Below, piece by piece: positions 1 through 64,000 of a DNA stretch of 64,000 nucleotides. Position 1 is the stretch's first letter. Every line of letters starts with the position of its first letter. The notes below the pieces were generated by a model, which did no database searches, was not told where the DNA came from, and saw nothing but the letters and a program-made list of their open reading frames with translations. This DNA comes from an uncultured Bacteroidia bacterium (GTDB taxonomy: Bacteria > Bacteroidota > Bacteroidia > Bacteroidales > Prolixibacteraceae), in the NCBI GenBank assembly GCA_903918045.1, contig CAIXCY010000064.1, forward strand, positions 1 to 64,000. The letters are read 5' to 3'. Made by a program: the position numbers and the translations under genes.

Positions 1-593
1 ATTTTGCGTGCATGAAGGTGGATTCCACCGTCGCTGTTTGATCGCGGAAAGCCATATTTCAGGTCACCTTTGATATGAAGTCCAATCGCTGCAAGCTGCG
101 CCCTGATTTGATGGTGACGGCCGGTATGCAGCTCAATTTCAATCAGGTGGAATTTATCGGATGAGCCTATATATCGGTAAGTCAGACTAGCTCTCTTTGA
201 CTCCTTCCGTTCATTGGGATAGGCAAACGACTTATTTTGCTTTGGATCACGGACAAGCCAATGATCGAGCTGTGCGGTTAATTGCTCCGGTTTCTTGTCT
301 ACCACAGCCCAGTAGGTTTTATGGATCGCCCGATCCTCCTTGAACAGTTCATTGAGTCTTGTCAGGGCTTTTGAAGTTCTGGCAAACAGAACTGCCCCGC
401 TGGTAGGTCTGTCGAGGCGGTGAGTTACACCCAGATAAACATTCCCGGGCTTATTGTAAAGCTCCCTGATATACTCCTTAACATCGTCCCCCAGTGTGCG
501 GTCGCCTGTCTTATCCCCCTGCACAATATCTCCGCACCGCTTGTTGATCGCAATGATATGATTATCTTCAAACAGAACTGAAAGCTGAGACAT
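1..593 (-). CDS. RluA-family RNA pseudouridine synthase, 3' end cut by window edge
   Basis: The reading frame opens at the ATG at 593 and runs off the left edge, giving about 197 residues. It carries the RluA-family catalytic motif HRLDRPTSG, whose Asp attacks the uracil ring, followed by VLFARTSKA. Before it are the family-typical ILFEDN-like opening and a KRCG stretch, and after it HTGRHHQIRAQL, which matches the family's conserved GRxHQIR element. It therefore isomerises uridines in rRNA or tRNA; which site cannot be told. It lies 171 bases downstream of panB on the same strand. There is no S4 domain before the catalytic domain, unlike the second RluA-type gene at 51.7 kb. Confidence 0.88.
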   Translation of the reverse strand, partial: MSQLSVLFEDNHIIAINKRCGDIVQGDKTGDRTLGDDVKEYIRELYNKPGNVYLGVTHRLDRPTSGAVLFARTSKALTRLNELFKEDRAIHKTYWAVVDKKPEQLTAQLDHWLVRDPKQNKSFAYPNERKESKRASLTYRYIGSSDKFHLIEIELHTGRHHQIRAQLAAIGLHIKGDLKYGFPRSNSDGGIHLHARK

Positions 594-764
594 TAAAAAA
601 TGGATTATAAGAAAAATATGGATGTTTATATATTCCGACTGGCAATTTTCGGCTGGCGGCTAGCTAAAACACTCCCGACTGGGCTCTTTTATCAAAATAT
701 GGGTTTACTATTATTCTACAATAATTCAGCCAGCTGCGATCAGCCAGAACCATTTTGTTCCGCT

Positions 765-1583
765 TTAGTCGTACTGTTCCTTTTCGTTGGGAAAATCGCG
801 CGATTTTACATCTGCAACGTAATTTCCAACTGCTCCTTTGATCTCGGCAGCAAGATTAAGATACCGGCGTAGAAAACGGGGGGAGAACTCCTGTGTCATG
901 CCCAGCATGTCATGAATTACCAGAACCTGGCCGTCAACACCTCCACCGGCGCCAATACCGATAATCGGAATCCTTAGCTCTTCAGCAACCTGTTTCCCAA
1001 GTTTTGCAGGTATTTTTTCAAGCACAATTGCGAAGCATCCTGCTTGTTCCAACAGATGTGCATCTTCCAGTAGTTTTTGGGCTTCAATCTCCTCCTTTGC
1101 CCGAACAGTGTATGTGCCATATTTATGAATTGACTGTGGCATCAGTCCCAGGTGACCCATTACCGGAATTCCGGCCAGCACAATCCGTTCAACCGATTCG
1201 ATGATCTCTTTACCCCCTTCGAGCTTAACGGCATCGGCATGGGTAATCTTCATGATTCGGATTGCTGAACTAAGTGCCTCGAGCGGATTTCCCTGGTAAG
1301 TCCCAAAGGGCATGTCTACGACAACCAAAGCTCTGGTAACCCCCTTTACAACGGACTTTCCGTGATAGATCATCTGGTCAAGTGTAATGGGGAGTGTAGT
1401 TTCATTTCCAGCCATTACATTCGAAGCTGAATCGCCCACAAGGATCACATCTATCCCCGCTTCATCAACCAGTTTGGCCATGCTGAAATCGTATGCAGTA
1501 AGCATCGAGATTTTCTCTCCATGCAATTTCATCTCCGCAAGAACATGGGTAGTTACCCTTTTTACCTCTTTTTGTACTGACAT
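765..1583 (-). CDS. panB: 3-methyl-2-oxobutanoate hydroxymethyltransferase (ketopantoate hydroxymethyltransferase)
   Basis: This cytosolic enzyme transfers a hydroxymethyl group from methylenetetrahydrofolate to 2-oxoisovalerate, the first step of pantothenate and CoA synthesis. The 272 residues match the family length. Recognisable parts are ILVGDSAS (metal-binding Asp near 51), [10 protein letters not shown] (Asp90), KLEGG near 120, GHLGLMPQ near 143 and the VLEKIPA segment with the likely catalytic Glu189. It ends with the conserved [21 protein letters not shown]. No panC or panD lies next to it. A possible -7 element (TACTTTTG read on the minus strand, 1615-1622) is about 30 bases upstream. 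Confidence 0.96.
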
Positions 1584-1773
1584 AATTTTAGCTTCTACAT
1601 TGATAAATCCGCATCAAAAGTAGAAAAATCGATGGATCTGCAGAGCTAATTATTAGTTTTCGTTCGGCAAATAACCTAAATCGGAAAAATATTTACCCGC
1701 AAGGATATAATAGCTTATATTACACCAATGTTAGCATTTTCGTGCAACTCATTCGGATTGGGTAGCATCGTAA

Positions 1774-1829
1774 AAAGAATCACGCAAAGACGCTAAGAAA
1801 TAAAACTTTGCGGCTTTGCGTGATTCTTT
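1774..1829. repeat. 16-bp perfect inverted repeat with CGCAAAG/CTTTGCG core
   Basis: The arms at 1774-1789 and 1814-1829 (AAAGAATCACGCAAAG and its complement) are perfectly complementary and enclose 24 bases that contain a further CGC/GCG pairing. It lies between panB and the DUF5009 gene, just past the latter's stop codon. It could end that transcript, although no long T-run follows on the minus strand. The CGCAAAGACGC wording resembles short dispersed palindromes seen in many bacterial genomes, so it may be a repeat-family member that also acts as a terminator. Confidence 0.7.
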
Positions 1830-1843
1830 AATGTTATCTGAAA

Positions 1844-2980
1844 TTAAACCCGGAGGAAAATTTTCTTCTGATATAAGTAATAGAGGAGTAACCATTCCAG
1901 GACAATCGCTCCAAGAAGCTCAACCCATGGTCCCATTGGAAGGGCGGTAAAACCAAGGAAAAAATGGGAGGCATGATCAAAATCGATAATTGAGTGACCC
2001 AGATATATGGTGATCGAATTCATGCCAATTACTTTAAAGAACAAAATCTTATAAGAAAATATGCCATGAGTCCAGTCTTTTACATCGATGGAAAAATAGA
2101 ACAAGGATAATAACATTGCACTAATCCCTGCTGCCAGCATATTGAATGGAACGGTCCAGCATGCCTTGATAATCGGATAAAATGGAGATAGCAGAAGGGC
2201 AACAGCCACTAATGCTGCTCCTCCAACTGCCAGTGTAGCCGCTTTTCGTTGAGAGGCAGGCTCGCCATCACGCAGAACCGACCCGGCTAAAGCGCCCATC
2301 AACGTAACTGTGATTGCTGAAACAATGCACAATAACCCTTCCGGATCATAGACTGTACCGTGTAATCTTCCGGGCATCAACATGCGATCGAGCCATGCAT
2401 TAATATTCCACTGCTGATCCAGTAAGAGGCCTGCACCATGTCCAGGAACCGGCACAACGAGCTGAAGAATAGCAATTCCTGCCATTATACCAACCAACCA
2501 CGCAACCCGTGTTTTAAAAGATTTTGTATATAATACGATAGTTGCAGCAAACAGATATCCAAGACCAATTTGTCCAAGAACACTGGCGATACGCATGTCT
2601 GAGATACCATCAAAATCACGCCGTAAATTACCGTTGTAGATAATTCCTAAAATAACCAGCAGTATACCTCTCCGTAATATTTTATTAAACAGCAGTTTTC
2701 GGTTTACCCCCTGCTCAACCTTTGCGGTAACTGCATAAGGGATAGCCACCCCTGAAATAAACATAAACATCGGAAATATCAGATCTTCAAAATGAAATCC
2801 TTCCCAGCTAACATGCTCAAGCTGAGCTGCAAGAACATTCATCCAGCCCCAGTTCGTCCCTTTGGCCCAGGCTGCAATCAAACTACCTCCACCCACTATC
2901 CATAACATGTCAAATCCGCGCAATACGTCCAGCGATTGCAGTCGTTCCGACAACTTCGTTTCACTTTTTTTTGTTTTCAT
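1844..2980 (-). CDS. DUF5009 / heparan-alpha-glucosaminide N-acetyltransferase-like membrane protein
   Basis: A 378-residue inner-membrane protein with about ten hydrophobic segments. It has the features of the bacterial relatives of lysosomal HGSNAT: SLDVLRGFDM near the N terminus, FEDLIFPMFMFISGVAIPYA in the second segment, a basic LRRGILL motif, and GMNSITIYLGHSIIDF near the C terminus. Relatives are thought to move acetyl groups across the membrane onto amino sugars; the substrate here is unknown. A good Bacteroidota promoter lies directly upstream (3014-3043). No sugar-use genes adjoin it, so its role is left open. Confidence 0.82.
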   Translation of the reverse strand: MKTKKSETKLSERLQSLDVLRGFDMLWIVGGGSLIAAWAKGTNWGWMNVLAAQLEHVSWEGFHFEDLIFPMFMFISGVAIPYAVTAKVEQGVNRKLLFNKILRRGILLVILGIIYNGNLRRDFDGISDMRIASVLGQIGLGYLFAATIVLYTKSFKTRVAWLVGIMAGIAILQLVVPVPGHGAGLLLDQQWNINAWLDRMLMPGRLHGTVYDPEGLLCIVSAITVTLMGALAGSVLRDGEPASQRKAATLAVGGAALVAVALLLSPFYPIIKACWTVPFNMLAAGISAMLLSLFYFSIDVKDWTHGIFSYKILFFKVIGMNSITIYLGHSIIDFDHASHFFLGFTALPMGPWVELLGAIVLEWLLLYYLYQKKIFLRV

Positions 2981-3013
2981 TTACGTCTATTTATGGGATT
3001 AAAATTGTTCGTT

Positions 3014-3043
3014 CAAAGTTATAAATTTTGACATACGTTGCAA
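3014..3043 (-). promoter_or_regulatory. Bacteroidota-type promoter for the DUF5009 gene
   Basis: Read on the minus strand the sequence gives TTG (3041-3043), 19 bases, then TAACTTTG (3014-3021). This matches the -33/-7 consensus TTTG-N19-21-TAnnTTTG used by the primary sigma factor of this phylum. The start codon lies about 34 bases downstream. Confidence 0.6.
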
Positions 3044-3251
3044 GTTTGAACCCCTTTTGTTTTCAAATATATTTAAAGCTATATCGTTTTAGTGCACGAT
3101 GTAAGTCTGGATCCGGAAGGTAACGGAATATTTTGCTGTCACCCACTGGCAATTGTTTAATGATTTCCTCCCTACTAAAGCCTTTCGTGGATCAGTGAAT
3201 TTTCATTCTTTCTTTTCATTTTCTGACGCGACCAGGTTTGTTCTGTCGTTT

Positions 3252-3268
3252 TGTCACAAAAGGTGACA
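3252..3268. promoter_or_regulatory. Inverted repeat TGTCAC-N5-GTGACA upstream of dnaK
   Basis: A perfect 6-5-6 inverted repeat lies about 140 bases before the dnaK start, in the 425-base gap between the DUF5009 gene and dnaK. The gap holds no convincing gene. The symmetry and spacing suit a dimeric DNA-binding protein. It is not the CIRCE element that HrcA binds. Confidence 0.5.
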
Positions 3269-3322
3269 CCCAGGATCGCGACCGGTCATTTTCTTATGCC
3301 ATTATTACCAAATAAAGCGTTT

Positions 3323-3346
3323 TGCCAAACTTGGCACAACGATTGG
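3323..3346 (+). promoter_or_regulatory. Palindrome TGCCAA-AC-TTGGCA overlapping a sigma-54-like -24/-12 pair, upstream of dnaK
   Basis: The palindrome occupies 3323-3336. Its right arm continues into TGGCAC (3332-3337), five bases, then TTGG (3343-3346). This differs from the sigma-54 consensus TGGCAC-N5-TTGC at one core base. No TAnnTTTG element is seen between here and the dnaK start at 3406. The site may be a dnaK promoter or operator; which one is not decided by the sequence. Confidence 0.4.
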
Positions 3347-3405
3347 TGAGGTAAGATTAATCGTAAAAATATTGAATCAACAGTTTTAAATATAACTATA
3401 AAAAA

Positions 3406-5328
3406 ATGGGAAAGATTATTGGAATTGACTTAGGAACAACCAACTCCTGTGTTGCCGTAATGGAAGGCAACGAACCGGTGGTGATCCCCAACAGCGAAGG
3501 GAAACGTACGACCCCATCCGTTGTCGCATTTGTTGAAAACAGCGAACGCAAGGTTGGAGATCCTGCTAAACGTCAGGCGATTACAAACCCTGCAAAAACG
3601 ATATCCTCAATCAAACGGTTTATGGGCGAGCCCTATACCAATCTCTCAAAAGAGATCAGCAGAGTCCCTTTTTCTGTGATCCAGGGAGATCATGATACCC
3701 CACGGGTGAAAATTGACGACCGTTTTTATTCTCCTCAGGAGATTTCAGCAATGGTTCTTCAGAAAATGAAGAAAACAGCTGAGGATTATCTTGGACAAGA
3801 AGTTACAGAGGCTGTTATAACGGTCCCTGCCTATTTCAATGATTCACAACGTCAGGCAACCAAAGAAGCGGGTGAGATTGCCGGCTTAAAAGTACGTCGT
3901 ATCATCAACGAACCGACTGCCGCTTCATTGGCTTATGGTCTAGACAAGATGCACAAGGATATGAAAATCGCTGTTTTTGACCTCGGAGGTGGAACATTTG
4001 ATATTTCTATTCTTGAACTTGGCGATGGCGTTTTTGAAGTTAAATCAACTGATGGAGATACCCACCTTGGTGGAGATGATTTCGACCAGGCGATTGTAGA
4101 CTGGCTTACCGATGAGTTCAAAAAAGATGAAGGTGTAGACCTGCATAAAGATGCTATGGCCCTACAACGTCTGAAAGAGGCTGCAGAAAAGGCCAAAATT
4201 GAGCTTTCAAGTTCAACGCAGACCGAAATCAATCTTCCATATATTATGCCAGTTAACGGAGTGCCAAAGCACCTTGTTAAATCACTTACCCGTGCCAAAT
4301 TCGAACAATTATGCGACAAGCTCATCAATGCAACGATGGAACCTTGCCGTAAAGCATTACAGAATGCAGGCATGACTATCAAAGATATTGATGAAGTGAT
4401 TCTTGTCGGTGGTTCAACACGTATTCCTGCCATTCAGGAAAAAGTTCAGAGCTTTTTCGGAAAAGCCCCTTCAAAAGGGGTGAACCCCGACGAAGTAGTT
4501 GCCATTGGAGCAGCCATTCAGGGTGGTGTTCTTTCAGGTGAGGTAACCGATGTATTATTACTCGATGTGACTCCCCTCTCTTTGGGTATTGAAACAATGG
4601 GTGGTGTGATGACAAAACTCATCGAAGCCAATACAACAATCCCAACAAAAAAAGCAGAAACTTTTACTACTGCCGCAGATAGTCAGCCATCAGTTGAGAT
4701 CCATGTTCTTCAGGGTGAAAGACCAATGGCTTCCGGAAATAAAACGATTGGTCGTTTCCATCTCGACGGACTTCCACCTGCACCACGTGGTGTTCCACAG
4801 ATTGAAGTTGCTTTTGACATCGATGCCAATGGTATTCTTCATGTTACGGCAAAAGACAAGGCAACCAATAAGGAACAGTCTATCCGCATTGAAGCGACAA
4901 CAGGTCTGACCGAAGAGGAAATCAGAAGGATGCGAGACGAAGCTGCAGCAAATGCAGAATCGGATCAAAAGGCAAAAGAGAAAGTTGAAAAACTCAATCA
5001 TGCCGACACTCTGATTTTCCAGACCGAGAAACAGTTAAAAGAGTTTGGAGACAAACTTCCCGCTGATAAAAAAGGTCCGATCGAAGCCGCATTAGCGAAA
5101 TTGAAAGAGGCGCATAAAGTTCAGGATATCGCAGGTATTGATGCGGCAACCACTGAATTGAATACCGTGTTCCAGGCTGCATCACAGGAGATGTACAATG
5201 CGGCAAGTGCGCAAGGCGGACCGGAAGGTGCTGCAGGCGGAGGACATCAGGGAAATCCCGGAGCTCAGCAACCAGGTCCCAAAGGGGACGGTGAAGTAAC
5301 CGATGTTGACTTTGAAGAGGTGAAGTAA
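3406..5328 (+). CDS. dnaK: Hsp70 chaperone DnaK
   Basis: The cytosolic Hsp70 folds and disaggregates proteins in an ATP cycle with DnaJ and GrpE. The 640 residues are full length: [10 protein letters not shown] phosphate-1 motif at 4-13, FDLGGGTFD near 190, LVGGSTRIP near 335, a substrate-binding domain ending near residue 505, then the helical lid and a Gly/Gln-rich tail ending in DVDFEEVK. dnaJ and grpE are not beside it. The gene stands alone with a strong terminator 30 bases after its stop and two palindromes upstream, which suggests its own stress control. Confidence 0.99.
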
Positions 5329-5357
5329 GGCCCATTAAAAACCTCAATCAAAATAAT

Positions 5358-5396
5358 AAAGTTGCAGTAAATTAATTATTTACTGCAACTTTTCTT
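5358..5396 (+). terminator. Rho-independent terminator after dnaK
   Basis: Arms at 5358-5371 and 5379-5392 form a perfect 14-bp stem (AAAGTTGCAGTAAA and its complement) around a 7-base loop. The T-rich run TTTCTTTTT continues at the 3' side, and the hairpin starts 30 bases past the dnaK stop. Confidence 0.85.
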
Positions 5397-5453
5397 TTTA
5401 AATGAATTATTAAGTTCGATATTTGATCAAGCAAAATATGATTTTTTTGCACC

Positions 5454-5511
5454 TTGACAGTGCATTTTCTGTCAATAAGCGCACTATTAAAGTGCATATT
5501 TATTACATTTG
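5454..5511 (+). promoter_or_regulatory. Promoter region with two inverted repeats before the AAA ATPase gene
   Basis: TTGACAG (5454-5460), eight bases and CTGTCAA (5469-5475) form a perfect repeat. GCACT (5481-5485), five bases and AGTGC (5491-5495) form a second. AGTGCAT occurs as a direct repeat within the pair. A -7-like TACATTTG lies at 5504-5511, 17 bases before the start codon, so the repeats sit where a repressor would block the promoter. No good -33 element is visible. Confidence 0.5.
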
Positions 5512-5527
5512 CAGAAAATAAACCGCT

Positions 5528-6697
5528 ATGGACAAATTATTTGAACAGTTTAAGAAGCTTTTAAGAGAGACCGATACCGGTTTCTTCCGCTACATTTATG
5601 CTGAAATGAATTGGAAAAGTCGTATGATTGGACTTACTGGTCCACGTGGCGTTGGAAAAACTACGCTGGTTTTACAGCATATTAAAAAGAATCTGGATCC
5701 TGCTGAGACGCTTTATGTAACTGCGGAGGACTTTTATTTTGCCGACAACAGGCTGATTGATTTAGCCGGTGATTTTGTAAAGCGCGGTGGAAAATACCTG
5801 TTTATAGATGAAATACATAAATACAAAGACTGGGCTAAAGAACTAAAACTGATATATGATTATCATCCGGAACTGTATGTTGTGTTTACCGGTTCTTCGG
5901 TATTGGATATCAAAAAGGGAGCCTCAGATTTAAGTCGCAGAGCTGTAATGTATAATATGCAAGGATTGTCTTTCAGGGAGTATTTGCAATTGTTTCATCA
6001 AATGACTGTTCAGCCGTATTCTTTGGAAGAAATTCTGGGTCATAAAGCCGAACTTCCCGGAGTAAAACATCCATTGCCTTTATTTGAAGATTATCTGAAA
6101 AAAGGGTATTATCCTTTTGCATTAGAGGAAGGATTTGATATGAAATTACAACAGATTGTTAATCAAACTTTGGAAACAGATATTCCGTTGTATGCCGGGA
6201 TGAATGTGTCCACTGGCAGAAAATTGAAGCAATTGCTGGCCATTATTGCTAAAAGTGTGCCGTTTAAGCCCAATATGACATGTATAGCAACTGCACTTTC
6301 CGCAAGCCGGAATAACATAACTGATTATTGTCTGTATATTGAAGAAGCCGGAATGATAGCACAACTAAGGGATTCTACCGGAGGAATAAGGGGGTTGGGC
6401 AAGGTGGATAAAATTTATCTTGACAATAGTAATTTGATTTACAGTTTAGCAAACGAGAACTCTAATGCAGGGAACATAAGAGAAACATTATTTCTGAATC
6501 AGCTTAGAGTAAATTATGACGTAATAGTATCCCCTATAGCTGATTTTCGGATTGGTGATTATACGTTTGAAGTTGGTGGAAAAAACAAAGGATTGAAGCA
6601 AATCCAAGGTATGGAAAATGCCTTTATCGTAAGAGATGACATTGAACTTGGATATTTGAACACTATACCACTCTGGCAGTTTGGCCTAACATACTAA
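5528..6697 (+). CDS. AAA-family ATPase with C-terminal DUF4143 region
   Basis: A 389-residue cytosolic P-loop ATPase of the AAA_14/DUF4143 type. Walker A is GPRGVGKT at 38-45, Walker B LFIDEIH at 91-97, and a sensor-like VFTGSS lies near 119-124, followed by SRRAVMYNMQGLSFREYL, which is conserved in this family. The C-terminal half contains the nuclease-like DUF4143 fold region ending YLNTIPLWQF. These proteins are widespread, often in variable copy number and linked to mobile or defence-like loci; their function is not known. It has its own promoter region with inverted repeats and no same-strand partner, so it is probably monocistronic. Confidence 0.85.
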   Translation: MDKLFEQFKKLLRETDTGFFRYIYAEMNWKSRMIGLTGPRGVGKTTLVLQHIKKNLDPAETLYVTAEDFYFADNRLIDLAGDFVKRGGKYLFIDEIHKYKDWAKELKLIYDYHPELYVVFTGSSVLDIKKGASDLSRRAVMYNMQGLSFREYLQLFHQMTVQPYSLEEILGHKAELPGVKHPLPLFEDYLKKGYYPFALEEGFDMKLQQIVNQTLETDIPLYAGMNVSTGRKLKQLLAIIAKSVPFKPNMTCIATALSASRNNITDYCLYIEEAGMIAQLRDSTGGIRGLGKVDKIYLDNSNLIYSLANENSNAGNIRETLFLNQLRVNYDVIVSPIADFRIGDYTFEVGGKNKGLKQIQGMENAFIVRDDIELGYLNTIPLWQFGLTY

Positions 6698-6760
6698 ACT
6701 AATCATAATCAATACAATAAATAGATATAGAGGCCGACATTAACCGATCGGGCAGTTTTT

Positions 6761-8074
6761 TCACCTTTTGACTGAATTGATTGTCCGGAATCCAACCAGT
6801 TTATCATACCTGGAGGAGAAGCTGTGGTAATAAACAAATATCTGGTAATCGTTTTCGGTTTCTACATGACTTCCCTCTAGCAGGGTGTTATCAATCCGGT
6901 TATCCCCGTTTGACACGTAAACGTATTGATAATCGTAAAACCCCTGTTTAACCGATAATGCCCCTTCGTATCGTTTAAGCTCATAATTCCATTTCATTTC
7001 GTTGACCGGAAGACATTGCCAATCAGATAACCCTCCAAAAATATAAATACGACCACCCGACAAAGGTTCTGCCATCTCCAGCGAAAAATGGACCTGAATG
7101 TAATCGGACTCAAGGTCCGGATCATTGGCGCGGTTATTTTTCACAAGGAAACGACCGTTCATATCATTTTCCGTAAGATAGTCAGTAGTCCTGCGAATCT
7201 GATCGGGTCTTAAAGTAACATGATAAACCTGATCAGCAAATTCGGTATTTATGACTCCTAATCCATTAATCCGTAGATCTTTGGAATCAAAATTCCGGAA
7301 CTCGTTACCACCCGGAAAGATATTCTCACGGCTAAGATCGTAAATTAGTTGGTTATCCCGTACAAACATCGGTTTTAGCCTGGTAAGACAATTGTCTGCG
7401 CGGGAATTCTGCATCAACAACACATTGACCTCCGTATGCGGATCCAAAATGTTCATGTGGGAATAATCTATCGTAAAATCAATTTCCTGATCACGACCCT
7501 TGTATCCTTCAAAGGTCGATTTCTTCACCTCTCCCCGGATATCCGTCAGTGGCTCAAGTACATAAAAACGCCTTGTCAGAACGGGAGTGGCCCTGTTTGC
7601 CTCATCAAAAACGGAAAGCAGATAATTGCCTGAAATCAGGAACTTAACCTGCTCATTAGGAAGATTTAACTGGTAATTTGTATACTTTACAGTGGTATTG
7701 ACCGACGGGGCATAATCGTTTATCGGGTTATCAGTAAAACCTTCCATATATTCCGAGGGCAACAACCTGGAAGCGTTCCATGCTGCATCACAATGGGAAA
7801 TTGTATAATAAAAATTGGTTGTCTCCCCGGATAATTCATCAAACTTCAGAATAAGTTGCTGATCAGTCCCAAGGTCAAGAACCGGTTGGGAAAACTCCCA
7901 TCCCTTTCTGAAAAATTCAACAGTATGAATATTTTCGCGATAAACAGTATTTGTCATTGGAGTTGGACCATCTCCCGGAATCACCGCAACCGCCATCAGC
8001 CGAAAGAGCTGCAAGGCTAAAGACAGCGAAATGATCTTAAAGTAAAACCCTGAACGGTAATGCTGATATGACAT
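6761..8074 (-). CDS. Type IX secretion system plug protein (DUF5103)
   Basis: A 437-residue exported protein with an N-terminal hydrophobic signal (KIISLSLALQLFRLMAVAV). It then has the DUF5103 features: an N-terminal beta domain with YYTISHCDAAWNAS and SEYMEGF, a RRFYVLEP linker, and an Ig-like C-terminal half with IYIFGGLSDW and GFYDYQYVY. Family members are known as the plug that closes the periplasmic side of the SprA translocon in the type IX secretion system. Its presence implies the organism has T9SS, although no other T9SS gene is in the window. The DUF3810 gene lies 96 bases upstream on the same strand. Confidence 0.85.
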   Translation of the reverse strand: MSYQHYRSGFYFKIISLSLALQLFRLMAVAVIPGDGPTPMTNTVYRENIHTVEFFRKGWEFSQPVLDLGTDQQLILKFDELSGETTNFYYTISHCDAAWNASRLLPSEYMEGFTDNPINDYAPSVNTTVKYTNYQLNLPNEQVKFLISGNYLLSVFDEANRATPVLTRRFYVLEPLTDIRGEVKKSTFEGYKGRDQEIDFTIDYSHMNILDPHTEVNVLLMQNSRADNCLTRLKPMFVRDNQLIYDLSRENIFPGGNEFRNFDSKDLRINGLGVINTEFADQVYHVTLRPDQIRRTTDYLTENDMNGRFLVKNNRANDPDLESDYIQVHFSLEMAEPLSGGRIYIFGGLSDWQCLPVNEMKWNYELKRYEGALSVKQGFYDYQYVYVSNGDNRIDNTLLEGSHVETENDYQIFVYYHSFSSRYDKLVGFRTINSVKR

Positions 8075-8170
8075 TATTCTTAATTTTTTGAAAGATATTA
8101 ATTATTCATCCCCTACGAAATTCTGCACATCCTATAAATCCAAGGTCCAAAATCCGTTTTATGAACTAAA

Positions 8171-9292
8171 TCATTCCGTTTTTTTGGATTTTCGATTTTC
8201 ATTATGGTACCAGCTCATCACCAGCCCAACGACCTGGTTATAATTTCTCACCCCCTCTTCAATATGATTTGTTTTAAGGTACGCGTTATTTGCCGCAGTC
8301 TGAACCTGATCCAGCGTCCGGTTTTGCAGTCCTTGCCAGTGATGGCGCTGAAACCGAAGATCGAATATTACTGGCTTTTCAATCTTTCGGATAAAAGCTT
8401 TCGAATCCTTCAAACTTGCTCCGTCGGAGAGGAAATAGACCAGGAGATTCACATATCCCGAATATTGCAACCGCTGGTCTGAAGAGGTTGTGCAAACAAT
8501 AAAAGCTGCCAGATTTGCTTCTGCTTCATTAGTGATTCCGAATTGATGTGCCTTCTCATGGGCCAGTACAAAAGGGTACTCCATGGGAAGCAGGTAATAA
8601 TTCAAATGGACTTCATTAAAAAATGGACCGAAATAACCACTCACACCCGATTTTGCAAAGAAAGAGCTAAACAACATCGTTTTTGGACGTCGTAAACCGT
8701 TTGGGTAATCGATTCCTAATACCATGCTGTTTTTAAGGTACGACTCTTCAATCAATCGGTCAATTAAAGGATAATCATCCGGTGAAATTGAAATATGACT
8801 CAAATTGGTGTGAAGGATCATCGAATCGAGCCGGTCTCGAAAAAGCGCCTCCTCCGCCTTAGGTTTTTCCCATCCGTTTCGCAATTCCAGTTTAGGTCGG
8901 AAATAATTAAATCCCCATACCAGGTAGAAAAGGGTATAAAGCAAAGCCATAAGCTGAGCTATTCGCAAAAGCAGCCGGCTCAACTTAATCTTACGGAAAA
9001 GGACGAGTAAGATTCCAGTAATTACAGATAATACGGTCATTAGCCAAAAAATATCCCATAGCGAGAAGGGTATCCGATTACTTAGCGAGGAGAACCCTGC
9101 CGCGATAAACGGATATATCCCTCTGGAATAATAATAATCAATTGGTTGCGATTCCCTCACTGCAAATCCGACGCCCAAAAAGGTAATTGCCGCGAATAGA
9201 AAAGGGCAGCCACTGAGAATAATTCGCCTCAGACCCGTTTGTGAGCCGTTTTTAATGGTCTCGGTTATTCGGAATGCCAATTTTTTAAACAT
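8171..9292 (-). CDS. DUF3810 membrane protein, putative zinc metallopeptidase
   Basis: A 373-residue protein with three hydrophobic segments in the first 130 residues (about 24-44, 80-99 and 110-127), then a soluble domain. That domain carries HEKAH at 245-249, an HExxH zinc site, followed by EAEANLAAFIVC, which supplies a plausible third ligand. This is the pattern of the DUF3810 family, common in Bacteroidota. The active site is likely to face the periplasm, but no substrate is known. The divergent xseA gene starts about 100 bases away. Confidence 0.82.
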   Translation of the reverse strand: MFKKLAFRITETIKNGSQTGLRRIILSGCPFLFAAITFLGVGFAVRESQPIDYYYSRGIYPFIAAGFSSLSNRIPFSLWDIFWLMTVLSVITGILLVLFRKIKLSRLLLRIAQLMALLYTLFYLVWGFNYFRPKLELRNGWEKPKAEEALFRDRLDSMILHTNLSHISISPDDYPLIDRLIEESYLKNSMVLGIDYPNGLRRPKTMLFSSFFAKSGVSGYFGPFFNEVHLNYYLLPMEYPFVLAHEKAHQFGITNEAEANLAAFIVCTTSSDQRLQYSGYVNLLVYFLSDGASLKDSKAFIRKIEKPVIFDLRFQRHHWQGLQNRTLDQVQTAANNAYLKTNHIEEGVRNYNQVVGLVMSWYHNENRKSKKTE

Positions 9293-9390
9293 AATTACTT
9301 AAAGAGCCTGCAAAAACAAAATCCTTGGAGAAAAAGCTAAAATATTTCTCTGTAAAACTACAAAATGATTACCAATGTTTAACTTTGGGG

Positions 9391-10842
9391 ATGATCAATG
9401 AGCAACTAAAGTTATCCGAACTAAACGGGAGGGTTAAAAAGGCTATTGCGGAAACATTTACCGCCCCAACTTGGGTTATTGCTGAAATCGCCGAATTAAA
9501 GGTGAACCGCAACGGTCATTGTTATCTCGTTTTGATTGAGAAGGAAGAAAATGGAGATGCCATTGTGGCTCAGGCAAAAGCTACAATCTGGTCCTATACA
9601 TTCAGGATGCTGAAGCCCTACTTTGAATCGACAACGGGGCAGGTGCTATCCGAAGGAATTAAAGTTTTAGTTAGCGTTTCAGTAGAATTTCACGAATTAT
9701 ATGGTTATAGCTTGAACATCCGTGATATTGATCCAACGTATACCATGGGGGATATGGCGCGGCGTAGGAGAGAGATTATTTTACGTTTGCAGAACGAAGG
9801 TGTAGCCGATATGAATAAAGAGCTTACCTTACCTCTTGTTCCCCAGAAGATTGCAATTATTTCATCCCCAACTGCTGCAGGCTACCAGGATTTCATCGAT
9901 CAACTGGCAAAAAATCAGGCCGGATACCATTTCCATCTCAGGTTGTTCCCGGCTGTCATGCAGGGAAATCAGGCAGAATCGTCGATTATAGGGGCATTGG
10001 AGCAGATATACCTTTACGAAAGTTTTTTTGATGCAGTGGTTATCATCCGTGGCGGAGGTTCGCAGGCCGATCTGAGTTGCTTTGACAATTATAACCTGGC
10101 TTATTTTATAACACAATTTCCCCTTCCTGTAATCACCGGGATTGGCCATGAAAAAGATGATTCAATTGTCGACATGGTGGCTCACACCCGGCTAAAAACG
10201 CCCACTGCAGTCGCCGAATTTCTAATCAGTGGAATAACTCAATTTGATATCCGCCTCGATGAATTAAAGAATCGCTTTATTCAGGGTATCGGCGAGCTGA
10301 TTAATTCTGCGAAAAGTGATGTAGAACAACTTACCCGAATATTAATACCCATTGTAAAAGAAAAAATAGTTAGTGGAAATGCCCGTTTAAATAAAACAAT
10401 GTGGAGATTTGATAACCGCCTAAAGTTATTTATACAAAATCAAACCTATCAACTTGCCAGAACAGAGGAGACCTTTAAGAATGAATTCAGTAATTTTTCA
10501 CAGGTACAACTCAGAGCACTCGAAAAATCGACCAGAGCGCTTTCGGTAATCCTTCAACGAATAATCCTCATAAACAATGAATTGCTCAAACGAAAAATTC
10601 AGCAGTCAGAAAAATCGACTAAAAATATTCTCTCTCAGAACTTGCACTACCTAGAGCTATCCATTCAGAAGGCAATGCTAACCGATCCGGCCAAAATACT
10701 TGCTAGAGGGTACTCCATTACAACGTATAACGGCCGTGCGTTAAAAGATACGGATAGTATAACCAAAAACGTCATAATCGAAACAAGACTTTATAAAGGA
10801 AACATAATCAGTGAAGTACAAACAATCATAAAAGAAGGTTAA
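9391..10842 (+). CDS. xseA: Exodeoxyribonuclease VII large subunit
   Basis: The catalytic subunit of exonuclease VII, which degrades single-stranded DNA from both ends into acid-soluble oligonucleotides. I place the start at the ATG at 9391, because the protein then begins just before LKLSELNGRVKKAI, where family members begin. The frame is open back to a TTG at 9325. The OB-fold lies at about 5-110, then the catalytic core with GYQDFIDQL, VVIIRGGGSQADLSCFDNYNLA and ITGIGHEKDDSIVDMVAHTRLKTPTAVAEFL, a long coiled coil, and the C-terminal RGYSIT motif. Its stop is one base before the xseB start. Confidence 0.95.
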   Translation: MINEQLKLSELNGRVKKAIAETFTAPTWVIAEIAELKVNRNGHCYLVLIEKEENGDAIVAQAKATIWSYTFRMLKPYFESTTGQVLSEGIKVLVSVSVEFHELYGYSLNIRDIDPTYTMGDMARRRREIILRLQNEGVADMNKELTLPLVPQKIAIISSPTAAGYQDFIDQLAKNQAGYHFHLRLFPAVMQGNQAESSIIGALEQIYLYESFFDAVVIIRGGGSQADLSCFDNYNLAYFITQFPLPVITGIGHEKDDSIVDMVAHTRLKTPTAVAEFLISGITQFDIRLDELKNRFIQGIGELINSAKSDVEQLTRILIPIVKEKIVSGNARLNKTMWRFDNRLKLFIQNQTYQLARTEETFKNEFSNFSQVQLRALEKSTRALSVILQRIILINNELLKRKIQQSEKSTKNILSQNLHYLELSIQKAMLTDPAKILARGYSITTYNGRALKDTDSITKNVIIETRLYKGNIISEVQTIIKEG

Positions 10843-10843
10843 A

Positions 10844-11059
10844 ATGAATTCAAGTAAAAAGACGACCTCTTATAAGGAGGCCATTACCGAAATTGACGAA
10901 ATTCTAAAACAGCTGGAAAACAACGAATTAGATGTTGATGAATTATCAGAAAAGGTTAAAAGAGTCTCGTTACTGGTCACTTTATGTAAGGAAAAGCTTC
11001 ATAATACTGAACAGGAAATTGATAAAATTCTTAAGGAAATGGATACTAATTATCAATAA
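10844..11059 (+). CDS. xseB: Exodeoxyribonuclease VII small subunit
   Basis: 71 residues, the usual size for XseB, forming a helical hairpin that binds the XseA coiled coil. Visible family features are YKEAITEIDEILKQLENNELDVDELSEKV and a second helix ending in INKILKEMD-like residues. The ATG follows the xseA stop (TAA at 10840-10842) by a single base, so the two are translated together in a fixed ratio. Confidence 0.95.
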   Translation: MNSSKKTTSYKEAITEIDEILKQLENNELDVDELSEKVKRVSLLVTLCKEKLHNTEQEIDKILKEMDTNYQ

Positions 11060-11151
11060 TATTTATAAATAAAAGACATATGAAATTTATCAGCTTATTA
11101 TATCTATAAAAATTCTAATTTTATAGCTTATAAATACTTATACAAAAAAAG

Positions 11152-11700
11152 ATGGCTGAATCGAAAATTGATTTTTCATTTGAAAACCTTCATTTTTCAT
11201 GTGAAGGCAATAGCGAATGGGTGGAATCCCAATTAAATCAGATACTTAGCCGTATTCCGGGGCTAAACAAACCGGAATTCAATGTGGTTACAGAAGAAAT
11301 TCAAATGGCGCGGGTTCAGGATGCTTCAGCAAACAAAATGCTGGCTTCCAGCAATAAAGAGTCGATTAAACGCGGACGTAAACCAAGAAACGGAGAAGCT
11401 TCAGGAGGTGGTGAATCCTTTGGAGATCCACTTTCTGAATTTCTTAAGGAGAAAAACGCAGACAAAAATCAGGTGAAAAAATTTCTGGCAACAGCGGTAT
11501 TTCTTCACTCACAGGGTATTGAGAAATTCTCTACCCCCTTAGTGTCAAAATTGCTGAAATCATCTCATATCGAGAAACTTATTAATGCAAGTGATTGTCT
11601 GAATAAAAATGAGAAGAAAGGATTCTGCATCAAGGATGACAAAGAATTTATTCTCACCGATTCAGGAATCCGTTCGATTATTGGCATTACTGAAGAATAA
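11152..11700 (+). CDS. Unrecognised protein with AT-hook-like motif
   Basis: I do not recognise this 182-residue protein. It has an acidic N-terminal third (IDFSFENLHFSCEGNSEWVE, then a short helix), a flexible middle with KRGRKPRNGE at about 74-83 that resembles an AT-hook (RGRKP), and a Gly/Ser-rich spacer. The compact C-terminal region from about 95 to 182 has winged-helix-like wording (FLATAVFLHSQGIEKFSTPLVSKLLKS, then LNKNEKKGF, then EFILTDSGIRSIIG). This suggests a DNA-associated protein with a tri-helical domain. It follows xseB by 92 AT-rich bases that include an 8-bp hairpin, so it may have its own transcript. Confidence 0.6.
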   Translation: MAESKIDFSFENLHFSCEGNSEWVESQLNQILSRIPGLNKPEFNVVTEEIQMARVQDASANKMLASSNKESIKRGRKPRNGEASGGGESFGDPLSEFLKEKNADKNQVKKFLATAVFLHSQGIEKFSTPLVSKLLKSSHIEKLINASDCLNKNEKKGFCIKDDKEFILTDSGIRSIIGITEE

Positions 11701-11708
11701 GGTTAAAA

Positions 11709-11759
11709 GGAAAAGGTTAAAGAGAATTCTCACAAAGAAATTGCTTTTTAACCTTTTCC
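11709..11759. terminator. 13-bp inverted repeat between convergent genes
   Basis: GGAAAAGGTTAAA (11709-11721) pairs perfectly with 11747-11759 across a 25-base loop. It sits between the stop codons of two convergent genes, where a two-way terminator is expected. The T-run is poor on both strands, so termination is plausible but not certain. Confidence 0.5.
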
Positions 11760-11777
11760 GATCCTATAATCCCTTTC

Positions 11778-14222
11778 CTAGAATCCTACACTGACACTAA
11801 ACATAAAATTAGCTCCTGCCTGAGGGAAATAACCATCCATCTTATTTCGTCTTCCCTGGTAAAGATAGGAGTAAACCCAGGCATTACTTTCGTATTGTTT
11901 ATTGAAGAGATTATTAATCAATAATTTGAACTTAAGTTCCTTAAATATTTTTTGATCAGGCGTATAATCAAACTTAAGGTTATTCACCAGATATGCCTTC
12001 AATTTCCGGTCATTACTCGATGTGTTATCAATATACTGTTTACCAACGTAATTGGAAAGAAGGCTAATCTCAAAATTTGAACATAACCGATATGCCAAAA
12101 TACTATTGGCGATTAGGTCGGGCGAGAAGGCCAGGTCCGATTTGCCTATCGTATTGGCCTTTAATCCACTGTTATCCCAATCTTCAACGTATTCCGTAAA
12201 ATTCTCAATTTTATTACTGCTAATTGTTACATTCAGATTCCAGTTAAATTTCCGAAGAAATTTGATACCTGCCATAAATTCAACCCCTGTACGGGAACTT
12301 TTATCAACATTGGTCATGATCGGGGCTCCGGTACTGTTGATCTGGCCGGTATGAATCAACTGGTTTTTGTAACTCATAAAGTAGATGTTTGTTCCAGCCA
12401 TCAGATTTGATGATTTATATTTATAACCCAGCTCAAAATCATTCAGAGTTTCAAAAGTCGGTTGTTTCCCGGTCTTATCAGCATCTACGAAATTATCCCT
12501 GTTCGGCTCGCGATTTGCGCGGCTATAACTTAGATACGCCTCCTGATGAACTCCCGGGGTATAAAACAAGCCGAATTTTGGATTGAAAAAGTTATAATTA
12601 TGAATCTGAGTTACATCTCTTAACTTTTCATCAATGCCGCCAATCTCATAATTGATAGTGCGATACTGAAGATCGGCTGTTGTATTTAGATTTTCTGTTA
12701 TCTGATTAGAATATCTGGCATACAGGTTATTATCCTTTTTGAGCCCTGATCCGCGATACCATTCATAATCCATGTTTGCATCACCTGCCGTTTTAGCCCA
12801 AATCACCCTTCCATAATGTTGACCATCATAAACATTTGCCCCTCCACCAACGCTGAGTGAATTTGCCTTATTTTTATAATTCAGGGAAAATATCATTCCA
12901 TAAAAGCTATTGTCTAGCCACTTTCGGGTTATCATATCTGTAATTTCAACACCTGTGCCATTAATTACGGGATTTGCAAGTTGGTAGTCGGCGTAGCTTT
13001 GATCGGCAACATATTCTTCATAATAACCCCGACCGTAGGTATAAAAAGCGGATGCGTTTAAATTCAGATAAGCATTGAACTTGTGTGAAAACTGGAGTTG
13101 ATAGTTGTCCTGCTGATAATGGTCAACCTGATTTTTGTAGGTGTAAAGATTGTAAGTTCTGCTATTTGAATTAAGCATATTCAGAGTCTGTTCATGCGTG
13201 TACATGCCGTCCGTTTCGTACTGATTCATCCCCGCCACATCGTTATTAAGCCTCACGGATGGTACCCCATTCCACGCCTGATAAGTTTGCTCAAAACCGG
13301 AGAAGACAGTCGCTTTTAGAATTGTGTTTGGCGTAAAATACCCCCCTGAAACAAAAAATGATTTAAGATCGGAGGATCCGCGGTCAATAAATCCGGCAGA
13401 ATTAAGCTTTGACATGGATATATCCATTGCAAATTTGCCGTTCAATAGGCCAGTGCTGGCGCTCAGGTTATTCCGAAAGGTACTGAAAGATCCCGCCGAA
13501 GAGCTGTAATTTGCCTTTGCTTCAGGGTTCAGCTTACTGGTTTGCAAATCGATGGTTGCACCAAATGCTGCTGCGCCGTTTGTTGAATTTCCGACACCGC
13601 GCTGGATCTGGATATTCTCTGTTGAAGCCGCCATATCGGGAATATCGACAAAATAGGTACTTTGTGATTCAGCATCCGACATTGGAATCCCATTAATCGT
13701 AACATTAATTCGGGTAGGATCGCTACCTCTGATCCTGAAATTTGTATAACCAACGCCATTCCCTGCATCAGAGGTGGCTACAAACGAGGGGGTATAATTG
13801 AGCAAATAGGGGATATCCTGACCCAGGTTCGAAGCCTGAATCTCCTCTTTCCCAATGTTTGTATAGGCCATTGGAGACTTCTCCCCTGCCCTGGCTGCCG
13901 AAACCAAGACCTCTTCTGTCAAAACGGTGGTTGGTTCAAGAACAAGCTCCACCGTCCGTGAATTGGATAGCGTTATCTCTTTACTGAAATTCTTATATCC
14001 GACAAATGTTACCACAAGGGTATAGTCCCCCTTTGGGAGGTTTGAAAATTTAAAATCTCCGTTGATCCCTGCGGTGGTCCGGCTAAAGGTGTTTTTCAGT
14101 GTCACATTGGCGCCACTGAGTGTCTCGCCCTTTAAATCCTTTACAATCCCGGTCAGCGAAAACTGGCCGAAAACGATGGCTGCGATGAACTGCAAAGCCA
14201 AAAGTAATCCAAATCGTTTCAT
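11778..14222 (-). CDS. TonB-dependent outer-membrane receptor under TPP riboswitch control, probable thiamine receptor
   Basis: An 814-residue outer-membrane receptor. It has a signal peptide (RFGLLLALQFIAAIVFGQ), a carboxypeptidase-regulatory-like domain at about 20-105 (FSLTGIVKDLKGETLSGA to LVVTFVGYK), a plug domain with NFRIRGSDPTRINVTINGIPMSD and RGVGNSTNGAAAFGATI, and a 22-strand-type barrel ending in aromatic SVSVGF. Such receptors import scarce ligands using TonB energy. Two TPP riboswitches on the same strand lie in the 361-base leader, so the likely ligand is thiamine or a precursor, as known for riboswitch-controlled receptors in Bacteroides. No other thiamine gene is nearby. Confidence 0.9.
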   Translation of the reverse strand: MKRFGLLLALQFIAAIVFGQFSLTGIVKDLKGETLSGANVTLKNTFSRTTAGINGDFKFSNLPKGDYTLVVTFVGYKNFSKEITLSNSRTVELVLEPTTVLTEEVLVSAARAGEKSPMAYTNIGKEEIQASNLGQDIPYLLNYTPSFVATSDAGNGVGYTNFRIRGSDPTRINVTINGIPMSDAESQSTYFVDIPDMAASTENIQIQRGVGNSTNGAAAFGATIDLQTSKLNPEAKANYSSSAGSFSTFRNNLSASTGLLNGKFAMDISMSKLNSAGFIDRGSSDLKSFFVSGGYFTPNTILKATVFSGFEQTYQAWNGVPSVRLNNDVAGMNQYETDGMYTHEQTLNMLNSNSRTYNLYTYKNQVDHYQQDNYQLQFSHKFNAYLNLNASAFYTYGRGYYEEYVADQSYADYQLANPVINGTGVEITDMITRKWLDNSFYGMIFSLNYKNKANSLSVGGGANVYDGQHYGRVIWAKTAGDANMDYEWYRGSGLKKDNNLYARYSNQITENLNTTADLQYRTINYEIGGIDEKLRDVTQIHNYNFFNPKFGLFYTPGVHQEAYLSYSRANREPNRDNFVDADKTGKQPTFETLNDFELGYKYKSSNLMAGTNIYFMSYKNQLIHTGQINSTGAPIMTNVDKSSRTGVEFMAGIKFLRKFNWNLNVTISSNKIENFTEYVEDWDNSGLKANTIGKSDLAFSPDLIANSILAYRLCSNFEISLLSNYVGKQYIDNTSSNDRKLKAYLVNNLKFDYTPDQKIFKELKFKLLINNLFNKQYESNAWVYSYLYQGRRNKMDGYFPQAGANFMFSVSVGF

Positions 14223-14270
14223 TTAATAATACTTAAAATGGTTAAAAAATAACCAATGAGGAGGTAATTA

Positions 14271-14358
14271 TCCAATCGCCATCCCTACACCGGCATTATC
14301 CGGATCAGGTTCGGTGGGTTTGATCTCAGCCCGCTTTCTTCAGGCACCCCATTGCGTA
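14271..14358 (-). ncRNA. TPP riboswitch, gene-proximal copy
   Basis: Read on the minus strand the element has GGGGTGCC, an AT-rich stem-loop, GGGCTGAGATCAAACCC (the pyrimidine-sensing THI-box core with CUGAGA), GAACCTGAT, then CCGG-ATAATG-CCGG and GTAGGGA. All conserved blocks of the TPP aptamer are in order. It ends about 50 bases before the receptor start codon. Between the two lies the possible hairpin GGTTA-N5-TAACC and no clear T-run, so control may act on translation. Confidence 0.95.
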
Positions 14359-14431
14359 ACTTAATAGAAAATCAGGAAATTACCCGTGAGGGCAAATCCG
14401 GACATAATTGTGAATAATTAGAAGGTAATAC

Positions 14432-14458
14432 AAAAACGGAATGATTTTTCATTTTCCC
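14432..14458 (-). terminator. Possible attenuator hairpin after the distal TPP aptamer
   Basis: On the minus strand a GGGAAAATGA/TCATTCC stem with an AAAA loop is followed by GTTTTTG. The stem has one unpaired base. It overlaps the GGGAA end of the distal aptamer, so the two structures would compete. A weak call based only on reading the pairing. Confidence 0.35.
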
Positions 14459-14532
14459 TTTCCGGCATTACCCGGACAGGTTCGATGGGTTTGATCTCAG
14501 CCCGCTTTATTTAGGCACCCCTTATTATTATG
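14455..14532 (-). ncRNA. TPP riboswitch, gene-distal copy with altered conserved bases
   Basis: A second THI-box lies about 100 bases upstream of the first on the same strand. It has GGGGTGCC, GGGCTGAGATCAAACCC, GAACCTG and CCGG-GTAATG-CCGG. It is almost identical to the proximal copy. However, the junction after GAACCTG reads TCCGG rather than ATCCGG, and the segment before AGGGA reads AA rather than TGT. Both losses hit conserved parts of the aptamer, so ligand binding may be weakened. Confidence 0.88.
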
Positions 14533-14583
14533 GGACAAAGGTAAGTTAAAAAATGATAAATGAAAATTATCAAAATATCAGTC

Positions 14584-16212
14584 CTATCGCATCGTAAAAA
14601 CCAAAAAATTAATTGTCGCAGGTGCAATTTCAAGTTCAAAACCCTCCTTTAAGGACAATTGAAGTTCTTTTTTGGTCTCCATCACGTTGTTTTTTCCAAA
14701 TGTATTTATTGCATTTAGCGACGCGGCCGAATAGGAGACATACTCTATGAGTTTCATGGTCATACCTTGTGGTAAATGATTGATAGCAATACCGGTCAAC
14801 ATAGATTTGCGTTGAGACAGGTTCAGCACGGCAAGAACGACCGTTTTGAAATCATCTGAGATCGTAGCTGTTGCATCGACTGATTGTTGGTTAGATTCAA
14901 ACTTTGGGGAATTCACCTCAGCATCCAAATGATTCTCAAGCGTATATTTCCGGAACGCCTGCAGGGGTGTATAAACAGTCTGGCAAAACGAACCCTCTTT
15001 GCTGGTCATTATCGGAGCCAGAACATTGACGGTCTGGGCCCAGGTTGCCAGCCCTATTATATCCGAATTTCGCTGAAAGATGTTTAGAAACTTTGCAGTT
15101 GCAAGGGCGTGCGACCAGTTATAGGTGTACTCCAATTGATAGGCGCCGCTCCCTTTTCCGGAATTTGCATCCCAGATCCCCCATTCATCAACAGCGAGTT
15201 TTACCGGTTGTTGACGGGGTGGAAAACGATACCAGGGAGAAAATCCGGAAACATTATCCGGGATAGTTTTCAGAACTTCCCTTAAGGAGTCAAAACTTTG
15301 ATTGAAATTCTCAACACTCTGAAGCAATCCCGAATAGGTGGTATCGGAGGGCATCGCATAAAAATGAACCGATAGAAAATCGCAAACCGGGTGTATCTCC
15401 TGCATTAATTTTCTGCTCCAGCTCAGGTCTGAAGGATTTCCGTCCAGCGTTATTTTAATTGTGGGATCCTGCAGCTTCATAAGCTTTATAAACTGCCAGC
15501 TATCTTCAATGTATCTTTTGATATTCTGATCCTTACCTGCATCGGGAGCAGCACTCTCCTCATTTCCGATGCCCCAGTATTTTACATTAAACGGCTTTTC
15601 ATACCCCTGTGAACGTCTGAGATTGGCATAGAACGTATCTTCAGTTCCATTGCAATATTCCACCCAATTAGAAGCCTCCTCGGGGGTACCTGTCGCCATA
15701 TTGACAATGAGAAAAGGTTCTGCACCAATCTGCCGACAATAGTCAATAAACTCGGAGGTACCAAAGTGGTTATCGTTGACCCCTCCCCAAATCAGGTTTT
15801 TCCGTCTTGGGCGCTTGCGCTTCTCCCCTATTCCATCCTGCCAGTGATAGATCTTGACTACGGTTCCTCCCGGAAATCGCAGGAGCGGAGTTTTTAAATC
15901 TTTTACCTTTTGAAGTACATCCTGTCGAAACCCGTTCTCCGAAGACAACGGTGAACCTTCCTCATAAATTCCGCCATCGATACACCGACCCAGGTACTCG
16001 ATAAACTGGCCATAAATTAGCGGAGCTATTTTTGTCGCAGGCTTATTCAGATCTACGGTAATTGTGGCCTTTTCGATCGTTAAGCCTTCATTTTTAAACC
16101 CTTTAACATCATCCACTTTCAGAATAGAGTGAGGGTGATTAACAGCGGAGGAGCGTACAACGAGCACAAGAATAAAGAATGTGGCAATTAATAATAGCCT
16201 CTTTTTCATCAC
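14584..16212 (-). CDS. GH51 alpha-L-arabinofuranosidase
   Basis: An exported glycoside hydrolase of 542 residues that releases arabinofuranose from arabinan or arabinoxylan. An N-terminal signal (KKRLLLIATFFILVLVVRSSA) suggests periplasmic or surface location. The TIM-barrel domain shows LIYGQFIEYLGRCIDGGIYEE, LRFPGGTV near 112-118, the acid/base in WGIGNEE (Glu218) and the nucleophile in VDEWGIWD (Glu343). A beta-sandwich domain from about 440 completes the family layout. It starts three bases after the stop of the DUF5916 gene, so the pair is one operon. No SusC/SusD pair adjoins it. Confidence 0.93.
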   Translation of the reverse strand: MMKKRLLLIATFFILVLVVRSSAVNHPHSILKVDDVKGFKNEGLTIEKATITVDLNKPATKIAPLIYGQFIEYLGRCIDGGIYEEGSPLSSENGFRQDVLQKVKDLKTPLLRFPGGTVVKIYHWQDGIGEKRKRPRRKNLIWGGVNDNHFGTSEFIDYCRQIGAEPFLIVNMATGTPEEASNWVEYCNGTEDTFYANLRRSQGYEKPFNVKYWGIGNEESAAPDAGKDQNIKRYIEDSWQFIKLMKLQDPTIKITLDGNPSDLSWSRKLMQEIHPVCDFLSVHFYAMPSDTTYSGLLQSVENFNQSFDSLREVLKTIPDNVSGFSPWYRFPPRQQPVKLAVDEWGIWDANSGKGSGAYQLEYTYNWSHALATAKFLNIFQRNSDIIGLATWAQTVNVLAPIMTSKEGSFCQTVYTPLQAFRKYTLENHLDAEVNSPKFESNQQSVDATATISDDFKTVVLAVLNLSQRKSMLTGIAINHLPQGMTMKLIEYVSYSAASLNAINTFGKNNVMETKKELQLSLKEGFELEIAPATINFLVFTMR

Positions 16213-16215
16213 AAA

Positions 16216-18894
16216 TTAAATTGAAAACCAGTAATTAAACTTGATAAGGAAAATATTGTTAGGAGCTGTATTTGACAAACGCCCAATTGCACTATGTAGC
16301 GGTTCATTTCCCGGATTCAGAAAATCGGTCCGTTCATTACTCCAAACCAGAAAAATCTGGGAGCCGGGCCGGTATTCCCACCTGAAAACCATATTCGAAC
16401 GGAACTGGTTAAAATTGAAGTCAGGCTTTTTAAAGCTATAATCCACTTTATTATCGTTATTCTCGTCGACCAGATATTGATCGCCATTGAGGAGAAGTGA
16501 GTTGTTTAGTAATCGAAACCGGTTATTTAAATCATTTGCCCTGCCGTTTGTAATAATTTTAAAATTTGTATAGCTCCCCTGTGTTGCAAAAGGACTTCCA
16601 TAATATTGAATCGATATCTCGGGGGTAATGTTATAATCTGCCCGAAACGTTAACCCCATGGTTTCCTGATTAAGCTGCCCCAGGATAAACCTGCTGGCAG
16701 TACTAAATTGTCTGGTGTCAACATACTGAAGCTTATCAACTCTTGCCGAATAATTAAGATTCAAAGAGAAAAGCAGGGTATTTACCGGCCGTACCGATAT
16801 TCCTGCAGTAAGATCATTTAAATTGCCCGTATGTTCCCCTGAGAAGGAGGAGATTGTGGTAAAGTTCATCGTCACTTTTTTTGACTGGTCACTCCGGAGG
16901 GTAAAAGTTTCGATCCATTTGGAGGGGATCAGCATTGCGTTTCCTCCGCGAAGTATCCGGTTATCAAGCGCTGCATTCTTATATTCAAGTGTATTGGCAA
17001 ATCCCCACCTGTTTAAAAAGTCAGCAGAAATATTCATCAGAAAATCTGAATAGAGGTATTGTCCGCTAAAGTCCAAATTATTAGCTTGTTCCAGGCCAAT
17101 GGTATAAGTGCGGAAAATAGAGGCCGGTTTATTAATAAAGTAAGAGAGCATATTTCTCTGATGAATTAAATCGGCATTTTGAAGGTACCCCATATCATTG
17201 AGATCCAATCCCGGTGATCGCCATCCAACTTCCGTAGAATATTTCCATAACCCTCCGCTCCCTTTTCCTATTTTTAGTTTACCTCCGTAACCGGATAAAC
17301 GGGTAAGGGTGCTGTCATAGCCCAGATGGTATGCATCGGGCCGCTGAAAATAACGTGCAGACGAAAGCTGGAGGTTTCGGATTGCCTCAACATTGCCCTG
17401 GATTTCACTTCCGATGACTTTTGCCTCCAGAAAATAACGCTTTGCCTTCCAATAATGCAGTAGATCCAATCCGCCAGTATAAGCACCCTTGTTTAAAAAA
17501 TTCAGGTCCGGGTTATTCAGAGCGCGGTTTGTAGCTGTTAAAATTCCGCCAAACAGGGTATTGCTGTGGTTAAAGTCCTGCTGAATCCGGGCAACTGCAT
17601 AACTTGTAAAAGGCTCAACACTAACTTTTCTGTCGCCTGCAGTTGAATTAATTATTGCCTTTTCATTTGCTGTAAAGCTTTGTAGTACACCAACAGACAA
17701 TCCATCCGAAGTTTTTCCGCTAAACTTCAGTGCGCTTAAAATAGTCGTATTGTCGGGTGTTTTAAGATACTCCATATCCTTTAAAACAGGATGAAAGGAT
17801 GGCAAATGGCCGATACGACGACTATAAAAGAGGGTGGCATCATCCATGTCAAAATTAAAGATGCTCCTCCCCTCGAGAAAGAAGGGGCGTTTTTCTTCAA
17901 AAAAAGTCTCAAAAGCAGTAAGGTTCATCACCGACGGATCTGACTCGACCTGTCCGAAATCGGGATTTACAGTCATGTCAACGGTGAAATTACTACCAAC
18001 ACCTATTTTGGCATCCAAACCGATATTGCCTAAAAACCGGTGTCCGGTATTTGCGAATGGATTTGCAGCCTCTTTTTTAAATGTTCTTAGCTCTCCTAAT
18101 GAATAAGGCATCAATTCGATGCGTTGGGATTTTTTCAGTCCGCTGATTCCCCTCAGTTCACCAAAAAGGTAAAGCATTCCGGGACCAGTGGAGGTTTGTT
18201 GCTCCCAGTCGCTCTCTTCCTGCAGACGATCGATCCAACGCCAGACATGCAATCCCCAAACCTGATCATGCTTATTGCTGTACCGTAACTGACTTAACGG
18301 AATCTGCAGCTCCTGAGTCCACGCAGAATCCTCATAGGCTACCTTACCATACCAAACGGCATTCCAGTTCCAGTCGCCGATCCCGGAATTAGGAAGGATT
18401 GCATCAATTTTTTGTCGGCCTGCTGTCATATCAAACTCAAAACCAGTACGATGATCATGATAACTGTCAAAGGTGATGCCTGCCATATCGCCTGTCAGCT
18501 CGTCTCTTCTGCCAGCTTTTCGGCTAATTTTCTGAGGTTCCTTGTCCACGGCCCGAATAGCGACGTACAAGTTTTTGTCATCGTACAAGATTTTGACAAA
18601 AGTCGGATGAGTCGGCTTTGCCCCTTCGTTTGGAATCCACTGCACAAAATCACCTGCCCAGTTTCCTGTTTTCCAGCAAGGATCATCCAAAACTCCATTA
18701 ATTACAGGCCTCTCCGTACTTATCCGCTGAGTTGTGTAAACCCGCAGCGGTTTGGGTCGAAAATTAGACTGGACTGAATCACCATCAGGATTTCCCTTTA
18801 ATACCGTTACCAGGGTGAATAAAAACAATGGGAGAACAAGAAAAAACTTTACATATTCTCTTATAAATAAGGCCAATAAACTTCGAGATATCAT
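16216..18894 (-). CDS. Outer-membrane protein with CBM9-like domain and DUF5916 barrel
   Basis: The frame is open from 18942, but I prefer the ATG at 18894 because the signal-like stretch (FFLVLPLFLFTLVTVLKG) follows it at a normal distance; this gives 892 residues. The N-terminal domain has the family-9 carbohydrate-binding look (RPVINGVLDDPCWKTG, VKILYDDKNLYVAIRAVD, FEFDMTAGRQKIDA). The rest is the DUF5916 barrel with FTVDMTVNPDFGQVESDPSVMNLTAFETFFEEKRPFFLEG-type wording, ending in FNYWFSI. Members are presumed outer-membrane proteins of unknown function. The coupling to an arabinofuranosidase suggests work on plant polysaccharide. The sequence between its stop and the GH51 start is three bases. 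Confidence 0.85.
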   Translation of the reverse strand: MISRSLLALFIREYVKFFLVLPLFLFTLVTVLKGNPDGDSVQSNFRPKPLRVYTTQRISTERPVINGVLDDPCWKTGNWAGDFVQWIPNEGAKPTHPTFVKILYDDKNLYVAIRAVDKEPQKISRKAGRRDELTGDMAGITFDSYHDHRTGFEFDMTAGRQKIDAILPNSGIGDWNWNAVWYGKVAYEDSAWTQELQIPLSQLRYSNKHDQVWGLHVWRWIDRLQEESDWEQQTSTGPGMLYLFGELRGISGLKKSQRIELMPYSLGELRTFKKEAANPFANTGHRFLGNIGLDAKIGVGSNFTVDMTVNPDFGQVESDPSVMNLTAFETFFEEKRPFFLEGRSIFNFDMDDATLFYSRRIGHLPSFHPVLKDMEYLKTPDNTTILSALKFSGKTSDGLSVGVLQSFTANEKAIINSTAGDRKVSVEPFTSYAVARIQQDFNHSNTLFGGILTATNRALNNPDLNFLNKGAYTGGLDLLHYWKAKRYFLEAKVIGSEIQGNVEAIRNLQLSSARYFQRPDAYHLGYDSTLTRLSGYGGKLKIGKGSGGLWKYSTEVGWRSPGLDLNDMGYLQNADLIHQRNMLSYFINKPASIFRTYTIGLEQANNLDFSGQYLYSDFLMNISADFLNRWGFANTLEYKNAALDNRILRGGNAMLIPSKWIETFTLRSDQSKKVTMNFTTISSFSGEHTGNLNDLTAGISVRPVNTLLFSLNLNYSARVDKLQYVDTRQFSTASRFILGQLNQETMGLTFRADYNITPEISIQYYGSPFATQGSYTNFKIITNGRANDLNNRFRLLNNSLLLNGDQYLVDENNDNKVDYSFKKPDFNFNQFRSNMVFRWEYRPGSQIFLVWSNERTDFLNPGNEPLHSAIGRLSNTAPNNIFLIKFNYWFSI

Positions 18895-19118
18895 TATTAA
18901 GGCGGATGGTTGATCTAATATTTTATGCCTGCAAGATAACAATTTGAATTGGCCCGGTATAAAAATCCTATCTTAAACTATTCGCAATTTCAATTAAAAT
19001 AGGATGACCAACTTTATGAATAGCGGTTATTTAGCTCTCTTTTTGCTTAGAACTGGATAAAAGGGTGCCACCTGATCAGAAATGTTATTAACCCTGTTGA
19101 CTAATTAATTCCTAACCA

Positions 19119-19150
19119 TTGAAACCATATTGTGACTCTTGTTAACTTTG
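19119..19150 (+). promoter_or_regulatory. Bacteroidota-type promoter for recR
   Basis: TTG at 19119-19121, 21 bases, then TAACTTTG at 19143-19150, matching the phylum's -33/-7 pattern. The recR start codon is 18 bases downstream, so the leader is very short. Confidence 0.6.
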
Positions 19151-19168
19151 GAAAAATATAAGCGCTGA

Positions 19169-19792
19169 ATGACACTTGACAATTTCCCATCCAAACTTCT
19201 GGAAAATGCTGTAAATGAATTTTCTAAACTTCCTGGAATTGGGAAGAAAACCGCCTTACGGCTTGTTCTGCATCTGCTCAAAAAAGAGGTGGATGAGGTT
19301 TTACGATTCAGCCACGCCTTGACCCAACTTCGTGAGGAGGTTAAACATTGTAGCATTTGCCGCAATATTTCGGACCATGACATTTGCAATATTTGCAGTA
19401 ATCCGGCCCGGGATCACCGGATGGTGTGTGTTGTGGAGAATATCCGCGATGTGATGTCGATCGAAAATACCCAGCAATACCGTGGAGTCTATCATGTGTT
19501 GGGTGGGATTATTTCACCAATGGATGGGATAGGACCTGCCGATCTGGAGATTGAGTCGCTGTTGTTGAGGGTAGAAAAAGGGGAGACTGATGAGATTATC
19601 TTTGCTTTAAGTACTACAATGGAGGGTGACAGCACCAATTTTTATATCTTTAAAAAATTAAAGGATTTTCCTGTGAAGATTACCACCCTCGCACGCGGGG
19701 TCTCAATCGGTGATGAAATTGAATATACCGATGAGATAACCCTTGGGCGTTCAATCGTAAACAGAATGCTTTTCGAGAACTTTATGGGATAA
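19169..19792 (+). CDS. recR: Recombination mediator RecR
   Basis: RecR helps load RecA at single-stranded gaps, usually with RecO or RecF. The 207 residues are normal length. The helix-hairpin-helix [20 protein letters not shown] lies at about 17-36, the C4 zinc finger [16 protein letters not shown] at about 56-71, then a Toprim domain with [28 protein letters not shown] and the C-terminal [23 protein letters not shown] promoter precedes it directly, and the acetyltransferase gene follows after four bases. Confidence 0.97.
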
Positions 19793-19796
19793 AAAA

Positions 19797-20324
19797 ATGA
19801 AGAAATACCTTTCCAATGACATCATTACCCTCCGGGCTATTGAACCTGAAGATATTGACCTCCTTTTTTCGTGGGAAAACGACCCTGAGATTTGGGAAGT
19901 GAGCCATACACTGGTGCCCTATTCAAAATATATTCTGTCACTCTATATCCAAAATTCAGATAAGGATATTTACGAAAGCAAACAATTACGATTAATGATT
20001 GATACCACTGAAGGAAAAACTGTCGGAGCGATCGATCTGTTTGATTTTGATCCCTATCATTCACGGGTTGGGATCGGATTATTAATCTATGCTCCGGATA
20101 AACGTTCCAAAGGGTATGCCTCTGCTGCTATGGAACTCCTGATTCCCTATTGTTTTGGCAAATTAAACATCCATCAGGTTTATGCCAATATTGAAACCGG
20201 AAATAAGATCAGTTTCGCACTCTTCGAAAAACACGGCTTCAAAACCTGCGGTACAAAAAGGGAGTGGCTCAGAACCGATGAGGGTTGGAAGGATGAGGTG
20301 ATGGTGCAGAAGATTAATGAATAA
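19797..20324 (+). CDS. GNAT-family N-acetyltransferase
   Basis: 175 residues with the whole GNAT fold of the RimJ/SpeG-like type: ITLRAIEPEDIDLLFSWENDPEIW at the start, GAIDLFDFDPYHSRVGIGLLI in the core strands, the acetyl-CoA loop DKRSKGYASAAMELL near 102-116, and NIETGNKISFALFEKHGFKTCG. It transfers acetyl from acetyl-CoA to an amine; SpeG-like members act on polyamines, but the acceptor here is not decided. It starts four bases after recR and is probably co-transcribed. It ends inside an unusual repeat region. Confidence 0.88.
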   Translation: MKKYLSNDIITLRAIEPEDIDLLFSWENDPEIWEVSHTLVPYSKYILSLYIQNSDKDIYESKQLRLMIDTTEGKTVGAIDLFDFDPYHSRVGIGLLIYAPDKRSKGYASAAMELLIPYCFGKLNIHQVYANIETGNKISFALFEKHGFKTCGTKREWLRTDEGWKDEVMVQKINE

Positions 20325-20534
20325 TGGTAAGTGGTGAATTGTTAATGGTGAATGATTAATGGTTAGTGGTGCATGGTTAATTGTTAGTGGTTAATTGTAA
20401 GTAAAGAATGGCATTAACCATTACCGCATTGACCATTAACCATTAACCATTACTGCATTAACCATTACCGCATTGACCATTACTGCATTGACCATTACCG
20501 CATTAACCATTACCGCATTGACCATTAACCATTA
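20322..20534. repeat. 15-bp tandem repeat array facing a complementary TAATGG-rich arm
   Basis: Six copies of ACCATTAYYGCATTR stand at 20417-20431, 20446-20460, 20461-20475, 20476-20490, 20491-20505 and 20506-20520, with single ACCATTA 7-mers before and after. The left part (20322-20400) is full of TAATGG and GTTAATGG, the complement of the 7-mer, so the whole could fold back on itself. It lies between convergent genes, and the right end encodes the last residues of the HsdR_N gene. The units have no spacers and are too short for a CRISPR array. Confidence 0.9.
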
Positions 20535-20982
20535 ATTCCTTATAATCCGGCATTTCGGGCAGAAAGGTATAGGTCTGCTGATTTGAATCGAACCGGCAAC
20601 AATAATGGGATAAACCGTTAGTGACAATCAGGTAGCTCACCCTCAACTCAAGGTTATATCTGGCAATCTGATCAAATACCTGCTGTGTTATTTTCACCTC
20701 AGACGCCTTACATTCAACTACTACAAGAGGGCTCCCCGATTTCGAAAAGAGTACAATATCTGAACGAAAGTCTTGCTGGTTGATCCGCAAGGATCTCTCC
20801 AGCGCTACCAAAGTTGAAGGGAAATGCTTTTCCTCAGTAAGATATCGTGCAAAATTCTGCCGCACCCATTCCTCTGGAGTAAGCATTACCCATTTACGAC
20901 GAAAATCATCAAAAATCTGCTTTTTACCGGTTTGTTCCCTGATGCGAAAAGAATATGTGGGGAGATTAAGATCCATAATCAT
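20503..20982 (-). CDS. Stand-alone HsdR N-terminal-domain protein (PD-(D/E)xK nuclease fold)
   Basis: 159 residues matching the HSDR_N_2 domain found alone in many Bacteroidota. The nuclease-fold core is visible as FRSDIVLF (Asp75) and LVVVECKA (Glu90, Lys92), followed by QVFDQIARYNLELRVSYLIVTNGLSHYCC. It lacks the helicase part of a real type I restriction subunit, and no HsdM or HsdS lies near. Its role is unknown. The last eight residues (VNGQCGNG preceded by ELM) are encoded by the neighbouring tandem repeat, so its C terminus seems to have been rewritten by repeat growth. Confidence 0.85.
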   Translation of the reverse strand: MIMDLNLPTYSFRIREQTGKKQIFDDFRRKWVMLTPEEWVRQNFARYLTEEKHFPSTLVALERSLRINQQDFRSDIVLFSKSGSPLVVVECKASEVKITQQVFDQIARYNLELRVSYLIVTNGLSHYCCRFDSNQQTYTFLPEMPDYKELMVNGQCGNG

Positions 20983-21050
20983 ACTTTAATATAGGCGCTG
21001 TTTTATAATCAGGTCGTTATTTACTCCCTTAAATCATTGTCTATTAGGGG

Positions 21051-21084
21051 CAAATATAATTCAATATTTGAAGATTGGAGCAAA
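21051..21084 (-). promoter_or_regulatory. Probable promoter of the HsdR_N gene
   Basis: On the minus strand TTTG (21081-21084), 22 bases and TATATTTG (21051-21058) fit the Bacteroidota pattern with a spacer one base long. The start codon lies about 70 bases downstream. Confidence 0.45.
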
Positions 21085-21169
21085 TAGAGAAACAGATTTA
21101 ATTCTAAAATTTATTCGCAATTGAACAAAGAATCTGCAAAAACCAGATATTTTTGTACAAAATCTTACT

Positions 21170-21940
21170 ATGAAGACCAAAGAGGAGATTGTACGAAATT
21201 GGTTGCCCCGTTATACCGGCAGAGAACTGGAGGATTTTACACAGCACATCATTCTAACTAACTTTCAGAATTATGTCGAGAATTTTGCAGAGAAGTTCGG
21301 TGTTCCGGTAGTTGGCGAGGAGAAGTCGATGCCAAACGCCAGCGCGCATGGGATAACAATCATCAATTTTGGAATGGGCAGCCCAAATGCTGCCACTATT
21401 ATGGATCTGCTAAGTGCGATAATGCCCGAAGCAGTCCTCTTTTTAGGAAAATGTGGAGGGTTAAAGCGGAAAAGCGAACTCGGCAGCTTAATTCTCCCGA
21501 TCGCAGCAATCCGAAGCGATGGAACATCAAATGATTATCTGCCTATTGAGGTTCCTGCGTTACCCGCCTTTAGTTTACAGAGGGCGGTCTCCTCAACAAT
21601 ACGGGATATGGGTCTCGACTATTGGACAGGCACCGTTTTCACTACCAACAAAAGGGTTTGGGAGTACGACGAGCGGTTCAAAAAATACCTCAGCAAGACC
21701 AGGGCCATGGCAATCGACATGGAAACGGCAACAATTTTCACTGTCGGTTTTTGCAACCAGATTCCAACCGGCGCCTTGTTGTTGGTCTCAGATCAACCGA
21801 TGATTTCGGCGGGAATTAAAACCGCTGAAAGCGACAGGGAGGTAACCCGAAAATTTGTGAATCGTCATCTTGAGGTAGGAATAGGCGCACTCACAGAGAT
21901 TATCAATGACGGACGCTCTGTGAAACACTTGAAATTTTAA
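21170..21940 (+). CDS. amn: AMP nucleosidase
   Basis: A cytosolic enzyme that splits AMP into adenine and ribose 5-phosphate and so sets adenylate levels. The 256 residues contain the nucleoside phosphorylase-like fold: IINFGMGSPNAATIMDLLSAI, EAVLFLGKCGGLK, GTVFTTNKRVWEYDE, and the base/ribose site AIDMETATIFTVGF with LLVSDQPM. It is much shorter than the E. coli enzyme because the N-terminal regulatory domain is absent, as is usual in Bacteroidota. A -7-like TATTTTTG stands at 21148-21155. holA starts five bases after its stop. Confidence 0.9.
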   Translation: MKTKEEIVRNWLPRYTGRELEDFTQHIILTNFQNYVENFAEKFGVPVVGEEKSMPNASAHGITIINFGMGSPNAATIMDLLSAIMPEAVLFLGKCGGLKRKSELGSLILPIAAIRSDGTSNDYLPIEVPALPAFSLQRAVSSTIRDMGLDYWTGTVFTTNKRVWEYDERFKKYLSKTRAMAIDMETATIFTVGFCNQIPTGALLLVSDQPMISAGIKTAESDREVTRKFVNRHLEVGIGALTEIINDGRSVKHLKF

Positions 21941-21945
21941 TTAGC

Positions 21946-22950
21946 ATGGATTACAACCAGATAATAAACGACTTAAAAGCAAAAAAATATTCACCGGTCT
22001 ACTTTCTGGAGGGAGAAGAGCCCTATTTTATGGATCAGATCAGCCACTATGTCCTTGAGAATGTCCTTACAGAAGAGGAGAAAGGGTTCAATCAATCGAT
22101 TCTCTACGGCAAAGATCTGAGTATTGATGCCATCCTTACTGCAGCAAAAAGGTTTCCAATGATGGCTGAACGGCAGGTTATCGTGATTCGTGAAGCCCAG
22201 AATATCAAAAACATTGAGGAGCTGACGACGTATGTCGAAAACCCGATGCGGTCGACACTTCTGGTGATTAATTACAAATACAAAACGATCGATAAGCGGA
22301 AGAAACTCTATAAGGCTGTGAATAAAAACGGGGTCTATATGGAATCCAAGCCGCTCTACGACAATAATATTCCGACGTGGATCACCAAATATCTCAAGGA
22401 GAAAAACCTTGGCATCGACCCTCGTGCGGCACAGATGATTACCGACTTTGTTGGGAGTGACCTGCAGCGAATCGTCAATGAACTTGAAAAAGTGACTATT
22501 TCGATGGTTCCGGGGACCAGTATCATGCCTGAGGATGTTGAGAAAAATATCGGGATCAGTAAGGACTTCAATATTTTTGAATTTCAAAAAGCGCTTGGAA
22601 ATAAAGATATTCTTAAATCGAACCAAATCATTAATTATTTCATTGACAATGAGAAACAAAATCCATTGCCCGTAATTTTGGGAATGCTTGTTGGTTTTTT
22701 TCGAAAAATATTGATATACCACAGTATTGAAATGAAATCGGACCGGAACCTTATGGCGCAAAAACTGGGTGTAAACCCCTTCTTCCTCAACGATTACATC
22801 AATGCCGGGCATAACTATACCCTCGACAAGGCCATTAATATCATTTCGATGATGCGGGAATGCGACCTGCGTTCAAAGGGGGCGCGTGGCGGAAGTACTC
22901 CAAACGGAGACCTGTTGCGTGAACTCGTATTTAAAATTCTCCATTTATAA
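21946..22950 (+). CDS. holA: DNA polymerase III subunit delta
   Basis: The delta subunit opens the beta sliding clamp within the clamp loader. The 334 residues are full length. N-terminal PVYFLEGEEPYFMDQI is the typical start, followed by a degenerate AAA+ core, LGIDPRAAQMITDFVGSDLQRIVNELEKV in domain II and the C-terminal collar domain with LRSKGARGGSTPNGDLLRELVFKI. Only five bases separate it from amn, so it is likely in the same transcript, and the rhomboid gene follows after 11 bases. Confidence 0.95.
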   Translation: MDYNQIINDLKAKKYSPVYFLEGEEPYFMDQISHYVLENVLTEEEKGFNQSILYGKDLSIDAILTAAKRFPMMAERQVIVIREAQNIKNIEELTTYVENPMRSTLLVINYKYKTIDKRKKLYKAVNKNGVYMESKPLYDNNIPTWITKYLKEKNLGIDPRAAQMITDFVGSDLQRIVNELEKVTISMVPGTSIMPEDVEKNIGISKDFNIFEFQKALGNKDILKSNQIINYFIDNEKQNPLPVILGMLVGFFRKILIYHSIEMKSDRNLMAQKLGVNPFFLNDYINAGHNYTLDKAINIISMMRECDLRSKGARGGSTPNGDLLRELVFKILHL

Positions 22951-22961
22951 AATAAAAAACG

Positions 22962-23576
22962 ATGACAATAATATTAGTTCTGATTATCAGTTTAGTCTCT
23001 GCATTTGCCTTTTCACAGAGGGCGGTGATGGCACAAATGCAGTTTAACGCTTACAAAATTTACCACCGTAAGGAATTCTACCGGGTAGTCACTCATGCAT
23101 TCGTTCATGCCAACTGGGAACATCTGATCGTGAATATGATCGTACTCTACTCTTTTGGAACGGCAGTTGAGCACTTCTTTAACCTGTATTTTGGTCTCCT
23201 GGGAAGGGCTTATTACCTGTTTCTGTTTTTTGGTTCTGTAATTTTCTCAACACTTTATTCCTTATATAAAGAAAAAAATAATTCGTATTACAATGCGGTA
23301 GGTGCATCCGGAGCTGTTTCAGCAATCCTTTTTGCAGCGATTTTCTTCGATCCCTGGAACAATATCTACTTTTTTGGGATATTACCCATTCCAGGAATTA
23401 TTTTTGGAGGATTATACCTCTACTATTCCTATTATATGAGCACCAAAAAGGCAGATAATATAGGTCATGACGCTCATTTTCTGGGGGCGATCTTCGGATT
23501 TTTCCTTCCGATTGTATTAAAGCCATCCTTGTTATTCATGTTTTTTGATCTGCTCTTTGGCCGTATATCAATGTAG
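22962..23576 (+). CDS. Rhomboid-family intramembrane serine protease
   Basis: 204 residues with six hydrophobic segments, the basic rhomboid fold. The nucleophile is in GASGAV (Ser116) and the partner His is in GHDAHFLGAIFG (His172); the first loop carries HANWEHLIVNMIVLYSFG, with the conserved HxxxN. It cleaves membrane proteins within the bilayer of the inner membrane; no substrate can be named. It is the third gene of the amn-holA run. Confidence 0.93.
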   Translation: MTIILVLIISLVSAFAFSQRAVMAQMQFNAYKIYHRKEFYRVVTHAFVHANWEHLIVNMIVLYSFGTAVEHFFNLYFGLLGRAYYLFLFFGSVIFSTLYSLYKEKNNSYYNAVGASGAVSAILFAAIFFDPWNNIYFFGILPIPGIIFGGLYLYYSYYMSTKKADNIGHDAHFLGAIFGFFLPIVLKPSLLFMFFDLLFGRISM

Positions 23577-23650
23577 GTTAATCCAACATTCTGAGATACG
23601 AGGGTAAGATACTGTAATAATCATTTAAATAACAGAACGATAAGACAACT

Positions 23651-24529
23651 ATGAAAGGTGGGTTTAATCTCTTCAACGGCAAATTCTTGCGTGAAAGCGA
23701 AGCGCTCTTTACAGGGAAGGATCTGAAAAGGTTAAATGGCGGAATATGTGAGTCATTCAGGGCTGAATATAACCTGGTTATGTTTGCCAGAGCGAATTAT
23801 GATTACCTCATTGATTCACTCACTGAGATTAGATTACCTGTCCCTGAAGAGTGGAACTTCCCCCGGTTTACAAAAGATGTCTCCAGGTTGTTAAATAAAA
23901 ATCATCTGTACCTGGCTGCCAAAGTAACCATTCATCTGATACCGGGTATCTCCGGAACAGAGTATTTAATGAAAGCGGAGGAGATCCCCGGTGGATTTTT
24001 CCCGGTTAAAGAGGGTGGAGTGCTTATCGATTTTTACGAAGAAGGTGCTAAGAGTAGCTCCTCATACAACGCTTTTGAACCATCCAGCAGGATATTATGG
24101 GCAACAGCAACACGTACGGCAAATTCCTTATCGAGGCATAATTTAATCCTTTTAAACAACAAGGGTTTCGCCTGTGAATCGATTGAAGGGACCTTTGGTT
24201 ATCTCCTCGATCAGACCGCTGTTTTCCCAGACCGTGAGGCACAGGGTTACTCCCCACCTATTTTGAATGTTGTGAAAGGTTGTGCCGAAGCGTGTGGCTT
24301 TAATATTGAGGATAGAAAAGAGGTTAAACGCGAGGACCTGCTCAATGCTGACGAGCTGTTTTTAATTAACAACTTTACTGGCATTCAGCCCGTTCTAGGC
24401 TTGTATGCCCGCCGGTATTACACCACAGGGACCGTCGCCATTGCAGTTATGCTCAGGGAACTGGCCAGGGAACAACACCTCTCTACTCCTGTTACGGATA
24501 GAGATCTTCTAAAAGATCCCCTTTGGTGA
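23651..24529 (+). CDS. Class IV aminotransferase-like protein
   Basis: 292 residues of the fold-type IV PLP enzymes (branched-chain, D-amino acid and aminodeoxychorismate lyase group). The recognisable part is LILLNNKGFACESIEGTFGYLL near 165-187, where the family has LLLN-G-VTE-S-SN, and DELFLINNFTGIQPV near 235-249. The expected lysine motif (K-S-x-N before LLLN) is not in its usual form; EGAKSSSS around Lys134 is the best candidate for the PLP lysine. The reaction is therefore uncertain. It lies alone after the rhomboid gene, 74 bases away. Confidence 0.75.
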   Translation: MKGGFNLFNGKFLRESEALFTGKDLKRLNGGICESFRAEYNLVMFARANYDYLIDSLTEIRLPVPEEWNFPRFTKDVSRLLNKNHLYLAAKVTIHLIPGISGTEYLMKAEEIPGGFFPVKEGGVLIDFYEEGAKSSSSYNAFEPSSRILWATATRTANSLSRHNLILLNNKGFACESIEGTFGYLLDQTAVFPDREAQGYSPPILNVVKGCAEACGFNIEDRKEVKREDLLNADELFLINNFTGIQPVLGLYARRYYTTGTVAIAVMLRELAREQHLSTPVTDRDLLKDPLW

Positions 24530-24604
24530 AAAATATTAAATTGAGCTATTTACAAGTGCACACTGTTTGATCATAGATTCGCTATCTTTGGTATAAAATC
24601 AGAG

Positions 24605-25156
24605 ATGATGGAAAGAATAATTGCTTTTACAATTCTGAGTATGCCGCTTATCCTGTTATCCGGGAGAACGATTTTTCAGTTTAGAAGCCATGGTTTTTAC
24701 CGCTTATTCAGTTGGGAGTCAATTCTATGGCTTCTTATTTGCAATCTGAAATGTTGGTTTGATAACCCATTTTGCATCCGGCAAGTGTGTTCGTGGTTAC
24801 TTCTTTTTATCTCAATTTACCTCGTCGTCTCAGGGGTGATCCTTTTAAAAAGAGAGGGGAAACCAAATAGTAATCGGGTTGAAAAAGGGCTTTACAAATT
24901 TGAAAAAACTTCTGAACTTATCGAGAGCGGTATCTTTAAATACATCCGGCATCCGCTTTACAGCTCACTGCTCTTTTTGACCTGGGGAATATTTCTGAAA
25001 CATGTCACCCTCCCATTATTTCTAATTTCTCTAATTTCAACCCTTTTTCTATGGCTCACATCTTTATTTGACGAAAATGAGTGTATAAGCTATTTTGGTG
25101 AAAAGTATAGAAGTTATATGAAACGGACAAAGCGGTTTATTCCGTTTGTGATTTGA
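24605..25156 (+). CDS. Isoprenylcysteine/phospholipid methyltransferase-like membrane protein
   Basis: 183 residues with four or five membrane segments. The conserved C-terminal SAM-binding pattern of the ICMT/PEMT superfamily is present: ESGIFKYIRHPLYSSLLFLTWG near 115-137, then FDENECISYFGEKYRSYMKRTKRFIP at the end. These integral-membrane enzymes methylate lipids or small molecules; the acceptor is unknown. TATCTTTG at 24583-24590 is a plausible -7 element 15 bases before the start. It converges with the MazG-like gene, with nine bases between stops. Confidence 0.82.
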   Translation: MMERIIAFTILSMPLILLSGRTIFQFRSHGFYRLFSWESILWLLICNLKCWFDNPFCIRQVCSWLLLFISIYLVVSGVILLKREGKPNSNRVEKGLYKFEKTSELIESGIFKYIRHPLYSSLLFLTWGIFLKHVTLPLFLISLISTLFLWLTSLFDENECISYFGEKYRSYMKRTKRFIPFVI

Positions 25157-25165
25157 ACAACCTGT

Positions 25166-25450
25166 TTATTTTCCCAATAAGCTTTCTGTCTTCAATAAAA
25201 ATGTTTCTACGGCCTCATTGAGATCAATATCCATACGATCAGCAAGATCAGTGAGCCACCAGATACATTCACCCAACTTATGCTGTATTTCACTATCCGT
25301 ATTTTCTTTTGGCCAGCGTCCCAGTTTCGACATTGTATAACGCCCGACTAATCCGGCATCTGTTAGAAAAGCCAGGGCATCTTCCTCTGGAGTCCATTCC
25401 AAGCCATGATGCAAAATTTCTAATTCATGATAGCGTTTTCTGATTTCCAA
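25166..25450 (-). CDS. MazG-like nucleotide pyrophosphohydrolase domain protein
   Basis: 94 residues. It shows the all-alpha MazG arrangement: an acidic helix ending EWTPEEDALAFLTDAGLVGRY, then HKLGECIWWLTDLADRMDIDLNEAVETFL, where the Glu and Asp residues would bind magnesium. Such proteins hydrolyse nucleoside triphosphates to monophosphates, often damaged ones. It is 46 bases downstream of yqgE on the same strand and may share its transcript. Confidence 0.75.
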   Translation of the reverse strand: MEIRKRYHELEILHHGLEWTPEEDALAFLTDAGLVGRYTMSKLGRWPKENTDSEIQHKLGECIWWLTDLADRMDIDLNEAVETFLLKTESLLGK

Positions 25451-25496
25451 AGAACGTTTTTTTTACCCCTTCTAAATTTAAATTTGGCATTCGGAA

Positions 25497-26081
25497 TTAA
25501 TTTGAGGTTGGATCTTCGGGAAAATTCTTCCAGGTCTCGTAATGGCCACCTGCCTTTTTAACACTCTCGAGCCAGAAGTTCTTGTCACTCTTCATAATCA
25601 ACTGAGGGTCGGCATCCAGCACAAGCCATGAATTTTCGGCAATTTCATTGTCGAGCTGACCTGGACTCCAGCCCGAGTAGCCAACAAAAAACTTCACCTG
25701 ATCGGGCCGTGCCAAACCCGTTGCAAGGGAAAACTTCAAAGCTTCAAAGTCACCACCCCAGTACAATTCGCCGTTAATGTGTAAACTTCCTTCAATGTGC
25801 TCTCCCAGTGTATGTATGAAAAAGAGGTTGTCACCGCTTACGGGTCCGCCGACAAATAATTCAGGGGCATAACCGTTTGGCATGACCAGTATTTCATTCA
25901 TCTTTGTCTCAAAAGGCTTATTCAGTATAAACCCGACAGCCCCACTGGCCGAATATTCAACGAGTAACACCGTCGAGCGGCTAAAGAAATTCCCTGGCAG
26001 GAAAGGCTCAGAGATCATTATCCTCCCCTTCTGCGGAGCAAGTTTCCCCTTTATCTTAAAGAAATCGTAATCGATTTTCAT
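25497..26081 (-). CDS. YqgE/AlgH family protein
   Basis: 194 residues covering the whole family domain: KGRIMISEPFLPGNFFSRSTVLLVEYSASGAVGFILNKP at the start, LFVGGPVSGDNLFFIHTLG, then FFVGYSGWSPGQLDNEIAENSWLV in the second half. The biochemical role of the family is not established. The gene sits 11 bases after the FtsB-like gene, an arrangement that suggests one operon of envelope or division genes with the MazG-like gene at its end. Confidence 0.93.
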   Translation of the reverse strand: MKIDYDFFKIKGKLAPQKGRIMISEPFLPGNFFSRSTVLLVEYSASGAVGFILNKPFETKMNEILVMPNGYAPELFVGGPVSGDNLFFIHTLGEHIEGSLHINGELYWGGDFEALKFSLATGLARPDQVKFFVGYSGWSPGQLDNEIAENSWLVLDADPQLIMKSDKNFWLESVKKAGGHYETWKNFPEDPTSN

Positions 26082-26092
26082 AGCGTCAATCT

Positions 26093-26398
26093 TTACTTCT
26101 TTTCGATAATTACGAAAATATCTTCGTTTTTTTTCTTCATTAAGAACTGCTCCCTGGCAAATTTCTCGAGGTTTTTGGAGCTGGTTTGAAGCTCCTTCAG
26201 CCGCTCGCTATCAGCAAGAATCTTCTCTTTATAATAGGCACTTTCGACTCTGTATCGCTTCACTTTATTCAGATTTTGCCTCAGAAACAGGATGTTATGA
26301 TCATCCAGAAAGATCATCCAAACACTAAAAACCAAAAAAGCAAACAAGTACTTGTTTTTGATGGTTTTGAAAAATGCTTTAAGGATAACCGGTTTCAT
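26093..26398 (-). CDS. FtsB/DivIC-like septum formation initiator protein
   Basis: 101 residues: a short cytoplasmic lead, one membrane segment at about 17-33 (KYLFAFLVFSVWMIFLD), then a periplasmic coiled coil (about 38-80) ending in KNLEKFAREQFLMKKKNEDIFVI. This last part matches the conserved end of the FtsB/DivIC family (AREKYGMVKPGE-like). FtsB joins FtsL and FtsQ at the division site to activate septal wall synthesis. It heads the short minus-strand run with yqgE. Confidence 0.85.
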   Translation of the reverse strand: MKPVILKAFFKTIKNKYLFAFLVFSVWMIFLDDHNILFLRQNLNKVKRYRVESAYYKEKILADSERLKELQTSSKNLEKFAREQFLMKKKNEDIFVIIEKK

Positions 26399-26740
26399 CT
26401 GTAAATAATTTGTTTTTTAAAGGTCAGATGGAATAGCCTTAGGGATATTTTCATTTCGGTTTGTGATTTCTCAACCATGGCTATTTTATTTGCAATTAAA
26501 TATAGATTAAATAATTAAAAATTCGGATATAAAAATCTGCAAAAAGCCATTCCGGATACAAATTAACGGAATCCTCATCAGAATAAAAAGGAGAAGGGAA
26601 TTAAAGTTCACTGTATACTCAAAATACGTAAATCGGGGATGCAGCTCCTGTTGGCCACATCCCCGATCTCCATGTAAGGCAGGCAAGTTGCCAGCCACTA
26701 ACAGCAAAAATAATTAATCTCCTGATCTTTAGCTTATAAG
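26399..26740. other. Intergenic stretch with two strong hairpins
   Basis: No gene is supported here. ATCGGGGATG (26632-26641) pairs perfectly with 26658-26667 across 16 bases, and close by GGCAGGCAA-G-TTGCCAGCC (about 26678-26697) forms a second stem with one mismatch. Both lie after the pruA stop on the minus strand, where the first is followed by a T-rich stretch, so they may end pruA transcription. The rest, toward the FtsB-like gene, is AT-rich without a clear promoter. Confidence 0.5.
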
Positions 26741-28387
26741 TTAAAACCCGTCAACAATATCGGGAAGAAAATTCGGATACATAAAATCGGTAGCGGGCAC
26801 GAAAGTCTCCTTGATTGTACGGATAGAGACCCACCGAAGCATATTAAAGACTGATCCCGCCTTGTCGTTTGTTCCCGATCCTCTTGCTCCGCCAAATGGC
26901 TGCTGTCCCACGACCGCCCCGGTTGGCTTATCATTGATATAGAAATTTCCTGCAGCATTACTCAACCGTTTGGTCATGTGTTCGATGGCATACCGGTTTT
27001 GTGAAAAAATTGCGCCTGTGAGTGCATAAGCTGAAGTGGTATCTACAAGGGTGAGGGTCTCTTCCATTTTAGAATCTTCGTAGACAAAGATTGTCACGAC
27101 CGGGCCAAAAAGCTCCTCCTTCATCGTAATGTAGTCCCCTTTTTTAGCCAGAATAACCGTTGGCTCGATAAAATATCCTTTTGATTTGTCACAATGTCCG
27201 CCGTAAATCACTTCTGCATCCTCGTCTTTATGTGCCCTGTCGATGAATCCCTTGAGTTTATCAAATGATGCTTCATCAATAACCGCATTTATAAAATTTG
27301 TGAAATCCTCAGGCGGCCCCATCTTCATCCGTTTGAGCTGTGAAACTGCGAATTTCCAGGTCTCCTCCCAGATTGATGCAGGAACATAAACCCTTGATGC
27401 CGCCGAACATTTTTGTCCCTGATATTCGAATGACCCGCGAACAATAGCGGTAGCAAGCGCCTTGGTATCGGAGGTAGGATCAGCAAAAATAAAATCTTTT
27501 CCGCCGGTCTCCCCCACGATCCGGGGATACGATTTAAACCGAAAGATATTCTCTCCGATCGTTTTCCAGATATCCTGAAAAACTCCGGTTGAACCTGTAA
27601 AATGGATACCTGCAAAGTCGGGATGGCTAAAGATGATCTTTCCTGCTGCAGGTCCCGAGACATAAACAAGGTTGATTACGCCATCAGGAAGTCCGGCCTC
27701 TTTTAAGATCTCCATGATCACTGCTGCCGAATAGATTGCCGTTTTCGAAGGTTTCCATACACAGACGTTCCCCATCATAACGGGTGCCACAGGGAGGTTT
27801 CCTGCTATTGAGGTGAAATTAAAGGGAGTTAAAGCAAACACAAACCCCTCAAGTGGCCTAAATTCATTGTAATTCCACATTCCGGGATTGGACTCAGGCT
27901 GCATTTCATAAATCTGAGTCATGCACCGAACACCGTAGCGGTAAAAATCGGCCAATTCACAAGCAGCATCTATTTCTGCCTGGTAAGCATTTTTTGATTG
28001 CCCCAGCATCGTAGCTGCATTTATCTTGGCACGATAAGGACCTGCCAGTAAATCTGCTGCCTTGAGAAATATGGCGGCCCGATGCTGCCAACCTAAATCG
28101 GCCCATGCAGTACGCGCTTCCAATGCTGCATCGATGGCTTGAACAACATGCGTTTCATCCCCCTGGTAAAAATACCCAAGCAGATGGTTTAGATCATGCG
28201 GGGGATGTATTTCTATTTTATTGGTGCTATTCACCTCTTTACCACCAATATACATAGGCAGTTCAATAACCTTTGAACGCATCTCCGCGATCATCGCTTT
28301 AAGCTCTTTACGTTCGGGTGAACCCGGGTTATAACTCTTTACCGGTTCATTTTTTGGAACGGGAACATGGAAGAAACCTTTAGACAT
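26741..28387 (-). CDS. pruA: L-glutamate gamma-semialdehyde dehydrogenase (1-pyrroline-5-carboxylate dehydrogenase)
   Basis: The second step of proline catabolism, oxidising glutamate semialdehyde to glutamate with NAD+. The 548 residues form an aldehyde dehydrogenase of the P5CDH type: FNFTSIAGNLPVAP, GNVCVWKPSKTA, HFTGSTGVF, RIVGETGGKDF with the active Glu, and QKCSAASRVY with the catalytic Cys. PFGGARGSGTNDKAG is near the end. It is a stand-alone enzyme rather than the PutA fusion; a separate proline dehydrogenase lies about 10 kb away (37.8 kb). A -7-like TAGTTTTG (28447-28454) is upstream. Confidence 0.97.
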   Translation of the reverse strand: MSKGFFHVPVPKNEPVKSYNPGSPERKELKAMIAEMRSKVIELPMYIGGKEVNSTNKIEIHPPHDLNHLLGYFYQGDETHVVQAIDAALEARTAWADLGWQHRAAIFLKAADLLAGPYRAKINAATMLGQSKNAYQAEIDAACELADFYRYGVRCMTQIYEMQPESNPGMWNYNEFRPLEGFVFALTPFNFTSIAGNLPVAPVMMGNVCVWKPSKTAIYSAAVIMEILKEAGLPDGVINLVYVSGPAAGKIIFSHPDFAGIHFTGSTGVFQDIWKTIGENIFRFKSYPRIVGETGGKDFIFADPTSDTKALATAIVRGSFEYQGQKCSAASRVYVPASIWEETWKFAVSQLKRMKMGPPEDFTNFINAVIDEASFDKLKGFIDRAHKDEDAEVIYGGHCDKSKGYFIEPTVILAKKGDYITMKEELFGPVVTIFVYEDSKMEETLTLVDTTSAYALTGAIFSQNRYAIEHMTKRLSNAAGNFYINDKPTGAVVGQQPFGGARGSGTNDKAGSVFNMLRWVSIRTIKETFVPATDFMYPNFLPDIVDGF

Positions 28388-28844
28388 AGCTTTATATTTT
28401 AAATCTATTTATCACTTTAACCGAATAATACTGTTATCTCAAGGCACAAAACTAAGGCTTAACTATGACAATTTTGCTAATAAAAATCAGCTTTCATTCC
28501 CCAATTATTTTTGAATAACTATTAAGAAATGATAATAATTGGTCATTTACTTTAAACCTTTCCCGGGAAAACCCATCAAAGGTGAAATTCAATTGAAGCG
28601 AATGACCGATTAAAGATCGATTCGGGACCAAGGCCGAAAAATCCATGAAATTCCTGCTAAGAGGTATTAAAATTGACGGGTTGGAACTTATTTCCAGACC
28701 AATCAATCAGGGAAGCTATGCTTTTTAGGTCGGTTAAATGAAAACCGAATTATTATTTTCACAACGTAGGTTTATAATTCCAGATGGTTTTTCATCTGAC
28801 AGGAAGAAATAAACAAACAAAAATTTAAACATCAAAAAAGAGTA
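28388..28844. other. Intergenic stretch between divergent genes
   Basis: A 457-base gap between pruA and the outer-membrane receptor. It holds a possible pruA -7 element (28447-28454, minus) and an open frame of 70 codons on the minus strand (28494-28706) with no recognisable motif, promoter or family resemblance, which I do not call as a gene. The right part is AT-rich and presumably contains the receptor promoter, although I find no good -33/-7 pair. Confidence 0.4.
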
Positions 28845-31331
28845 ATGAAAAAATTTATTTTAACAATTTCCATTTTCGCCGCATTCCTAATGCTTTGCAA
28901 TAACGTTCTTAAAGCTCAAGGGTTTCCACGCCCTGGCGGTGAAAGCATGATCCCGAAAGAGGCTGAAATTAATGGGGTGATTGCCGATGGAAGCACGAAT
29001 CAGACCATCCCGTACGCCAGTGTAGCCGTGTACAAATCAAAAGACTCAACGTTAGTGGCAGGGGTATTAAGCCAGGATAACGGGAGTTTTACAGTTGGAA
29101 AATTACCTTACGGCAAATATTTTATGGTCGTCACCTTTGTCGGCTATAAGAAACATAAGGTTAGTGACATTCTGCTCACCCCTGCAAAAAAAATTGCAGC
29201 GCTTGGTTCAATAAAGGTTAATATGTCGACCACTGTCCTGAAAGAGGTTGAAGTTGTAGGAAATGCGGCGCCTGTATCCTATCAGATTGATAAAAAAGTG
29301 ATTAATATAGCGCAGACAGTTGCAGCTGCCGGGTCGACCCTGGCGGAGGCGCTTCAGACTGCCCCATCGATTCAGACGGATGTTGAGGGAAATGTTACCC
29401 TCCGCGGAAGTTCAAACTTTACGGTATTGGTAGATGGAAGGCCATCCCCCATTGCAGGAAGCGAGGCATTGCAGCAAATACCCGCCAACCTGGTGCAGAA
29501 TGTTGAAATTATCACCAATCCCGGGGCAAAATATGAAGCAGAAGGAAGCGCAGGAATCCTGAATATCATCATGAAAAAACAAAAAGTGCAGGGCTCAAGT
29601 GGCTTTGTTAACCTATCTGCAGGGACAGGAGACAAGTATAGCGCTAATTTAAGTCTTAACTATAAGATTTCAAAATTCAATTTCACGCTCGGTGGTGACT
29701 TTACCGATAACAAATCGACATTTACAAATTTAATGAATAATCGGCTTACCCTTAGTCCTTCACTGGTGAAGAATCAGGAAATCAATGGATCTGGCGATAT
29801 GCACCGTAAGGGAAAGGGGCTAAACTTTGCAGTCGATTACACAATCGATGATAAAAATTCGTTAACCTTAACAGGAAGTCTGGGAAACCGGACCTTTGGC
29901 AGGGGAATGTTCTCAACTTATACCGATACTTACACCCTGAATAATACAAGTGGTCCGGGGATTGTTTATACAGACAATACAACTCCTGAATTTAAAAGGA
30001 ACTACCAGAGTCTAAACCTCGATTACCAGTTAAAACTTGACAAAAAAGGTCAGAAACTTTCTGCATCAGCCTATTATACAGGGGGACCAAATAACAATAC
30101 AAGCATCTTACAGGTTGACACAACCAATATTGGTGGGATCAGAGGTGGATCACTCACGCAGCTCTCTGCACAAAACAGCAATGACAAAGATCTGCGTACC
30201 AAGATTGACTATGAACTTCCGATTGGAGAAAAAGGGAAGCTTGGCGCGGGATACCAGGGAAGGTACGAGAATAATGATGGTGAGTATACTCTTCAAAACA
30301 ATGGAGTTGAAGATATTTCACAACATGATAAGCTGAACTTTAAAGATCAGCTTCAGGCAGGTTATGTAACTTTTCAAAACTCAATGCCCTTATTTGATTA
30401 TCAACTGGGATTGCGCACTGAGTATGAAAAGAGGGTTCTCAATCAGGAGATCCAAAATCAAATCAACAAGCTGGACCGTATCGATTTCTTCCCGACAATT
30501 CACCTGACCCGTCAATTACCATTAAAACTGCAATTGCAGGCAAGCTATACCCGCCGGATCAACAGACCACAGCAATGGAATATTAATCCATTTATTGTAC
30601 ATGTTGATCCACAGTCGATTCGCCAGGGAAATCCTGACTTGCTCCCTGAATTTACCAATTCCTATGAGTTAAACCTGGAGAAAAAAATAAGTGACGCATC
30701 GCTTGTGTCTGTGGAAGGATTTATGAGACAGACCAATAACCTGATCCAGCAATACAGTTTATTTGATCAGCAGAGCCAGATCACCACAAATACGTTTAAA
30801 AATATCGATCATGATCGCTCAATGGGTGTTGAGTTTATGGTAAACCTTGAACTGTATAAATGGTTCAACCTTAATTCATCCCTCAGTGTATTTAATTATC
30901 ACATGTTTGGATCTCCTGTTGCGGGCGTTGCTAACAGCACCAATTCATGGAATCTTCACATCAATCCGACTTTTCATCTGAGTAAGGCTACCTCAGTTCA
31001 ACTGATGTATATGTACAATGCACCGAGTATTACCGCACAAGGTACCCGATCAGGATTTTACACCTCCTCGCTGGGAATCAAGCAGAGCCTTCTTAAGAAT
31101 AAGGCAAGTCTTACCTTACAGGTCCGGAACCTGGTTGGAAATACAATCATGACCTCCACAACCATAAGCGATAATCAGTTGCGTACCGGTAGTTTCAAAC
31201 GCGAATCACAGGTATTAATGTTGACTTTTAGTTACCGGATCAATAACTACAGGGCCAAACAAAGCAACAGACAAAATGGGGATGAAGGCGGAGGAAATAA
31301 GGAACAAGACATTGAGGGCGGAGGGTTTTAA
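28845..31331 (+). CDS. TonB-dependent receptor-like outer-membrane barrel protein (OMP_b-brl_3 type)
   Basis: 828 residues: signal peptide (KKFILTISIFAAFLMLCNNVLKAQ), a carboxypeptidase-regulatory-like domain at about 38-115 (AEINGVIADGSTNQTIPYASV, then MVVTFVGYKKHKV), a plug-like domain with LRGSSNFTVLVDGRPSP and IPANLVQNVEIITNPGAKYEAEGSAGILNIIMKK, and a long barrel ending in LMLTFSYRIN. A Gly/Glu-rich tail follows. This is the outer-membrane beta-barrel family 3 layout. The ligand is unknown, with no neighbouring SusD or enzyme to hint at it. A two-way terminator closes the gene. Confidence 0.9.
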   Translation: MKKFILTISIFAAFLMLCNNVLKAQGFPRPGGESMIPKEAEINGVIADGSTNQTIPYASVAVYKSKDSTLVAGVLSQDNGSFTVGKLPYGKYFMVVTFVGYKKHKVSDILLTPAKKIAALGSIKVNMSTTVLKEVEVVGNAAPVSYQIDKKVINIAQTVAAAGSTLAEALQTAPSIQTDVEGNVTLRGSSNFTVLVDGRPSPIAGSEALQQIPANLVQNVEIITNPGAKYEAEGSAGILNIIMKKQKVQGSSGFVNLSAGTGDKYSANLSLNYKISKFNFTLGGDFTDNKSTFTNLMNNRLTLSPSLVKNQEINGSGDMHRKGKGLNFAVDYTIDDKNSLTLTGSLGNRTFGRGMFSTYTDTYTLNNTSGPGIVYTDNTTPEFKRNYQSLNLDYQLKLDKKGQKLSASAYYTGGPNNNTSILQVDTTNIGGIRGGSLTQLSAQNSNDKDLRTKIDYELPIGEKGKLGAGYQGRYENNDGEYTLQNNGVEDISQHDKLNFKDQLQAGYVTFQNSMPLFDYQLGLRTEYEKRVLNQEIQNQINKLDRIDFFPTIHLTRQLPLKLQLQASYTRRINRPQQWNINPFIVHVDPQSIRQGNPDLLPEFTNSYELNLEKKISDASLVSVEGFMRQTNNLIQQYSLFDQQSQITTNTFKNIDHDRSMGVEFMVNLELYKWFNLNSSLSVFNYHMFGSPVAGVANSTNSWNLHINPTFHLSKATSVQLMYMYNAPSITAQGTRSGFYTSSLGIKQSLLKNKASLTLQVRNLVGNTIMTSTTISDNQLRTGSFKRESQVLMLTFSYRINNYRAKQSNRQNGDEGGGNKEQDIEGGGF

Positions 31332-31355
31332 CCCGCTCTATTTAAAATTCACAAA

Positions 31356-31392
31356 AAAATCCCCTTAAGGTTTTGAATCTTAAGGGGATTTT
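31356..31392. terminator. Two-way terminator between convergent genes
   Basis: AAAATCCCCTTAAG (31356-31369) pairs perfectly with 31379-31392 across a 9-base loop. The arms are A-rich on one side and T-rich on the other, so the hairpin is a terminator in both directions, serving the receptor gene (stop 31331) and the xylose transporter gene (stop 31411). Confidence 0.88.
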
Positions 31393-31410
31393 AATGTTTA
31401 AACAGCTCTG

Positions 31411-32796
31411 TTATTTCTTTTTCAGCCAGAGTCCTTCCATGGCTTCAAGTGTCATTCCCTTGGTTTCGGGAACAATCTTCCAGATAAAGATAAACGAAAG
31501 GATACTCATCAGTCCGTAGAACCAGTAAGTTATTCCGCCACTGAATTCCATCATCGCGGGATAGGTGGATGAAATAAAATAGTTGGCTGCCCACTGAGCC
31601 GCAACCGCGATTGCAATTGCCCGTCCCCTGATTTTATTGGGAAAGATTTCAGATATAAGCACCCAGCAAACCGGTCCCCATGACATCATAAACGAGGCAG
31701 TATAGATGATTATAAACACCAGGGTGCTGATACCGATAATCTTCATAAAAGCCAATGCCCCGATTGCAAACATTCCCACGGCCATCCCAATGGAACCAAT
31801 CATAAGTAGCGGTTTACGGCCATGTTTATCGACGAGGAAAACAGCCAGCGCAGAGAACACGACATTGACCAATCCCATTACGACGGTCTGCAGCATCGAA
31901 GTATCCTTACCTGCACCCATGCTCTCAAAAATTCTTGGGGCATAATAAAGCGCTACATTGATACCCACAAATTGCTGAAATACACTTAGGAGTATACCGA
32001 TTACCACAACCAGTTTCCCGAAAGCAAAAAGTTTTTCAGAGGAAGCTTCCACCGATTTTTTGATATCCAGAAAAATAAAAGCGGCTTTTGCCTTTCCGTT
32101 TATCTTGGTTAATATGGCCAGCGCTTTTTCAGGTTGATTATTCAGAGCCAGATAACGGGGTGTTTCAGGGACAAAAAAGAGGAGGATTGCGAAAATTGCT
32201 GAAGGAATAGCCGCGGAGGTGAACATCCAGCGCCAACCGATTGCATTGATCCACTCAATGGTTTGTCCATGAGCAATTCCGTAATTCACAAAGTAAACAA
32301 CCAGCATCCCCGAGATAATTGCGATCTGATTAAGCGAAACCAACCTTCCGCGCATCTCTGCAGGGGCAATCTCCCCGATGTACATTGGGACGACTGCCGA
32401 TGCAATTCCAACGCCGATGCCTCCAATTATCCGGTAGAAATTAAACATGAATAATAATCCCATCGTTGGGTGACCCTGTGTGAAAAAAAATGTTTCTGGC
32501 CAGCCGGAACCTATGGAAGAAAAGAAAAACAGGAATGCCGCAACGAGCAATGAGTTTTTGCGTCCTAACTTTGAGGCGAACAACCCAGAGATCATCCCCC
32601 CAATGATACAACCGATCAGGGCGCTTGAGATTGTAGCGCCATGCGCGAGTGTTCCTAATCCAAGACCATTGATTAAATAAGCCTGGATAGATTTTTCAGC
32701 GCCTGAGATAACTGCAGTGTCATAACCGAACAGAAGTCCGCCCAAGGTTGCAACCATCGTTATTCCCACCACATAAACCGAGCTATGTTCCTTCAT
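31411..32796 (-). CDS. Sugar porter (MFS), probable D-xylose:H+ symporter
   Basis: 461 residues with twelve membrane segments in the inner membrane. Sugar porter signatures are all present: GGLLFGYDTAVISG at about 19-32, RIIGGIGVGIASAVVPMYIGEIAPAEMRGRLVSLNQ, PETPRYL at about 210, the second-half QQFVGINVALYYAPRIF, GRKPLL, and PETKGMTLE near the end. Being three bases after xylA in the same direction, its substrate is probably xylose; the family also carries arabinose and glucose, so this is context-based. It is the last gene of the operon. Confidence 0.92.
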   Translation of the reverse strand: MKEHSSVYVVGITMVATLGGLLFGYDTAVISGAEKSIQAYLINGLGLGTLAHGATISSALIGCIIGGMISGLFASKLGRKNSLLVAAFLFFFSSIGSGWPETFFFTQGHPTMGLLFMFNFYRIIGGIGVGIASAVVPMYIGEIAPAEMRGRLVSLNQIAIISGMLVVYFVNYGIAHGQTIEWINAIGWRWMFTSAAIPSAIFAILLFFVPETPRYLALNNQPEKALAILTKINGKAKAAFIFLDIKKSVEASSEKLFAFGKLVVVIGILLSVFQQFVGINVALYYAPRIFESMGAGKDTSMLQTVVMGLVNVVFSALAVFLVDKHGRKPLLMIGSIGMAVGMFAIGALAFMKIIGISTLVFIIIYTASFMMSWGPVCWVLISEIFPNKIRGRAIAIAVAAQWAANYFISSTYPAMMEFSGGITYWFYGLMSILSFIFIWKIVPETKGMTLEAMEGLWLKKK

Positions 32797-32799
32797 GGA

Positions 32800-34125
32800 T
32801 CAAATATAAAAATTGATCAGTTGCTCGAATTTCTCCTGTTTCCCACTGATTTGTGCCGGTTCACCAAGGTCAGAGGCAATTTCGCGCAGGTCTTCGAACC
32901 TGAGCTTACCCGCTTCAAATTCAGCCCCTTTACCTGCATCATACGAACTATAACGCTCTTTTCTAAGACTTAAGTAATCGGATTCTTTCAAAAGTTTATC
33001 GGCAATGACCAACCCTCTGGCAAAAACATCCATCCCCGAAACGTGGGCAATAAAGATATCCTCAAGATCGGAAGAGGAGCGTCGTGTTTTTGCATCAAAG
33101 TTGATACCGCCGGTAACAAAGCCACCTGCCTGAATAATTTCAATCATCGCTTCGGTTACCTCATAGATATTGGTTGGAAACTCGTCGGTATCCCAGCCAT
33201 TCTGATAGTCACCCTTATTGGCATCGATCGATCCAAACAAACCAGCATCTGATGCCATACGTAATTCGTGTGAGAAGGTATGACCGGCTAATGTTGCATG
33301 GTTGACTTCGACATTCATCTTGAAATCCTTTTCGAGTCCAAACTGACGAAGGAATCCAATAACGGTCTGGGTATCAAAGTCATATTGATGCTTGGTTGGT
33401 TCCATTGGTTTTGGCTCAATCAGGAAGTTTCCTGTGAAGCCCTGTTTCCGTCCGTAATCACGGGCCATCTGAAGAAACCGGCCAAGGTGTTCAAGTTCCC
33501 TTTTGGTATTGGTATTGTGAAGCGTCATATACCCTTCGCGTCCACCCCAGAAAACATAATTTGTACCACCAAGAGCGATCGTAGCATCAATGGCATTTTT
33601 CACCTGAACGGCGGCATTGGCCAGGACTGAAAAATCGGGATTGGTGGATGCTCCGTTCATGTAACGACGGTTTGAGAATACATTTGCAGTACCCCAAAGC
33701 AGTTGAACACCTGAATCTTTCTGCATCTGCTGCATCACAGGGACTACCTGGCCCATCCGCTTTTCGATTTGAAAAACACTACCATCGCCGACAATATCGG
33801 TATCATGAAAACAGTAATAGGTGGCCCCGATCTTGGTAATAAATTCGAAAGCTGCATCAAGCTTGTTGTAGGCTGATTCCAAAGGGTCAGGAGCGCCTGT
33901 CCATGGGAAATTTTTAGTCCCGGGACCGAACGGATCACCCCCATCGCCGCAGAAGGTGTGCCAGTAAGCGATCGCAAAACGTAAATGATCTTTCATCGAT
34001 TTACCATTGATCATTCTAGTCTCATCATACCATTTAAAAGCCAATGGATTTCTCGACTCAACACCTTCAAATTTAATCTTTCCTATTCCGGGAAAGTACT
34101 CTTTTCTGCCAATAAATGCATCCAT
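32800..34125 (-). CDS. xylA: Xylose isomerase
   Basis: Converts D-xylose to D-xylulose. The 441 residues are the length of the class II (long) enzymes. Signature parts are [17 protein letters not shown] with the catalytic His, [53 protein letters not shown] and the metal site around [11 protein letters not shown] and [16 protein letters not shown]. It lies between xylB (68 bases upstream) and the transporter gene (three bases downstream), so the operon order is regulator, kinase, isomerase, transporter. Confidence 0.98.
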
Positions 34126-34193
34126 AACTAACTGATTTATTCTGTTAAAACTATAATTAATATCTAATAATCAAATGAATACCTCTGACCTAC

Positions 34194-35684
34194 TTAGTTT
34201 TCAATAAATTTATCCAGGTTCTTTTGCCAGATTTGGTAGGCCTGATTCACCTTATCCTGTTCAGAGAGGTTCGGCTCAACGATGTCAAGTTTTTTGAGGC
34301 CGGCGAAGGCTTCATCAAATGAGGCATAATACCCGGCACCCACTCCTGCACCCCGCGCTGCTCCTGCAGAGCCATCTGTATTGTAGAGTTCAATGGTAAC
34401 TCCGGCTATATTGGCCAGTGTTTCACGGAATACCGGACTAAGAAACATATTTGCCTTACCGGCCCTGATCACCTTTGCCTCAATTCCTATCCCTTTCAGA
34501 ATATCCATTCCATATTTAAATGAGAATACGATTCCCTCCTGAGCTGCGCGAAACAGATGTCGCTGGTCATGTCTGTTAAAATCGACTCCGCACATTTGTG
34601 CTCCAATATTGCGGTTTCCTAAAACACGCTCGGCTCCGTTTCCGAACGGAAGGATGGAAAGTCCGTCGGAACCTGCAGGAACAGCAGCTGCCATGGCGTT
34701 CATCTGCTCATAAGAATAGCTCTTATTACCGGCGTTTTTATTCATCCAGGAATTCAGAATACCGGTTCCGTTAATGCAAAGCAAAACACCTAAACGATCA
34801 GCAGCACCAGAATGGTTCACATGGGCAAAAGTATTAACCCGCGACTGAGGATCGTATTTCACCTCACCACTGACGCCATAAACCACACCGGATGTACCGG
34901 CGGTTGCTGCAATCTCACCCGGATTCAAAACATTAAGCGACAATGCATTGTTTGGCTGGTCACCCGCCCTGTAAGCGACAGGAATACCTGGTTTCAATCC
35001 AAGTTCACCGGCCACTGTGGCTGAAACATGGCCCTGAATCCCAAAAGTATCAACCAGTTCGGGTATAAGTTCCTTGCGGAAGCCGTAGTAATCGAGAACA
35101 AGATCAGAAACTGCATTCTTCCTGAAATCCCAGAACATCCCTTCCGAAAGTCCGGAGGCTGTTGTTCTGATTTCTCCCGTAAGTTTCATCGCGATAAAAT
35201 CACCCGGAAGCATTATTTTATCAATCTTTTCATAAACAGATGGTTCATTCTCTTTTACCCATTTCAGTTTGGATGCAGTAAAGTTTCCGGGGGAATTGAG
35301 CAAAGAATTCAGGCATGCCTGGTTCCCAATCTCCATAAAGGCCTTGTTACCGATCTCCGTTGCCCGGCTGTCACACCAGATTATCGAAGGTCGCAGTACC
35401 TGCTGATCCTTGTCGACAATCACAAGTCCATGCATCTGATAGGATATCCCAACAGCGATAATCTGATTTCCGGATATTCTAGCTAACGATTTGGCCTCAA
35501 GAATCGCAAGTTTAAGATTTTCCCACCATAGTTCAGGTTGCTGCTCTGCCCAGCCTGTTTTGGCGGCAATAATTGTCATTTCACTTTTGGGATAAAATGA
35601 AGATCCTGCGATTTCGCCTGTTTCACCATTCAATATGGAAGCCTTAACCGAAGAGCTTCCAATGTCGATTCCTAATAGATACAT
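34194..35684 (-). CDS. xylB: Xylulokinase
   Basis: Phosphorylates D-xylulose to xylulose 5-phosphate for the pentose phosphate pathway. 496 residues of the FGGY family: GIDIGSSSVKASIL at 4-17 for phosphate binding, VGISYQMHGLVIVDKD near 78-93, RPSIIWCDSRAT, ATAGTSGVVYGV near 263-274 and GSAGAARGAGVGAGYY near 445-460. Identity as a xylulokinase rests on the QMHGLV motif and on xylA next door. The 52-base gap to the regulator carries one copy of the putative operator (35714-35723). Confidence 0.96.
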   Translation of the reverse strand: MYLLGIDIGSSSVKASILNGETGEIAGSSFYPKSEMTIIAAKTGWAEQQPELWWENLKLAILEAKSLARISGNQIIAVGISYQMHGLVIVDKDQQVLRPSIIWCDSRATEIGNKAFMEIGNQACLNSLLNSPGNFTASKLKWVKENEPSVYEKIDKIMLPGDFIAMKLTGEIRTTASGLSEGMFWDFRKNAVSDLVLDYYGFRKELIPELVDTFGIQGHVSATVAGELGLKPGIPVAYRAGDQPNNALSLNVLNPGEIAATAGTSGVVYGVSGEVKYDPQSRVNTFAHVNHSGAADRLGVLLCINGTGILNSWMNKNAGNKSYSYEQMNAMAAAVPAGSDGLSILPFGNGAERVLGNRNIGAQMCGVDFNRHDQRHLFRAAQEGIVFSFKYGMDILKGIGIEAKVIRAGKANMFLSPVFRETLANIAGVTIELYNTDGSAGAARGAGVGAGYYASFDEAFAGLKKLDIVEPNLSEQDKVNQAYQIWQKNLDKFIEN

Positions 35685-35713
35685 ACCGGTTTAGAATTGA
35701 ATATTTATATTAA

Positions 35714-35723
35714 ATCTGTTCTG
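35714..35723 (-). promoter_or_regulatory. Putative XylR operator half, xylR-xylB gap
   Basis: CAGAACAGAT on the minus strand, 30 bases before the xylB start. The same 10-mer occurs in the tandem repeat at the xylR promoter. A single copy of ten bases in a short gap is suggestive only. Confidence 0.4.
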
Positions 35724-35737
35724 TTGCATTACGATCA

Positions 35738-36733
35738 TTATAGCGATTCGCGGATTATCAACTCAGTCTGAACCTGAAAATCGAGCTTCGTATTGGACAA
35801 TGCAAACTCCGCTGCCTTTTGTCCCATCAGTTTGAAATCTGTTGAAATGACAGAAATTCCGTCGGAGATAAACTTCTTCATGGGCGTATCGTTGTATGAC
35901 AGGATTCCAAAATCATCCCGTAGCCTGAATTTCTTACTGTTCGCCTGTTCCAGAATTGCTGCGAGGTCAATATCTTCAAAAACCAGGTATACTTTTCCAA
36001 CCTGAATATCGAGCTCTTCTATATTGTATATAACGCTGAATTTCATATTATTATCGTCACAAAACCGATTTATATTCTCAACCGATTCAATGGGATGAAA
36101 CGTATATTCGGGATAAACACATACCAGTTCGTTGTATTTTCGCAAAAGATGCCATCCCGAGATCAAACAGCGGTAAACCGATTCCCCAAAATCCTGGTAA
36201 ACCTTTGCCTGACCAGCCGCAGAATGGATCTGCCAGTCAATAAGAAGCAGTTTATCCGGATCAATCTCTCTTATAATTTCCGGAATATCGGGATGGTTAA
36301 AATTCATAATGATGTATGAATTAAACTTCCCAATACTGTTGCGGATTATTGATTCAAAGAGGTCAAAATTATAATGGTGAAAATTGATGTCAACCATCAC
36401 ATTTCGGGGAAGATTCTGTTTGAAAGAGTTGTATAACACCTCTTTATAGGCTTTAAAGGTATCTAAAAAGAGGAACACCTGTTTTTGGGAACGGGTCACA
36501 AAATAGCCTCTGTTTGGTATCGCCTCAACAATACCTCTGCGCTTTAGTTCTGAATAACTTTTAAATACAGTATCCCGTGATAATCCCGATTCTTTCATCA
36601 GGTCATTGACCGATGGGAGGGCATCCCCTTCACGAAGCATCTTAAAATTGATAGAGCGCAACAGTGCATCAACAAGCTGCTGTACTTTCGATATCCCTGA
36701 GTCCAGATTAGGTTTAAAACTAAATTTTTTCAT
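35738..36733 (-). CDS. GntR-type transcriptional regulator with LacI-like sensor domain, probable xylose regulator
   Basis: I use the ATG at 36733 (331 residues); the frame is open to a TTG at 36775, which would cover the promoter. The N-terminal winged helix has the GntR wording FKMLREGDALPSVNDLMKESGLSRDTVFKSYSELKRRGIVEAIPNRGYFV. The rest is a periplasmic-binding-protein-like sensor (YNFDLFESIIRN, VYLVFEDIDLAAIL, ISVISTDFKLMGQKAAEFAL). Such GntR/LacI hybrids control sugar genes in Bacteroidota. As first gene of the xylose operon it presumably represses it until xylose binds. A repeat at its promoter suggests autoregulation. Confidence 0.88.
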   Translation of the reverse strand: MKKFSFKPNLDSGISKVQQLVDALLRSINFKMLREGDALPSVNDLMKESGLSRDTVFKSYSELKRRGIVEAIPNRGYFVTRSQKQVFLFLDTFKAYKEVLYNSFKQNLPRNVMVDINFHHYNFDLFESIIRNSIGKFNSYIIMNFNHPDIPEIIREIDPDKLLLIDWQIHSAAGQAKVYQDFGESVYRCLISGWHLLRKYNELVCVYPEYTFHPIESVENINRFCDDNNMKFSVIYNIEELDIQVGKVYLVFEDIDLAAILEQANSKKFRLRDDFGILSYNDTPMKKFISDGISVISTDFKLMGQKAAEFALSNTKLDFQVQTELIIRESL

Positions 36734-36752
36734 GCACCAAAAATCGAAGATC

Positions 36753-36780
36753 ATCTGTTCTGATCCGTTCTGCAAACTTA
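36753..36780 (-). promoter_or_regulatory. xylR promoter -7 element with tandem 10-bp repeats
   Basis: On the minus strand TAAGTTTG (36773-36780) is followed at once by CAGAACGGAT (36763-36772) and CAGAACAGAT (36753-36762), two direct repeats differing at one base. They cover the expected transcription start, where a bound repressor would block the promoter. The start codon is 20 bases further. Confidence 0.5.
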
Positions 36781-36929
36781 ATCTTTTATTTATGTGGCAG
36801 GATTATTTTTTTGATGTTATTAAACATGTAATTATTGGGTAAGGGGAAAGATATCCTATTATCTGCGTGTATCAAACCATCAAAAATCGCGTATCTTTAT
36901 ACTATTCCAACTGAATAATAAAAACTGCC

Positions 36930-37706
36930 ATGAAAAGTTTAAGACTGATGCGATTTATGTTAATCATCCTCATTCTGACTGGTTTAAAAATGAGTTTGAG
37001 AGGTCAGATTATTCCTGAAAAGAGAACCAAATCTATTTTTGTCACCGGGGTAACTTTTGACAGTAATACGAAAGAGCCGTTATCGGGAGCCAGCTTTCGG
37101 GTTAACCACCAAAAAGGGTTTGTTACAAATGAAACGGGGCGTTTTTCATTTTATGGATTTCCTAACGATACGATCGTTTTCACCTATTTGGGATACAGTC
37201 CGACAGTCCTTATTGTTCCTGACTCACTAAAATCTGAAGAGTATGTTATGGGGGTTTTTATGCGGGAGCAGGCTGTAAAATTAGCCGAAATAATTATTTT
37301 ACGAAGAATAGGTTCATCCTCCATGATGATTACTCAGGTAAAAACGGATCAACAGACCATGAATATTGCACAAAACAATGTTGATAAAGCTGTAGTTGAA
37401 GGTTTAACCCAGGCGCCCAAAGTATACGACGCAGATATGAATACGCGACAAACGATGCGAACCATTCAAATGCGCAATGAATATAATGGGATGCTGGTTA
37501 CCCCTGAAAACGCAGTCGGATTATCTACCATGAACTACAAAACATTCAATGTGGTCTACGGGACACCGATTGTCTCTCCTGGTAAAATCTCACGGGAGAT
37601 GATTTCAAATAATGAAAGTTCGCTGTTGCTAAAGCATTTTGAAGCTTTTCAAAAGTCGCTACCCATACCTGAAGCCGCAGATACAATTGTGAAAAATTTG
37701 AGGTAA
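36930..37706 (+). CDS. Exported protein with carboxypeptidase-regulatory-like domain
   Basis: 258 residues with a signal peptide (RLMRFMLIILILTGLKMSLRGQ) and one carboxypeptidase-regulatory-like beta-sandwich at about 37-105 (IFVTGVTFDSNTKEPLSGASFRVN to FSFYGFPNDTIVFTYLGYSPTVLIV). The remainder, to 258, is helical and polar, and I do not recognise it. The domain is the one found at the start of TonB receptors, but no plug or barrel follows. It is probably periplasmic or attached to the outer membrane. It is divergent from the xylose regulator and there is no functional hint from neighbours. Confidence 0.75.
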   Translation: MKSLRLMRFMLIILILTGLKMSLRGQIIPEKRTKSIFVTGVTFDSNTKEPLSGASFRVNHQKGFVTNETGRFSFYGFPNDTIVFTYLGYSPTVLIVPDSLKSEEYVMGVFMREQAVKLAEIIILRRIGSSSMMITQVKTDQQTMNIAQNNVDKAVVEGLTQAPKVYDADMNTRQTMRTIQMRNEYNGMLVTPENAVGLSTMNYKTFNVVYGTPIVSPGKISREMISNNESSLLLKHFEAFQKSLPIPEAADTIVKNLR

Positions 37707-37791
37707 ACCCAAGAATAGGAGATCAGGAAATTAGGCTATTAGACTTATAGGCTATCAGGCAAAAATCTGACAGATTTATAACCATCAGGGA

Positions 37792-38703
37792 CTAATGCCT
37801 GACAAACAACGCCTTAAGAATATGCCAGACCATCCCCGGGTTTTCTTTAAGCCTACGTGTTGAATATCCAAACCATTGCTTTCCATATGGTACATACACC
37901 CTGAGTCGATGGCCTTTTGCAATGATAGACCTCCTCAATTGAGGCGTTACTCCAAATAGCATCTGGAATTCGTACTTATCTTTCGGTATTTTCAGCTCAT
38001 CGATTAGTTCATAAGACTTATCAATCAGATATTTGTCATGAGTTGCAATTCCTGCATAGATTCCGTTTGTAAGCATAAATCGCAAATCTTCGAGATAATG
38101 ATCCCTGATCTCCTGGTGCCCCTTGTATGCTACATGAATCGGCTCTATATAAATCCCTTTGCAAAGTCTGAAATTCAGGGGAGCCGAAGCGGTATTTAAA
38201 TCCATAAGACTTTTAACATCATCGAGTGTTCTGCGCATATAGGCCTGAACGACCAATCCGACCCTGGCAGGAAATTCTTTTTTTAACCGTCTGAAAAGTT
38301 CAATTTCAATAGAGGTACATTCTGAATCCTCCATGTCAATCCGGATCGAAGTGTCGCATTTATCGGCCACATCAACCACTTCCCGAAGATTTCTGTAGCA
38401 CGATTCCTGATCAATAAGGAGTCCGAACATGGATGGTTTAACCGAAAAATTACCGTCAACCCGTTCGAATGTGAACCTTTCAATCAAATCGATATATTGC
38501 TCTTTGTAATGTTCCGCCTCCTGCAGATTTTTGACGTATTCTCCAAGTAAGTCGACAGTGACCAACGCCCCTTCGATGTTCAACTTACGCGATTCTGAAA
38601 GCGCATCGTTAATATATTGACCTGATATATAGCGTTTTGAAAAAATCCAAACGAGCCTTTCAGGGAAGTATGGAAGCATTTTTGCAATTAATTGATTAAT
38701 CAT
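37792..38703 (-). CDS. Proline dehydrogenase
   Basis: A stand-alone FAD-dependent proline oxidase of 303 residues, the length of monofunctional bacterial PRODH. It passes electrons to the quinone pool and makes pyrroline 5-carboxylate for PruA. Visible parts are GALVTVDLLGEYV, VKPSMFGLLID near 91-101, IRIDMEDSECTSIEIELFRRL, VGLVVQAYMRRTLDDV, NFRLCKGIYIEPIHVAY and the C-terminal FQMLFGV-PQLRRSI and LRVYVPYGKQWFGYSTRRLKENP. The last includes the conserved double Arg that grips proline. pruA is about 9 kb away on the same strand. Confidence 0.93.
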   Translation of the reverse strand: MINQLIAKMLPYFPERLVWIFSKRYISGQYINDALSESRKLNIEGALVTVDLLGEYVKNLQEAEHYKEQYIDLIERFTFERVDGNFSVKPSMFGLLIDQESCYRNLREVVDVADKCDTSIRIDMEDSECTSIEIELFRRLKKEFPARVGLVVQAYMRRTLDDVKSLMDLNTASAPLNFRLCKGIYIEPIHVAYKGHQEIRDHYLEDLRFMLTNGIYAGIATHDKYLIDKSYELIDELKIPKDKYEFQMLFGVTPQLRRSIIAKGHRLRVYVPYGKQWFGYSTRRLKENPGMVWHILKALFVRH

Positions 38704-38856
38704 TTTTTCAGCCGATTTGCTTATGTTTTATTTTCCGGTAATGGGATTAAAAGTAGAGCGAGGAATCGTACTGATCTATGATGTTTATCAATACAAAAGA
38801 TCAATTTAAATGATTTTTCTCAGCCAAATATTCAACTGAAACAAATATTGACAGAG

Positions 38857-38907
38857 TTGCTTTTACGTCGAGTTTTCAATTATATTTGTACCTCAAAATA
38901 TTTGAGG
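38857..38907 (+). promoter_or_regulatory. Promoter and 5' inverted repeat of the OmpH-like gene
   Basis: TTG (38857-38859), 21 bases and TATATTTG (38881-38888) form a standard Bacteroidota promoter. CCTCAAAATATTTGAGG (38891-38907, 7-3-7 perfect) begins right after it, near the transcription start. Its right arm carries the GAGG of the purine-rich GAGGAGA that precedes the start codon by about 10-20 bases. Confidence 0.6.
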
Positions 38908-38921
38908 AGAAAGAAACATAA

Positions 38922-39521
38922 ATGCTTTATATGAAGAACTCAACAGTTGTTAATATCGTTTTGGGACTTGCAGTGGCAGGTCTTTATATTATCTACTTTA
39001 GTGGAAACCATAAGGACAAATCAACCCCGCCAAGTAATTCAAATGGGACAAACAATCCGTTATCCATAGCTTATGTGAAAATGGATTCAATGCTCTTCAC
39101 CTATGAACTTGCAAAAAAATTAAACGGCGAATTTGCTGAGAAAAAAGAGACATTCAGGAAAGAATACACCGATAAGCGGATGAAATTCGAAAGGGATGCA
39201 GCCTCATTCCAGGAGAAAGTTCAGCGCGGTGGTTTTTTAACCGAGGAACGGGCAAAACAGGAGCAGGAGCGCCTTGTAGGTCTTCAGCAGGAAATTCAAA
39301 AGCTTGATTATGATCTCACACAGAAATTATCTGAAATGCAGGCGCAGATTAATCAGCAAATTGTGGATAGCATCTCCTCTTATCTGAAGAGTTTTAATGC
39401 AGTAAAAAAATACGACCTGATACTCAATAGTCAAAGCATGCTTGAAGGTTCAGCCCAGTTCAATATTACAAAAGAGGTTACCCAGGGGCTGAATGACCGG
39501 TTCAAATCGTTGTCACGGTAA
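38922..39521 (+). CDS. OmpH/Skp-family periplasmic chaperone-like protein
   Basis: 199 residues. After a membrane anchor or signal stretch (VVNIVLGLAVAGLYIIYFSG, 7-26), the IAYVKMDSMLFTYELAKKLNGEF segment matches the start of the OmpH domain. A long amphipathic coiled coil (about 70-140) with FQEKVQRGGFLTEERAKQEQERLVGLQQEIQKL and a final beta strand YDLILNSQSML complete it. Skp holds unfolded outer-membrane proteins during export. It starts at 38922 or possibly the next ATG at 38931. The first hydrophobic part may stay as an anchor. Confidence 0.88.
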   Translation: MLYMKNSTVVNIVLGLAVAGLYIIYFSGNHKDKSTPPSNSNGTNNPLSIAYVKMDSMLFTYELAKKLNGEFAEKKETFRKEYTDKRMKFERDAASFQEKVQRGGFLTEERAKQEQERLVGLQQEIQKLDYDLTQKLSEMQAQINQQIVDSISSYLKSFNAVKKYDLILNSQSMLEGSAQFNITKEVTQGLNDRFKSLSR

Positions 39522-39591
39522 ACGGATAAACCTTATCTGTTTGGCTGAGTGGTGGGTGAAAGGAAACGAGTTGACGAAGTGAAGTTTTGTT

Positions 39592-40881
39592 ATGAATATT
39601 TTTCAGCGGTACATCAACCAGCAAAACAATCAATATGTTCAATATCTGGACCGACCGGCAACAAAAAGCACTATTTTTGTTGTTATACCCTGCTATGACG
39701 AACCGGATATCGTAACTACGCTTAATTCACTTGCCAATTCCATTCCACCTAAGGGGTCAGTGACTGTTTTAATTGTAGTCAATGATGCCGAAAATTCTGC
39801 TCCAAAGGTTGTGGAGAGAAATATTCTGACCCTTAAATCAATCACAGAATGGCGTTCTCTTCAACCAGATGTTTATTTTCAGGTGCAGCTTTTATATGCC
39901 CATGCACTTCCATCAAAATGGGCAGGGGTAGGATGGGCGCGTAAGCTGGGAATGGATGAAGCGGTCCGTCAAATCGCCAATAATGGCTTTTCAGATGGGA
40001 TTATAGTCTCTCTCGATGCCGATTGTACCGTATCATCCAATTACCTTCATGCTATTGAAGGTGCATTTAATCAAAATCCGAAAACCAATTTTTTCCTTAT
40101 AAACTTCGAACACCCCCTTGACGCCTGTGCGTTGGATGCCTCAATCCGGGAGGGTATTATCCGGTATGAGCTTCACATGCGATATTACAGAAATGCACTG
40201 CAATGGAGCGGATATCCACATGCAATACACACTGTTGGCTCGAGTTTTGCATTAAAAGCCTCCGCCTATGTCAAACAGGGGGGAATGAACCGGAGAAAGG
40301 CTGGTGAAGACTTCTATTTTTTACATAAGCTCATACTGCTTGATCATTATGGAAATATTCATAATGCCACAGTCTATCCGGCATCCCGTATATCTGACAG
40401 GGTTCCGTTTGGTACCGGTGCCGCCCTGAAAAAGTGGGAAGAAGGAAGTCCTGAGTTGAATACCACCTATTCACTCGAAGCTTTTTGTCATTTGAAGCCT
40501 TTATTTAATTCGGTTTCGGCATATTGGTCAATGGAGAATGCAGAATTAGAGAATTCCCTCACCAAATTTCATCCAATTCTTCAATTTTTTTGCAATACTT
40601 CACTGTTGATCAGCCAGCTAATAGAACTTAGGAGTAATTGTTCAAATGCCCGCGTATTTATCCGACGGTTTTTCCACCAGTTCAATGCATTTTGGATTCT
40701 AAAATACCTCAATTTTGCGCACGAAAATTCGCTGACCCGTAATGAACTAAGCTCAGAGAGCCGAAAACTGCTGTATAACCTTGGGATTGAAACAGATCAG
40801 GATTCATCACTTGAAGAACTCCTTCGGATTTACAGGAAACTGGATAGGGAAATAACGAATAATAGCGACAGTCAATGCTAA
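39592..40881 (+). CDS. Family 2 glycosyltransferase
   Basis: 429 residues. The GT-A nucleotide-sugar domain opens with IFVVIPCYDEPDIVTTLNSLA near 28-48, has VSLDADCTVSSNYL (a DxD motif) near 140-153, and HTVGSSFALKASAYVKQGGMNRRKAGEDFYFLHKL, which is the acceptor/GEDF-like catalytic region. No membrane segments are apparent, so it is cytosolic. Donor and acceptor are unknown. It lies at the head of an envelope sugar cluster (PAP2, GT39, GT2), though 162 bases and a likely promoter separate it from the rest. Confidence 0.85.
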   Translation: MNIFQRYINQQNNQYVQYLDRPATKSTIFVVIPCYDEPDIVTTLNSLANSIPPKGSVTVLIVVNDAENSAPKVVERNILTLKSITEWRSLQPDVYFQVQLLYAHALPSKWAGVGWARKLGMDEAVRQIANNGFSDGIIVSLDADCTVSSNYLHAIEGAFNQNPKTNFFLINFEHPLDACALDASIREGIIRYELHMRYYRNALQWSGYPHAIHTVGSSFALKASAYVKQGGMNRRKAGEDFYFLHKLILLDHYGNIHNATVYPASRISDRVPFGTGAALKKWEEGSPELNTTYSLEAFCHLKPLFNSVSAYWSMENAELENSLTKFHPILQFFCNTSLLISQLIELRSNCSNARVFIRRFFHQFNAFWILKYLNFAHENSLTRNELSSESRKLLYNLGIETDQDSSLEELLRIYRKLDREITNNSDSQC

Positions 40882-41018
40882 TTAATCCTAAATCCAGGTT
40901 TTAAAGTTTCCGAAGGTGCTATAATTTAAAATTGACCTATCTGCCTGCTTTATTCCCCTTTTATTTGAAAAAATCCAATATTTGACCATTTTGAAACAAT
41001 TCTGAAATAATAGGATGC

Positions 41019-41026
41019 TATATTTG
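41019..41026 (+). promoter_or_regulatory. -7 element before the PAP2-GT39-GT2 genes
   Basis: TATATTTG at 41019-41026, 18 bases before the start codon. TTTG lies at 40990-40993, giving a spacer of 25 bases, longer than usual, so only the -7 half is convincing. Confidence 0.4.
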
Positions 41027-41043
41027 CAAATTATTTTTTAACA

Positions 41044-41739
41044 ATGGATTTAAATTTAAATCAATCATCCTCGGGAATAGTTATGCGGAATAGTCTCAGT
41101 TTTCTAATCCCATATCTCTTTATTTCTGCTGTAATTATCGCTCTTTTAGTAAGCTATGGTAATACCGAGCTATTTCTGCATATTAATAGTTACCATTCTG
41201 CATTTGGTGATTTTCTCTTTTTCTACCTCACCAATTTAGGTGACGGGGTCGTTGCAGCTTTACTCATCCTTGTATTACTATGGATTTCCTTTCGGGAAGC
41301 ACTGACTTTCCTTTTAATAACTCTGGCCATAACCATTATTGTCAATATATTAAAAGATCATATTTTCCCTGAACTGGATCGCCCTGCCTCCTATTTCAGT
41401 GGGTTGGAGGTGCTGCACCTTGTACCTGGCTACGACCCGCCGACACTAAGTACCTTTCCATCAGGCCATACTGCTACAGCCTTTAGTGTTGGTCTTTACC
41501 TTTCATTTCTAATTAAAAACCGTGCAGTAAAATTTTTGTTATTCGTTTTAGCCGTTGGAGTTGGATATTCCAGAATGTATCTTGCCGCCCATTTCCCGCT
41601 CGACGTACTGGCAGGAGCAGCCATCGGTGTGTTTACAACCTTAATATGTTTTGATATTGGCCGGTTGTTTAAAAGTGAATGGATAGACAAAAAGATTCTT
41701 TACATGCCTAAAATTTTCGCCAGAGAAAAAATTGTATGA
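41044..41739 (+). CDS. PAP2-family membrane phosphatase
   Basis: 231 residues with about six membrane segments. The three-part phosphatase signature is present: KDHIFPELDRP near 106-116, PSGHTATAFS near 142-151 and SRMYLAAHFPLDVLAGAAIG near 177-196. Such enzymes remove phosphate from undecaprenyl pyrophosphate, lipid A or phosphatidyl lipids on the periplasmic face. The next gene overlaps its stop codon (ATGA), so it works with a lipid-linked-sugar transferase, possibly making room for a new substituent on lipid A. Confidence 0.88.
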   Translation: MDLNLNQSSSGIVMRNSLSFLIPYLFISAVIIALLVSYGNTELFLHINSYHSAFGDFLFFYLTNLGDGVVAALLILVLLWISFREALTFLLITLAITIIVNILKDHIFPELDRPASYFSGLEVLHLVPGYDPPTLSTFPSGHTATAFSVGLYLSFLIKNRAVKFLLFVLAVGVGYSRMYLAAHFPLDVLAGAAIGVFTTLICFDIGRLFKSEWIDKKILYMPKIFAREKIV

Positions 41740-43397
41740 TTAAAAATATCCCGTTAGAAACACGTTTAAGGGTTTTAATAGTGTTTATAGGTCTGCTCTT
41801 ATTTTTACCCTTTAATGGATTAATTCATTTATTCGATTGGGATGAAATCAATTTTGCAGAGTCGGCGCGTGAGATGCTGGTTTCCGGTAATTACAATACG
41901 GTAAGCATCAACTTTGTCCCTTTTTGGGAAAAACCACCACTTTTTATATGGATGCAGGTGATAAGCATGAAATTCTTTGGGATTAATGAATTTGCAGCCC
42001 GGTTTCCCAATGCAATTTGTGGTGTTGTGACGTTGTTACTCCTTTTTGAAATTGGAAAACGTTTAAGAGACTACAAGTTTGGATTAGTCTGGGCACTCGC
42101 ATACGGAGGATCCATTTTACCCTTTTTATACTTTAAATCAGGTATTATAGACCCCTGGTTCAACCTTTTTATCTTCTCTTCGCTCTATTTTGCTTTCCTC
42201 TATTTCAAACAACGGGAACTAAACCACAGTGGTTATTTCAAGGTAATCCTCTCTGCCGCGATCCTTGGCCTGGCCGTTTTAACCAAAGGACCGGTAGCAA
42301 TAATATTATTCGGAGCTTCACTCTTGATCTTCGTACTACTGACAGGTAAACTAAAACTTGTAAGGTGGGTTGATATCCTAATATTCACCGTGGTTTTAAT
42401 CCTTTCTGGAGGGGCTTATCATATTTATCAGTTATTGGCCGGGAATTCACAACTGGTATACGATTTTTTTAAATATCAGATTCGGCTGATGAAAACGGAG
42501 GATGCCGGACACGGCGGAAGTATTTTGTACCATCCAATAGTCTTGTTTATAGGTGTATTCCCGGCATCAATTTTCGCCCTTAAGGTATTCTTCAAAAAAG
42601 AGCCTTTAAACGACGATTTCCGCAGGCTAATGATCATCCTCTTTTTAGTTGTTTTGATTATCTTTTCATTGGTTCAGACCAAGATTGTCCATTACAGCTC
42701 ACTTTGCTATTTCCCGCTTAGCTATCTGGCGGCCGTTTCGATCTATGAAATATGCTTTAACGGAGCTACCCTAGGGAGAGTGAGTAAGATCCTTCTGCTG
42801 GTTGTAGGTATTTTTTATACACTGATTCCAGGACTTCTTCAGTTGGTTGCCACTGTTATTCCGCCCGATATTTTAAAACGGTTTATCCATGATGACTTTG
42901 CAATTGCCTGCATAGACCGAACAATTACCTGGAGCGGGATTGAGTTCCTAATTGGTATATTTTTTGGAGCAGCGCTTCTGTTTGCCGTACTTTACTGGAA
43001 GGGGATCAGGCAAATGATCACAATTTTAGTGAGTAGTGTGTTGTTTGTTTTTATGCTTATGATATTTATTGTACCAAAGATTGAGAAATATTCTCAGGGA
43101 CCGGCAATTACATTTATTCAACGATTTAAAGACAAGCCTGTTTGGGTTTCCACACTTGGCTATTTCAGTTATGCCCCGTTCTTCTACTCAAATAAAATGG
43201 CAAGATCCTGCCAGGATTGTAACGAAGAGGAGTTCCTTCTGCATGGCACCACTGACCGTGATGTTTATTTTGTGACAAAAACCACTGCTTTGCAATTGAT
43301 TACCGATCAAAATCCACAGCTTGATATTATTGAGAAAAAAGGTGGATTTGTTTTGCTTAAAAGAAATGATAAAAAGATAATACATGATACTAAATAA
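41736..43397 (+). CDS. ArnT-like GT39/GT83 membrane glycosyltransferase
   Basis: 553 residues with about eleven to twelve membrane segments. The first periplasmic loop has WDEINFAESAREMLVSGNYNTVSINFVPFWEKPPLFIWMQV, the DE motif and PPL pattern typical of ArnT/PMT-type enzymes that use polyprenyl-phosphate sugars. The C-terminal part is a soluble periplasmic domain. It transfers a sugar to lipid A or another envelope acceptor. Its start overlaps the PAP2 stop by four bases and its end overlaps the next GT2 gene by 14 bases, so all three are translationally coupled. Confidence 0.88.
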   Translation: MIKNIPLETRLRVLIVFIGLLLFLPFNGLIHLFDWDEINFAESAREMLVSGNYNTVSINFVPFWEKPPLFIWMQVISMKFFGINEFAARFPNAICGVVTLLLLFEIGKRLRDYKFGLVWALAYGGSILPFLYFKSGIIDPWFNLFIFSSLYFAFLYFKQRELNHSGYFKVILSAAILGLAVLTKGPVAIILFGASLLIFVLLTGKLKLVRWVDILIFTVVLILSGGAYHIYQLLAGNSQLVYDFFKYQIRLMKTEDAGHGGSILYHPIVLFIGVFPASIFALKVFFKKEPLNDDFRRLMIILFLVVLIIFSLVQTKIVHYSSLCYFPLSYLAAVSIYEICFNGATLGRVSKILLLVVGIFYTLIPGLLQLVATVIPPDILKRFIHDDFAIACIDRTITWSGIEFLIGIFFGAALLFAVLYWKGIRQMITILVSSVLFVFMLMIFIVPKIEKYSQGPAITFIQRFKDKPVWVSTLGYFSYAPFFYSNKMARSCQDCNEEEFLLHGTTDRDVYFVTKTTALQLITDQNPQLDIIEKKGGFVLLKRNDKKIIHDTK

Positions 43398-44127
43398 GAC
43401 TGTTGCTGTTGTAATGCCGGCGTATAATGCCGAGGAGACACTCGAGATGACCCTCAATGAGGTACCGCGTGATATTGTTGATTATGTGATTCTTGTTGAC
43501 GATAACAGTAATGATGAAACCTCTGCCGTGGCATCGAAACTCAATATTCAGTATGTGATCAGACACGACCGGAATAAAGGGTATGGCGGAAATCAAAAGA
43601 CCTGTTACAACAAGGCCCTTGAGATCAATGCGGACATTGTAGTGATGCTACATCCTGATTATCAATATACTCCCAAACTAATACACTCGATGTGCTATTT
43701 GATAGCAAATGGTGTATATCCGGTAGTTTTCGGAAGCCGGATTCTGGGGGTGGGTGCCCTAAGGGGGGGAATGCCGCTCTATAAATATGTTGCAAACAGA
43801 TTCCTCACGCTGTTTCAAAACTTCATTCTGGGTCAGAAATTATCGGAATACCACACGGGCTACCGTGCCTTCAGCACCGATGTTTTGCGCAAGATCAACT
43901 ATGAAAAAAATTCGGACGATTTTATTTTCGACAATGAGTTTATTGCCCAGATTTTTAGCGCCGGTTTCGAAATAGCGGAGATCACCTGCCCTACCCGCTA
44001 TTTTGAAGAAGCCTCTTCAATAAGTTTTCTCAGGAGTGTAAAATATGGTCTTGGAGTTTTAAAAGTGACAGTAAGGTATCGCCTTCACAAGTGGAAAATA
44101 CTCAATTACAGCCTTTTAAAAAACTAA
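43384..44127 (+). CDS. Family 2 glycosyltransferase, dolichol/polyprenyl-phosphate mannosyltransferase-like
   Basis: 247 residues, the short DPM1-like form: VAVVMPAYNAEETLEMTLNEVP near 7-28, YVILVDDNSNDETSAVASKL, HDRNKGYGGNQKTCYNKALE, VVMLHPDYQYTPKLI (DxD position HPDYQ), and DFIFDNEFIAQIFSAGFEIAEITCPTRYF. Relatives make polyprenyl-phosphate sugars, the donors used by GT39/ArnT enzymes such as the gene it overlaps by 14 bases. A clear division of labour is implied: this one charges the carrier, the upstream gene spends it. Confidence 0.9.
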   Translation: MILNKTVAVVMPAYNAEETLEMTLNEVPRDIVDYVILVDDNSNDETSAVASKLNIQYVIRHDRNKGYGGNQKTCYNKALEINADIVVMLHPDYQYTPKLIHSMCYLIANGVYPVVFGSRILGVGALRGGMPLYKYVANRFLTLFQNFILGQKLSEYHTGYRAFSTDVLRKINYEKNSDDFIFDNEFIAQIFSAGFEIAEITCPTRYFEEASSISFLRSVKYGLGVLKVTVRYRLHKWKILNYSLLKN

Positions 44128-44166
44128 TATCCTCAGGCATTCCACGACAACCCTGATTTTGGGTAC

Positions 44167-44207
44167 AAAAAAGAGGGTCTCTCAATTCATGAGAAACCCT
44201 CTTTTTT
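44167..44207. terminator. Two-way terminator
   Basis: AAAAAAGAGGGT (44167-44178) pairs perfectly with 44196-44207; the 17-base loop contains a further CTC/GAG pairing. The A-rich left arm and T-rich right arm make it work in both directions between the convergent GT2 and biotin-carrier genes. Confidence 0.88.
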
Positions 44208-44232
44208 ATTTATGTTTGAGAAGTCTAAAGAC

Positions 44233-44553
44233 CTATTCAATAGTAACTAAGAGCGTATTTTTAGGGACTCTGTCACCTTTTGCAACGTCGATAGATTTGA
44301 TTACACCGTCAAATGGCATCTCAACTTTTGTATACATCTTCATTGCATCGAGTGTCAGAATTGCCTGGCCTGCCTTCATCTCCTGTCCCACAGCAGCGAA
44401 TATTTCAATCACCGAGCCCGGGATAATGGAACGGACCTCTTTGGGATCTAATGCCTGCCATTTTTTACGCCTGTCATACTTCGTAGTTGTCAGAGTCAGG
44501 TATCTTGCACTGTTTACGACGAAAATCTGATAATTCGGATTGTTTTCTTCCAT
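44233..44553 (-). CDS. Biotin carboxyl carrier protein
   Basis: 106 residues: an N-terminal strand region (about 1-30) and a biotinyl domain from about 35 with VRSIIPGSVIEIFAAVGQEMKAGQAILTLDAMKMYTKVEMPFDGVIKSIDVAKGDRV. AMKM holds the lysine to be biotinylated (Lys72). It carries CO2 for the carboxyltransferase encoded 26 bases upstream. Neither a biotin carboxylase nor the membrane subunit of a sodium-pumping decarboxylase is nearby, so the complex must use subunits encoded elsewhere. Confidence 0.92.
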   Translation of the reverse strand: MEENNPNYQIFVVNSARYLTLTTTKYDRRKKWQALDPKEVRSIIPGSVIEIFAAVGQEMKAGQAILTLDAMKMYTKVEMPFDGVIKSIDVAKGDRVPKNTLLVTIE

Positions 44554-44579
44554 AATTTAATTTTTTACCGAAATTGGGA

Positions 44580-46124
44580 TCAAAACGGTGGGATACCATG
44601 TTTGCGTGCCGGACGCTGATCCACCTTACTTGCAGAGACTTCGAGTGAATGAATCAGTCGGGCCCTGGTTTCAGCAGGTTCGATCACCTCGTCAATATAA
44701 CCTTTTGAGGCTGCAACGAATGGATTTGCAAACTTATCTTTATACTCCTGTATTTTTTGTTTGCGCATTTCCGCCGGATTTTCAGCCTCATCGATCTCTT
44801 TTTTAAACACGATATTTGCAGCTCCTTCAGGACCCATAACGGCGATTTCAGCTGTTGGCCATGCAAAAACGAAATCCGCGCCCAGGTGACGAGAGTTCAT
44901 TGCGATGTATCCACCACCATACGCTTTACGTATAATTACGGTTACCTTAGGTACAGTTGCTTCGCTGTAGGCATAAAGCAGTTTGGCTCCGTGCCGGATC
45001 ACACCGGCATGCTCCTGATCAACGCCAGGTAAGTATCCGGGCATATCTTCAAGGGTAACAATGGGGATATTGAAAGCATCGCAGTAACGGATAAAGCGGG
45101 CAGCCTTATCGGAACTGTCGCAATCCAGTACACCGGCGAGGTACATCGGTTGGTTAGCCACAAATCCAATGGTATTACCCTGAATACGGCCAAATCCAAT
45201 CACAATATTCCGCGCAAAATATTCCATGATTTCGAAAAAATCGGAACCATCGGTAACTGCTTTAATAATATCGCGGATATCATACGGATGGTGGGGGTCA
45301 ACAGGGACAATCTCTTCGATACTTCTTTTCGACAGTGGTTCCTGTACCGGAAACTTTAACGCTTTTTGAGCGTTATTCCATGGGATAAAAGTAATCAGCT
45401 TCTTGATTTGCGCGAAACATTCGTCTTCGCTTTTGGCAAAGAAATGGGCATTTCCTGTAATTTCACTATGAATCATTGCTCCACCAAGATCTTCCATCGA
45501 AATCTCCTCGCCAAGAACCGATTTAATCACACCTGGACCGGTTATAAACATCTTCGAGATGTTCTCAACAACAAACACAAAGTCAGTCAAAGCCGGTGAA
45601 TATACTGCTCCCCCGGCACATGGTCCAAGGATAACAGAGATCTGAGGGATTACACCTGAGGCATTGGTGTTTCTGTAAAATATTTCGCCATATCCTGCAA
45701 GAGAGTTTACCCCTTCCTGAATTCGGGCACCACCTGAATCATTGATTCCGATAAGAGGAACGCGCATTTTGAGGGCGTGATCCATAATTTTTGTGATCTT
45801 TCGTGCATGCATCAAACCAAGTGATCCGCCTGCAACGGTAAAATCCTGAGCGTAAATTGCCACAGGCTGGTTATACATCGTTCCGGTTCCAATGATGACA
45901 CCATCGCCATGTAATACCTTTTTCTCCATGTCAAAATCACGTCCCGTGTGTTCAACAAAAAGATCATACTCGTGAAATGAGTTTTCGTCAAGGATGGCTT
46001 TAATTCTTTCGCGGGCAGTTTTCTTGCCCATCGCCACCTGCTTCTCAATGGCCTTTTCGCCACCTCCCTGCTGAGCCTCCTTTTTACGTTTGCGGAGGTC
46101 AAGGATGTTTCTCTTAAATGACAT
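44580..46124 (-). CDS. Acyl-CoA carboxylase beta subunit (carboxyltransferase), propionyl-/methylmalonyl-CoA type
   Basis: 514 residues with two crotonase-like halves. GGSLGLMHARKITKIMDHALKM and GINDSGGARIQEGVNSLAGYGEIFYRN belong to the first half, CAGGAVYSPALTDFVFVV lies in its core, and the second half has VTLEDMPGYLPGVDQEHAGVIRHGAKLLYAYSEATVPKVTVIIRKAYGGGYIAMNSRHLGADFVFAWPTAEIAVMGPEGAA-type signatures. This length and pattern match propionyl-CoA carboxylase beta or methylmalonyl-CoA decarboxylase alpha. Which direction it runs cannot be told. The upstream leader carries a promoter and a hairpin near the transcription start. Confidence 0.93.
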   Translation of the reverse strand: MSFKRNILDLRKRKKEAQQGGGEKAIEKQVAMGKKTARERIKAILDENSFHEYDLFVEHTGRDFDMEKKVLHGDGVIIGTGTMYNQPVAIYAQDFTVAGGSLGLMHARKITKIMDHALKMRVPLIGINDSGGARIQEGVNSLAGYGEIFYRNTNASGVIPQISVILGPCAGGAVYSPALTDFVFVVENISKMFITGPGVIKSVLGEEISMEDLGGAMIHSEITGNAHFFAKSEDECFAQIKKLITFIPWNNAQKALKFPVQEPLSKRSIEEIVPVDPHHPYDIRDIIKAVTDGSDFFEIMEYFARNIVIGFGRIQGNTIGFVANQPMYLAGVLDCDSSDKAARFIRYCDAFNIPIVTLEDMPGYLPGVDQEHAGVIRHGAKLLYAYSEATVPKVTVIIRKAYGGGYIAMNSRHLGADFVFAWPTAEIAVMGPEGAANIVFKKEIDEAENPAEMRKQKIQEYKDKFANPFVAASKGYIDEVIEPAETRARLIHSLEVSASKVDQRPARKHGIPPF

Positions 46125-46175
46125 AAGTGTGTTTTAAATTACTAATTGTTCGAATGTTACCAAAAACAAACTCTT

Positions 46176-46231
46176 TCCGGGTAAAAAAACCCGGATGCAA
46201 AAGTACAATAATTTATACTTTTAACGCTCAA
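46176..46231 (-). promoter_or_regulatory. Promoter and 5' hairpin of the carboxyltransferase gene
   Basis: On the minus strand TTG (46229-46231), 23 bases and TACTTTTG (46198-46205) form a promoter with a slightly long spacer. A 7-6-7 inverted repeat TCCGGGT/ACCCGGA (46176-46195) starts two bases past the -7 element, so it would lie at the very 5' end of the mRNA or act as an operator. Confidence 0.5.
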
Positions 46232-46298
46232 TCTTTGAAATTAAACTTGCTAATTCTTTCTAAATCAAAGAATAGACTATCCGGGTGAAATGTTCAAA

Positions 46299-47390
46299 TT
46301 ACTTAGAGGCCCACCGGTAAAGTCCAATTGCGATGAATGAATAGATAATATTGGGAAGCCAGACAGCAAGCAAGGCATTGAACCCCACCTTAACAGCGAA
46401 GATTGTCGAGACCTGCATAAACATGATGTAAGAGAAGCTCAGGAACAGTCCTATTCCCAAATGAATTCCCAAACCGCCTCGCATTCGCCGTGAAGCCAGA
46501 GATACACCAATAACCGATAAAATAAAGGTGCTTACCGGGCCTGCCGTACGCTTGAAACTCTCCTGCTCGTATCTCGCAACATTATCCACACCCCGCAGCT
46601 TCAAGTCCTTAATATACGCATTGATCTTCCAGTAATCCATCGTCTCCTCCTTGGCATTTTGCTGACCAAAATCAGCAGGCAACATCCGTAAGGTTGTGTC
46701 CATCGCAAGGCCTGTTTTTATCACCTCCTGCTCCTTGCTCATATCGCGGATATAGTAATTCTGAATGACCCACTTTTTCTTTTCCCGGTCCCATTTAATA
46801 CTTTCAGCCATTAACTTAGTCACAAGTTTCTTCCCATCAAATCTCTCAATGGAGAACCGGTATCCAACATCAAGTTTATTATTGTAACTCTGCATATAAA
46901 CATACATGCCGGGTTCGAGCTGACGGTGAATATTCTTATCGATATTGACGAATTCACTATTTATATAGGTATTTCTGAAATTTACGCGTGCCTCAGTTGC
47001 CGAAGGGATTACAAAATTTCCTAAAGCCCATGACATCCCTGCAATTACTCCAGAGGCAATCATATAGGGACGCATCAGCCTCTTATAGGAAACGCCGCTC
47101 GCCAGGATTGCAATAATCTCGGAGTTGTAGGCCATCTTGCTTGTGAAAAAGATAACCGCAATAAAGGTGAACAAGGCGCTAAACAGGTTCGCGTAATAAG
47201 GGATAAAATTCAGGTAATAGTCGAGGACTATCGCTTTAATAGGAGCATTTTTAGTGATAAAATCATCGATATTCTCCGACACATCGAAGATTATTGAAAT
47301 GCTGATTATCAATGCAATCGCGAGGAAAAACGTTCCCAGGTATTTTTTAATGATGTACTGGTCTATTCTTTTAATGTACTTTGTGACCAT
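46299..47390 (-). CDS. LptF/LptG-family permease
   Basis: 363 residues with six membrane segments, three at each end, and a periplasmic domain between (about 120-265). The start RIDQYIIKKYLGTFFLAIALIISISIIFDVSENI and the KRTAGPVSTFILSVIGVSLASRRMRGGLGIHLG region match LptF/LptG. These proteins, with LptB, extract lipopolysaccharide from the inner membrane and pass it to LptC/LptA. It lies 35 bases after tgt on the same strand. The adjacent gene order tgt then lptG-like is common in the phylum. Confidence 0.9.
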   Translation of the reverse strand: MVTKYIKRIDQYIIKKYLGTFFLAIALIISISIIFDVSENIDDFITKNAPIKAIVLDYYLNFIPYYANLFSALFTFIAVIFFTSKMAYNSEIIAILASGVSYKRLMRPYMIASGVIAGMSWALGNFVIPSATEARVNFRNTYINSEFVNIDKNIHRQLEPGMYVYMQSYNNKLDVGYRFSIERFDGKKLVTKLMAESIKWDREKKKWVIQNYYIRDMSKEQEVIKTGLAMDTTLRMLPADFGQQNAKEETMDYWKINAYIKDLKLRGVDNVARYEQESFKRTAGPVSTFILSVIGVSLASRRMRGGLGIHLGIGLFLSFSYIMFMQVSTIFAVKVGFNALLAVWLPNIIYSFIAIGLYRWASK

Positions 47391-47425
47391 CCCTCTTCAT
47401 TTTAAGTAAAAATTAAACTGCTAAT

Positions 47426-48556
47426 TTAAAGTCGCCTCCCGATTTTTTTCACCATCTCCTCTTTCCAGGATTTGAACGTGCCTGCCAGAATCTGCTCTCT
47501 CGCTTCACCCACGAGCCAAAGATAGAAGGCCAGATTATGCATGCTTCCAATCTGTGCCCCAAGCATCTCTTTGGCACTAAAGAGATGGCGAAGGTAAGCC
47601 TTCGTGTATTGATGATCTACAAAAGAGGTCCCCTCCGGATCGATCGGAGAGAAGTCATCTTTCCATTTATTGTTCTTTATATTTATAATCCCATTGCGGG
47701 TAAAAAGCATTCCGTTTCTGCCGTTCCTGGTGGGCATAACACAATCAAACATATCAACACCACGGTCAATTGCCTGAAGAATATTAACCGGTGTACCAAC
47801 CCCCATGAGGTATCGCGGCTTATTTTCAGGCAGAACATCATTCACAACTTCAATCATCGAATACATATCCTCCTCTTTCTCCCCTACCGAGAGTCCGCCA
47901 ATTGCATATCCGTCAGAATCAAATGAGGCTACATGTTCTGCTGCCCTTTTACGCAGATCGGGATAGACACACCCCTGAACAATGGGGAAAAGCGATTGAG
48001 GATAGCCATATTTTGGTTCGGTTTCGCTGAACCGCGTGATACATCTTTCAAGCCACCGCTGGGTGAGTTCCAGCGATTTTTTGGCATAATCATATTCTGC
48101 ATCTCCAGGTGTACATTCATCAAACGCCATGATGATATCCGCTCCTATGGACCGTTGAATATCAATCACATTCTCCGGTGTAAACAGATGACGGGAACCA
48201 TCAATGTGGGATTGAAAACGGGCACCCTCTTCGGTCAATTTTCGGATATCGCCAAGCGAAAAAACCTGAAATCCTCCACTATCGGTTAAGATTGGTTTAT
48301 CCCATCCGTTAAACCGGTGAAGCCCACCCGCTTTTTCAATAATATCGATACCTGGCCGAAGATAAAGGTGGTAGGTATTCCCTAATATGATCTGAGCTCC
48401 AATATCCTCTTTCAGGTCCCTGAAATGGACACCCTTGACCGAACCAATCGTACCGACCGGCATAAATATTGGTGTATCTATTTGGCCATGAGCCGTATCT
48501 ATTGTTCCTGCCCGTGCTTTTGAGAACGGAGAAGTTGCTTGAAGTTCAAATTTCAT
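47426..48556 (-). CDS. tgt: tRNA-guanine transglycosylase (queuosine pathway), lacking zinc cysteines
   Basis: Exchanges guanine 34 for preQ1 in tRNAs with GUN anticodons. I use the ATG at 48556 (376 residues); an upstream TTG at 48577 is open but overlaps a -7 element (TATCTTTG, 48575-48582). LTDSGGFQVFSLG, FDECTPG and GVGTPVNILQAIDRGVDMFDCVMPTRNGRNGMLFT are the TIM-barrel signatures, including the active Asp. The C-terminal zinc motif CxCxxC is absent: the stretch reads DPEGTSFVDHQYTKAYLRHLF. Family members in this phylum appear to share this, so it is probably not a defect. Confidence 0.95.
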   Translation of the reverse strand: MKFELQATSPFSKARAGTIDTAHGQIDTPIFMPVGTIGSVKGVHFRDLKEDIGAQIILGNTYHLYLRPGIDIIEKAGGLHRFNGWDKPILTDSGGFQVFSLGDIRKLTEEGARFQSHIDGSRHLFTPENVIDIQRSIGADIIMAFDECTPGDAEYDYAKKSLELTQRWLERCITRFSETEPKYGYPQSLFPIVQGCVYPDLRKRAAEHVASFDSDGYAIGGLSVGEKEEDMYSMIEVVNDVLPENKPRYLMGVGTPVNILQAIDRGVDMFDCVMPTRNGRNGMLFTRNGIINIKNNKWKDDFSPIDPEGTSFVDHQYTKAYLRHLFSAKEMLGAQIGSMHNLAFYLWLVGEAREQILAGTFKSWKEEMVKKIGRRL

Positions 48557-48673
48557 TTTCAAAATTTCGCGCCGCAAAGATAGTCAATAATGAAGAATAT
48601 ACGGAAAAGTGAAAAAAATGTAAAAAACAATGGTTGTTCGGATGTCTATTTGTAATTTTGTCACATTTCGTTG

Positions 48674-49813
48674 ATGCTAATTATGATTGATATAAACGGT
48701 TTTACATTTGAGGTGGCCGAGTTCGCGCTGCTTTTAATATTTTTTCTTACATTTTTCATTCAGTTGTTTTACCAACTGCTGCTTACTATTTTCACCCTGA
48801 GCGGCAGGAAAAAAGAGAAGCTAAATGAATATCCATCTATTTCCATAATTGTTCCCTCACGGAACTATGAAGAAAATCTCAGAGAATTAATACCCTCGCT
48901 CCTTGATCAGGACTACCCTGATTTCGAGGTGGTAGTTGTTGATGATTGTTCCGCAGACGGCACTGAGTGGTACCTTGCAGGACTTAAATTAGAGACCAAT
49001 AAACTCAAAACAAGCCGCATCATTCAGGAAACGGACTTCCCCAATGCCTTAGTAATAACAATTGGAGTAAGAGCGGCTTCCAAGGAGTGGCTGATCTTCC
49101 TGAACCCATTGTGCCGGGTTGGAAGTAATGATTGGTTAAAATCATTTGCCTCGGGCATACATCCCAAAACAGAGGCCGTGTTTGGATTTGTGAAATATGT
49201 GAATCATGAGGGATCAATGCAGAAATTTTTCAGATACGAAAACCTTAATTCCTATCTCTTTCACGGATCGGCCCGACAACTCGGTTTGCCAATGCCAGTC
49301 TTTGATATAAATATTGCTTACCGAAGGGAACGATTCCTTAATCTTAAAGGATTTGCTGCCGTACTGGATGTCCGGTTCAGTGAAAATGAGCTTTTCATCA
49401 ATAAAATTTCGGGAAGGAAAAATACCAGTTATTTGCTTGACCGGTCAAGCGTAATAAATTACAATGGCGAAACAGACCGGCAAGACTGGTTAAATCACAG
49501 AAGGAAACAACTTCACCTGAAAAGGAAATTCACAATCGGGCAAAGGGCCTTTTTGTTCATCAATATAACGAGCCGCTTGCTCCTTGATGGTTCCATGGTG
49601 GCACTTTTAATCCTTTCACCATGGAGAATCGGGATTGGAGGTATTTGGTTATTTAAAATTTTAAATGAATTAATTTGGGGAATAGTCGGAATGAAACGGC
49701 TTGGGGAGAAAAAACTTTTCCCGGGATTGCTGATTATGAGAACAATACTGCCACTTTTGAATAGTTTTTTATCATTCAAACAGCTGTTTTCCCGAAAAAG
49801 ACGCAAATGGTAA
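48674..49813 (+). CDS. Family 2 glycosyltransferase, membrane-anchored
   Basis: About 379 residues from the ATG at 48674 (a second ATG stands at 48683). One membrane segment near 15-38 precedes a GT-A domain with SISIIVPSRNYEENLRELIPSLLDQDYPDFEVVVVDDCSADGTEWYL, and there are further hydrophobic stretches near the C terminus. This is the layout of inner-membrane processive-like transferases, though the product is unknown. rsmG follows after 23 bases. TAATTTTG (48653-48660) is a possible -7 element. Confidence 0.82.
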   Translation: MLIMIDINGFTFEVAEFALLLIFFLTFFIQLFYQLLLTIFTLSGRKKEKLNEYPSISIIVPSRNYEENLRELIPSLLDQDYPDFEVVVVDDCSADGTEWYLAGLKLETNKLKTSRIIQETDFPNALVITIGVRAASKEWLIFLNPLCRVGSNDWLKSFASGIHPKTEAVFGFVKYVNHEGSMQKFFRYENLNSYLFHGSARQLGLPMPVFDINIAYRRERFLNLKGFAAVLDVRFSENELFINKISGRKNTSYLLDRSSVINYNGETDRQDWLNHRRKQLHLKRKFTIGQRAFLFINITSRLLLDGSMVALLILSPWRIGIGGIWLFKILNELIWGIVGMKRLGEKKLFPGLLIMRTILPLLNSFLSFKQLFSRKRRKW

Positions 49814-49836
49814 CCAAACTAATTCGTCAGTAGATT

Positions 49837-50463
49837 ATGTTGAAGATCCAAAAGTATTTCCCGCAATTAACTACTGATCAAATCATTTGTTTTCAAAAAA
49901 TGGATGTGCTGTATCGGGAATGGAATGAAAAGATCAATGTCATCTCGCGAAAGGATATTGACTCGCTTTACGAAAAACATGTACTGCACGCCCTTGGGAT
50001 TGCCAAAATCATCACTTTCAGGGCTGGAACTCAAATTCTTGACGTGGGTACTGGCGGGGGATTTCCGGGTATTCCGCTTGCAATCATGTTTCCGGATTCG
50101 CAGTTCACTTTAATCGATTCAATCGGGAAAAAGATTAAAGTGGTGCAGGCTATGGTGGATGAACTGGGTCTTAAGAATGTCAATGCCATCCATACAAGGG
50201 TTCAGGAGGTGAAAAAAGAGTTTGATTTTGTAATTTCACGAGCCGTAACAGCCTTTCCGGACTTTGTCGGATTAGTTAAAAACAATATTTCCCGTAAACC
50301 ACAAAATTCACGGCCAAACGGAATTATCTATCTGAAAGGTGGTGATTTTGAGGAGGAAATACGGAATTTCAAAAATTCAGTCGAAATTACTGAGCTCTCA
50401 GATTTCTTCCATGAGCCCTACTTTGAAACAAAAAAAGTGATCTATCTCCCCATAAACCGGTGA
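49837..50463 (+). CDS. rsmG: 16S rRNA (guanine-527-N7)-methyltransferase
   Basis: 208 residues, the family length. The SAM-binding loop is ILDVGTGGGFPGIPLAIMFPDSQFTLIDSIGKKIKVV near 68-104, preceded by the N-terminal NVISRKDIDSLYEKHVLHALGIAKI. The FDFVISRAVTAFPDFVGLV motif follows. It methylates G527 in the 530 loop of 16S rRNA. Also called gidB, it often lies near the replication origin in other phyla. rpmH and dnaB lie downstream. Confidence 0.96.
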   Translation: MLKIQKYFPQLTTDQIICFQKMDVLYREWNEKINVISRKDIDSLYEKHVLHALGIAKIITFRAGTQILDVGTGGGFPGIPLAIMFPDSQFTLIDSIGKKIKVVQAMVDELGLKNVNAIHTRVQEVKKEFDFVISRAVTAFPDFVGLVKNNISRKPQNSRPNGIIYLKGGDFEEEIRNFKNSVEITELSDFFHEPYFETKKVIYLPINR

Positions 50464-50499
50464 TTGGTTTAAATAAAATTATTCTAAATCACTTTTTAC

Positions 50500-50530
50500 T
50501 TTGCCAACAAAAAAAAAAATCCTATTTTTG
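50500..50530 (+). promoter_or_regulatory. Bacteroidota-type promoter for rpmH
   Basis: TTTG at 50500-50503, 19 bases, then TATTTTTG at 50523-50530, an exact match to the phylum's consensus. A run of ten or so A bases fills the spacer. The rpmH start codon is 50 bases downstream. Confidence 0.75.
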
Positions 50531-50580
50531 CACTCCAAATTAGAAAGAAATAGTTTAAATTAATAAAATATTATTCCGAA

Positions 50581-50739
50581 ATGAAAAGAACATTTCAGCC
50601 ATCGAATAGAAAAAGGAGAAACAAACATGGTTTCCGTGAGAGAATGTCAACTGCCAATGGTCGCAAGGTTTTGAAAGCGCGTCGTGCAAAAGGACGTAAA
50701 AAACTTAGCGTTTCGGACGAACCACAGCACAAGAGGTAA
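50581..50739 (+). CDS. rpmH: 50S ribosomal protein L34
   Basis: A 52-residue, strongly basic protein: [18 protein letters not shown] at the start and [22 protein letters not shown] in the middle are the L34 signature. The C-terminal [10 protein letters not shown] tail is a short extension. L34 is a small zinc-free protein of the large subunit. It has its own strong promoter (50500-50530) and a terminator hairpin at 50765-50812, so it is transcribed alone. Confidence 0.98.
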
Positions 50740-50764
50740 ATATTGTAGTTCCGTTAAATCACAC

Positions 50765-50812
50765 AAAATGTGTGGTAGAGAGGTAGCATGCTGCGTCTCT
50801 ACTGCACATTTT
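50765..50812 (+). terminator. Terminator hairpin after rpmH
   Basis: AAAATGTG (50765-50772) pairs with CACATTTT at the right, and GTAGAGA (50775-50781) pairs with TCTCTAC, separated by a small internal bulge; the loop holds the palindrome AGCATGCT. The T-rich end (TTTTCTGTTT) fits a rho-independent terminator. Confidence 0.75.
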
Positions 50813-50895
50813 CTGTTTATTGAAATATTCTGACTAATTTTGTTCCTGCTGAAAGCGATAAATAAATCAAATTATTCACAATTGAATCCTCACGT

Positions 50896-51708
50896 ATGCG
50901 GCTAAAAGAATTTATAACGGATAAAACGATCCTTAAAACCCTGGGATACGCTGTATTATTGATTGTTGTGTTAATCTGGTTTACGCTGTTTATCCTCTCC
51001 CGCTACACCAATCAGGGTGAGAATTTCCCTACACCCAACCTCAAAGGACTTACGATAAGGCAGGTGGAAGCGTTGGCTGTTGACCGGGATTTTCGCTATG
51101 AAATCGAGGACTCTGTCTTCCGAAAAAATGTTGTTCCCGGAACTATCCTGTTTCAGAATCCTGCATTCGGACATAAGATAAAACCTAACAGGTTAATTCA
51201 TATAACCATTGCCTCTTTCACACCGGAGCAGGTTGAAGTTCCCAAGCTGACAGACGTATCCATTCGTCAGGCAAGAGAGCTTCTCGAATCGAAGGGATTT
51301 GCCCTTGGGGATATCCTTTTTCATCCCTCCGAATTTGACGACCTGGTTCTTGAACAAAATCATGGTGGACTGGCATTAGCTCCCGGCTCAAGGCTGCCTA
51401 ACGGGTCGGTTATAGACCTTGTAGTGGGGAAAAAAATGTTTGGAGGAGAGACAATCATCCCTGAACTTAAAAAACTGCCGCTTTCGATAGCCCGCGATAT
51501 TTTAAGAAGCAGATCTTTAACAACCGGATCAATAATCTATGACCCGGCCGTTAGAACGCTGGAAGATAGTTTAAAGGCTGTGATCTGGAAACAGGTCCCG
51601 ACGCACGATTCATTATCACATGTAATGCCCGGATTATCGGTAGATTTATGGCTGAAAATAGATACTCAATCGCCCGATTCCACCTCTTTAAAAACAACAA
51701 GCAATTAA
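50896..51708 (+). CDS. PASTA-domain protein, single-pass membrane
   Basis: 270 residues: one membrane segment at about 15-37 (LGYAVLLIVVLIWFTLFIL), then three tandem PASTA domains of about 65 residues (starting near FPTPNLKGLTIRQVEALA, VEVPKLTDVSIRQARELL and IIPELKKLPLSIARDIL). PASTA domains bind muropeptide or beta-lactam-like ligands outside the membrane. There is no kinase domain, unlike the Ser/Thr kinases of Gram-positives. It is followed directly by rluD-like and ddl, so it may link wall precursors to these genes. Confidence 0.92.
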   Translation: MRLKEFITDKTILKTLGYAVLLIVVLIWFTLFILSRYTNQGENFPTPNLKGLTIRQVEALAVDRDFRYEIEDSVFRKNVVPGTILFQNPAFGHKIKPNRLIHITIASFTPEQVEVPKLTDVSIRQARELLESKGFALGDILFHPSEFDDLVLEQNHGGLALAPGSRLPNGSVIDLVVGKKMFGGETIIPELKKLPLSIARDILRSRSLTTGSIIYDPAVRTLEDSLKAVIWKQVPTHDSLSHVMPGLSVDLWLKIDTQSPDSTSLKTTSN

Positions 51709-52778
51709 TGACTATCTTAAGAATAGAAGAAGATCCGGAAGAACCCGATGAGCTGGATGATGCAGGTGAAGAGATCGGACAGTTTGAGCATTACCGGTTT
51801 GTGGCGGATCAGGGTCAGGGCTTACTCCGAATCGATAAATTCCTGGTAAACCGGATGGAGGGGACCTCCCGAAATCGGGTCCAGGCTGCTGCCGATGCCG
51901 GAAGTATTTTTGTAAACGGGGTGCCGGTCAAGTCAAATTACAGGATAAAGCCTGGTGAAGAGGTCACGATCATGCTTGACTATCCCCGCCACGAGCTAAA
52001 GATTATTCCGGAGAATATTCCACTGAATGTCGTCTTTGAAGACCAGGAACTTATGATAATTAATAAACCTGCAGGTCTTGTTGTCCACCCCGGTCACGGA
52101 AATTACAGCGGTACCCTTGTAAATGGGCTGGTTTACAAATATCAGAACCTTGAATTATATGGAGGAAATGACCCCCGTCCGGGGCTGGTCCACCGGATCG
52201 ACAAAAACACTTCAGGATTGCTGGTTGTTGCAAAAACCGAATTGGCCAAAATCAATCTGGCACTCCAATTCTTTAATAAAACAACCAAACGGAAATATGT
52301 AGCTTTAGTATGGGGTAACCTTGCCACTGACGAAGGGACTATTGAAGGAAATATTGGCAGAAGCACTAAAAACCGACAGGTTTTTACCGTATTTCCCGAT
52401 GGTGAGAGCGGGAAACCAGCCGTCACCCATTACCGGGTTATCGAGCGGCTCGGATATGTCAACCTCGTTGAGTGCGTTCTCGAAACGGGGCGGACTCACC
52501 AGATCAGGGTTCACATGAAACATATCGGCCATCCGCTCTTTAATGACGATGTTTATGGAGGTGACCGGATTTTGAAAGGGACTACCTTCGCCAAATACAA
52601 ACAATTTGTCGAAAACTGCTTCAACATGATCCCTGGCCAGGCACTTCACGCTAAAATTCTGGGATTTATCCATCCGGTGACAAAGGAGGAGATGATTTTC
52701 GATTCCGAATTGCCTGAAAACCTGGAGCAATTGGTCGACAAATGGAGAAATTATATATCAAACAGAGATTTAGAATAA
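51708..52778 (+). CDS. rluD: RluD-like 23S rRNA pseudouridine synthase
   Basis: 356 residues from the ATG at 51708 (an upstream in-frame ATG at 51648 would lie inside the PASTA gene). An acidic N-terminal lead is followed by an S4 RNA-binding domain (about 45-105: LRIDKFLVNRMEGTSRNRVQAAADAGSIFVNG). The catalytic domain has LVHRIDKNTSGLLVVAKT, with the active Asp, and the final FRNIP-like RTHQIRVHMKHIGHPLFNDDVYGG. It makes pseudouridines in helix 69 of 23S rRNA by family analogy. TAATG couples it to the PASTA gene. Confidence 0.9.
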   Translation: MTILRIEEDPEEPDELDDAGEEIGQFEHYRFVADQGQGLLRIDKFLVNRMEGTSRNRVQAAADAGSIFVNGVPVKSNYRIKPGEEVTIMLDYPRHELKIIPENIPLNVVFEDQELMIINKPAGLVVHPGHGNYSGTLVNGLVYKYQNLELYGGNDPRPGLVHRIDKNTSGLLVVAKTELAKINLALQFFNKTTKRKYVALVWGNLATDEGTIEGNIGRSTKNRQVFTVFPDGESGKPAVTHYRVIERLGYVNLVECVLETGRTHQIRVHMKHIGHPLFNDDVYGGDRILKGTTFAKYKQFVENCFNMIPGQALHAKILGFIHPVTKEEMIFDSELPENLEQLVDKWRNYISNRDLE

Positions 52779-52791
52779 AAAAGAAAACCCT

Positions 52792-53784
52792 ATGAGCAAA
52801 ATAAATATTGCGGTTGTTTCAGGCGGAGATTCTTCCGAATACATCGTATCAATCAAGAGTGGGGCCAATGTTTTAAAAGCAATCAATCGGGATATTTTTT
52901 CTCCGTGGCTTGTCCTTATAAAAGGGGAAGAATGGATCGTCATGGATGGAGAAGAGCAGATTGCCAATATTGACAAATCCGATTTCTCGTTTATGGTAGG
53001 CCGGGAAAAGTTCAAATTCGACTTTGCTTATATCATTATTCATGGAACACCCGGTGAAGACGGGATTCTGCAGGGCTACTTCGGGATGCTCAAAATCCCC
53101 TACTCTGCATGCGATGTACAATCCTCTGCATTAACATTCAATAAATATTTCTGCAATAACTACTTACGAAGCTTCGGCATTCCAATGGCCAATTCTGTCC
53201 GACTTATGGCCGGAGAAAAGTATAGTGCCGCGCAACTGGTTGAATCACTCGGACTTCCACTGTTTGTAAAGCCAAGTGCAGGGGGGTCTAGCTTCGGCAT
53301 CACGAAGGTGAAAAACGGAAATGACCTGGTTGAAGCGGTGAATAAAGCACTCGATGAAAGCCCAGAAGTAATCATTGAACAATTCATAGACGGTAAAGAA
53401 TTCACTTGTGGTGTAGTCAAAATTGGAGCCCGTAAACTCGTCTTTCCGGTTACTGAGGTAATCCCAAAAAATGAATTCTTCGATTATGAATCCAAATATA
53501 TCCCCGGTATGGCAGACGAAATTACCCCTGCCCGGATCTCTGAAGAACTGACACTAAAAGTTCAAACCCTCTCCTCACAGATCTATGAGCTGTGCAACTG
53601 CAAAGGGATTGTGCGTATTGATTATATCCTTCAGGGAGAAACCTTTAACTTTTTGGAGGTGAATACAGTTCCGGGAATGACTGAAACCAGCTTTATCCCG
53701 CAACAAATAAAGGCGATGGGACTTAGTCTGACTGATCTATTGACTGACATCATTGAGGATGGTTTGATTAGCAGGAACGGGTAA
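52792..53784 (+). CDS. ddl: D-alanine--D-alanine ligase
   Basis: Makes the D-Ala-D-Ala dipeptide for peptidoglycan in the cytosol. 330 residues: INIAVVSGGDSSEYIVSIKSGANVLKAI at the start, FAYIIIHGTPGEDGILQGYFGMLKIPYSACDVQSSALTFNKYFC, then LPLFVKPSAGGSSFGITKV for ATP and the metal site NFLEVNTVPGMTETSFIPQQIKAMG. The first HG-GEDG loop is the canonical one. It comes 13 bases after rluD-like, so PASTA, rluD and ddl form one transcript; murF-alr, which makes and uses the products, lies 2 kb further. Confidence 0.97.
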   Translation: MSKINIAVVSGGDSSEYIVSIKSGANVLKAINRDIFSPWLVLIKGEEWIVMDGEEQIANIDKSDFSFMVGREKFKFDFAYIIIHGTPGEDGILQGYFGMLKIPYSACDVQSSALTFNKYFCNNYLRSFGIPMANSVRLMAGEKYSAAQLVESLGLPLFVKPSAGGSSFGITKVKNGNDLVEAVNKALDESPEVIIEQFIDGKEFTCGVVKIGARKLVFPVTEVIPKNEFFDYESKYIPGMADEITPARISEELTLKVQTLSSQIYELCNCKGIVRIDYILQGETFNFLEVNTVPGMTETSFIPQQIKAMGLSLTDLLTDIIEDGLISRNG

Positions 53785-54097
53785 AACCCAAAAAAAATCT
53801 GTAAAACCCTGAATAACTTCCGTTTTCGGATATCCACAATTTGTCGACAACTTTTGTTAATAACATGTTGACAAATTCCAGGAATAGCACAATGGGCTGA
53901 AATCGGAACCAATACCCTTCAATCAGGCCACCTTCGGATATTCAATTTTAAAATTGACTGTGATCTTTAATTGAAAAACAGTACTTTCATTCGTTGAAAC
54001 TGAGCGAGACCAGGATTCCTGAAAGTATTTTTATCTCATTTAATTTCAACTATTTACTACAATTAATCAATGCTTTTTTTGCTTTAATTCCCTCCTT
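53785..54097 (+). other. Intergenic region before dnaB with DnaA-box-like cluster and AT-rich tract
   Basis: No gene is seen in these 313 bases. Four sites resemble the DnaA box TTATNCACA: ATATCCACA (53830-53838, one mismatch), TTGTCGACA (53841-53849, two; palindromic), TTATTAACA on the minus strand (53855-53863, one) and TTGTCAACA on the minus strand (53866-53874, two). Their start-to-start spacings are 11, 14 and 11 bases. A perfect palindrome TCAATTTTAAAATTGA (53942-53957) and an AT-rich stretch near 54025-54085 follow. It may be an oriC-like or DnaA-controlled region. Confidence 0.45.
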
Positions 54098-55657
54098 ATG
54101 GCTGTTGAACAGAATAATTTTCGTAACCGGGCCAAGCCCAAAATGACTGTTGATCAGTTAAATGCTCAATACGGGAAAATTCCGCCACAGGCGCCTGAAG
54201 TTGAGGAAGCCGTATTGGGAGCATTAATGCTCGAAAAGGATGCGTTTACGGGTGTAGCCGCAATTCTCAAGACAGAGAGTTTTTACAAGGAGGAGCACCA
54301 GAAGATTTTCATGGTGATACAGCATTTGGTTGCCAACGAAAAACCCGTTGACCTGCTGATGGTTACCCAGGAATTGAAAAACAGGCAGGAGCTTGATGAG
54401 GTGGGAGGACCTGTCTATATCACCCAACTGACCAGCAGGGTTGCATCGGCAGCTCATATTGAATTCCATGCCCGTATTATTGCTCAAAAGTACATTCAGC
54501 GCGAATTAATCAGAATCTCTTCCGAGATCCAGGTTAAGTCGTTCGATGATTCAATGGAGCTTGACGATCTGATAGACTATGCAGAAGCATCGCTATTCAA
54601 AGTAACCGAGGGAAATATATCCAAAGAATCACAGCCCATTAAGCCACTTTTACGCGAGGCGATTGAGCGGATTGAGGAGAATGCAAAGAAGCCTGACGGG
54701 TTATCCGGTATTGCATCAGGATTTACAAAACTTGACAAGATCACCTCAGGTTGGCAGAATACAGACTTAATGATTGTTGCTGCCCGACCAGCCATGGGAA
54801 AGACCGCTTTTGTCCTCTCAATGGCCCGAAATATGGCAGTCCTGAAACAGACCCCGGTTGCTGTTTTCTCCCTTGAGATGTCTTCGATGCAATTAGTCCT
54901 CCGATTAATAGCAGCCGAAACTGAACTGGGATCTGAAAAAATTAAAAGTGGCAAGCTTGAAGACTGGGAGTGGGAACTTTTTAACCGAAGGATAAAAAAT
55001 CTCGAAAATGCCCCACTCTTTATTGATGATACACCTGCGCTGTCGATATTTGAATTCCGCGCCAAATGCCGGAGGCTCAAAATGCAGCACGACATCGGGA
55101 TCGTAATTGTCGATTATTTGCAGCTCATGACTGCGGGGAATGACGTCAAGGGGAACAGAGAACAGGAGGTGAGCACAATCTCACGGAACCTCAAGGCAAT
55201 TGCCAAGGAGATCAACGTGCCGATTATTGCCCTCTCCCAGTTGAACCGTTCGGTTGAATCGCGCGATGGTAAACGGCCGCAGCTCTCCGATTTACGCGAA
55301 TCGGGAGCCATTGAGCAGGATGCAGATATGGTGATGTTTATTCACAGGCCTGAATATTATGGAATTACTCAGGATGCCGACGGAAACTCACTTTTAGGTG
55401 TTGCCGAAATCATCATTGCAAAACATCGAAACGGTTCGGTGGGTGATGTTCAGCTTGCCTTTAAAGCTTCACTGGCAAAATTCACGAATCTGGAGGAGGT
55501 ATCTTCATCGATGATGCCCGAAGATCTTGGCGAAGGGAAAAAAGAGTCGATCTACCGTTCGAAGATGAATTATGAACCTGCAATAGTTGGAACGGGTATT
55601 CCTTCATCCGGCTTTGGAAGACCAGGAGATCAGCTCATTGAAGGATCCCCATTCTAA
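54098..55657 (+). CDS. dnaB: Replicative DNA helicase
   Basis: 519 residues, no intein. The N-terminal helical domain (PPQAPEVEEAVLGALMLEKDAF) is typical. The RecA-like ATPase core has Walker A ARPAMGKTAF near 229-238 and Walker B IVIVDYLQLM near 340-350, plus VPIIALSQLNRSVESR and KRPQLSDLRESGAIEQDADMVMFIHRPEYY. The ring-shaped hexamer unwinds DNA 5'-3' at the fork. A flexible Gly/Ser-rich C terminus follows. The upstream region contains DnaA-box-like sites, and murF-alr converges with it, three bases between stops. Confidence 0.98.
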   Translation: MAVEQNNFRNRAKPKMTVDQLNAQYGKIPPQAPEVEEAVLGALMLEKDAFTGVAAILKTESFYKEEHQKIFMVIQHLVANEKPVDLLMVTQELKNRQELDEVGGPVYITQLTSRVASAAHIEFHARIIAQKYIQRELIRISSEIQVKSFDDSMELDDLIDYAEASLFKVTEGNISKESQPIKPLLREAIERIEENAKKPDGLSGIASGFTKLDKITSGWQNTDLMIVAARPAMGKTAFVLSMARNMAVLKQTPVAVFSLEMSSMQLVLRLIAAETELGSEKIKSGKLEDWEWELFNRRIKNLENAPLFIDDTPALSIFEFRAKCRRLKMQHDIGIVIVDYLQLMTAGNDVKGNREQEVSTISRNLKAIAKEINVPIIALSQLNRSVESRDGKRPQLSDLRESGAIEQDADMVMFIHRPEYYGITQDADGNSLLGVAEIIIAKHRNGSVGDVQLAFKASLAKFTNLEEVSSSMMPEDLGEGKKESIYRSKMNYEPAIVGTGIPSSGFGRPGDQLIEGSPF

Positions 55658-55660
55658 TAT

Positions 55661-58150
55661 TTATTCCTTGAAATAGACTCTTTTCACCCGTTGTCCGATG
55701 GAGGTAAGGATTTCGTACGAGATTGTTCCAAGCAATTCAGCAACTTCAGTGACAGGAAGATCTTCGCCGAAAATAATGGCCCGGTCACCTTCATTCGCAC
55801 GAATTCCGGTAACATCGACCATACACATATCCATACAAATTGTCCCGACAATTGGAGCTTTAGTTCCTCCAATCAAGACCTTACCGACCCCATTGCTTAG
55901 TCTGCGGTTGAGCCCGTCGGCATATCCGATTGGCAAAACTGCGATCCTGAGTGGTTTTTCGGCAACCCCTTTCCGTCCATAACCAATGGTGGCACCTGTT
56001 TCCACTGTTCGGATCTGTGATATCGTCGTTTTAAGTGTCGCCACATTGCGCAACTCATTTTGAAGGGTAGGACTAGCACCATAAAGGCCAATTCCAAGGC
56101 GAACCATATCCAGTTCCATCTCCGGAAAACGTTCAATCCCCGATGAATTTAAAATGTGTCTTAAGATTTTGTAGTTGAACAGACCGGTAACAAGTTCACA
56201 AAACATTTCAAACCGGCTGAATTGAGAACGGGTAAATAAATCGTTTTCGGGATCGTCACTTACAGCAAGGTGAGAAAATACCGAACGAATATACATTGTA
56301 TCCCGCATCAGAATATAATCAGCTACCTTTTTCATCTCCCCGGGGTTATCAAAACCAAGTCGTTTCATTCCTGTATCCACTTTTAAGTGAATGGGAAAAT
56401 TATTAACGGCACTTCGTCTAAGTGCCTCATCAAATTGTTCCAACAGTTCAAAACGGTAGATATTTGGTTCGAGTCTGTTTTCAATCATAGCATCAAAACT
56501 ATGTTCTTCTGGATTCATCACAACAATGGGTACGTCAATTCCATTATTCCTGAGCTCGATCCCTTCGTCAGCAATAGCAACAGCAAGGAAATCTATTTTC
56601 TGATATTGCAATACCTTTGCCACTTCGACCGATCCGGTTCCGTAAGAAAACGCCTTAACCATTGCCATCACCTTGGTGTGGGGACTCAGTTTGCCGCGGT
56701 AAAAGTTCAGATTAAAGACCATCGCATCCAGGTCGATCTCCATAACTGTCTGGTGCGCTTTTTCCTGGAGCAGATCAGAAATCCGGTCAAAACGGAACGA
56801 CCGTGCACCTTTCAAAAGGATTACCTCCTGGCTAAAATCCGACTCTTTAAAATGAAGGGAGAATTCAGCGGATGAGGGGAAAAAGAGTTTCTCGCGTGTG
56901 GTAAACATATAACTGAAACGGCCGATCTCTGTGCCTATCCCAATCATCCTGTCAATATGATGCATTTGAATGTAATCGGCTATTTCGCGATAAAGCAATT
57001 CGGGGTTTTCACCCGATTGAAGAATATCAGAAATTATAACAGTCGAACGTTTCTTCCGGCTATCCGATTGCTGACCTATAAAATCAAGCGCATTTACAAG
57101 TGATGCGGTATCCGAATTATAGGAATCGTTGATTAAAGTACATCCGTTAATCCCCTTTTTCATCTCAAGCCGCATCGCAACCGGTGTAATTTTCAGAAAT
57201 TTATCCTGAGATACACCTGAAAACATTGATGTCGCCAGCAAATAGGCCCAGCAATGGATTGCATTCTCTATACTTGCATCATCGGTGAAGGGGATTGTAA
57301 TCGATATTTTTTCAGACTGGTGTATCCCTTCAATCAGGGTTGATCCCAAAGCCTTTTCTTTTAGAACAACATGCAGATCAGCCGCAGAATCCCTGAATGA
57401 CCATGTGAAAAATCGGGGATTATTGTTAAACTTTCCCTTTTTAAAGCCTTCGCAAAGCAGATCAAAATCCTTGCAATAAATTATAAGTGAGGAATTTAAA
57501 AAGAGTTTAATTTTCTCATTAATTAGTTCTTCAACCGAACTGAAATTTTCGAGGTGAGCTTTTCCCAGATGGGTAAATATCCCGTGATTGGGTTTTAAAA
57601 TTGTTTCAAGCCGCTCCATCTCTCCTGGTTTAGAGATTCCTGCCTCGAATATAGCCACGTCAAACCTGTCATTCATGAGCCATACCGACAGTGGATTTCC
57701 GATCTGGGAGTTGTAGCTGCGCGGACTTCGTACAACTTTTAATTCAGGACTCAGTAATTCGCATAGCCATTCCTTCACAATCGTTTTGCCATTACTTCCT
57801 GTAATTCCCACCACCGGATATTCAAACCTGCGACGATGAAAGGCGGCTACCTTTTGAAGTGCTTCGAGCGAATTTTCCACAACAATATACCGGGCAGCCG
57901 GATAAACCTCCCGATTCGAGGGAAGCGTCTCAACGACAAACATTGCAACACCTTTGAATATAGCATCAGCAATATAATGATGTCCGTCATTCCGTTCACC
58001 CTTCAACGCGAAAAAGAGGGTCTCCTTTCCTGACAGAATAGTACGACTATCGAACGATAAAAACCGAATCGGCTGGTCCACAACATTATCCAGATCAACC
58101 ATTTGACCGCCGATAATTTTACAGATGTCGTTAAACGAATATGAAATCAT
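55661..58150 (-). CDS. Bifunctional MurF / alanine racemase
   Basis: 829 residues fusing two cell-wall enzymes. The N-terminal MurF part (1 to about 460) adds D-Ala-D-Ala to the UDP-muramoyl tripeptide: ATP loop GITGSNGKT (to Thr123), FEAGISKPGEMERL near 169-182, and LINDSYNSDTASL near 339-351. The alanine racemase part (about 467-829) has PLP lysine in MVKAFSYGTG (Lys499), VDTGMKRLGF, and the second catalytic Tyr724 in TIGYGRKGVA. This fusion is known from Bacteroidota. Supplying D-Ala and using the dipeptide from Ddl, it completes the pathway within this locus. Confidence 0.96.
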   Translation of the reverse strand: MISYSFNDICKIIGGQMVDLDNVVDQPIRFLSFDSRTILSGKETLFFALKGERNDGHHYIADAIFKGVAMFVVETLPSNREVYPAARYIVVENSLEALQKVAAFHRRRFEYPVVGITGSNGKTIVKEWLCELLSPELKVVRSPRSYNSQIGNPLSVWLMNDRFDVAIFEAGISKPGEMERLETILKPNHGIFTHLGKAHLENFSSVEELINEKIKLFLNSSLIIYCKDFDLLCEGFKKGKFNNNPRFFTWSFRDSAADLHVVLKEKALGSTLIEGIHQSEKISITIPFTDDASIENAIHCWAYLLATSMFSGVSQDKFLKITPVAMRLEMKKGINGCTLINDSYNSDTASLVNALDFIGQQSDSRKKRSTVIISDILQSGENPELLYREIADYIQMHHIDRMIGIGTEIGRFSYMFTTREKLFFPSSAEFSLHFKESDFSQEVILLKGARSFRFDRISDLLQEKAHQTVMEIDLDAMVFNLNFYRGKLSPHTKVMAMVKAFSYGTGSVEVAKVLQYQKIDFLAVAIADEGIELRNNGIDVPIVVMNPEEHSFDAMIENRLEPNIYRFELLEQFDEALRRSAVNNFPIHLKVDTGMKRLGFDNPGEMKKVADYILMRDTMYIRSVFSHLAVSDDPENDLFTRSQFSRFEMFCELVTGLFNYKILRHILNSSGIERFPEMELDMVRLGIGLYGASPTLQNELRNVATLKTTISQIRTVETGATIGYGRKGVAEKPLRIAVLPIGYADGLNRRLSNGVGKVLIGGTKAPIVGTICMDMCMVDVTGIRANEGDRAIIFGEDLPVTEVAELLGTISYEILTSIGQRVKRVYFKE

Positions 58151-58185
58151 AAAAATTTGAGTACTAAAGCGAAATGACCTGCAAA

Positions 58186-58542
58186 TTATTCAAATTGCAG
58201 TATTCCCATATTAGCCAACTGATTGCACACATCGATCAATCCAGGATCAAAGAATTGGGCCTCATCGATACCCACCACATCGACATCCCCGGATAGTAAT
58301 AAAATGGTTGCAGAATGATCAACAGTTGTGGAACGAATTGACTTATCGTCGTGAGAAACCACCTCGGTAGCTGAATACCTCAGGTCGATACCGGGCTTGA
58401 AGATCTCCACTTTTTGGCGTGCAATTTCAGCCCGACGCAATCTTCGGATCAATTCTTCAGTTTTACCTGAAAACATCGATCCCGAAATAACTTCGATCCA
58501 TCCGCGTTTGCGGCTGTTAGGGAGATTACCTTCGATAAACAT
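58186..58542 (-). pseudogene. Truncated thymidine kinase, C-terminal half missing
   Basis: 118 residues against about 190-200 for full type II thymidine kinases. The intact front has the Walker A motif [13 protein letters not shown] (19-31) and Walker [11 protein letters not shown] with the general base Glu94. The frame then ends at NMGILQFE, where relatives continue into the strand GLDMDFRG, the zinc ribbon and the lasso that holds thymidine. No remnant of that half is found in the 35 bases before murF-alr. It is therefore probably inactive, although the protein could still bind nucleotide. Confidence 0.8.
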
Positions 58543-58594
58543 AGAACAAAAATAACCATTTTTTGTGTATTTTTACTTTCGAAAAATATGACCC

Positions 58595-59356
58595 ATGGAA
58601 ACAAAGATACTGCTTAGATTAATCAAGGACGACATTTTACATCTTCAGGGGATTACCGATAGTTTCAGGTTGGATTCACTTCCCGCTGCAGATGAAGTTG
58701 AACTGGCCCTGGTTCGTGCAAAAGCACTTTTCCGGCAGCTTGAGCTACTCCACAAATCGATTGTTAATTCGGTTAACCAATCTTTAAATTCAGTGGTTGT
58801 CGAAGAAACTGACAGTTCGGTTTCGAAGGTCGTTTCTCCCGAACAGGAACAGATTGACCTTATCGCTAATTCGACATTGGATAATATGACTATTACCGTA
58901 AATGAACCAATAATACCGGTTATTCAAGTTGTTCAGCAACCTAAGCTGTTTCAGCAAACGGAAGTTTCAGAAAACGAAATTAAATCGGAAAAACCATTTG
59001 TAAATAGGGAAAAACCTGAAATCATTCCTTCAGAGCAGAAATCTGATCAAAGTGATATAGTCGTAGAATCGGAACAAATCGTGAACGACCTTTTTATGCA
59101 GGATAAAAGTGAATCGGGGTACCAAATCATCCCCATCAAGACAATACGCGACGGAATAGGGATCAACGACCGGTTTCTTTTTGTCCGTGAATTATTTGGA
59201 AATGATGCTTCCGGATTTGAACAGGCAGTGACAGCCCTGGATCAGATTACCACTATTCAGGAGGCTGTCAATTATTTAAAAGTAAATTTCAAATGGCAGA
59301 AAAGTGAAGCCAGTCAGAAATTTCTCGATTTAGTTAAACGTCGTTTTACAAAATAG
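58595..59356 (+). CDS. Conserved hypothetical protein between tdk and rsmI
   Basis: 253 residues. The N-terminal 60 are helical (ILLRLIKDDILHLQGITDSFRL), the middle 60-190 is low-complexity, acidic and poorly conserved-looking, and the C terminus has a compact domain from about 185 (IKTIRDGIGINDRFLFVRELFGNDASGFEQAVTALDQITTIQEAVNYLK to the end FLDLVKRRFTK). I recognise the GINDRFLFVRELF wording from unnamed Bacteroidota proteins but not a function. It is divergent from the truncated tdk and stops two bases before rsmI. Confidence 0.75.
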   Translation: METKILLRLIKDDILHLQGITDSFRLDSLPAADEVELALVRAKALFRQLELLHKSIVNSVNQSLNSVVVEETDSSVSKVVSPEQEQIDLIANSTLDNMTITVNEPIIPVIQVVQQPKLFQQTEVSENEIKSEKPFVNREKPEIIPSEQKSDQSDIVVESEQIVNDLFMQDKSESGYQIIPIKTIRDGIGINDRFLFVRELFGNDASGFEQAVTALDQITTIQEAVNYLKVNFKWQKSEASQKFLDLVKRRFTK

Positions 59357-59359
59357 GTG

Positions 59360-60064
59360 ATGGGAAAACTGTATATTGTGCCAACTCCGATTGGAAATCT
59401 TGAAGACATCACCCTGCGTGCATTACGGATTTTAAAGGAGGTAGATCAGATTCTTGCCGAAGATACGCGTACCTCTTCGGTTTTACTGAGACATTATCAG
59501 ATTGCCACCCGCCTTTCCTCACACCACAAATTTAACGAACACAAAACCGTAGAACATATTGCTGAGCGGATTATGGCCGGCGAGAACATTGCGCTGATCT
59601 CCGATGCCGGCACACCTTCGATTTCGGATCCCGGTTTTCTGCTTACTAGAACATGCCTCTCAATGGGAGTCGAGGTGGAGTGCCTTCCGGGAGCAACCGC
59701 CTTTGTTCCCGCCCTTGTTAATTCGGGATTTCCAAGCGACCGGTTTTGTTTCGAAGGATTCCTGCCGCAAAAGAAGGGAAGACAAAAGAAGTTGAAGGAG
59801 TTGGCCGACGAAACCCGCACAATGATTTTTTATGAATCACCCTACCGGCTGGTAAAGGCCCTGGAGCAGTTTTCAGAATATTTCGGTGCAGAAAGACAAG
59901 TCTCGGTGTCGCGTGAACTCTCGAAACTTTTTGAAGAAAATTTCAGAGGTACGGTGGCTGAAGTTTTGGCACATTTTAAATCAAAAACGGTCAAAGGGGA
60001 AATTGTAATTGTTTTGGAAGGTAAACCTGATCCAAAAAATAACGAAAAAGAGGAAGAGGAATAA
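59360..60064 (+). CDS. rsmI: 16S rRNA (cytidine-1402-2'-O)-methyltransferase
   Basis: About 234 residues from the ATG at 59360; a GTG at 59357 is just before it. The opening LYIVPTPIGNLEDITLRALRILKEVDQILAEDTRTSSVLLRHY is the RsmI signature, then ISDAGTPSISDPGFLLTRTCLSMGVEVECLPGATAFVPALVNSG-type SAM-binding loops and FCFEGFLPQKKGRQKKLKEL. It methylates C1402 in the decoding centre together with RsmH. It begins three bases after the previous gene's stop, so the two are probably one transcript. Confidence 0.96.
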   Translation: MGKLYIVPTPIGNLEDITLRALRILKEVDQILAEDTRTSSVLLRHYQIATRLSSHHKFNEHKTVEHIAERIMAGENIALISDAGTPSISDPGFLLTRTCLSMGVEVECLPGATAFVPALVNSGFPSDRFCFEGFLPQKKGRQKKLKELADETRTMIFYESPYRLVKALEQFSEYFGAERQVSVSRELSKLFEENFRGTVAEVLAHFKSKTVKGEIVIVLEGKPDPKNNEKEEEE

Positions 60065-60153
60065 ATAGCTAAGAAAAGTTCACTATTCGACTTGTTTCCT
60101 GAAAAATACAAAATCCTGAGATTTTTTGTAATTTCGTACTAAATTTATGGTTT

Positions 60154-60591
60154 ATGAAGTCCCTATTGCTTCTCATATCGTTTATCTTATTCACTGTTCG
60201 GTCAGGATGGACACAGGAACATCCGATAACCTATACACCAGCCGATCGCGACCGGCAGGTCCGCCTGGAAACCAAAGTTGAAGGGATAGATAAACGATTT
60301 GATGACCTCACGTTAAATCTTAATTCAAAATATACAGCTATTAATTCCAGATTTTCGGAGGTAAATAATAAGATTGACCGTCTCGAAAATAAATTTGACA
60401 GCTATTTTATATGGGATTTCGGGTTAGTATTGATGTCGATCTTCGGACTGATCGGCTTTGTGATATATGACCGCCGCACTACTCTGGTGCCTGTTGAAAG
60501 TAAGACAGAACGAATTATTAAAGCCTTAAAAGAAGCCTCAGAGAAAGATCCCGCCCTGCGTGAAGCCTTAAAAAGAACGGCGCTCTGGTAA
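60154..60591 (+). CDS. Small exported protein with coiled coil and membrane anchor
   Basis: 145 residues not matched to a named family. It has a signal peptide (KSLLLLISFILFTVRSGWTQ), a coiled coil at about 40-80 (VEGIDKRFDDLTLNLNSKYTAINSRFSEVNNKIDRLENKFDSY), one membrane segment at about 86-104 (FGLVLMSIFGLIGFVIYD) and a short basic/acidic tail on the other side. It should sit in the membrane with the coiled coil in the periplasm. Neighbours are unrelated, so no role is suggested. Confidence 0.72.
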   Translation: MKSLLLLISFILFTVRSGWTQEHPITYTPADRDRQVRLETKVEGIDKRFDDLTLNLNSKYTAINSRFSEVNNKIDRLENKFDSYFIWDFGLVLMSIFGLIGFVIYDRRTTLVPVESKTERIIKALKEASEKDPALREALKRTALW

Positions 60592-60637
60592 TAATTCTTA
60601 ATTCTTAATTAAATTTCTATATCATTCCTGCTGATTA

Positions 60638-61438
60638 ATGCCCTCCTCAAAATACACCCACCTTTTTTTTGACCTTGATAACACGATATGGGACTTTAAT
60701 TCCAACTCCTTCGAAGCCCTCTATGAAACATTGAATAAGCTGCAATTGCTTGGAATGATACGATCATACGAGGCTTTTTACAAGATATACCACGAAGAAA
60801 ATGAGAGGCTGTGGAATCTTTACAGACAGGGTTTGATGCCAAAAAAAAAACTGAGCATTGAACGGTTTGAAACATCGTTTATAAAGAACGGAACTCCGTT
60901 AAAGATCAGTGGTGGGATTGTTAATGATCTCTACTTGTCAGAAATGGTGAAGCAGACAAAGCTCATTGATGGTGCCATAGAAGTATTGGAATACCTTCAT
61001 TGTCGTTACCGGATAGCAATTATAACCAATGGGTTTATTGAAGTTCAGTTTGACAAAATTAGCGGGTCCGGACTCTCGAAATACTTCACCAAAATATTCG
61101 TCTCTGAAGAGATCGGATCACCAAAACCCGGCCGAAAGATCTTTGAACATGCAATTAAATCGATGAATGCCCCTAAAAAAAGTTCCCTGATGATAGGCGA
61201 TTCCTGGGAGGCAGATATTATTGGAGCCATGAACTTCGGAATCGATCAGATATATTTTAATCCTCAAATGAACAATCTGCCTGCCGGGGGGGTATATTTT
61301 AATGCGAATTTGAATAAAGATAGTAATATAACTATCAATTCCCCCTCTGATTTAACCCCAGAATCAGAAAATGTCAGGAAAATAAAAATAAATACTACGT
61401 TAATTAATCATCTAGAACAATTATTGATTATTCTATAA
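60638..61438 (+). CDS. YjjG-type HAD phosphatase (nucleotidase)
   Basis: 266 residues. HAD motif I is FFDLDNTIWDF (Asp12 and Asp14), the cap domain lies at about 20-100, motif II is IITNGF near 131-136, motif III includes KPGRKIFEHAIKS and motif IV IGDSWEADIIGAMN near 187-200. The YjjG group removes phosphate from non-canonical pyrimidine nucleotides. The C terminus continues about 35-40 residues beyond the usual end with an Asn/Ser-rich tail (GVYFNANLNKDSNITINSPSDL), then a final helix. It starts 46 bases after the previous gene. Confidence 0.88.
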   Translation: MPSSKYTHLFFDLDNTIWDFNSNSFEALYETLNKLQLLGMIRSYEAFYKIYHEENERLWNLYRQGLMPKKKLSIERFETSFIKNGTPLKISGGIVNDLYLSEMVKQTKLIDGAIEVLEYLHCRYRIAIITNGFIEVQFDKISGSGLSKYFTKIFVSEEIGSPKPGRKIFEHAIKSMNAPKKSSLMIGDSWEADIIGAMNFGIDQIYFNPQMNNLPAGGVYFNANLNKDSNITINSPSDLTPESENVRKIKINTTLINHLEQLLIIL

Positions 61439-61844
61439 ATAATTTTTATTCATTCTATGGAAGCCTCTGTAAGAAATACACTCCGAATTATATCTTTCAG
61501 ATAATTAGAACAATAGCAAGTTGCGCAAATTGTTTGGCTGTCAACAAACATGACAAATATCACATTATCCAAATGTTAAGTTATTGTATGCGTGTTACAA
61601 AATCATTGCAGAATATTTTTCTTTAAATATATTTGCATCATGTAACAATTTTTAACATCTCAGAGGATAACGTTAACAGATTTCCACAAAATCTGCCCTA
61701 ACGGCATCAGGAGAGCTTGAAAGGTTGTCGATTTCAGAAGAATCATTAATTTATATCGACTGTTTATAAATAGGTGGATTCTTTACTTAAAATCACATTA
61801 AAAAATTTATAAATTATTTATTGTTAAACCTTAAATTTTAGTCT
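61439..61844 (+). promoter_or_regulatory. Promoter and long leader of the SusC-like gene
   Basis: TTG (61606-61608), 19 bases and TATATTTG (61628-61635) give a textbook Bacteroidota promoter. The leader is about 200 bases, much longer than elsewhere in the window, with a 7-bp hairpin CAGATTT/AAATCTG (61677-61695, loop CCACA) and AT-rich sequence before the start. The first part of the gap (61439-61600) holds no visible feature. Confidence 0.65.
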
Positions 61845-64000
61845 ATGAAGAAAATTTCGCTGTTGCTTGCATTTCTAGGGTTCATAGGATTGCAAGTGGT
61901 CTTTGCACAAACCAGGGATCTCTCTGGTGTTGTGACTTCCGGCGAAGATGGAAGTTCCATTCCCGGAGCTTCAGTCGTCGTTAAAGGAACTACACTGGGA
62001 ACTGTCACGGATATGGATGGTAAGTTTACCTTGAAGGTTCCACAAAATGCAAAATCCCTGATGGTTTCGTTTGTGGGGATGACTACATTAGAAGTGCCCC
62101 TTACCGGTTCGGCCAGTTATAGCATCAAACTTCAGCCTGAGAGCATCTCGGTTAATGAAGTTGTTGTGACCGCTTTTGGTATCACCAAGGAGAAGAAATC
62201 TCTTGGTTATTCTGTTCAGGATGTTAAGGGTGATGCTATCAATCAGGCTAAAGAGACCAATGTGGTCAATTCATTACAGGGTCGTGTTTCTGGTGCTCAG
62301 ATCACCAGTGCTTCAGGTGCTGTTGGGGCTTCTGCCCGAATTGTAATCAGAGGTGTATCTTCACTAAGTGGAAATAACCAGCCTTTATTTGTCGTTGATG
62401 GAATCCCGATGGACAATGCCAACTTTGGTGGAACCGGAACTGAAGGGACCAACAGGGGCAATGGCGCTGCGGATATTAATCCGGATGACATTGAAACGAT
62501 AACGGTCCTCAAGGGTGCGAATTCTTCTGCGCTCTATGGATCACGTGCTTCTGCAGGTGTTATCGTTATAACAACAAAAAAAGCTAAAAAAGGGGAAAAA
62601 CTAACCGTTAGCTTAAACAATACTACAACATTCGAAACCCCGCTAAGATTGCCTGATTTCCAGAATGGATACGGTCAGGGAAATGCAGGGCAGTTTAAAT
62701 ATGTTGATGGCGCAGGTGGCGGTATTAATGATGGTACTGATGAGAGCTGGGGTCCAAAACTGGATGCAGGGTTAATGATTCCTCAATTCTCCTCTCCTGT
62801 TGATGCCAATGGAGTTCCACAACCTTCTCCATGGATTTCGCATCCTAATAACATCAATCAACTTTTTGACATTGGAGTGACGAATTCAACCAATGTTTCA
62901 TTGGCTGGATCAAGCGACAAATCTAGTTTCAGGGTATCATTTACTAACCTTGATCAGAATGGTATGGTTGCTTTTACAGATTTCAAGAAGAAAACACTTG
63001 CCTTCAATGCCTCTACTACTCCAATTGAAAAACTGACGTTCTCTGCTTCAGGAAACTATGTTTATGCAGGGAGTGATAACCAGCCAGGTTATGGGTATGA
63101 TGCGAATAATGTCATGCAGCAGTTTACATGGACTGGAAGACAGACAGACTATTCACTTTTACGTCAAAAACAACACAATGCAGATGGTTCGATCTTTAAC
63201 TGGAACCATAATTACCATAATAACCCATTCATGACGCTTAAGGAAAACAAGAATGTCTTAAGACGCGACAGGGTTACAGGGAATGCAATGGTTAAATACC
63301 AGTTTACTTCTCACCTAAGCGCCTTTGTAAGAACCGGTGGTGATATTTATTCCAATTTCTCCTCTTCAAGAAGATTTGTTGGTGATATGGATTATCCAAA
63401 CGGATACTATGGTGAATCACTGTACTTATTCAGGGAAGTAAATACCGATTTCATTATTGCCTATGACAGGAACATTGGAAAGAACTTTAACTTCACCTTT
63501 AATTTAGGGGGAAACAGAATGGACCGGGTTACCCAGTCAAATACAGGTGTAGCACCTGAATTGGCAGTTCCTGGTGTTTACAATGTTGCAAACTCTGCCG
63601 TTACACCAACAACATCGAATTATTTTGCATCCAAAAGAGTCAATAGTTTATACGCTTTTGGTCAGCTTGGATATAAAAATGCATTGTTTCTGGATTACTC
63701 AATAAGAAATGACTGGTCAAGTACTTTACCAGCCAATAACAACTCTTATTATTACCCTGCATTATCATTAAGTGGTGTATTAACCGATTTGTTAAAGGTT
63801 GAATCTGATGTACTTTCGTTTGCCAAACTGCGTGCCAGCTGGGCTCAGGTTGGAGGGGATACAGATCCTTATTCTCTTGCCCCAACTGTTGCTTTTGGCG
63901 GAGGCTGGAATGCAAGTACAAAATTACTGAATCTTGCAGTTCCAAATCTTTTACCCAATACCACACTTAAGCCTCAGACCAACGAGTCTGTTGAATTTGG
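61845..64000 (+). CDS. SusC/RagA-family TonB-linked outer-membrane protein, 3' end beyond the window
   Basis: About 718 residues are visible from the ATG at 61845. It has a signal peptide (KKISLLLAFLGFIGLQVVFAQ), a carboxypeptidase-regulatory-like domain at about 24-100 (LSGVVTSGEDGSSIPGASVVVKGTTLGTVTDMDGKFTLKV), the SusC box VNEVVVTAFGITKEKKSLGYSVQDV near 105-130, a plug domain with IRGVSSLSGNNQPLFVVDGIPMDN and LKGANSSALYGSRASAGVIVITTKK, and the start of the barrel. SusC proteins form the channel beneath a SusD lipoprotein to import glycans or peptides. The partner SusD should lie just beyond the window. The substrate cannot be read from this part. Confidence 0.95.
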   Translation, partial: MKKISLLLAFLGFIGLQVVFAQTRDLSGVVTSGEDGSSIPGASVVVKGTTLGTVTDMDGKFTLKVPQNAKSLMVSFVGMTTLEVPLTGSASYSIKLQPESISVNEVVVTAFGITKEKKSLGYSVQDVKGDAINQAKETNVVNSLQGRVSGAQITSASGAVGASARIVIRGVSSLSGNNQPLFVVDGIPMDNANFGGTGTEGTNRGNGAADINPDDIETITVLKGANSSALYGSRASAGVIVITTKKAKKGEKLTVSLNNTTTFETPLRLPDFQNGYGQGNAGQFKYVDGAGGGINDGTDESWGPKLDAGLMIPQFSSPVDANGVPQPSPWISHPNNINQLFDIGVTNSTNVSLAGSSDKSSFRVSFTNLDQNGMVAFTDFKKKTLAFNASTTPIEKLTFSASGNYVYAGSDNQPGYGYDANNVMQQFTWTGRQTDYSLLRQKQHNADGSIFNWNHNYHNNPFMTLKENKNVLRRDRVTGNAMVKYQFTSHLSAFVRTGGDIYSNFSSSRRFVGDMDYPNGYYGESLYLFREVNTDFIIAYDRNIGKNFNFTFNLGGNRMDRVTQSNTGVAPELAVPGVYNVANSAVTPTTSNYFASKRVNSLYAFGQLGYKNALFLDYSIRNDWSSTLPANNNSYYYPALSLSGVLTDLLKVESDVLSFAKLRASWAQVGGDTDPYSLAPTVAFGGGWNASTKLLNLAVPNLLPNTTLKPQTNESVEF

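Follow-up and report, generated by a model that had tools for sequence, protein, structure and literature searches.

Why should the gene of a single outer-membrane receptor be preceded by two TPP-type riboswitch aptamers, one of which lacks bases that are otherwise conserved? The question is raised by a window of 64,000 nucleotides from an uncultured bacterium of the Prolixibacteraceae, in which the two aptamers lie in series on the minus strand, 5′ of a gene for a TonB-dependent receptor (Table 1). The original prediction for this DNA proposed a recent tandem duplication and left two options for the distal copy, decay or retuning. Here the locus is analysed by covariance models, comparison with related genomes and a survey of similar aptamers across the phylum; published work is cited from excerpts of the papers named.

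Two aptamers in front of one receptor

RF00059 matches both copies over the full length of the model (positions 1-105), the proximal one with an E value of 4.6e-14 and the distal one with 3.5e-8, and Pfam assigns plug, barrel and CarbopepD_reg_2 domains to the receptor, which together bear out the tandem arrangement. The details given in advance were accurate as well: in the sequence and in the RF00059 alignment the distal copy is altered at two places, by exactly the bases noted, the proximal copy keeps its conserved blocks, and the gene upstream is unrelated, a relative of alpha-L-arabinofuranosidases. A role of the receptor as OMthi is predicted by analogy with BT2390 of B. thetaiotaomicron (PMC5613172).

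With 74.1 bits and all conserved blocks in place, the proximal aptamer exceeds the RF00059 gathering score of 54.3 and is a canonical TPP riboswitch; the distal copy, at 50.2 bits, does not reach this score, so that a default scan of the window lists the proximal copy alone. The two matches are separated by 76 nt, and 104 nt lie between the distal AGGGA and the P2 of the proximal copy. No third RF00059 match was detected genome-wide at E up to 0.001 (150 of 337 first-look candidates scored). The HMP-PP riboswitch (thiS motif), a class included in Rfam 15, gave no model match, and RF00059 stood alone in 13000-16000 at E up to 1.

Both alterations of the distal copy fall in J4/5. Where the proximal aptamer reads GAACCUGAUCCGG...CCGG-UGU-AGGGA, the distal one reads GAACCUG-UCCGG...CCGG-AA-AGGGA: the 5′ strand of J4/5 is shorter by one base than the canonical G60-A61-U62, and C77-G78 are gone from the 3′ strand. 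In the RF00059 alignment, P2 and the pyrimidine-binding CUGAGA T-loop are present; the pyrophosphate pocket of J4/5 with C77-G78 is absent, and one covarying pair is in place.

Table 1. Features of the tandem riboswitch locus and its neighbours (positions in the window)
Feature	Position	Strand	Basis or remark
Alpha-L-arabinofuranosidase relative, 5′ of both aptamers	14584..16212	-	same strand; outside the unit
TACCTTTG, match to Bacteroidota -7 box TAnnTTTG	14536..14543	-	sequence; 14 nt 5′ of distal P2
Distal variant (pocket-less) TPP-type aptamer	14438..14532	-	RF00059 50.2 bits, conservation, covariation
5′ side of distal J4/5: G (= G60), and U from the extra P5 pair	14476..14477	-	alignment
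3′ side of distal J4/5: A from the extra P5 pair, and A79	14460..14461	-	alignment
Spacer hairpin followed by U-rich stretch (UUUCUAUU), candidate terminator of distal switch	14371..14403	-	-12.3 kcal/mol
Proximal canonical TPP riboswitch	14265..14361	-	RF00059 74.1 bits
Proximal J4/5 5′ strand G60-A61-U62	14304..14306	-	sequence, RF00059 alignment
Proximal J5/4 U77-G78-U79	14287..14289	-	sequence, RF00059 alignment
CCUCAUUG, candidate anti-aptamer strand	14254..14261	-	complementary (one G-U) to CAAUGGGG at 14354-14347
UGGUUA-UUUUU-UAACCA hairpin and UUUU, candidate proximal expression platform	14235..14255	-	sequence
TonB-dependent receptor, predicted thiamine outer-membrane receptor (OMthi type)	11778..14222	-	Pfam

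When RF00059 was run over this genome and 40 relatives, the tandem was found in 14 of the 18 genomes of the genus, the present one included (in G001 with a wider gap between the copies), and the distal type alone in three (G012, G013 and G015), where it sits before the receptor; the remaining genome, G017, which is 78% complete, gave no RF00059 match. All 17 distal-type copies (14 tandem, 3 variant-only) have the double change in common. Their scores run from 42.2 to 57.7 bits and only three of the 17 are over the cut-off, so standard annotation misses most of them. The same change occurs in G024, from another genus of the family, again with the variant alone. On a tree of the receptors G013 is nested among tandem loci with supports of 88 to 100, and the canonical copy has probably been lost there; G012 and G015 branch off basally in the genus and do not tell which came first.

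These data bear on the idea that the distal aptamer arose by a recent tandem duplication and is now decaying. The copies do look alike, and the comparison of RF00059 scores that had been suggested returned, as foreseen, a low value for the distal one; that low score marks a different sub-type, however, and not decay. The idea is contradicted by the spread of the change, which is common to all 17 genomes of the genus that carry the variant, to the genus of G024 and to many other families, by the covarying pair at the altered site and by the presence of the variant as the sole copy in three genomes of the genus. Decay of a young duplicate is therefore very improbable, and of the two options in the original prediction 'retuned' was the right one. 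Judged by its sequence, the distal aptamer is a conserved variant and not a broken copy: the J4/5 loop has given way to an extra P5 pair, and the CUGAGA T-loop and L5 are kept.

The covarying pair in J4/5

In the numbering of the E. coli aptamer, U59-A80 belongs to P4, G60 together with C77 and G78 lines J4/5, and G78 contacts the pyrophosphate (PMC3764141); direct bonds to the pyrophosphate come from C77 and G78, the pyrimidine is held by G40, G42, A43 and G19, and the thiazole touches G72 only (PMC7824784). Aligned with E. coli thiM, the variant keeps U59-A80 and G60 and has an A at position 79, and a single pair, which extends P5, takes the place of the loop formed by A61-U62 and C77-G78; this pair lies beside G60 opposite A79.

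In an alignment of 70 variants, chosen by hand for diversity from 128 sequences, the new pair is formed in every member and by every combination (GC 22, CG 16, AU 13, UA 12, GU 5, UG 2). Cells of P4-P5 are paired in 99.5% of cases, the P4 bases being partly fixed by the search pattern; when the 3′ partners are displaced by one, two or three columns, this falls to 63.8% or less. A phylum sample collected with a pattern that does not require pairing has the pair in 19 of 19 sequences (two of them seen before), and a larger set obtained by regular expression has it in 125/131, with A79 in 122/131. Canonical aptamers found by a parallel expression carry C or U at position 77 and G78 in 77 of 77 cases, a uniformity that is partly the result of picking this set by high RF00059 scores. 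Base identity has been exchanged for pairing in the variant, which is the mark of selection on a different pocket rather than of decay.

The underlying sets need to be defined. Each of two regular expressions produced 131 sequences; the two sets overlap, and near-duplicates from the genus occur in both. The set used for covariation still includes the actinobacterial L099, and L099, L107, L114 and L132 were excluded from the 128-sequence set and from the hairpin scan (130 variants). Pattern matches ending in AAGGA, mostly from Actinomycetota and with C77-G78 kept, were omitted from the variant counts. In these TPP-type aptamers of Actinobacteria (Arthrobacter, Microbacterium, Corynebacterium and others) a single base is missing, from the 5′ strand of J4/5, and C77-G78 are retained; loci of this type include L074, L078, L080, L087, L090, L107, L114, L127, L140, L169, L171, L175 and L181. 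Six of these pattern matches comprise four before ThiC and two, L096 and L170, before a cytosine/thiamine-type permease, L096 being a Burkholderiaceae record.

Outside the junction, the base at the position of G72 is G in 115/131 variants and L5 reads GUAAUG in 106/131. The CUGAGA motif is likewise found in the wider variant class, where it was part of the search patterns. P1 is weak, with a median duplex energy of -1.2 kcal/mol (n=114) compared with -3.7 kcal/mol in canonical aptamers (n=72).

What could such an RNA bind? It may still sense TPP through other contacts, for example metal ions at G60 and adjacent bases, and form a pseudo-cooperative tandem with two affinities; tandem TPP aptamers are common, with 213 representatives described (PMC9481103). 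Yet both residues that directly bind the pyrophosphate are gone, the loop is one layer shorter and conserved bases have been replaced by mere pairing, and we regard TPP as an unlikely ligand, if one to be taken seriously. The weak P1 and a pyrimidine site that alone is clearly kept would also suit a sensor of something other than a B1 vitamer, such as HMP or a pyrimidine breakdown product, or a ligand-independent element with a structural or protein-binding function. Against these readings, L5 and the G72 position are kept in most members, and the regulated genes are those of TonB receptors and thiamine synthesis; they seem improbable to us.

Genes, genomes and the exchange of the two types

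Since an exact pattern misses other loops and junctions, the following genome counts are lower bounds: with CUGAGA, GAACCUG, the loop and the 18-nt spacing fixed and the pair left free, matches were obtained in 19 of the 393 genomes from the order, and with A79 fixed in addition, in 19 of the 395 from the phylum, all of them among the 98 of the window's class and none among the 297 outside it. A pattern scan of genome_contigs matched at least 118 stretches; among the 80 titles listed, all are Bacteroidota save those of the side group from Actinobacteria and a handful of individual records. Records labelled Klebsiella pneumoniae (L157) and Thermoanaerobaculia, Acidobacteriota (L119) carry the variant, and their receptors group with those of Flavobacterium and other Bacteroidota; these contigs are probably mislabelled or wrongly binned.

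The first gene lies within the stretch for 125 of the 131 variants, and 111 of these entered the scan, which omitted L099 and 13 further loci from the genus. It encodes a TonB plug domain in 102/111, a thiamine synthesis protein in seven (ThiC 4, Thi4 1, ThiE 1, ThiS 1) and neither in two. Among canonical aptamers, the scan covered 62 of 77 loci and omitted L131, L132 and 13 loci from the genus; the plug domain accounts for 36/62, and the remainder are largely Thi4, ThiC, ThiD, ThiM and ThiE. The enrichment of TonB receptors behind the variant (102/111 vs 36/62, Fisher p 2.5e-7) is indicative only, because the sets differ in taxa, the variant set coming largely from genome_contigs and the canonical set largely from one order.

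Where a genome has both types, two Aquimarina records place the variant before the receptor and a canonical aptamer before the ThiC gene, and G166 places the variant before the receptor and the canonical aptamer before ThiS; G119 is reversed, with the variant before ThiC and the canonical aptamer before TonB. A strict split, with the variant reserved for uptake and the canonical aptamer for synthesis, was considered and is out as a rule, since the seven synthesis loci among 111 and the reversal in G119 mean that the types do not strictly track gene function. In Anaerophaga thermohalophila (L131:3793-4162, minus strand) it is the tandem itself that is reversed, the canonical aptamer coming first and the variant lying beside the TonB receptor. 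G402, a genome that is 99% complete, has the variant at two places, before TonB and before ThiC (L053, L066), and two RF00059 matches in all, presumably those same places; this genome may lack a canonical TPP aptamer.

A FastTree phylogeny of 74 receptors (from 109 usable rows, thinned by script) requires 12 changes of the variant label and 11 of the canonical one, compared with means of 24 and 22 for shuffled labels, and well-supported branches force at least six label changes. L019 is labelled canonical on this tree, its variant copy having been removed as a duplicate, and is actually a tandem. The label changes indicate that the two types have replaced each other several times before the same receptor family. 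Alternation before related receptors is what a variant that still senses TPP would allow, as are its occurrence before thiC, thi4, thiE and thiS and the swapped roles in G119; the two variants of G402, before TonB and ThiC, would likewise be natural if the variant simply sensed TPP.

The metabolism of the genus would suit a different signal. ThiC was found in none of the 18 genomes of the genus and ThiE in none of the 16 searched; among the same number searched, thiamine pyrophosphokinase is present in one, and ThiL scores above the cut-off in 15, with a weak match only in G010. In view of this pattern, TPP must be made from the salvaged vitamin, probably by way of TMP. The route would lead from thiamin to TMP to TPP, and thiamin and TMP would be intracellular signals distinct from TPP.

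The present genome, which gave a match for ThiL and none for ThiC, ThiE or pyrophosphokinase, has one PnuC, which adjoins an AAA_28 (NadR-kinase-like) protein (G000:C240:52500-60000; L241:2839-4013). This protein is a candidate thiamin kinase; NCBIfam models also link it to nicotinamide riboside, and the pair could serve nicotinamide riboside uptake instead. Relatives of AAA_28 occur near 33/115 variant loci (30/95 in genome_contigs) vs 0/20 canonical loci, and pyrophosphokinase near 2/115 vs 4/20. An association of AAA_28 with the variant, in the place of pyrophosphokinase, was explored and is a lead only: flank sizes and taxa differ between the sets, and two loci point the opposite way. These two variant loci, L279 and L280, adjoin a TPP-forming kinase, so TMP need not arise by salvage there.

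Control of the receptor, ligand and relation to known riboswitches

The consensus of the Bacteroidota -7 promoter box is TAnnTTTG. Within 40 nt 5′ of P2 it is found at 85/114 variant and 47/72 canonical loci, and in at least 78 of those 85 variant loci it lies at 10-18 nt. With a match to this box 5′ of the distal P2, and the box common at such loci, the transcript probably starts with the distal aptamer and carries both, and the two switches would most likely act on one RNA.

As for expression platforms, the fold of the whole spacer, which contains the candidate terminator, has a z of -1.9, and a hairpin with U-run at -4 or lower occurs in the spacers of 8/12 tandem loci. Anti-aptamer pairing for the distal copy is uneven: its mean z over the 12 tandem spacers is -1.3, with five at -1.9 or below and three positive, and in the window itself it is +0.9. 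For the proximal copy, the candidate strand CCUCAUUG would pair with CAAUGGGG, part of P1/P2, and the best duplex falls on this motif in 12/12 tandem loci, which are related sequences, with a mean z of -1.8; only in 4/12 is the duplex equalled by 10 or fewer of 200 shuffles, and in the window (z -1.0) it is equalled by 31/200. The proximal switch may thus operate by a classical choice between aptamer and anti-aptamer. The UGGUUA hairpin was picked by the scan in L009 and L015, and in the window a longer hairpin in the same stretch was preferred. A similar element, CCUCAUUGGUUA...UAACCAUUUU, also follows the lone variant of G013 (L031), like that 3′ of the canonical aptamer in tandem loci.

In the wider class, 11/130 variants (L069, L081, L083, L091, L121, L136, L138, L148, L154, L160 and L164) have a hairpin with an energy of at most -10 kcal/mol and six or more U that starts 16 to 46 nt 3′ of the aptamer, and hence some members can control transcription. 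Any hairpin with U-run at -4 or lower is found after 38/130 variants and 23/76 canonical aptamers. An ON-switch, suggested by hairpin arms that overlap the 3′ side of the aptamer, was dismissed, as this overlap is seen in 10/38 variant hairpins but also in 11/23 canonical ones. Directly after the distal aptamer lies a further hairpin, AUGA-AAAA-UCAU (14454-14439, minus strand), which is recognisable by eye in many tandem loci, with varying U-runs.

We think it somewhat probable, from the sequence comparisons, that the leader holds two different riboswitches in series, a canonical TPP riboswitch next to the gene and a distal variant for which thiamin or TMP is the likely ligand. The distal aptamer would recognise the thiamin part of its ligand without pyrophosphate, as in thiamin or thiamin monophosphate; these are favoured by the lost pyrophosphate contacts and by the proposed route from thiamin through TMP to TPP. 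According to a 2022 paper from the Breaker laboratory (PMC9481103), which cites unpublished work of its own, some 'TPP' riboswitches prefer thiamin or thiamine monophosphate. The weak P1 of the variant and the uneven anti-aptamer pairing of the distal copy count against two such switches. Both would presumably turn the receptor off, and two off-switches in series would amount to NOR-like control with two inputs, confining receptor synthesis to times at which the salvage substrate and TPP both run short. The broader proposal is an even call: a widespread class derived from the TPP aptamer and specific for unphosphorylated thiamin or TMP, present in about one-fifth of the sampled genomes of the class, that would form a two-input gate with a canonical aptamer on an outer-membrane receptor, in hosts that are seemingly unable to make thiamine and mostly have no recognisable thiamine pyrophosphokinase.

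PMC9481103 calls TPP riboswitches the most abundant class of riboswitch, and RNAs of this fold are annotated as TPP sensors; a class-wide sub-type with its pocket replaced by a pair implies that some such annotations may name the wrong ligand. A simple rule sorts the two types: 18 rather than 20 nt from CCU to AGG, with the pair and a G opposite A. As natural two-aptamer constructs, the tandem loci allow a direct test of what each half binds. A search of the open-access literature, flavobacteria included and with subscription papers and preprints outside its range, returned no published description of the variant.

Among known systems, the HMP-PP riboswitch (thiS motif) senses a thiamine precursor and forms tandems with TPP switches, and is a separate class (PMC6478431, PMC9481103). 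The OMthi riboswitch of BT2390 in B. thetaiotaomicron resembles the present locus as a TPP-type riboswitch before a TonB thiamine receptor; the excerpt of PMC5613172 mentions duplication only for cases of a split operon, and no variant aptamer. The thiamin- or TMP-favouring variants of the Breaker laboratory are possibly the same RNAs, cited in the excerpt of PMC9481103 without sequence, structure or taxon, and the variant described here probably overlaps with what that laboratory has found. The proximal copy is a plain member of RF00059; the distal one shares P2, P3, the CUGAGA T-loop, P4, P5, L5 and gene context with that family, and departs from it by the missing A61-U62 / C77-G78 loop, the weak P1 and a score below the cut-off. 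The tandem TPP riboswitches of Sherlock et al. 2022 likewise have two TPP-type aptamers per leader and are, in the excerpt of PMC9481103, mainly same-ligand pairs, some of them noted as maybe differing; in the tandem described here, unlike those pairs, the pocket of one partner is consistently remodelled, and this partner is placed first.
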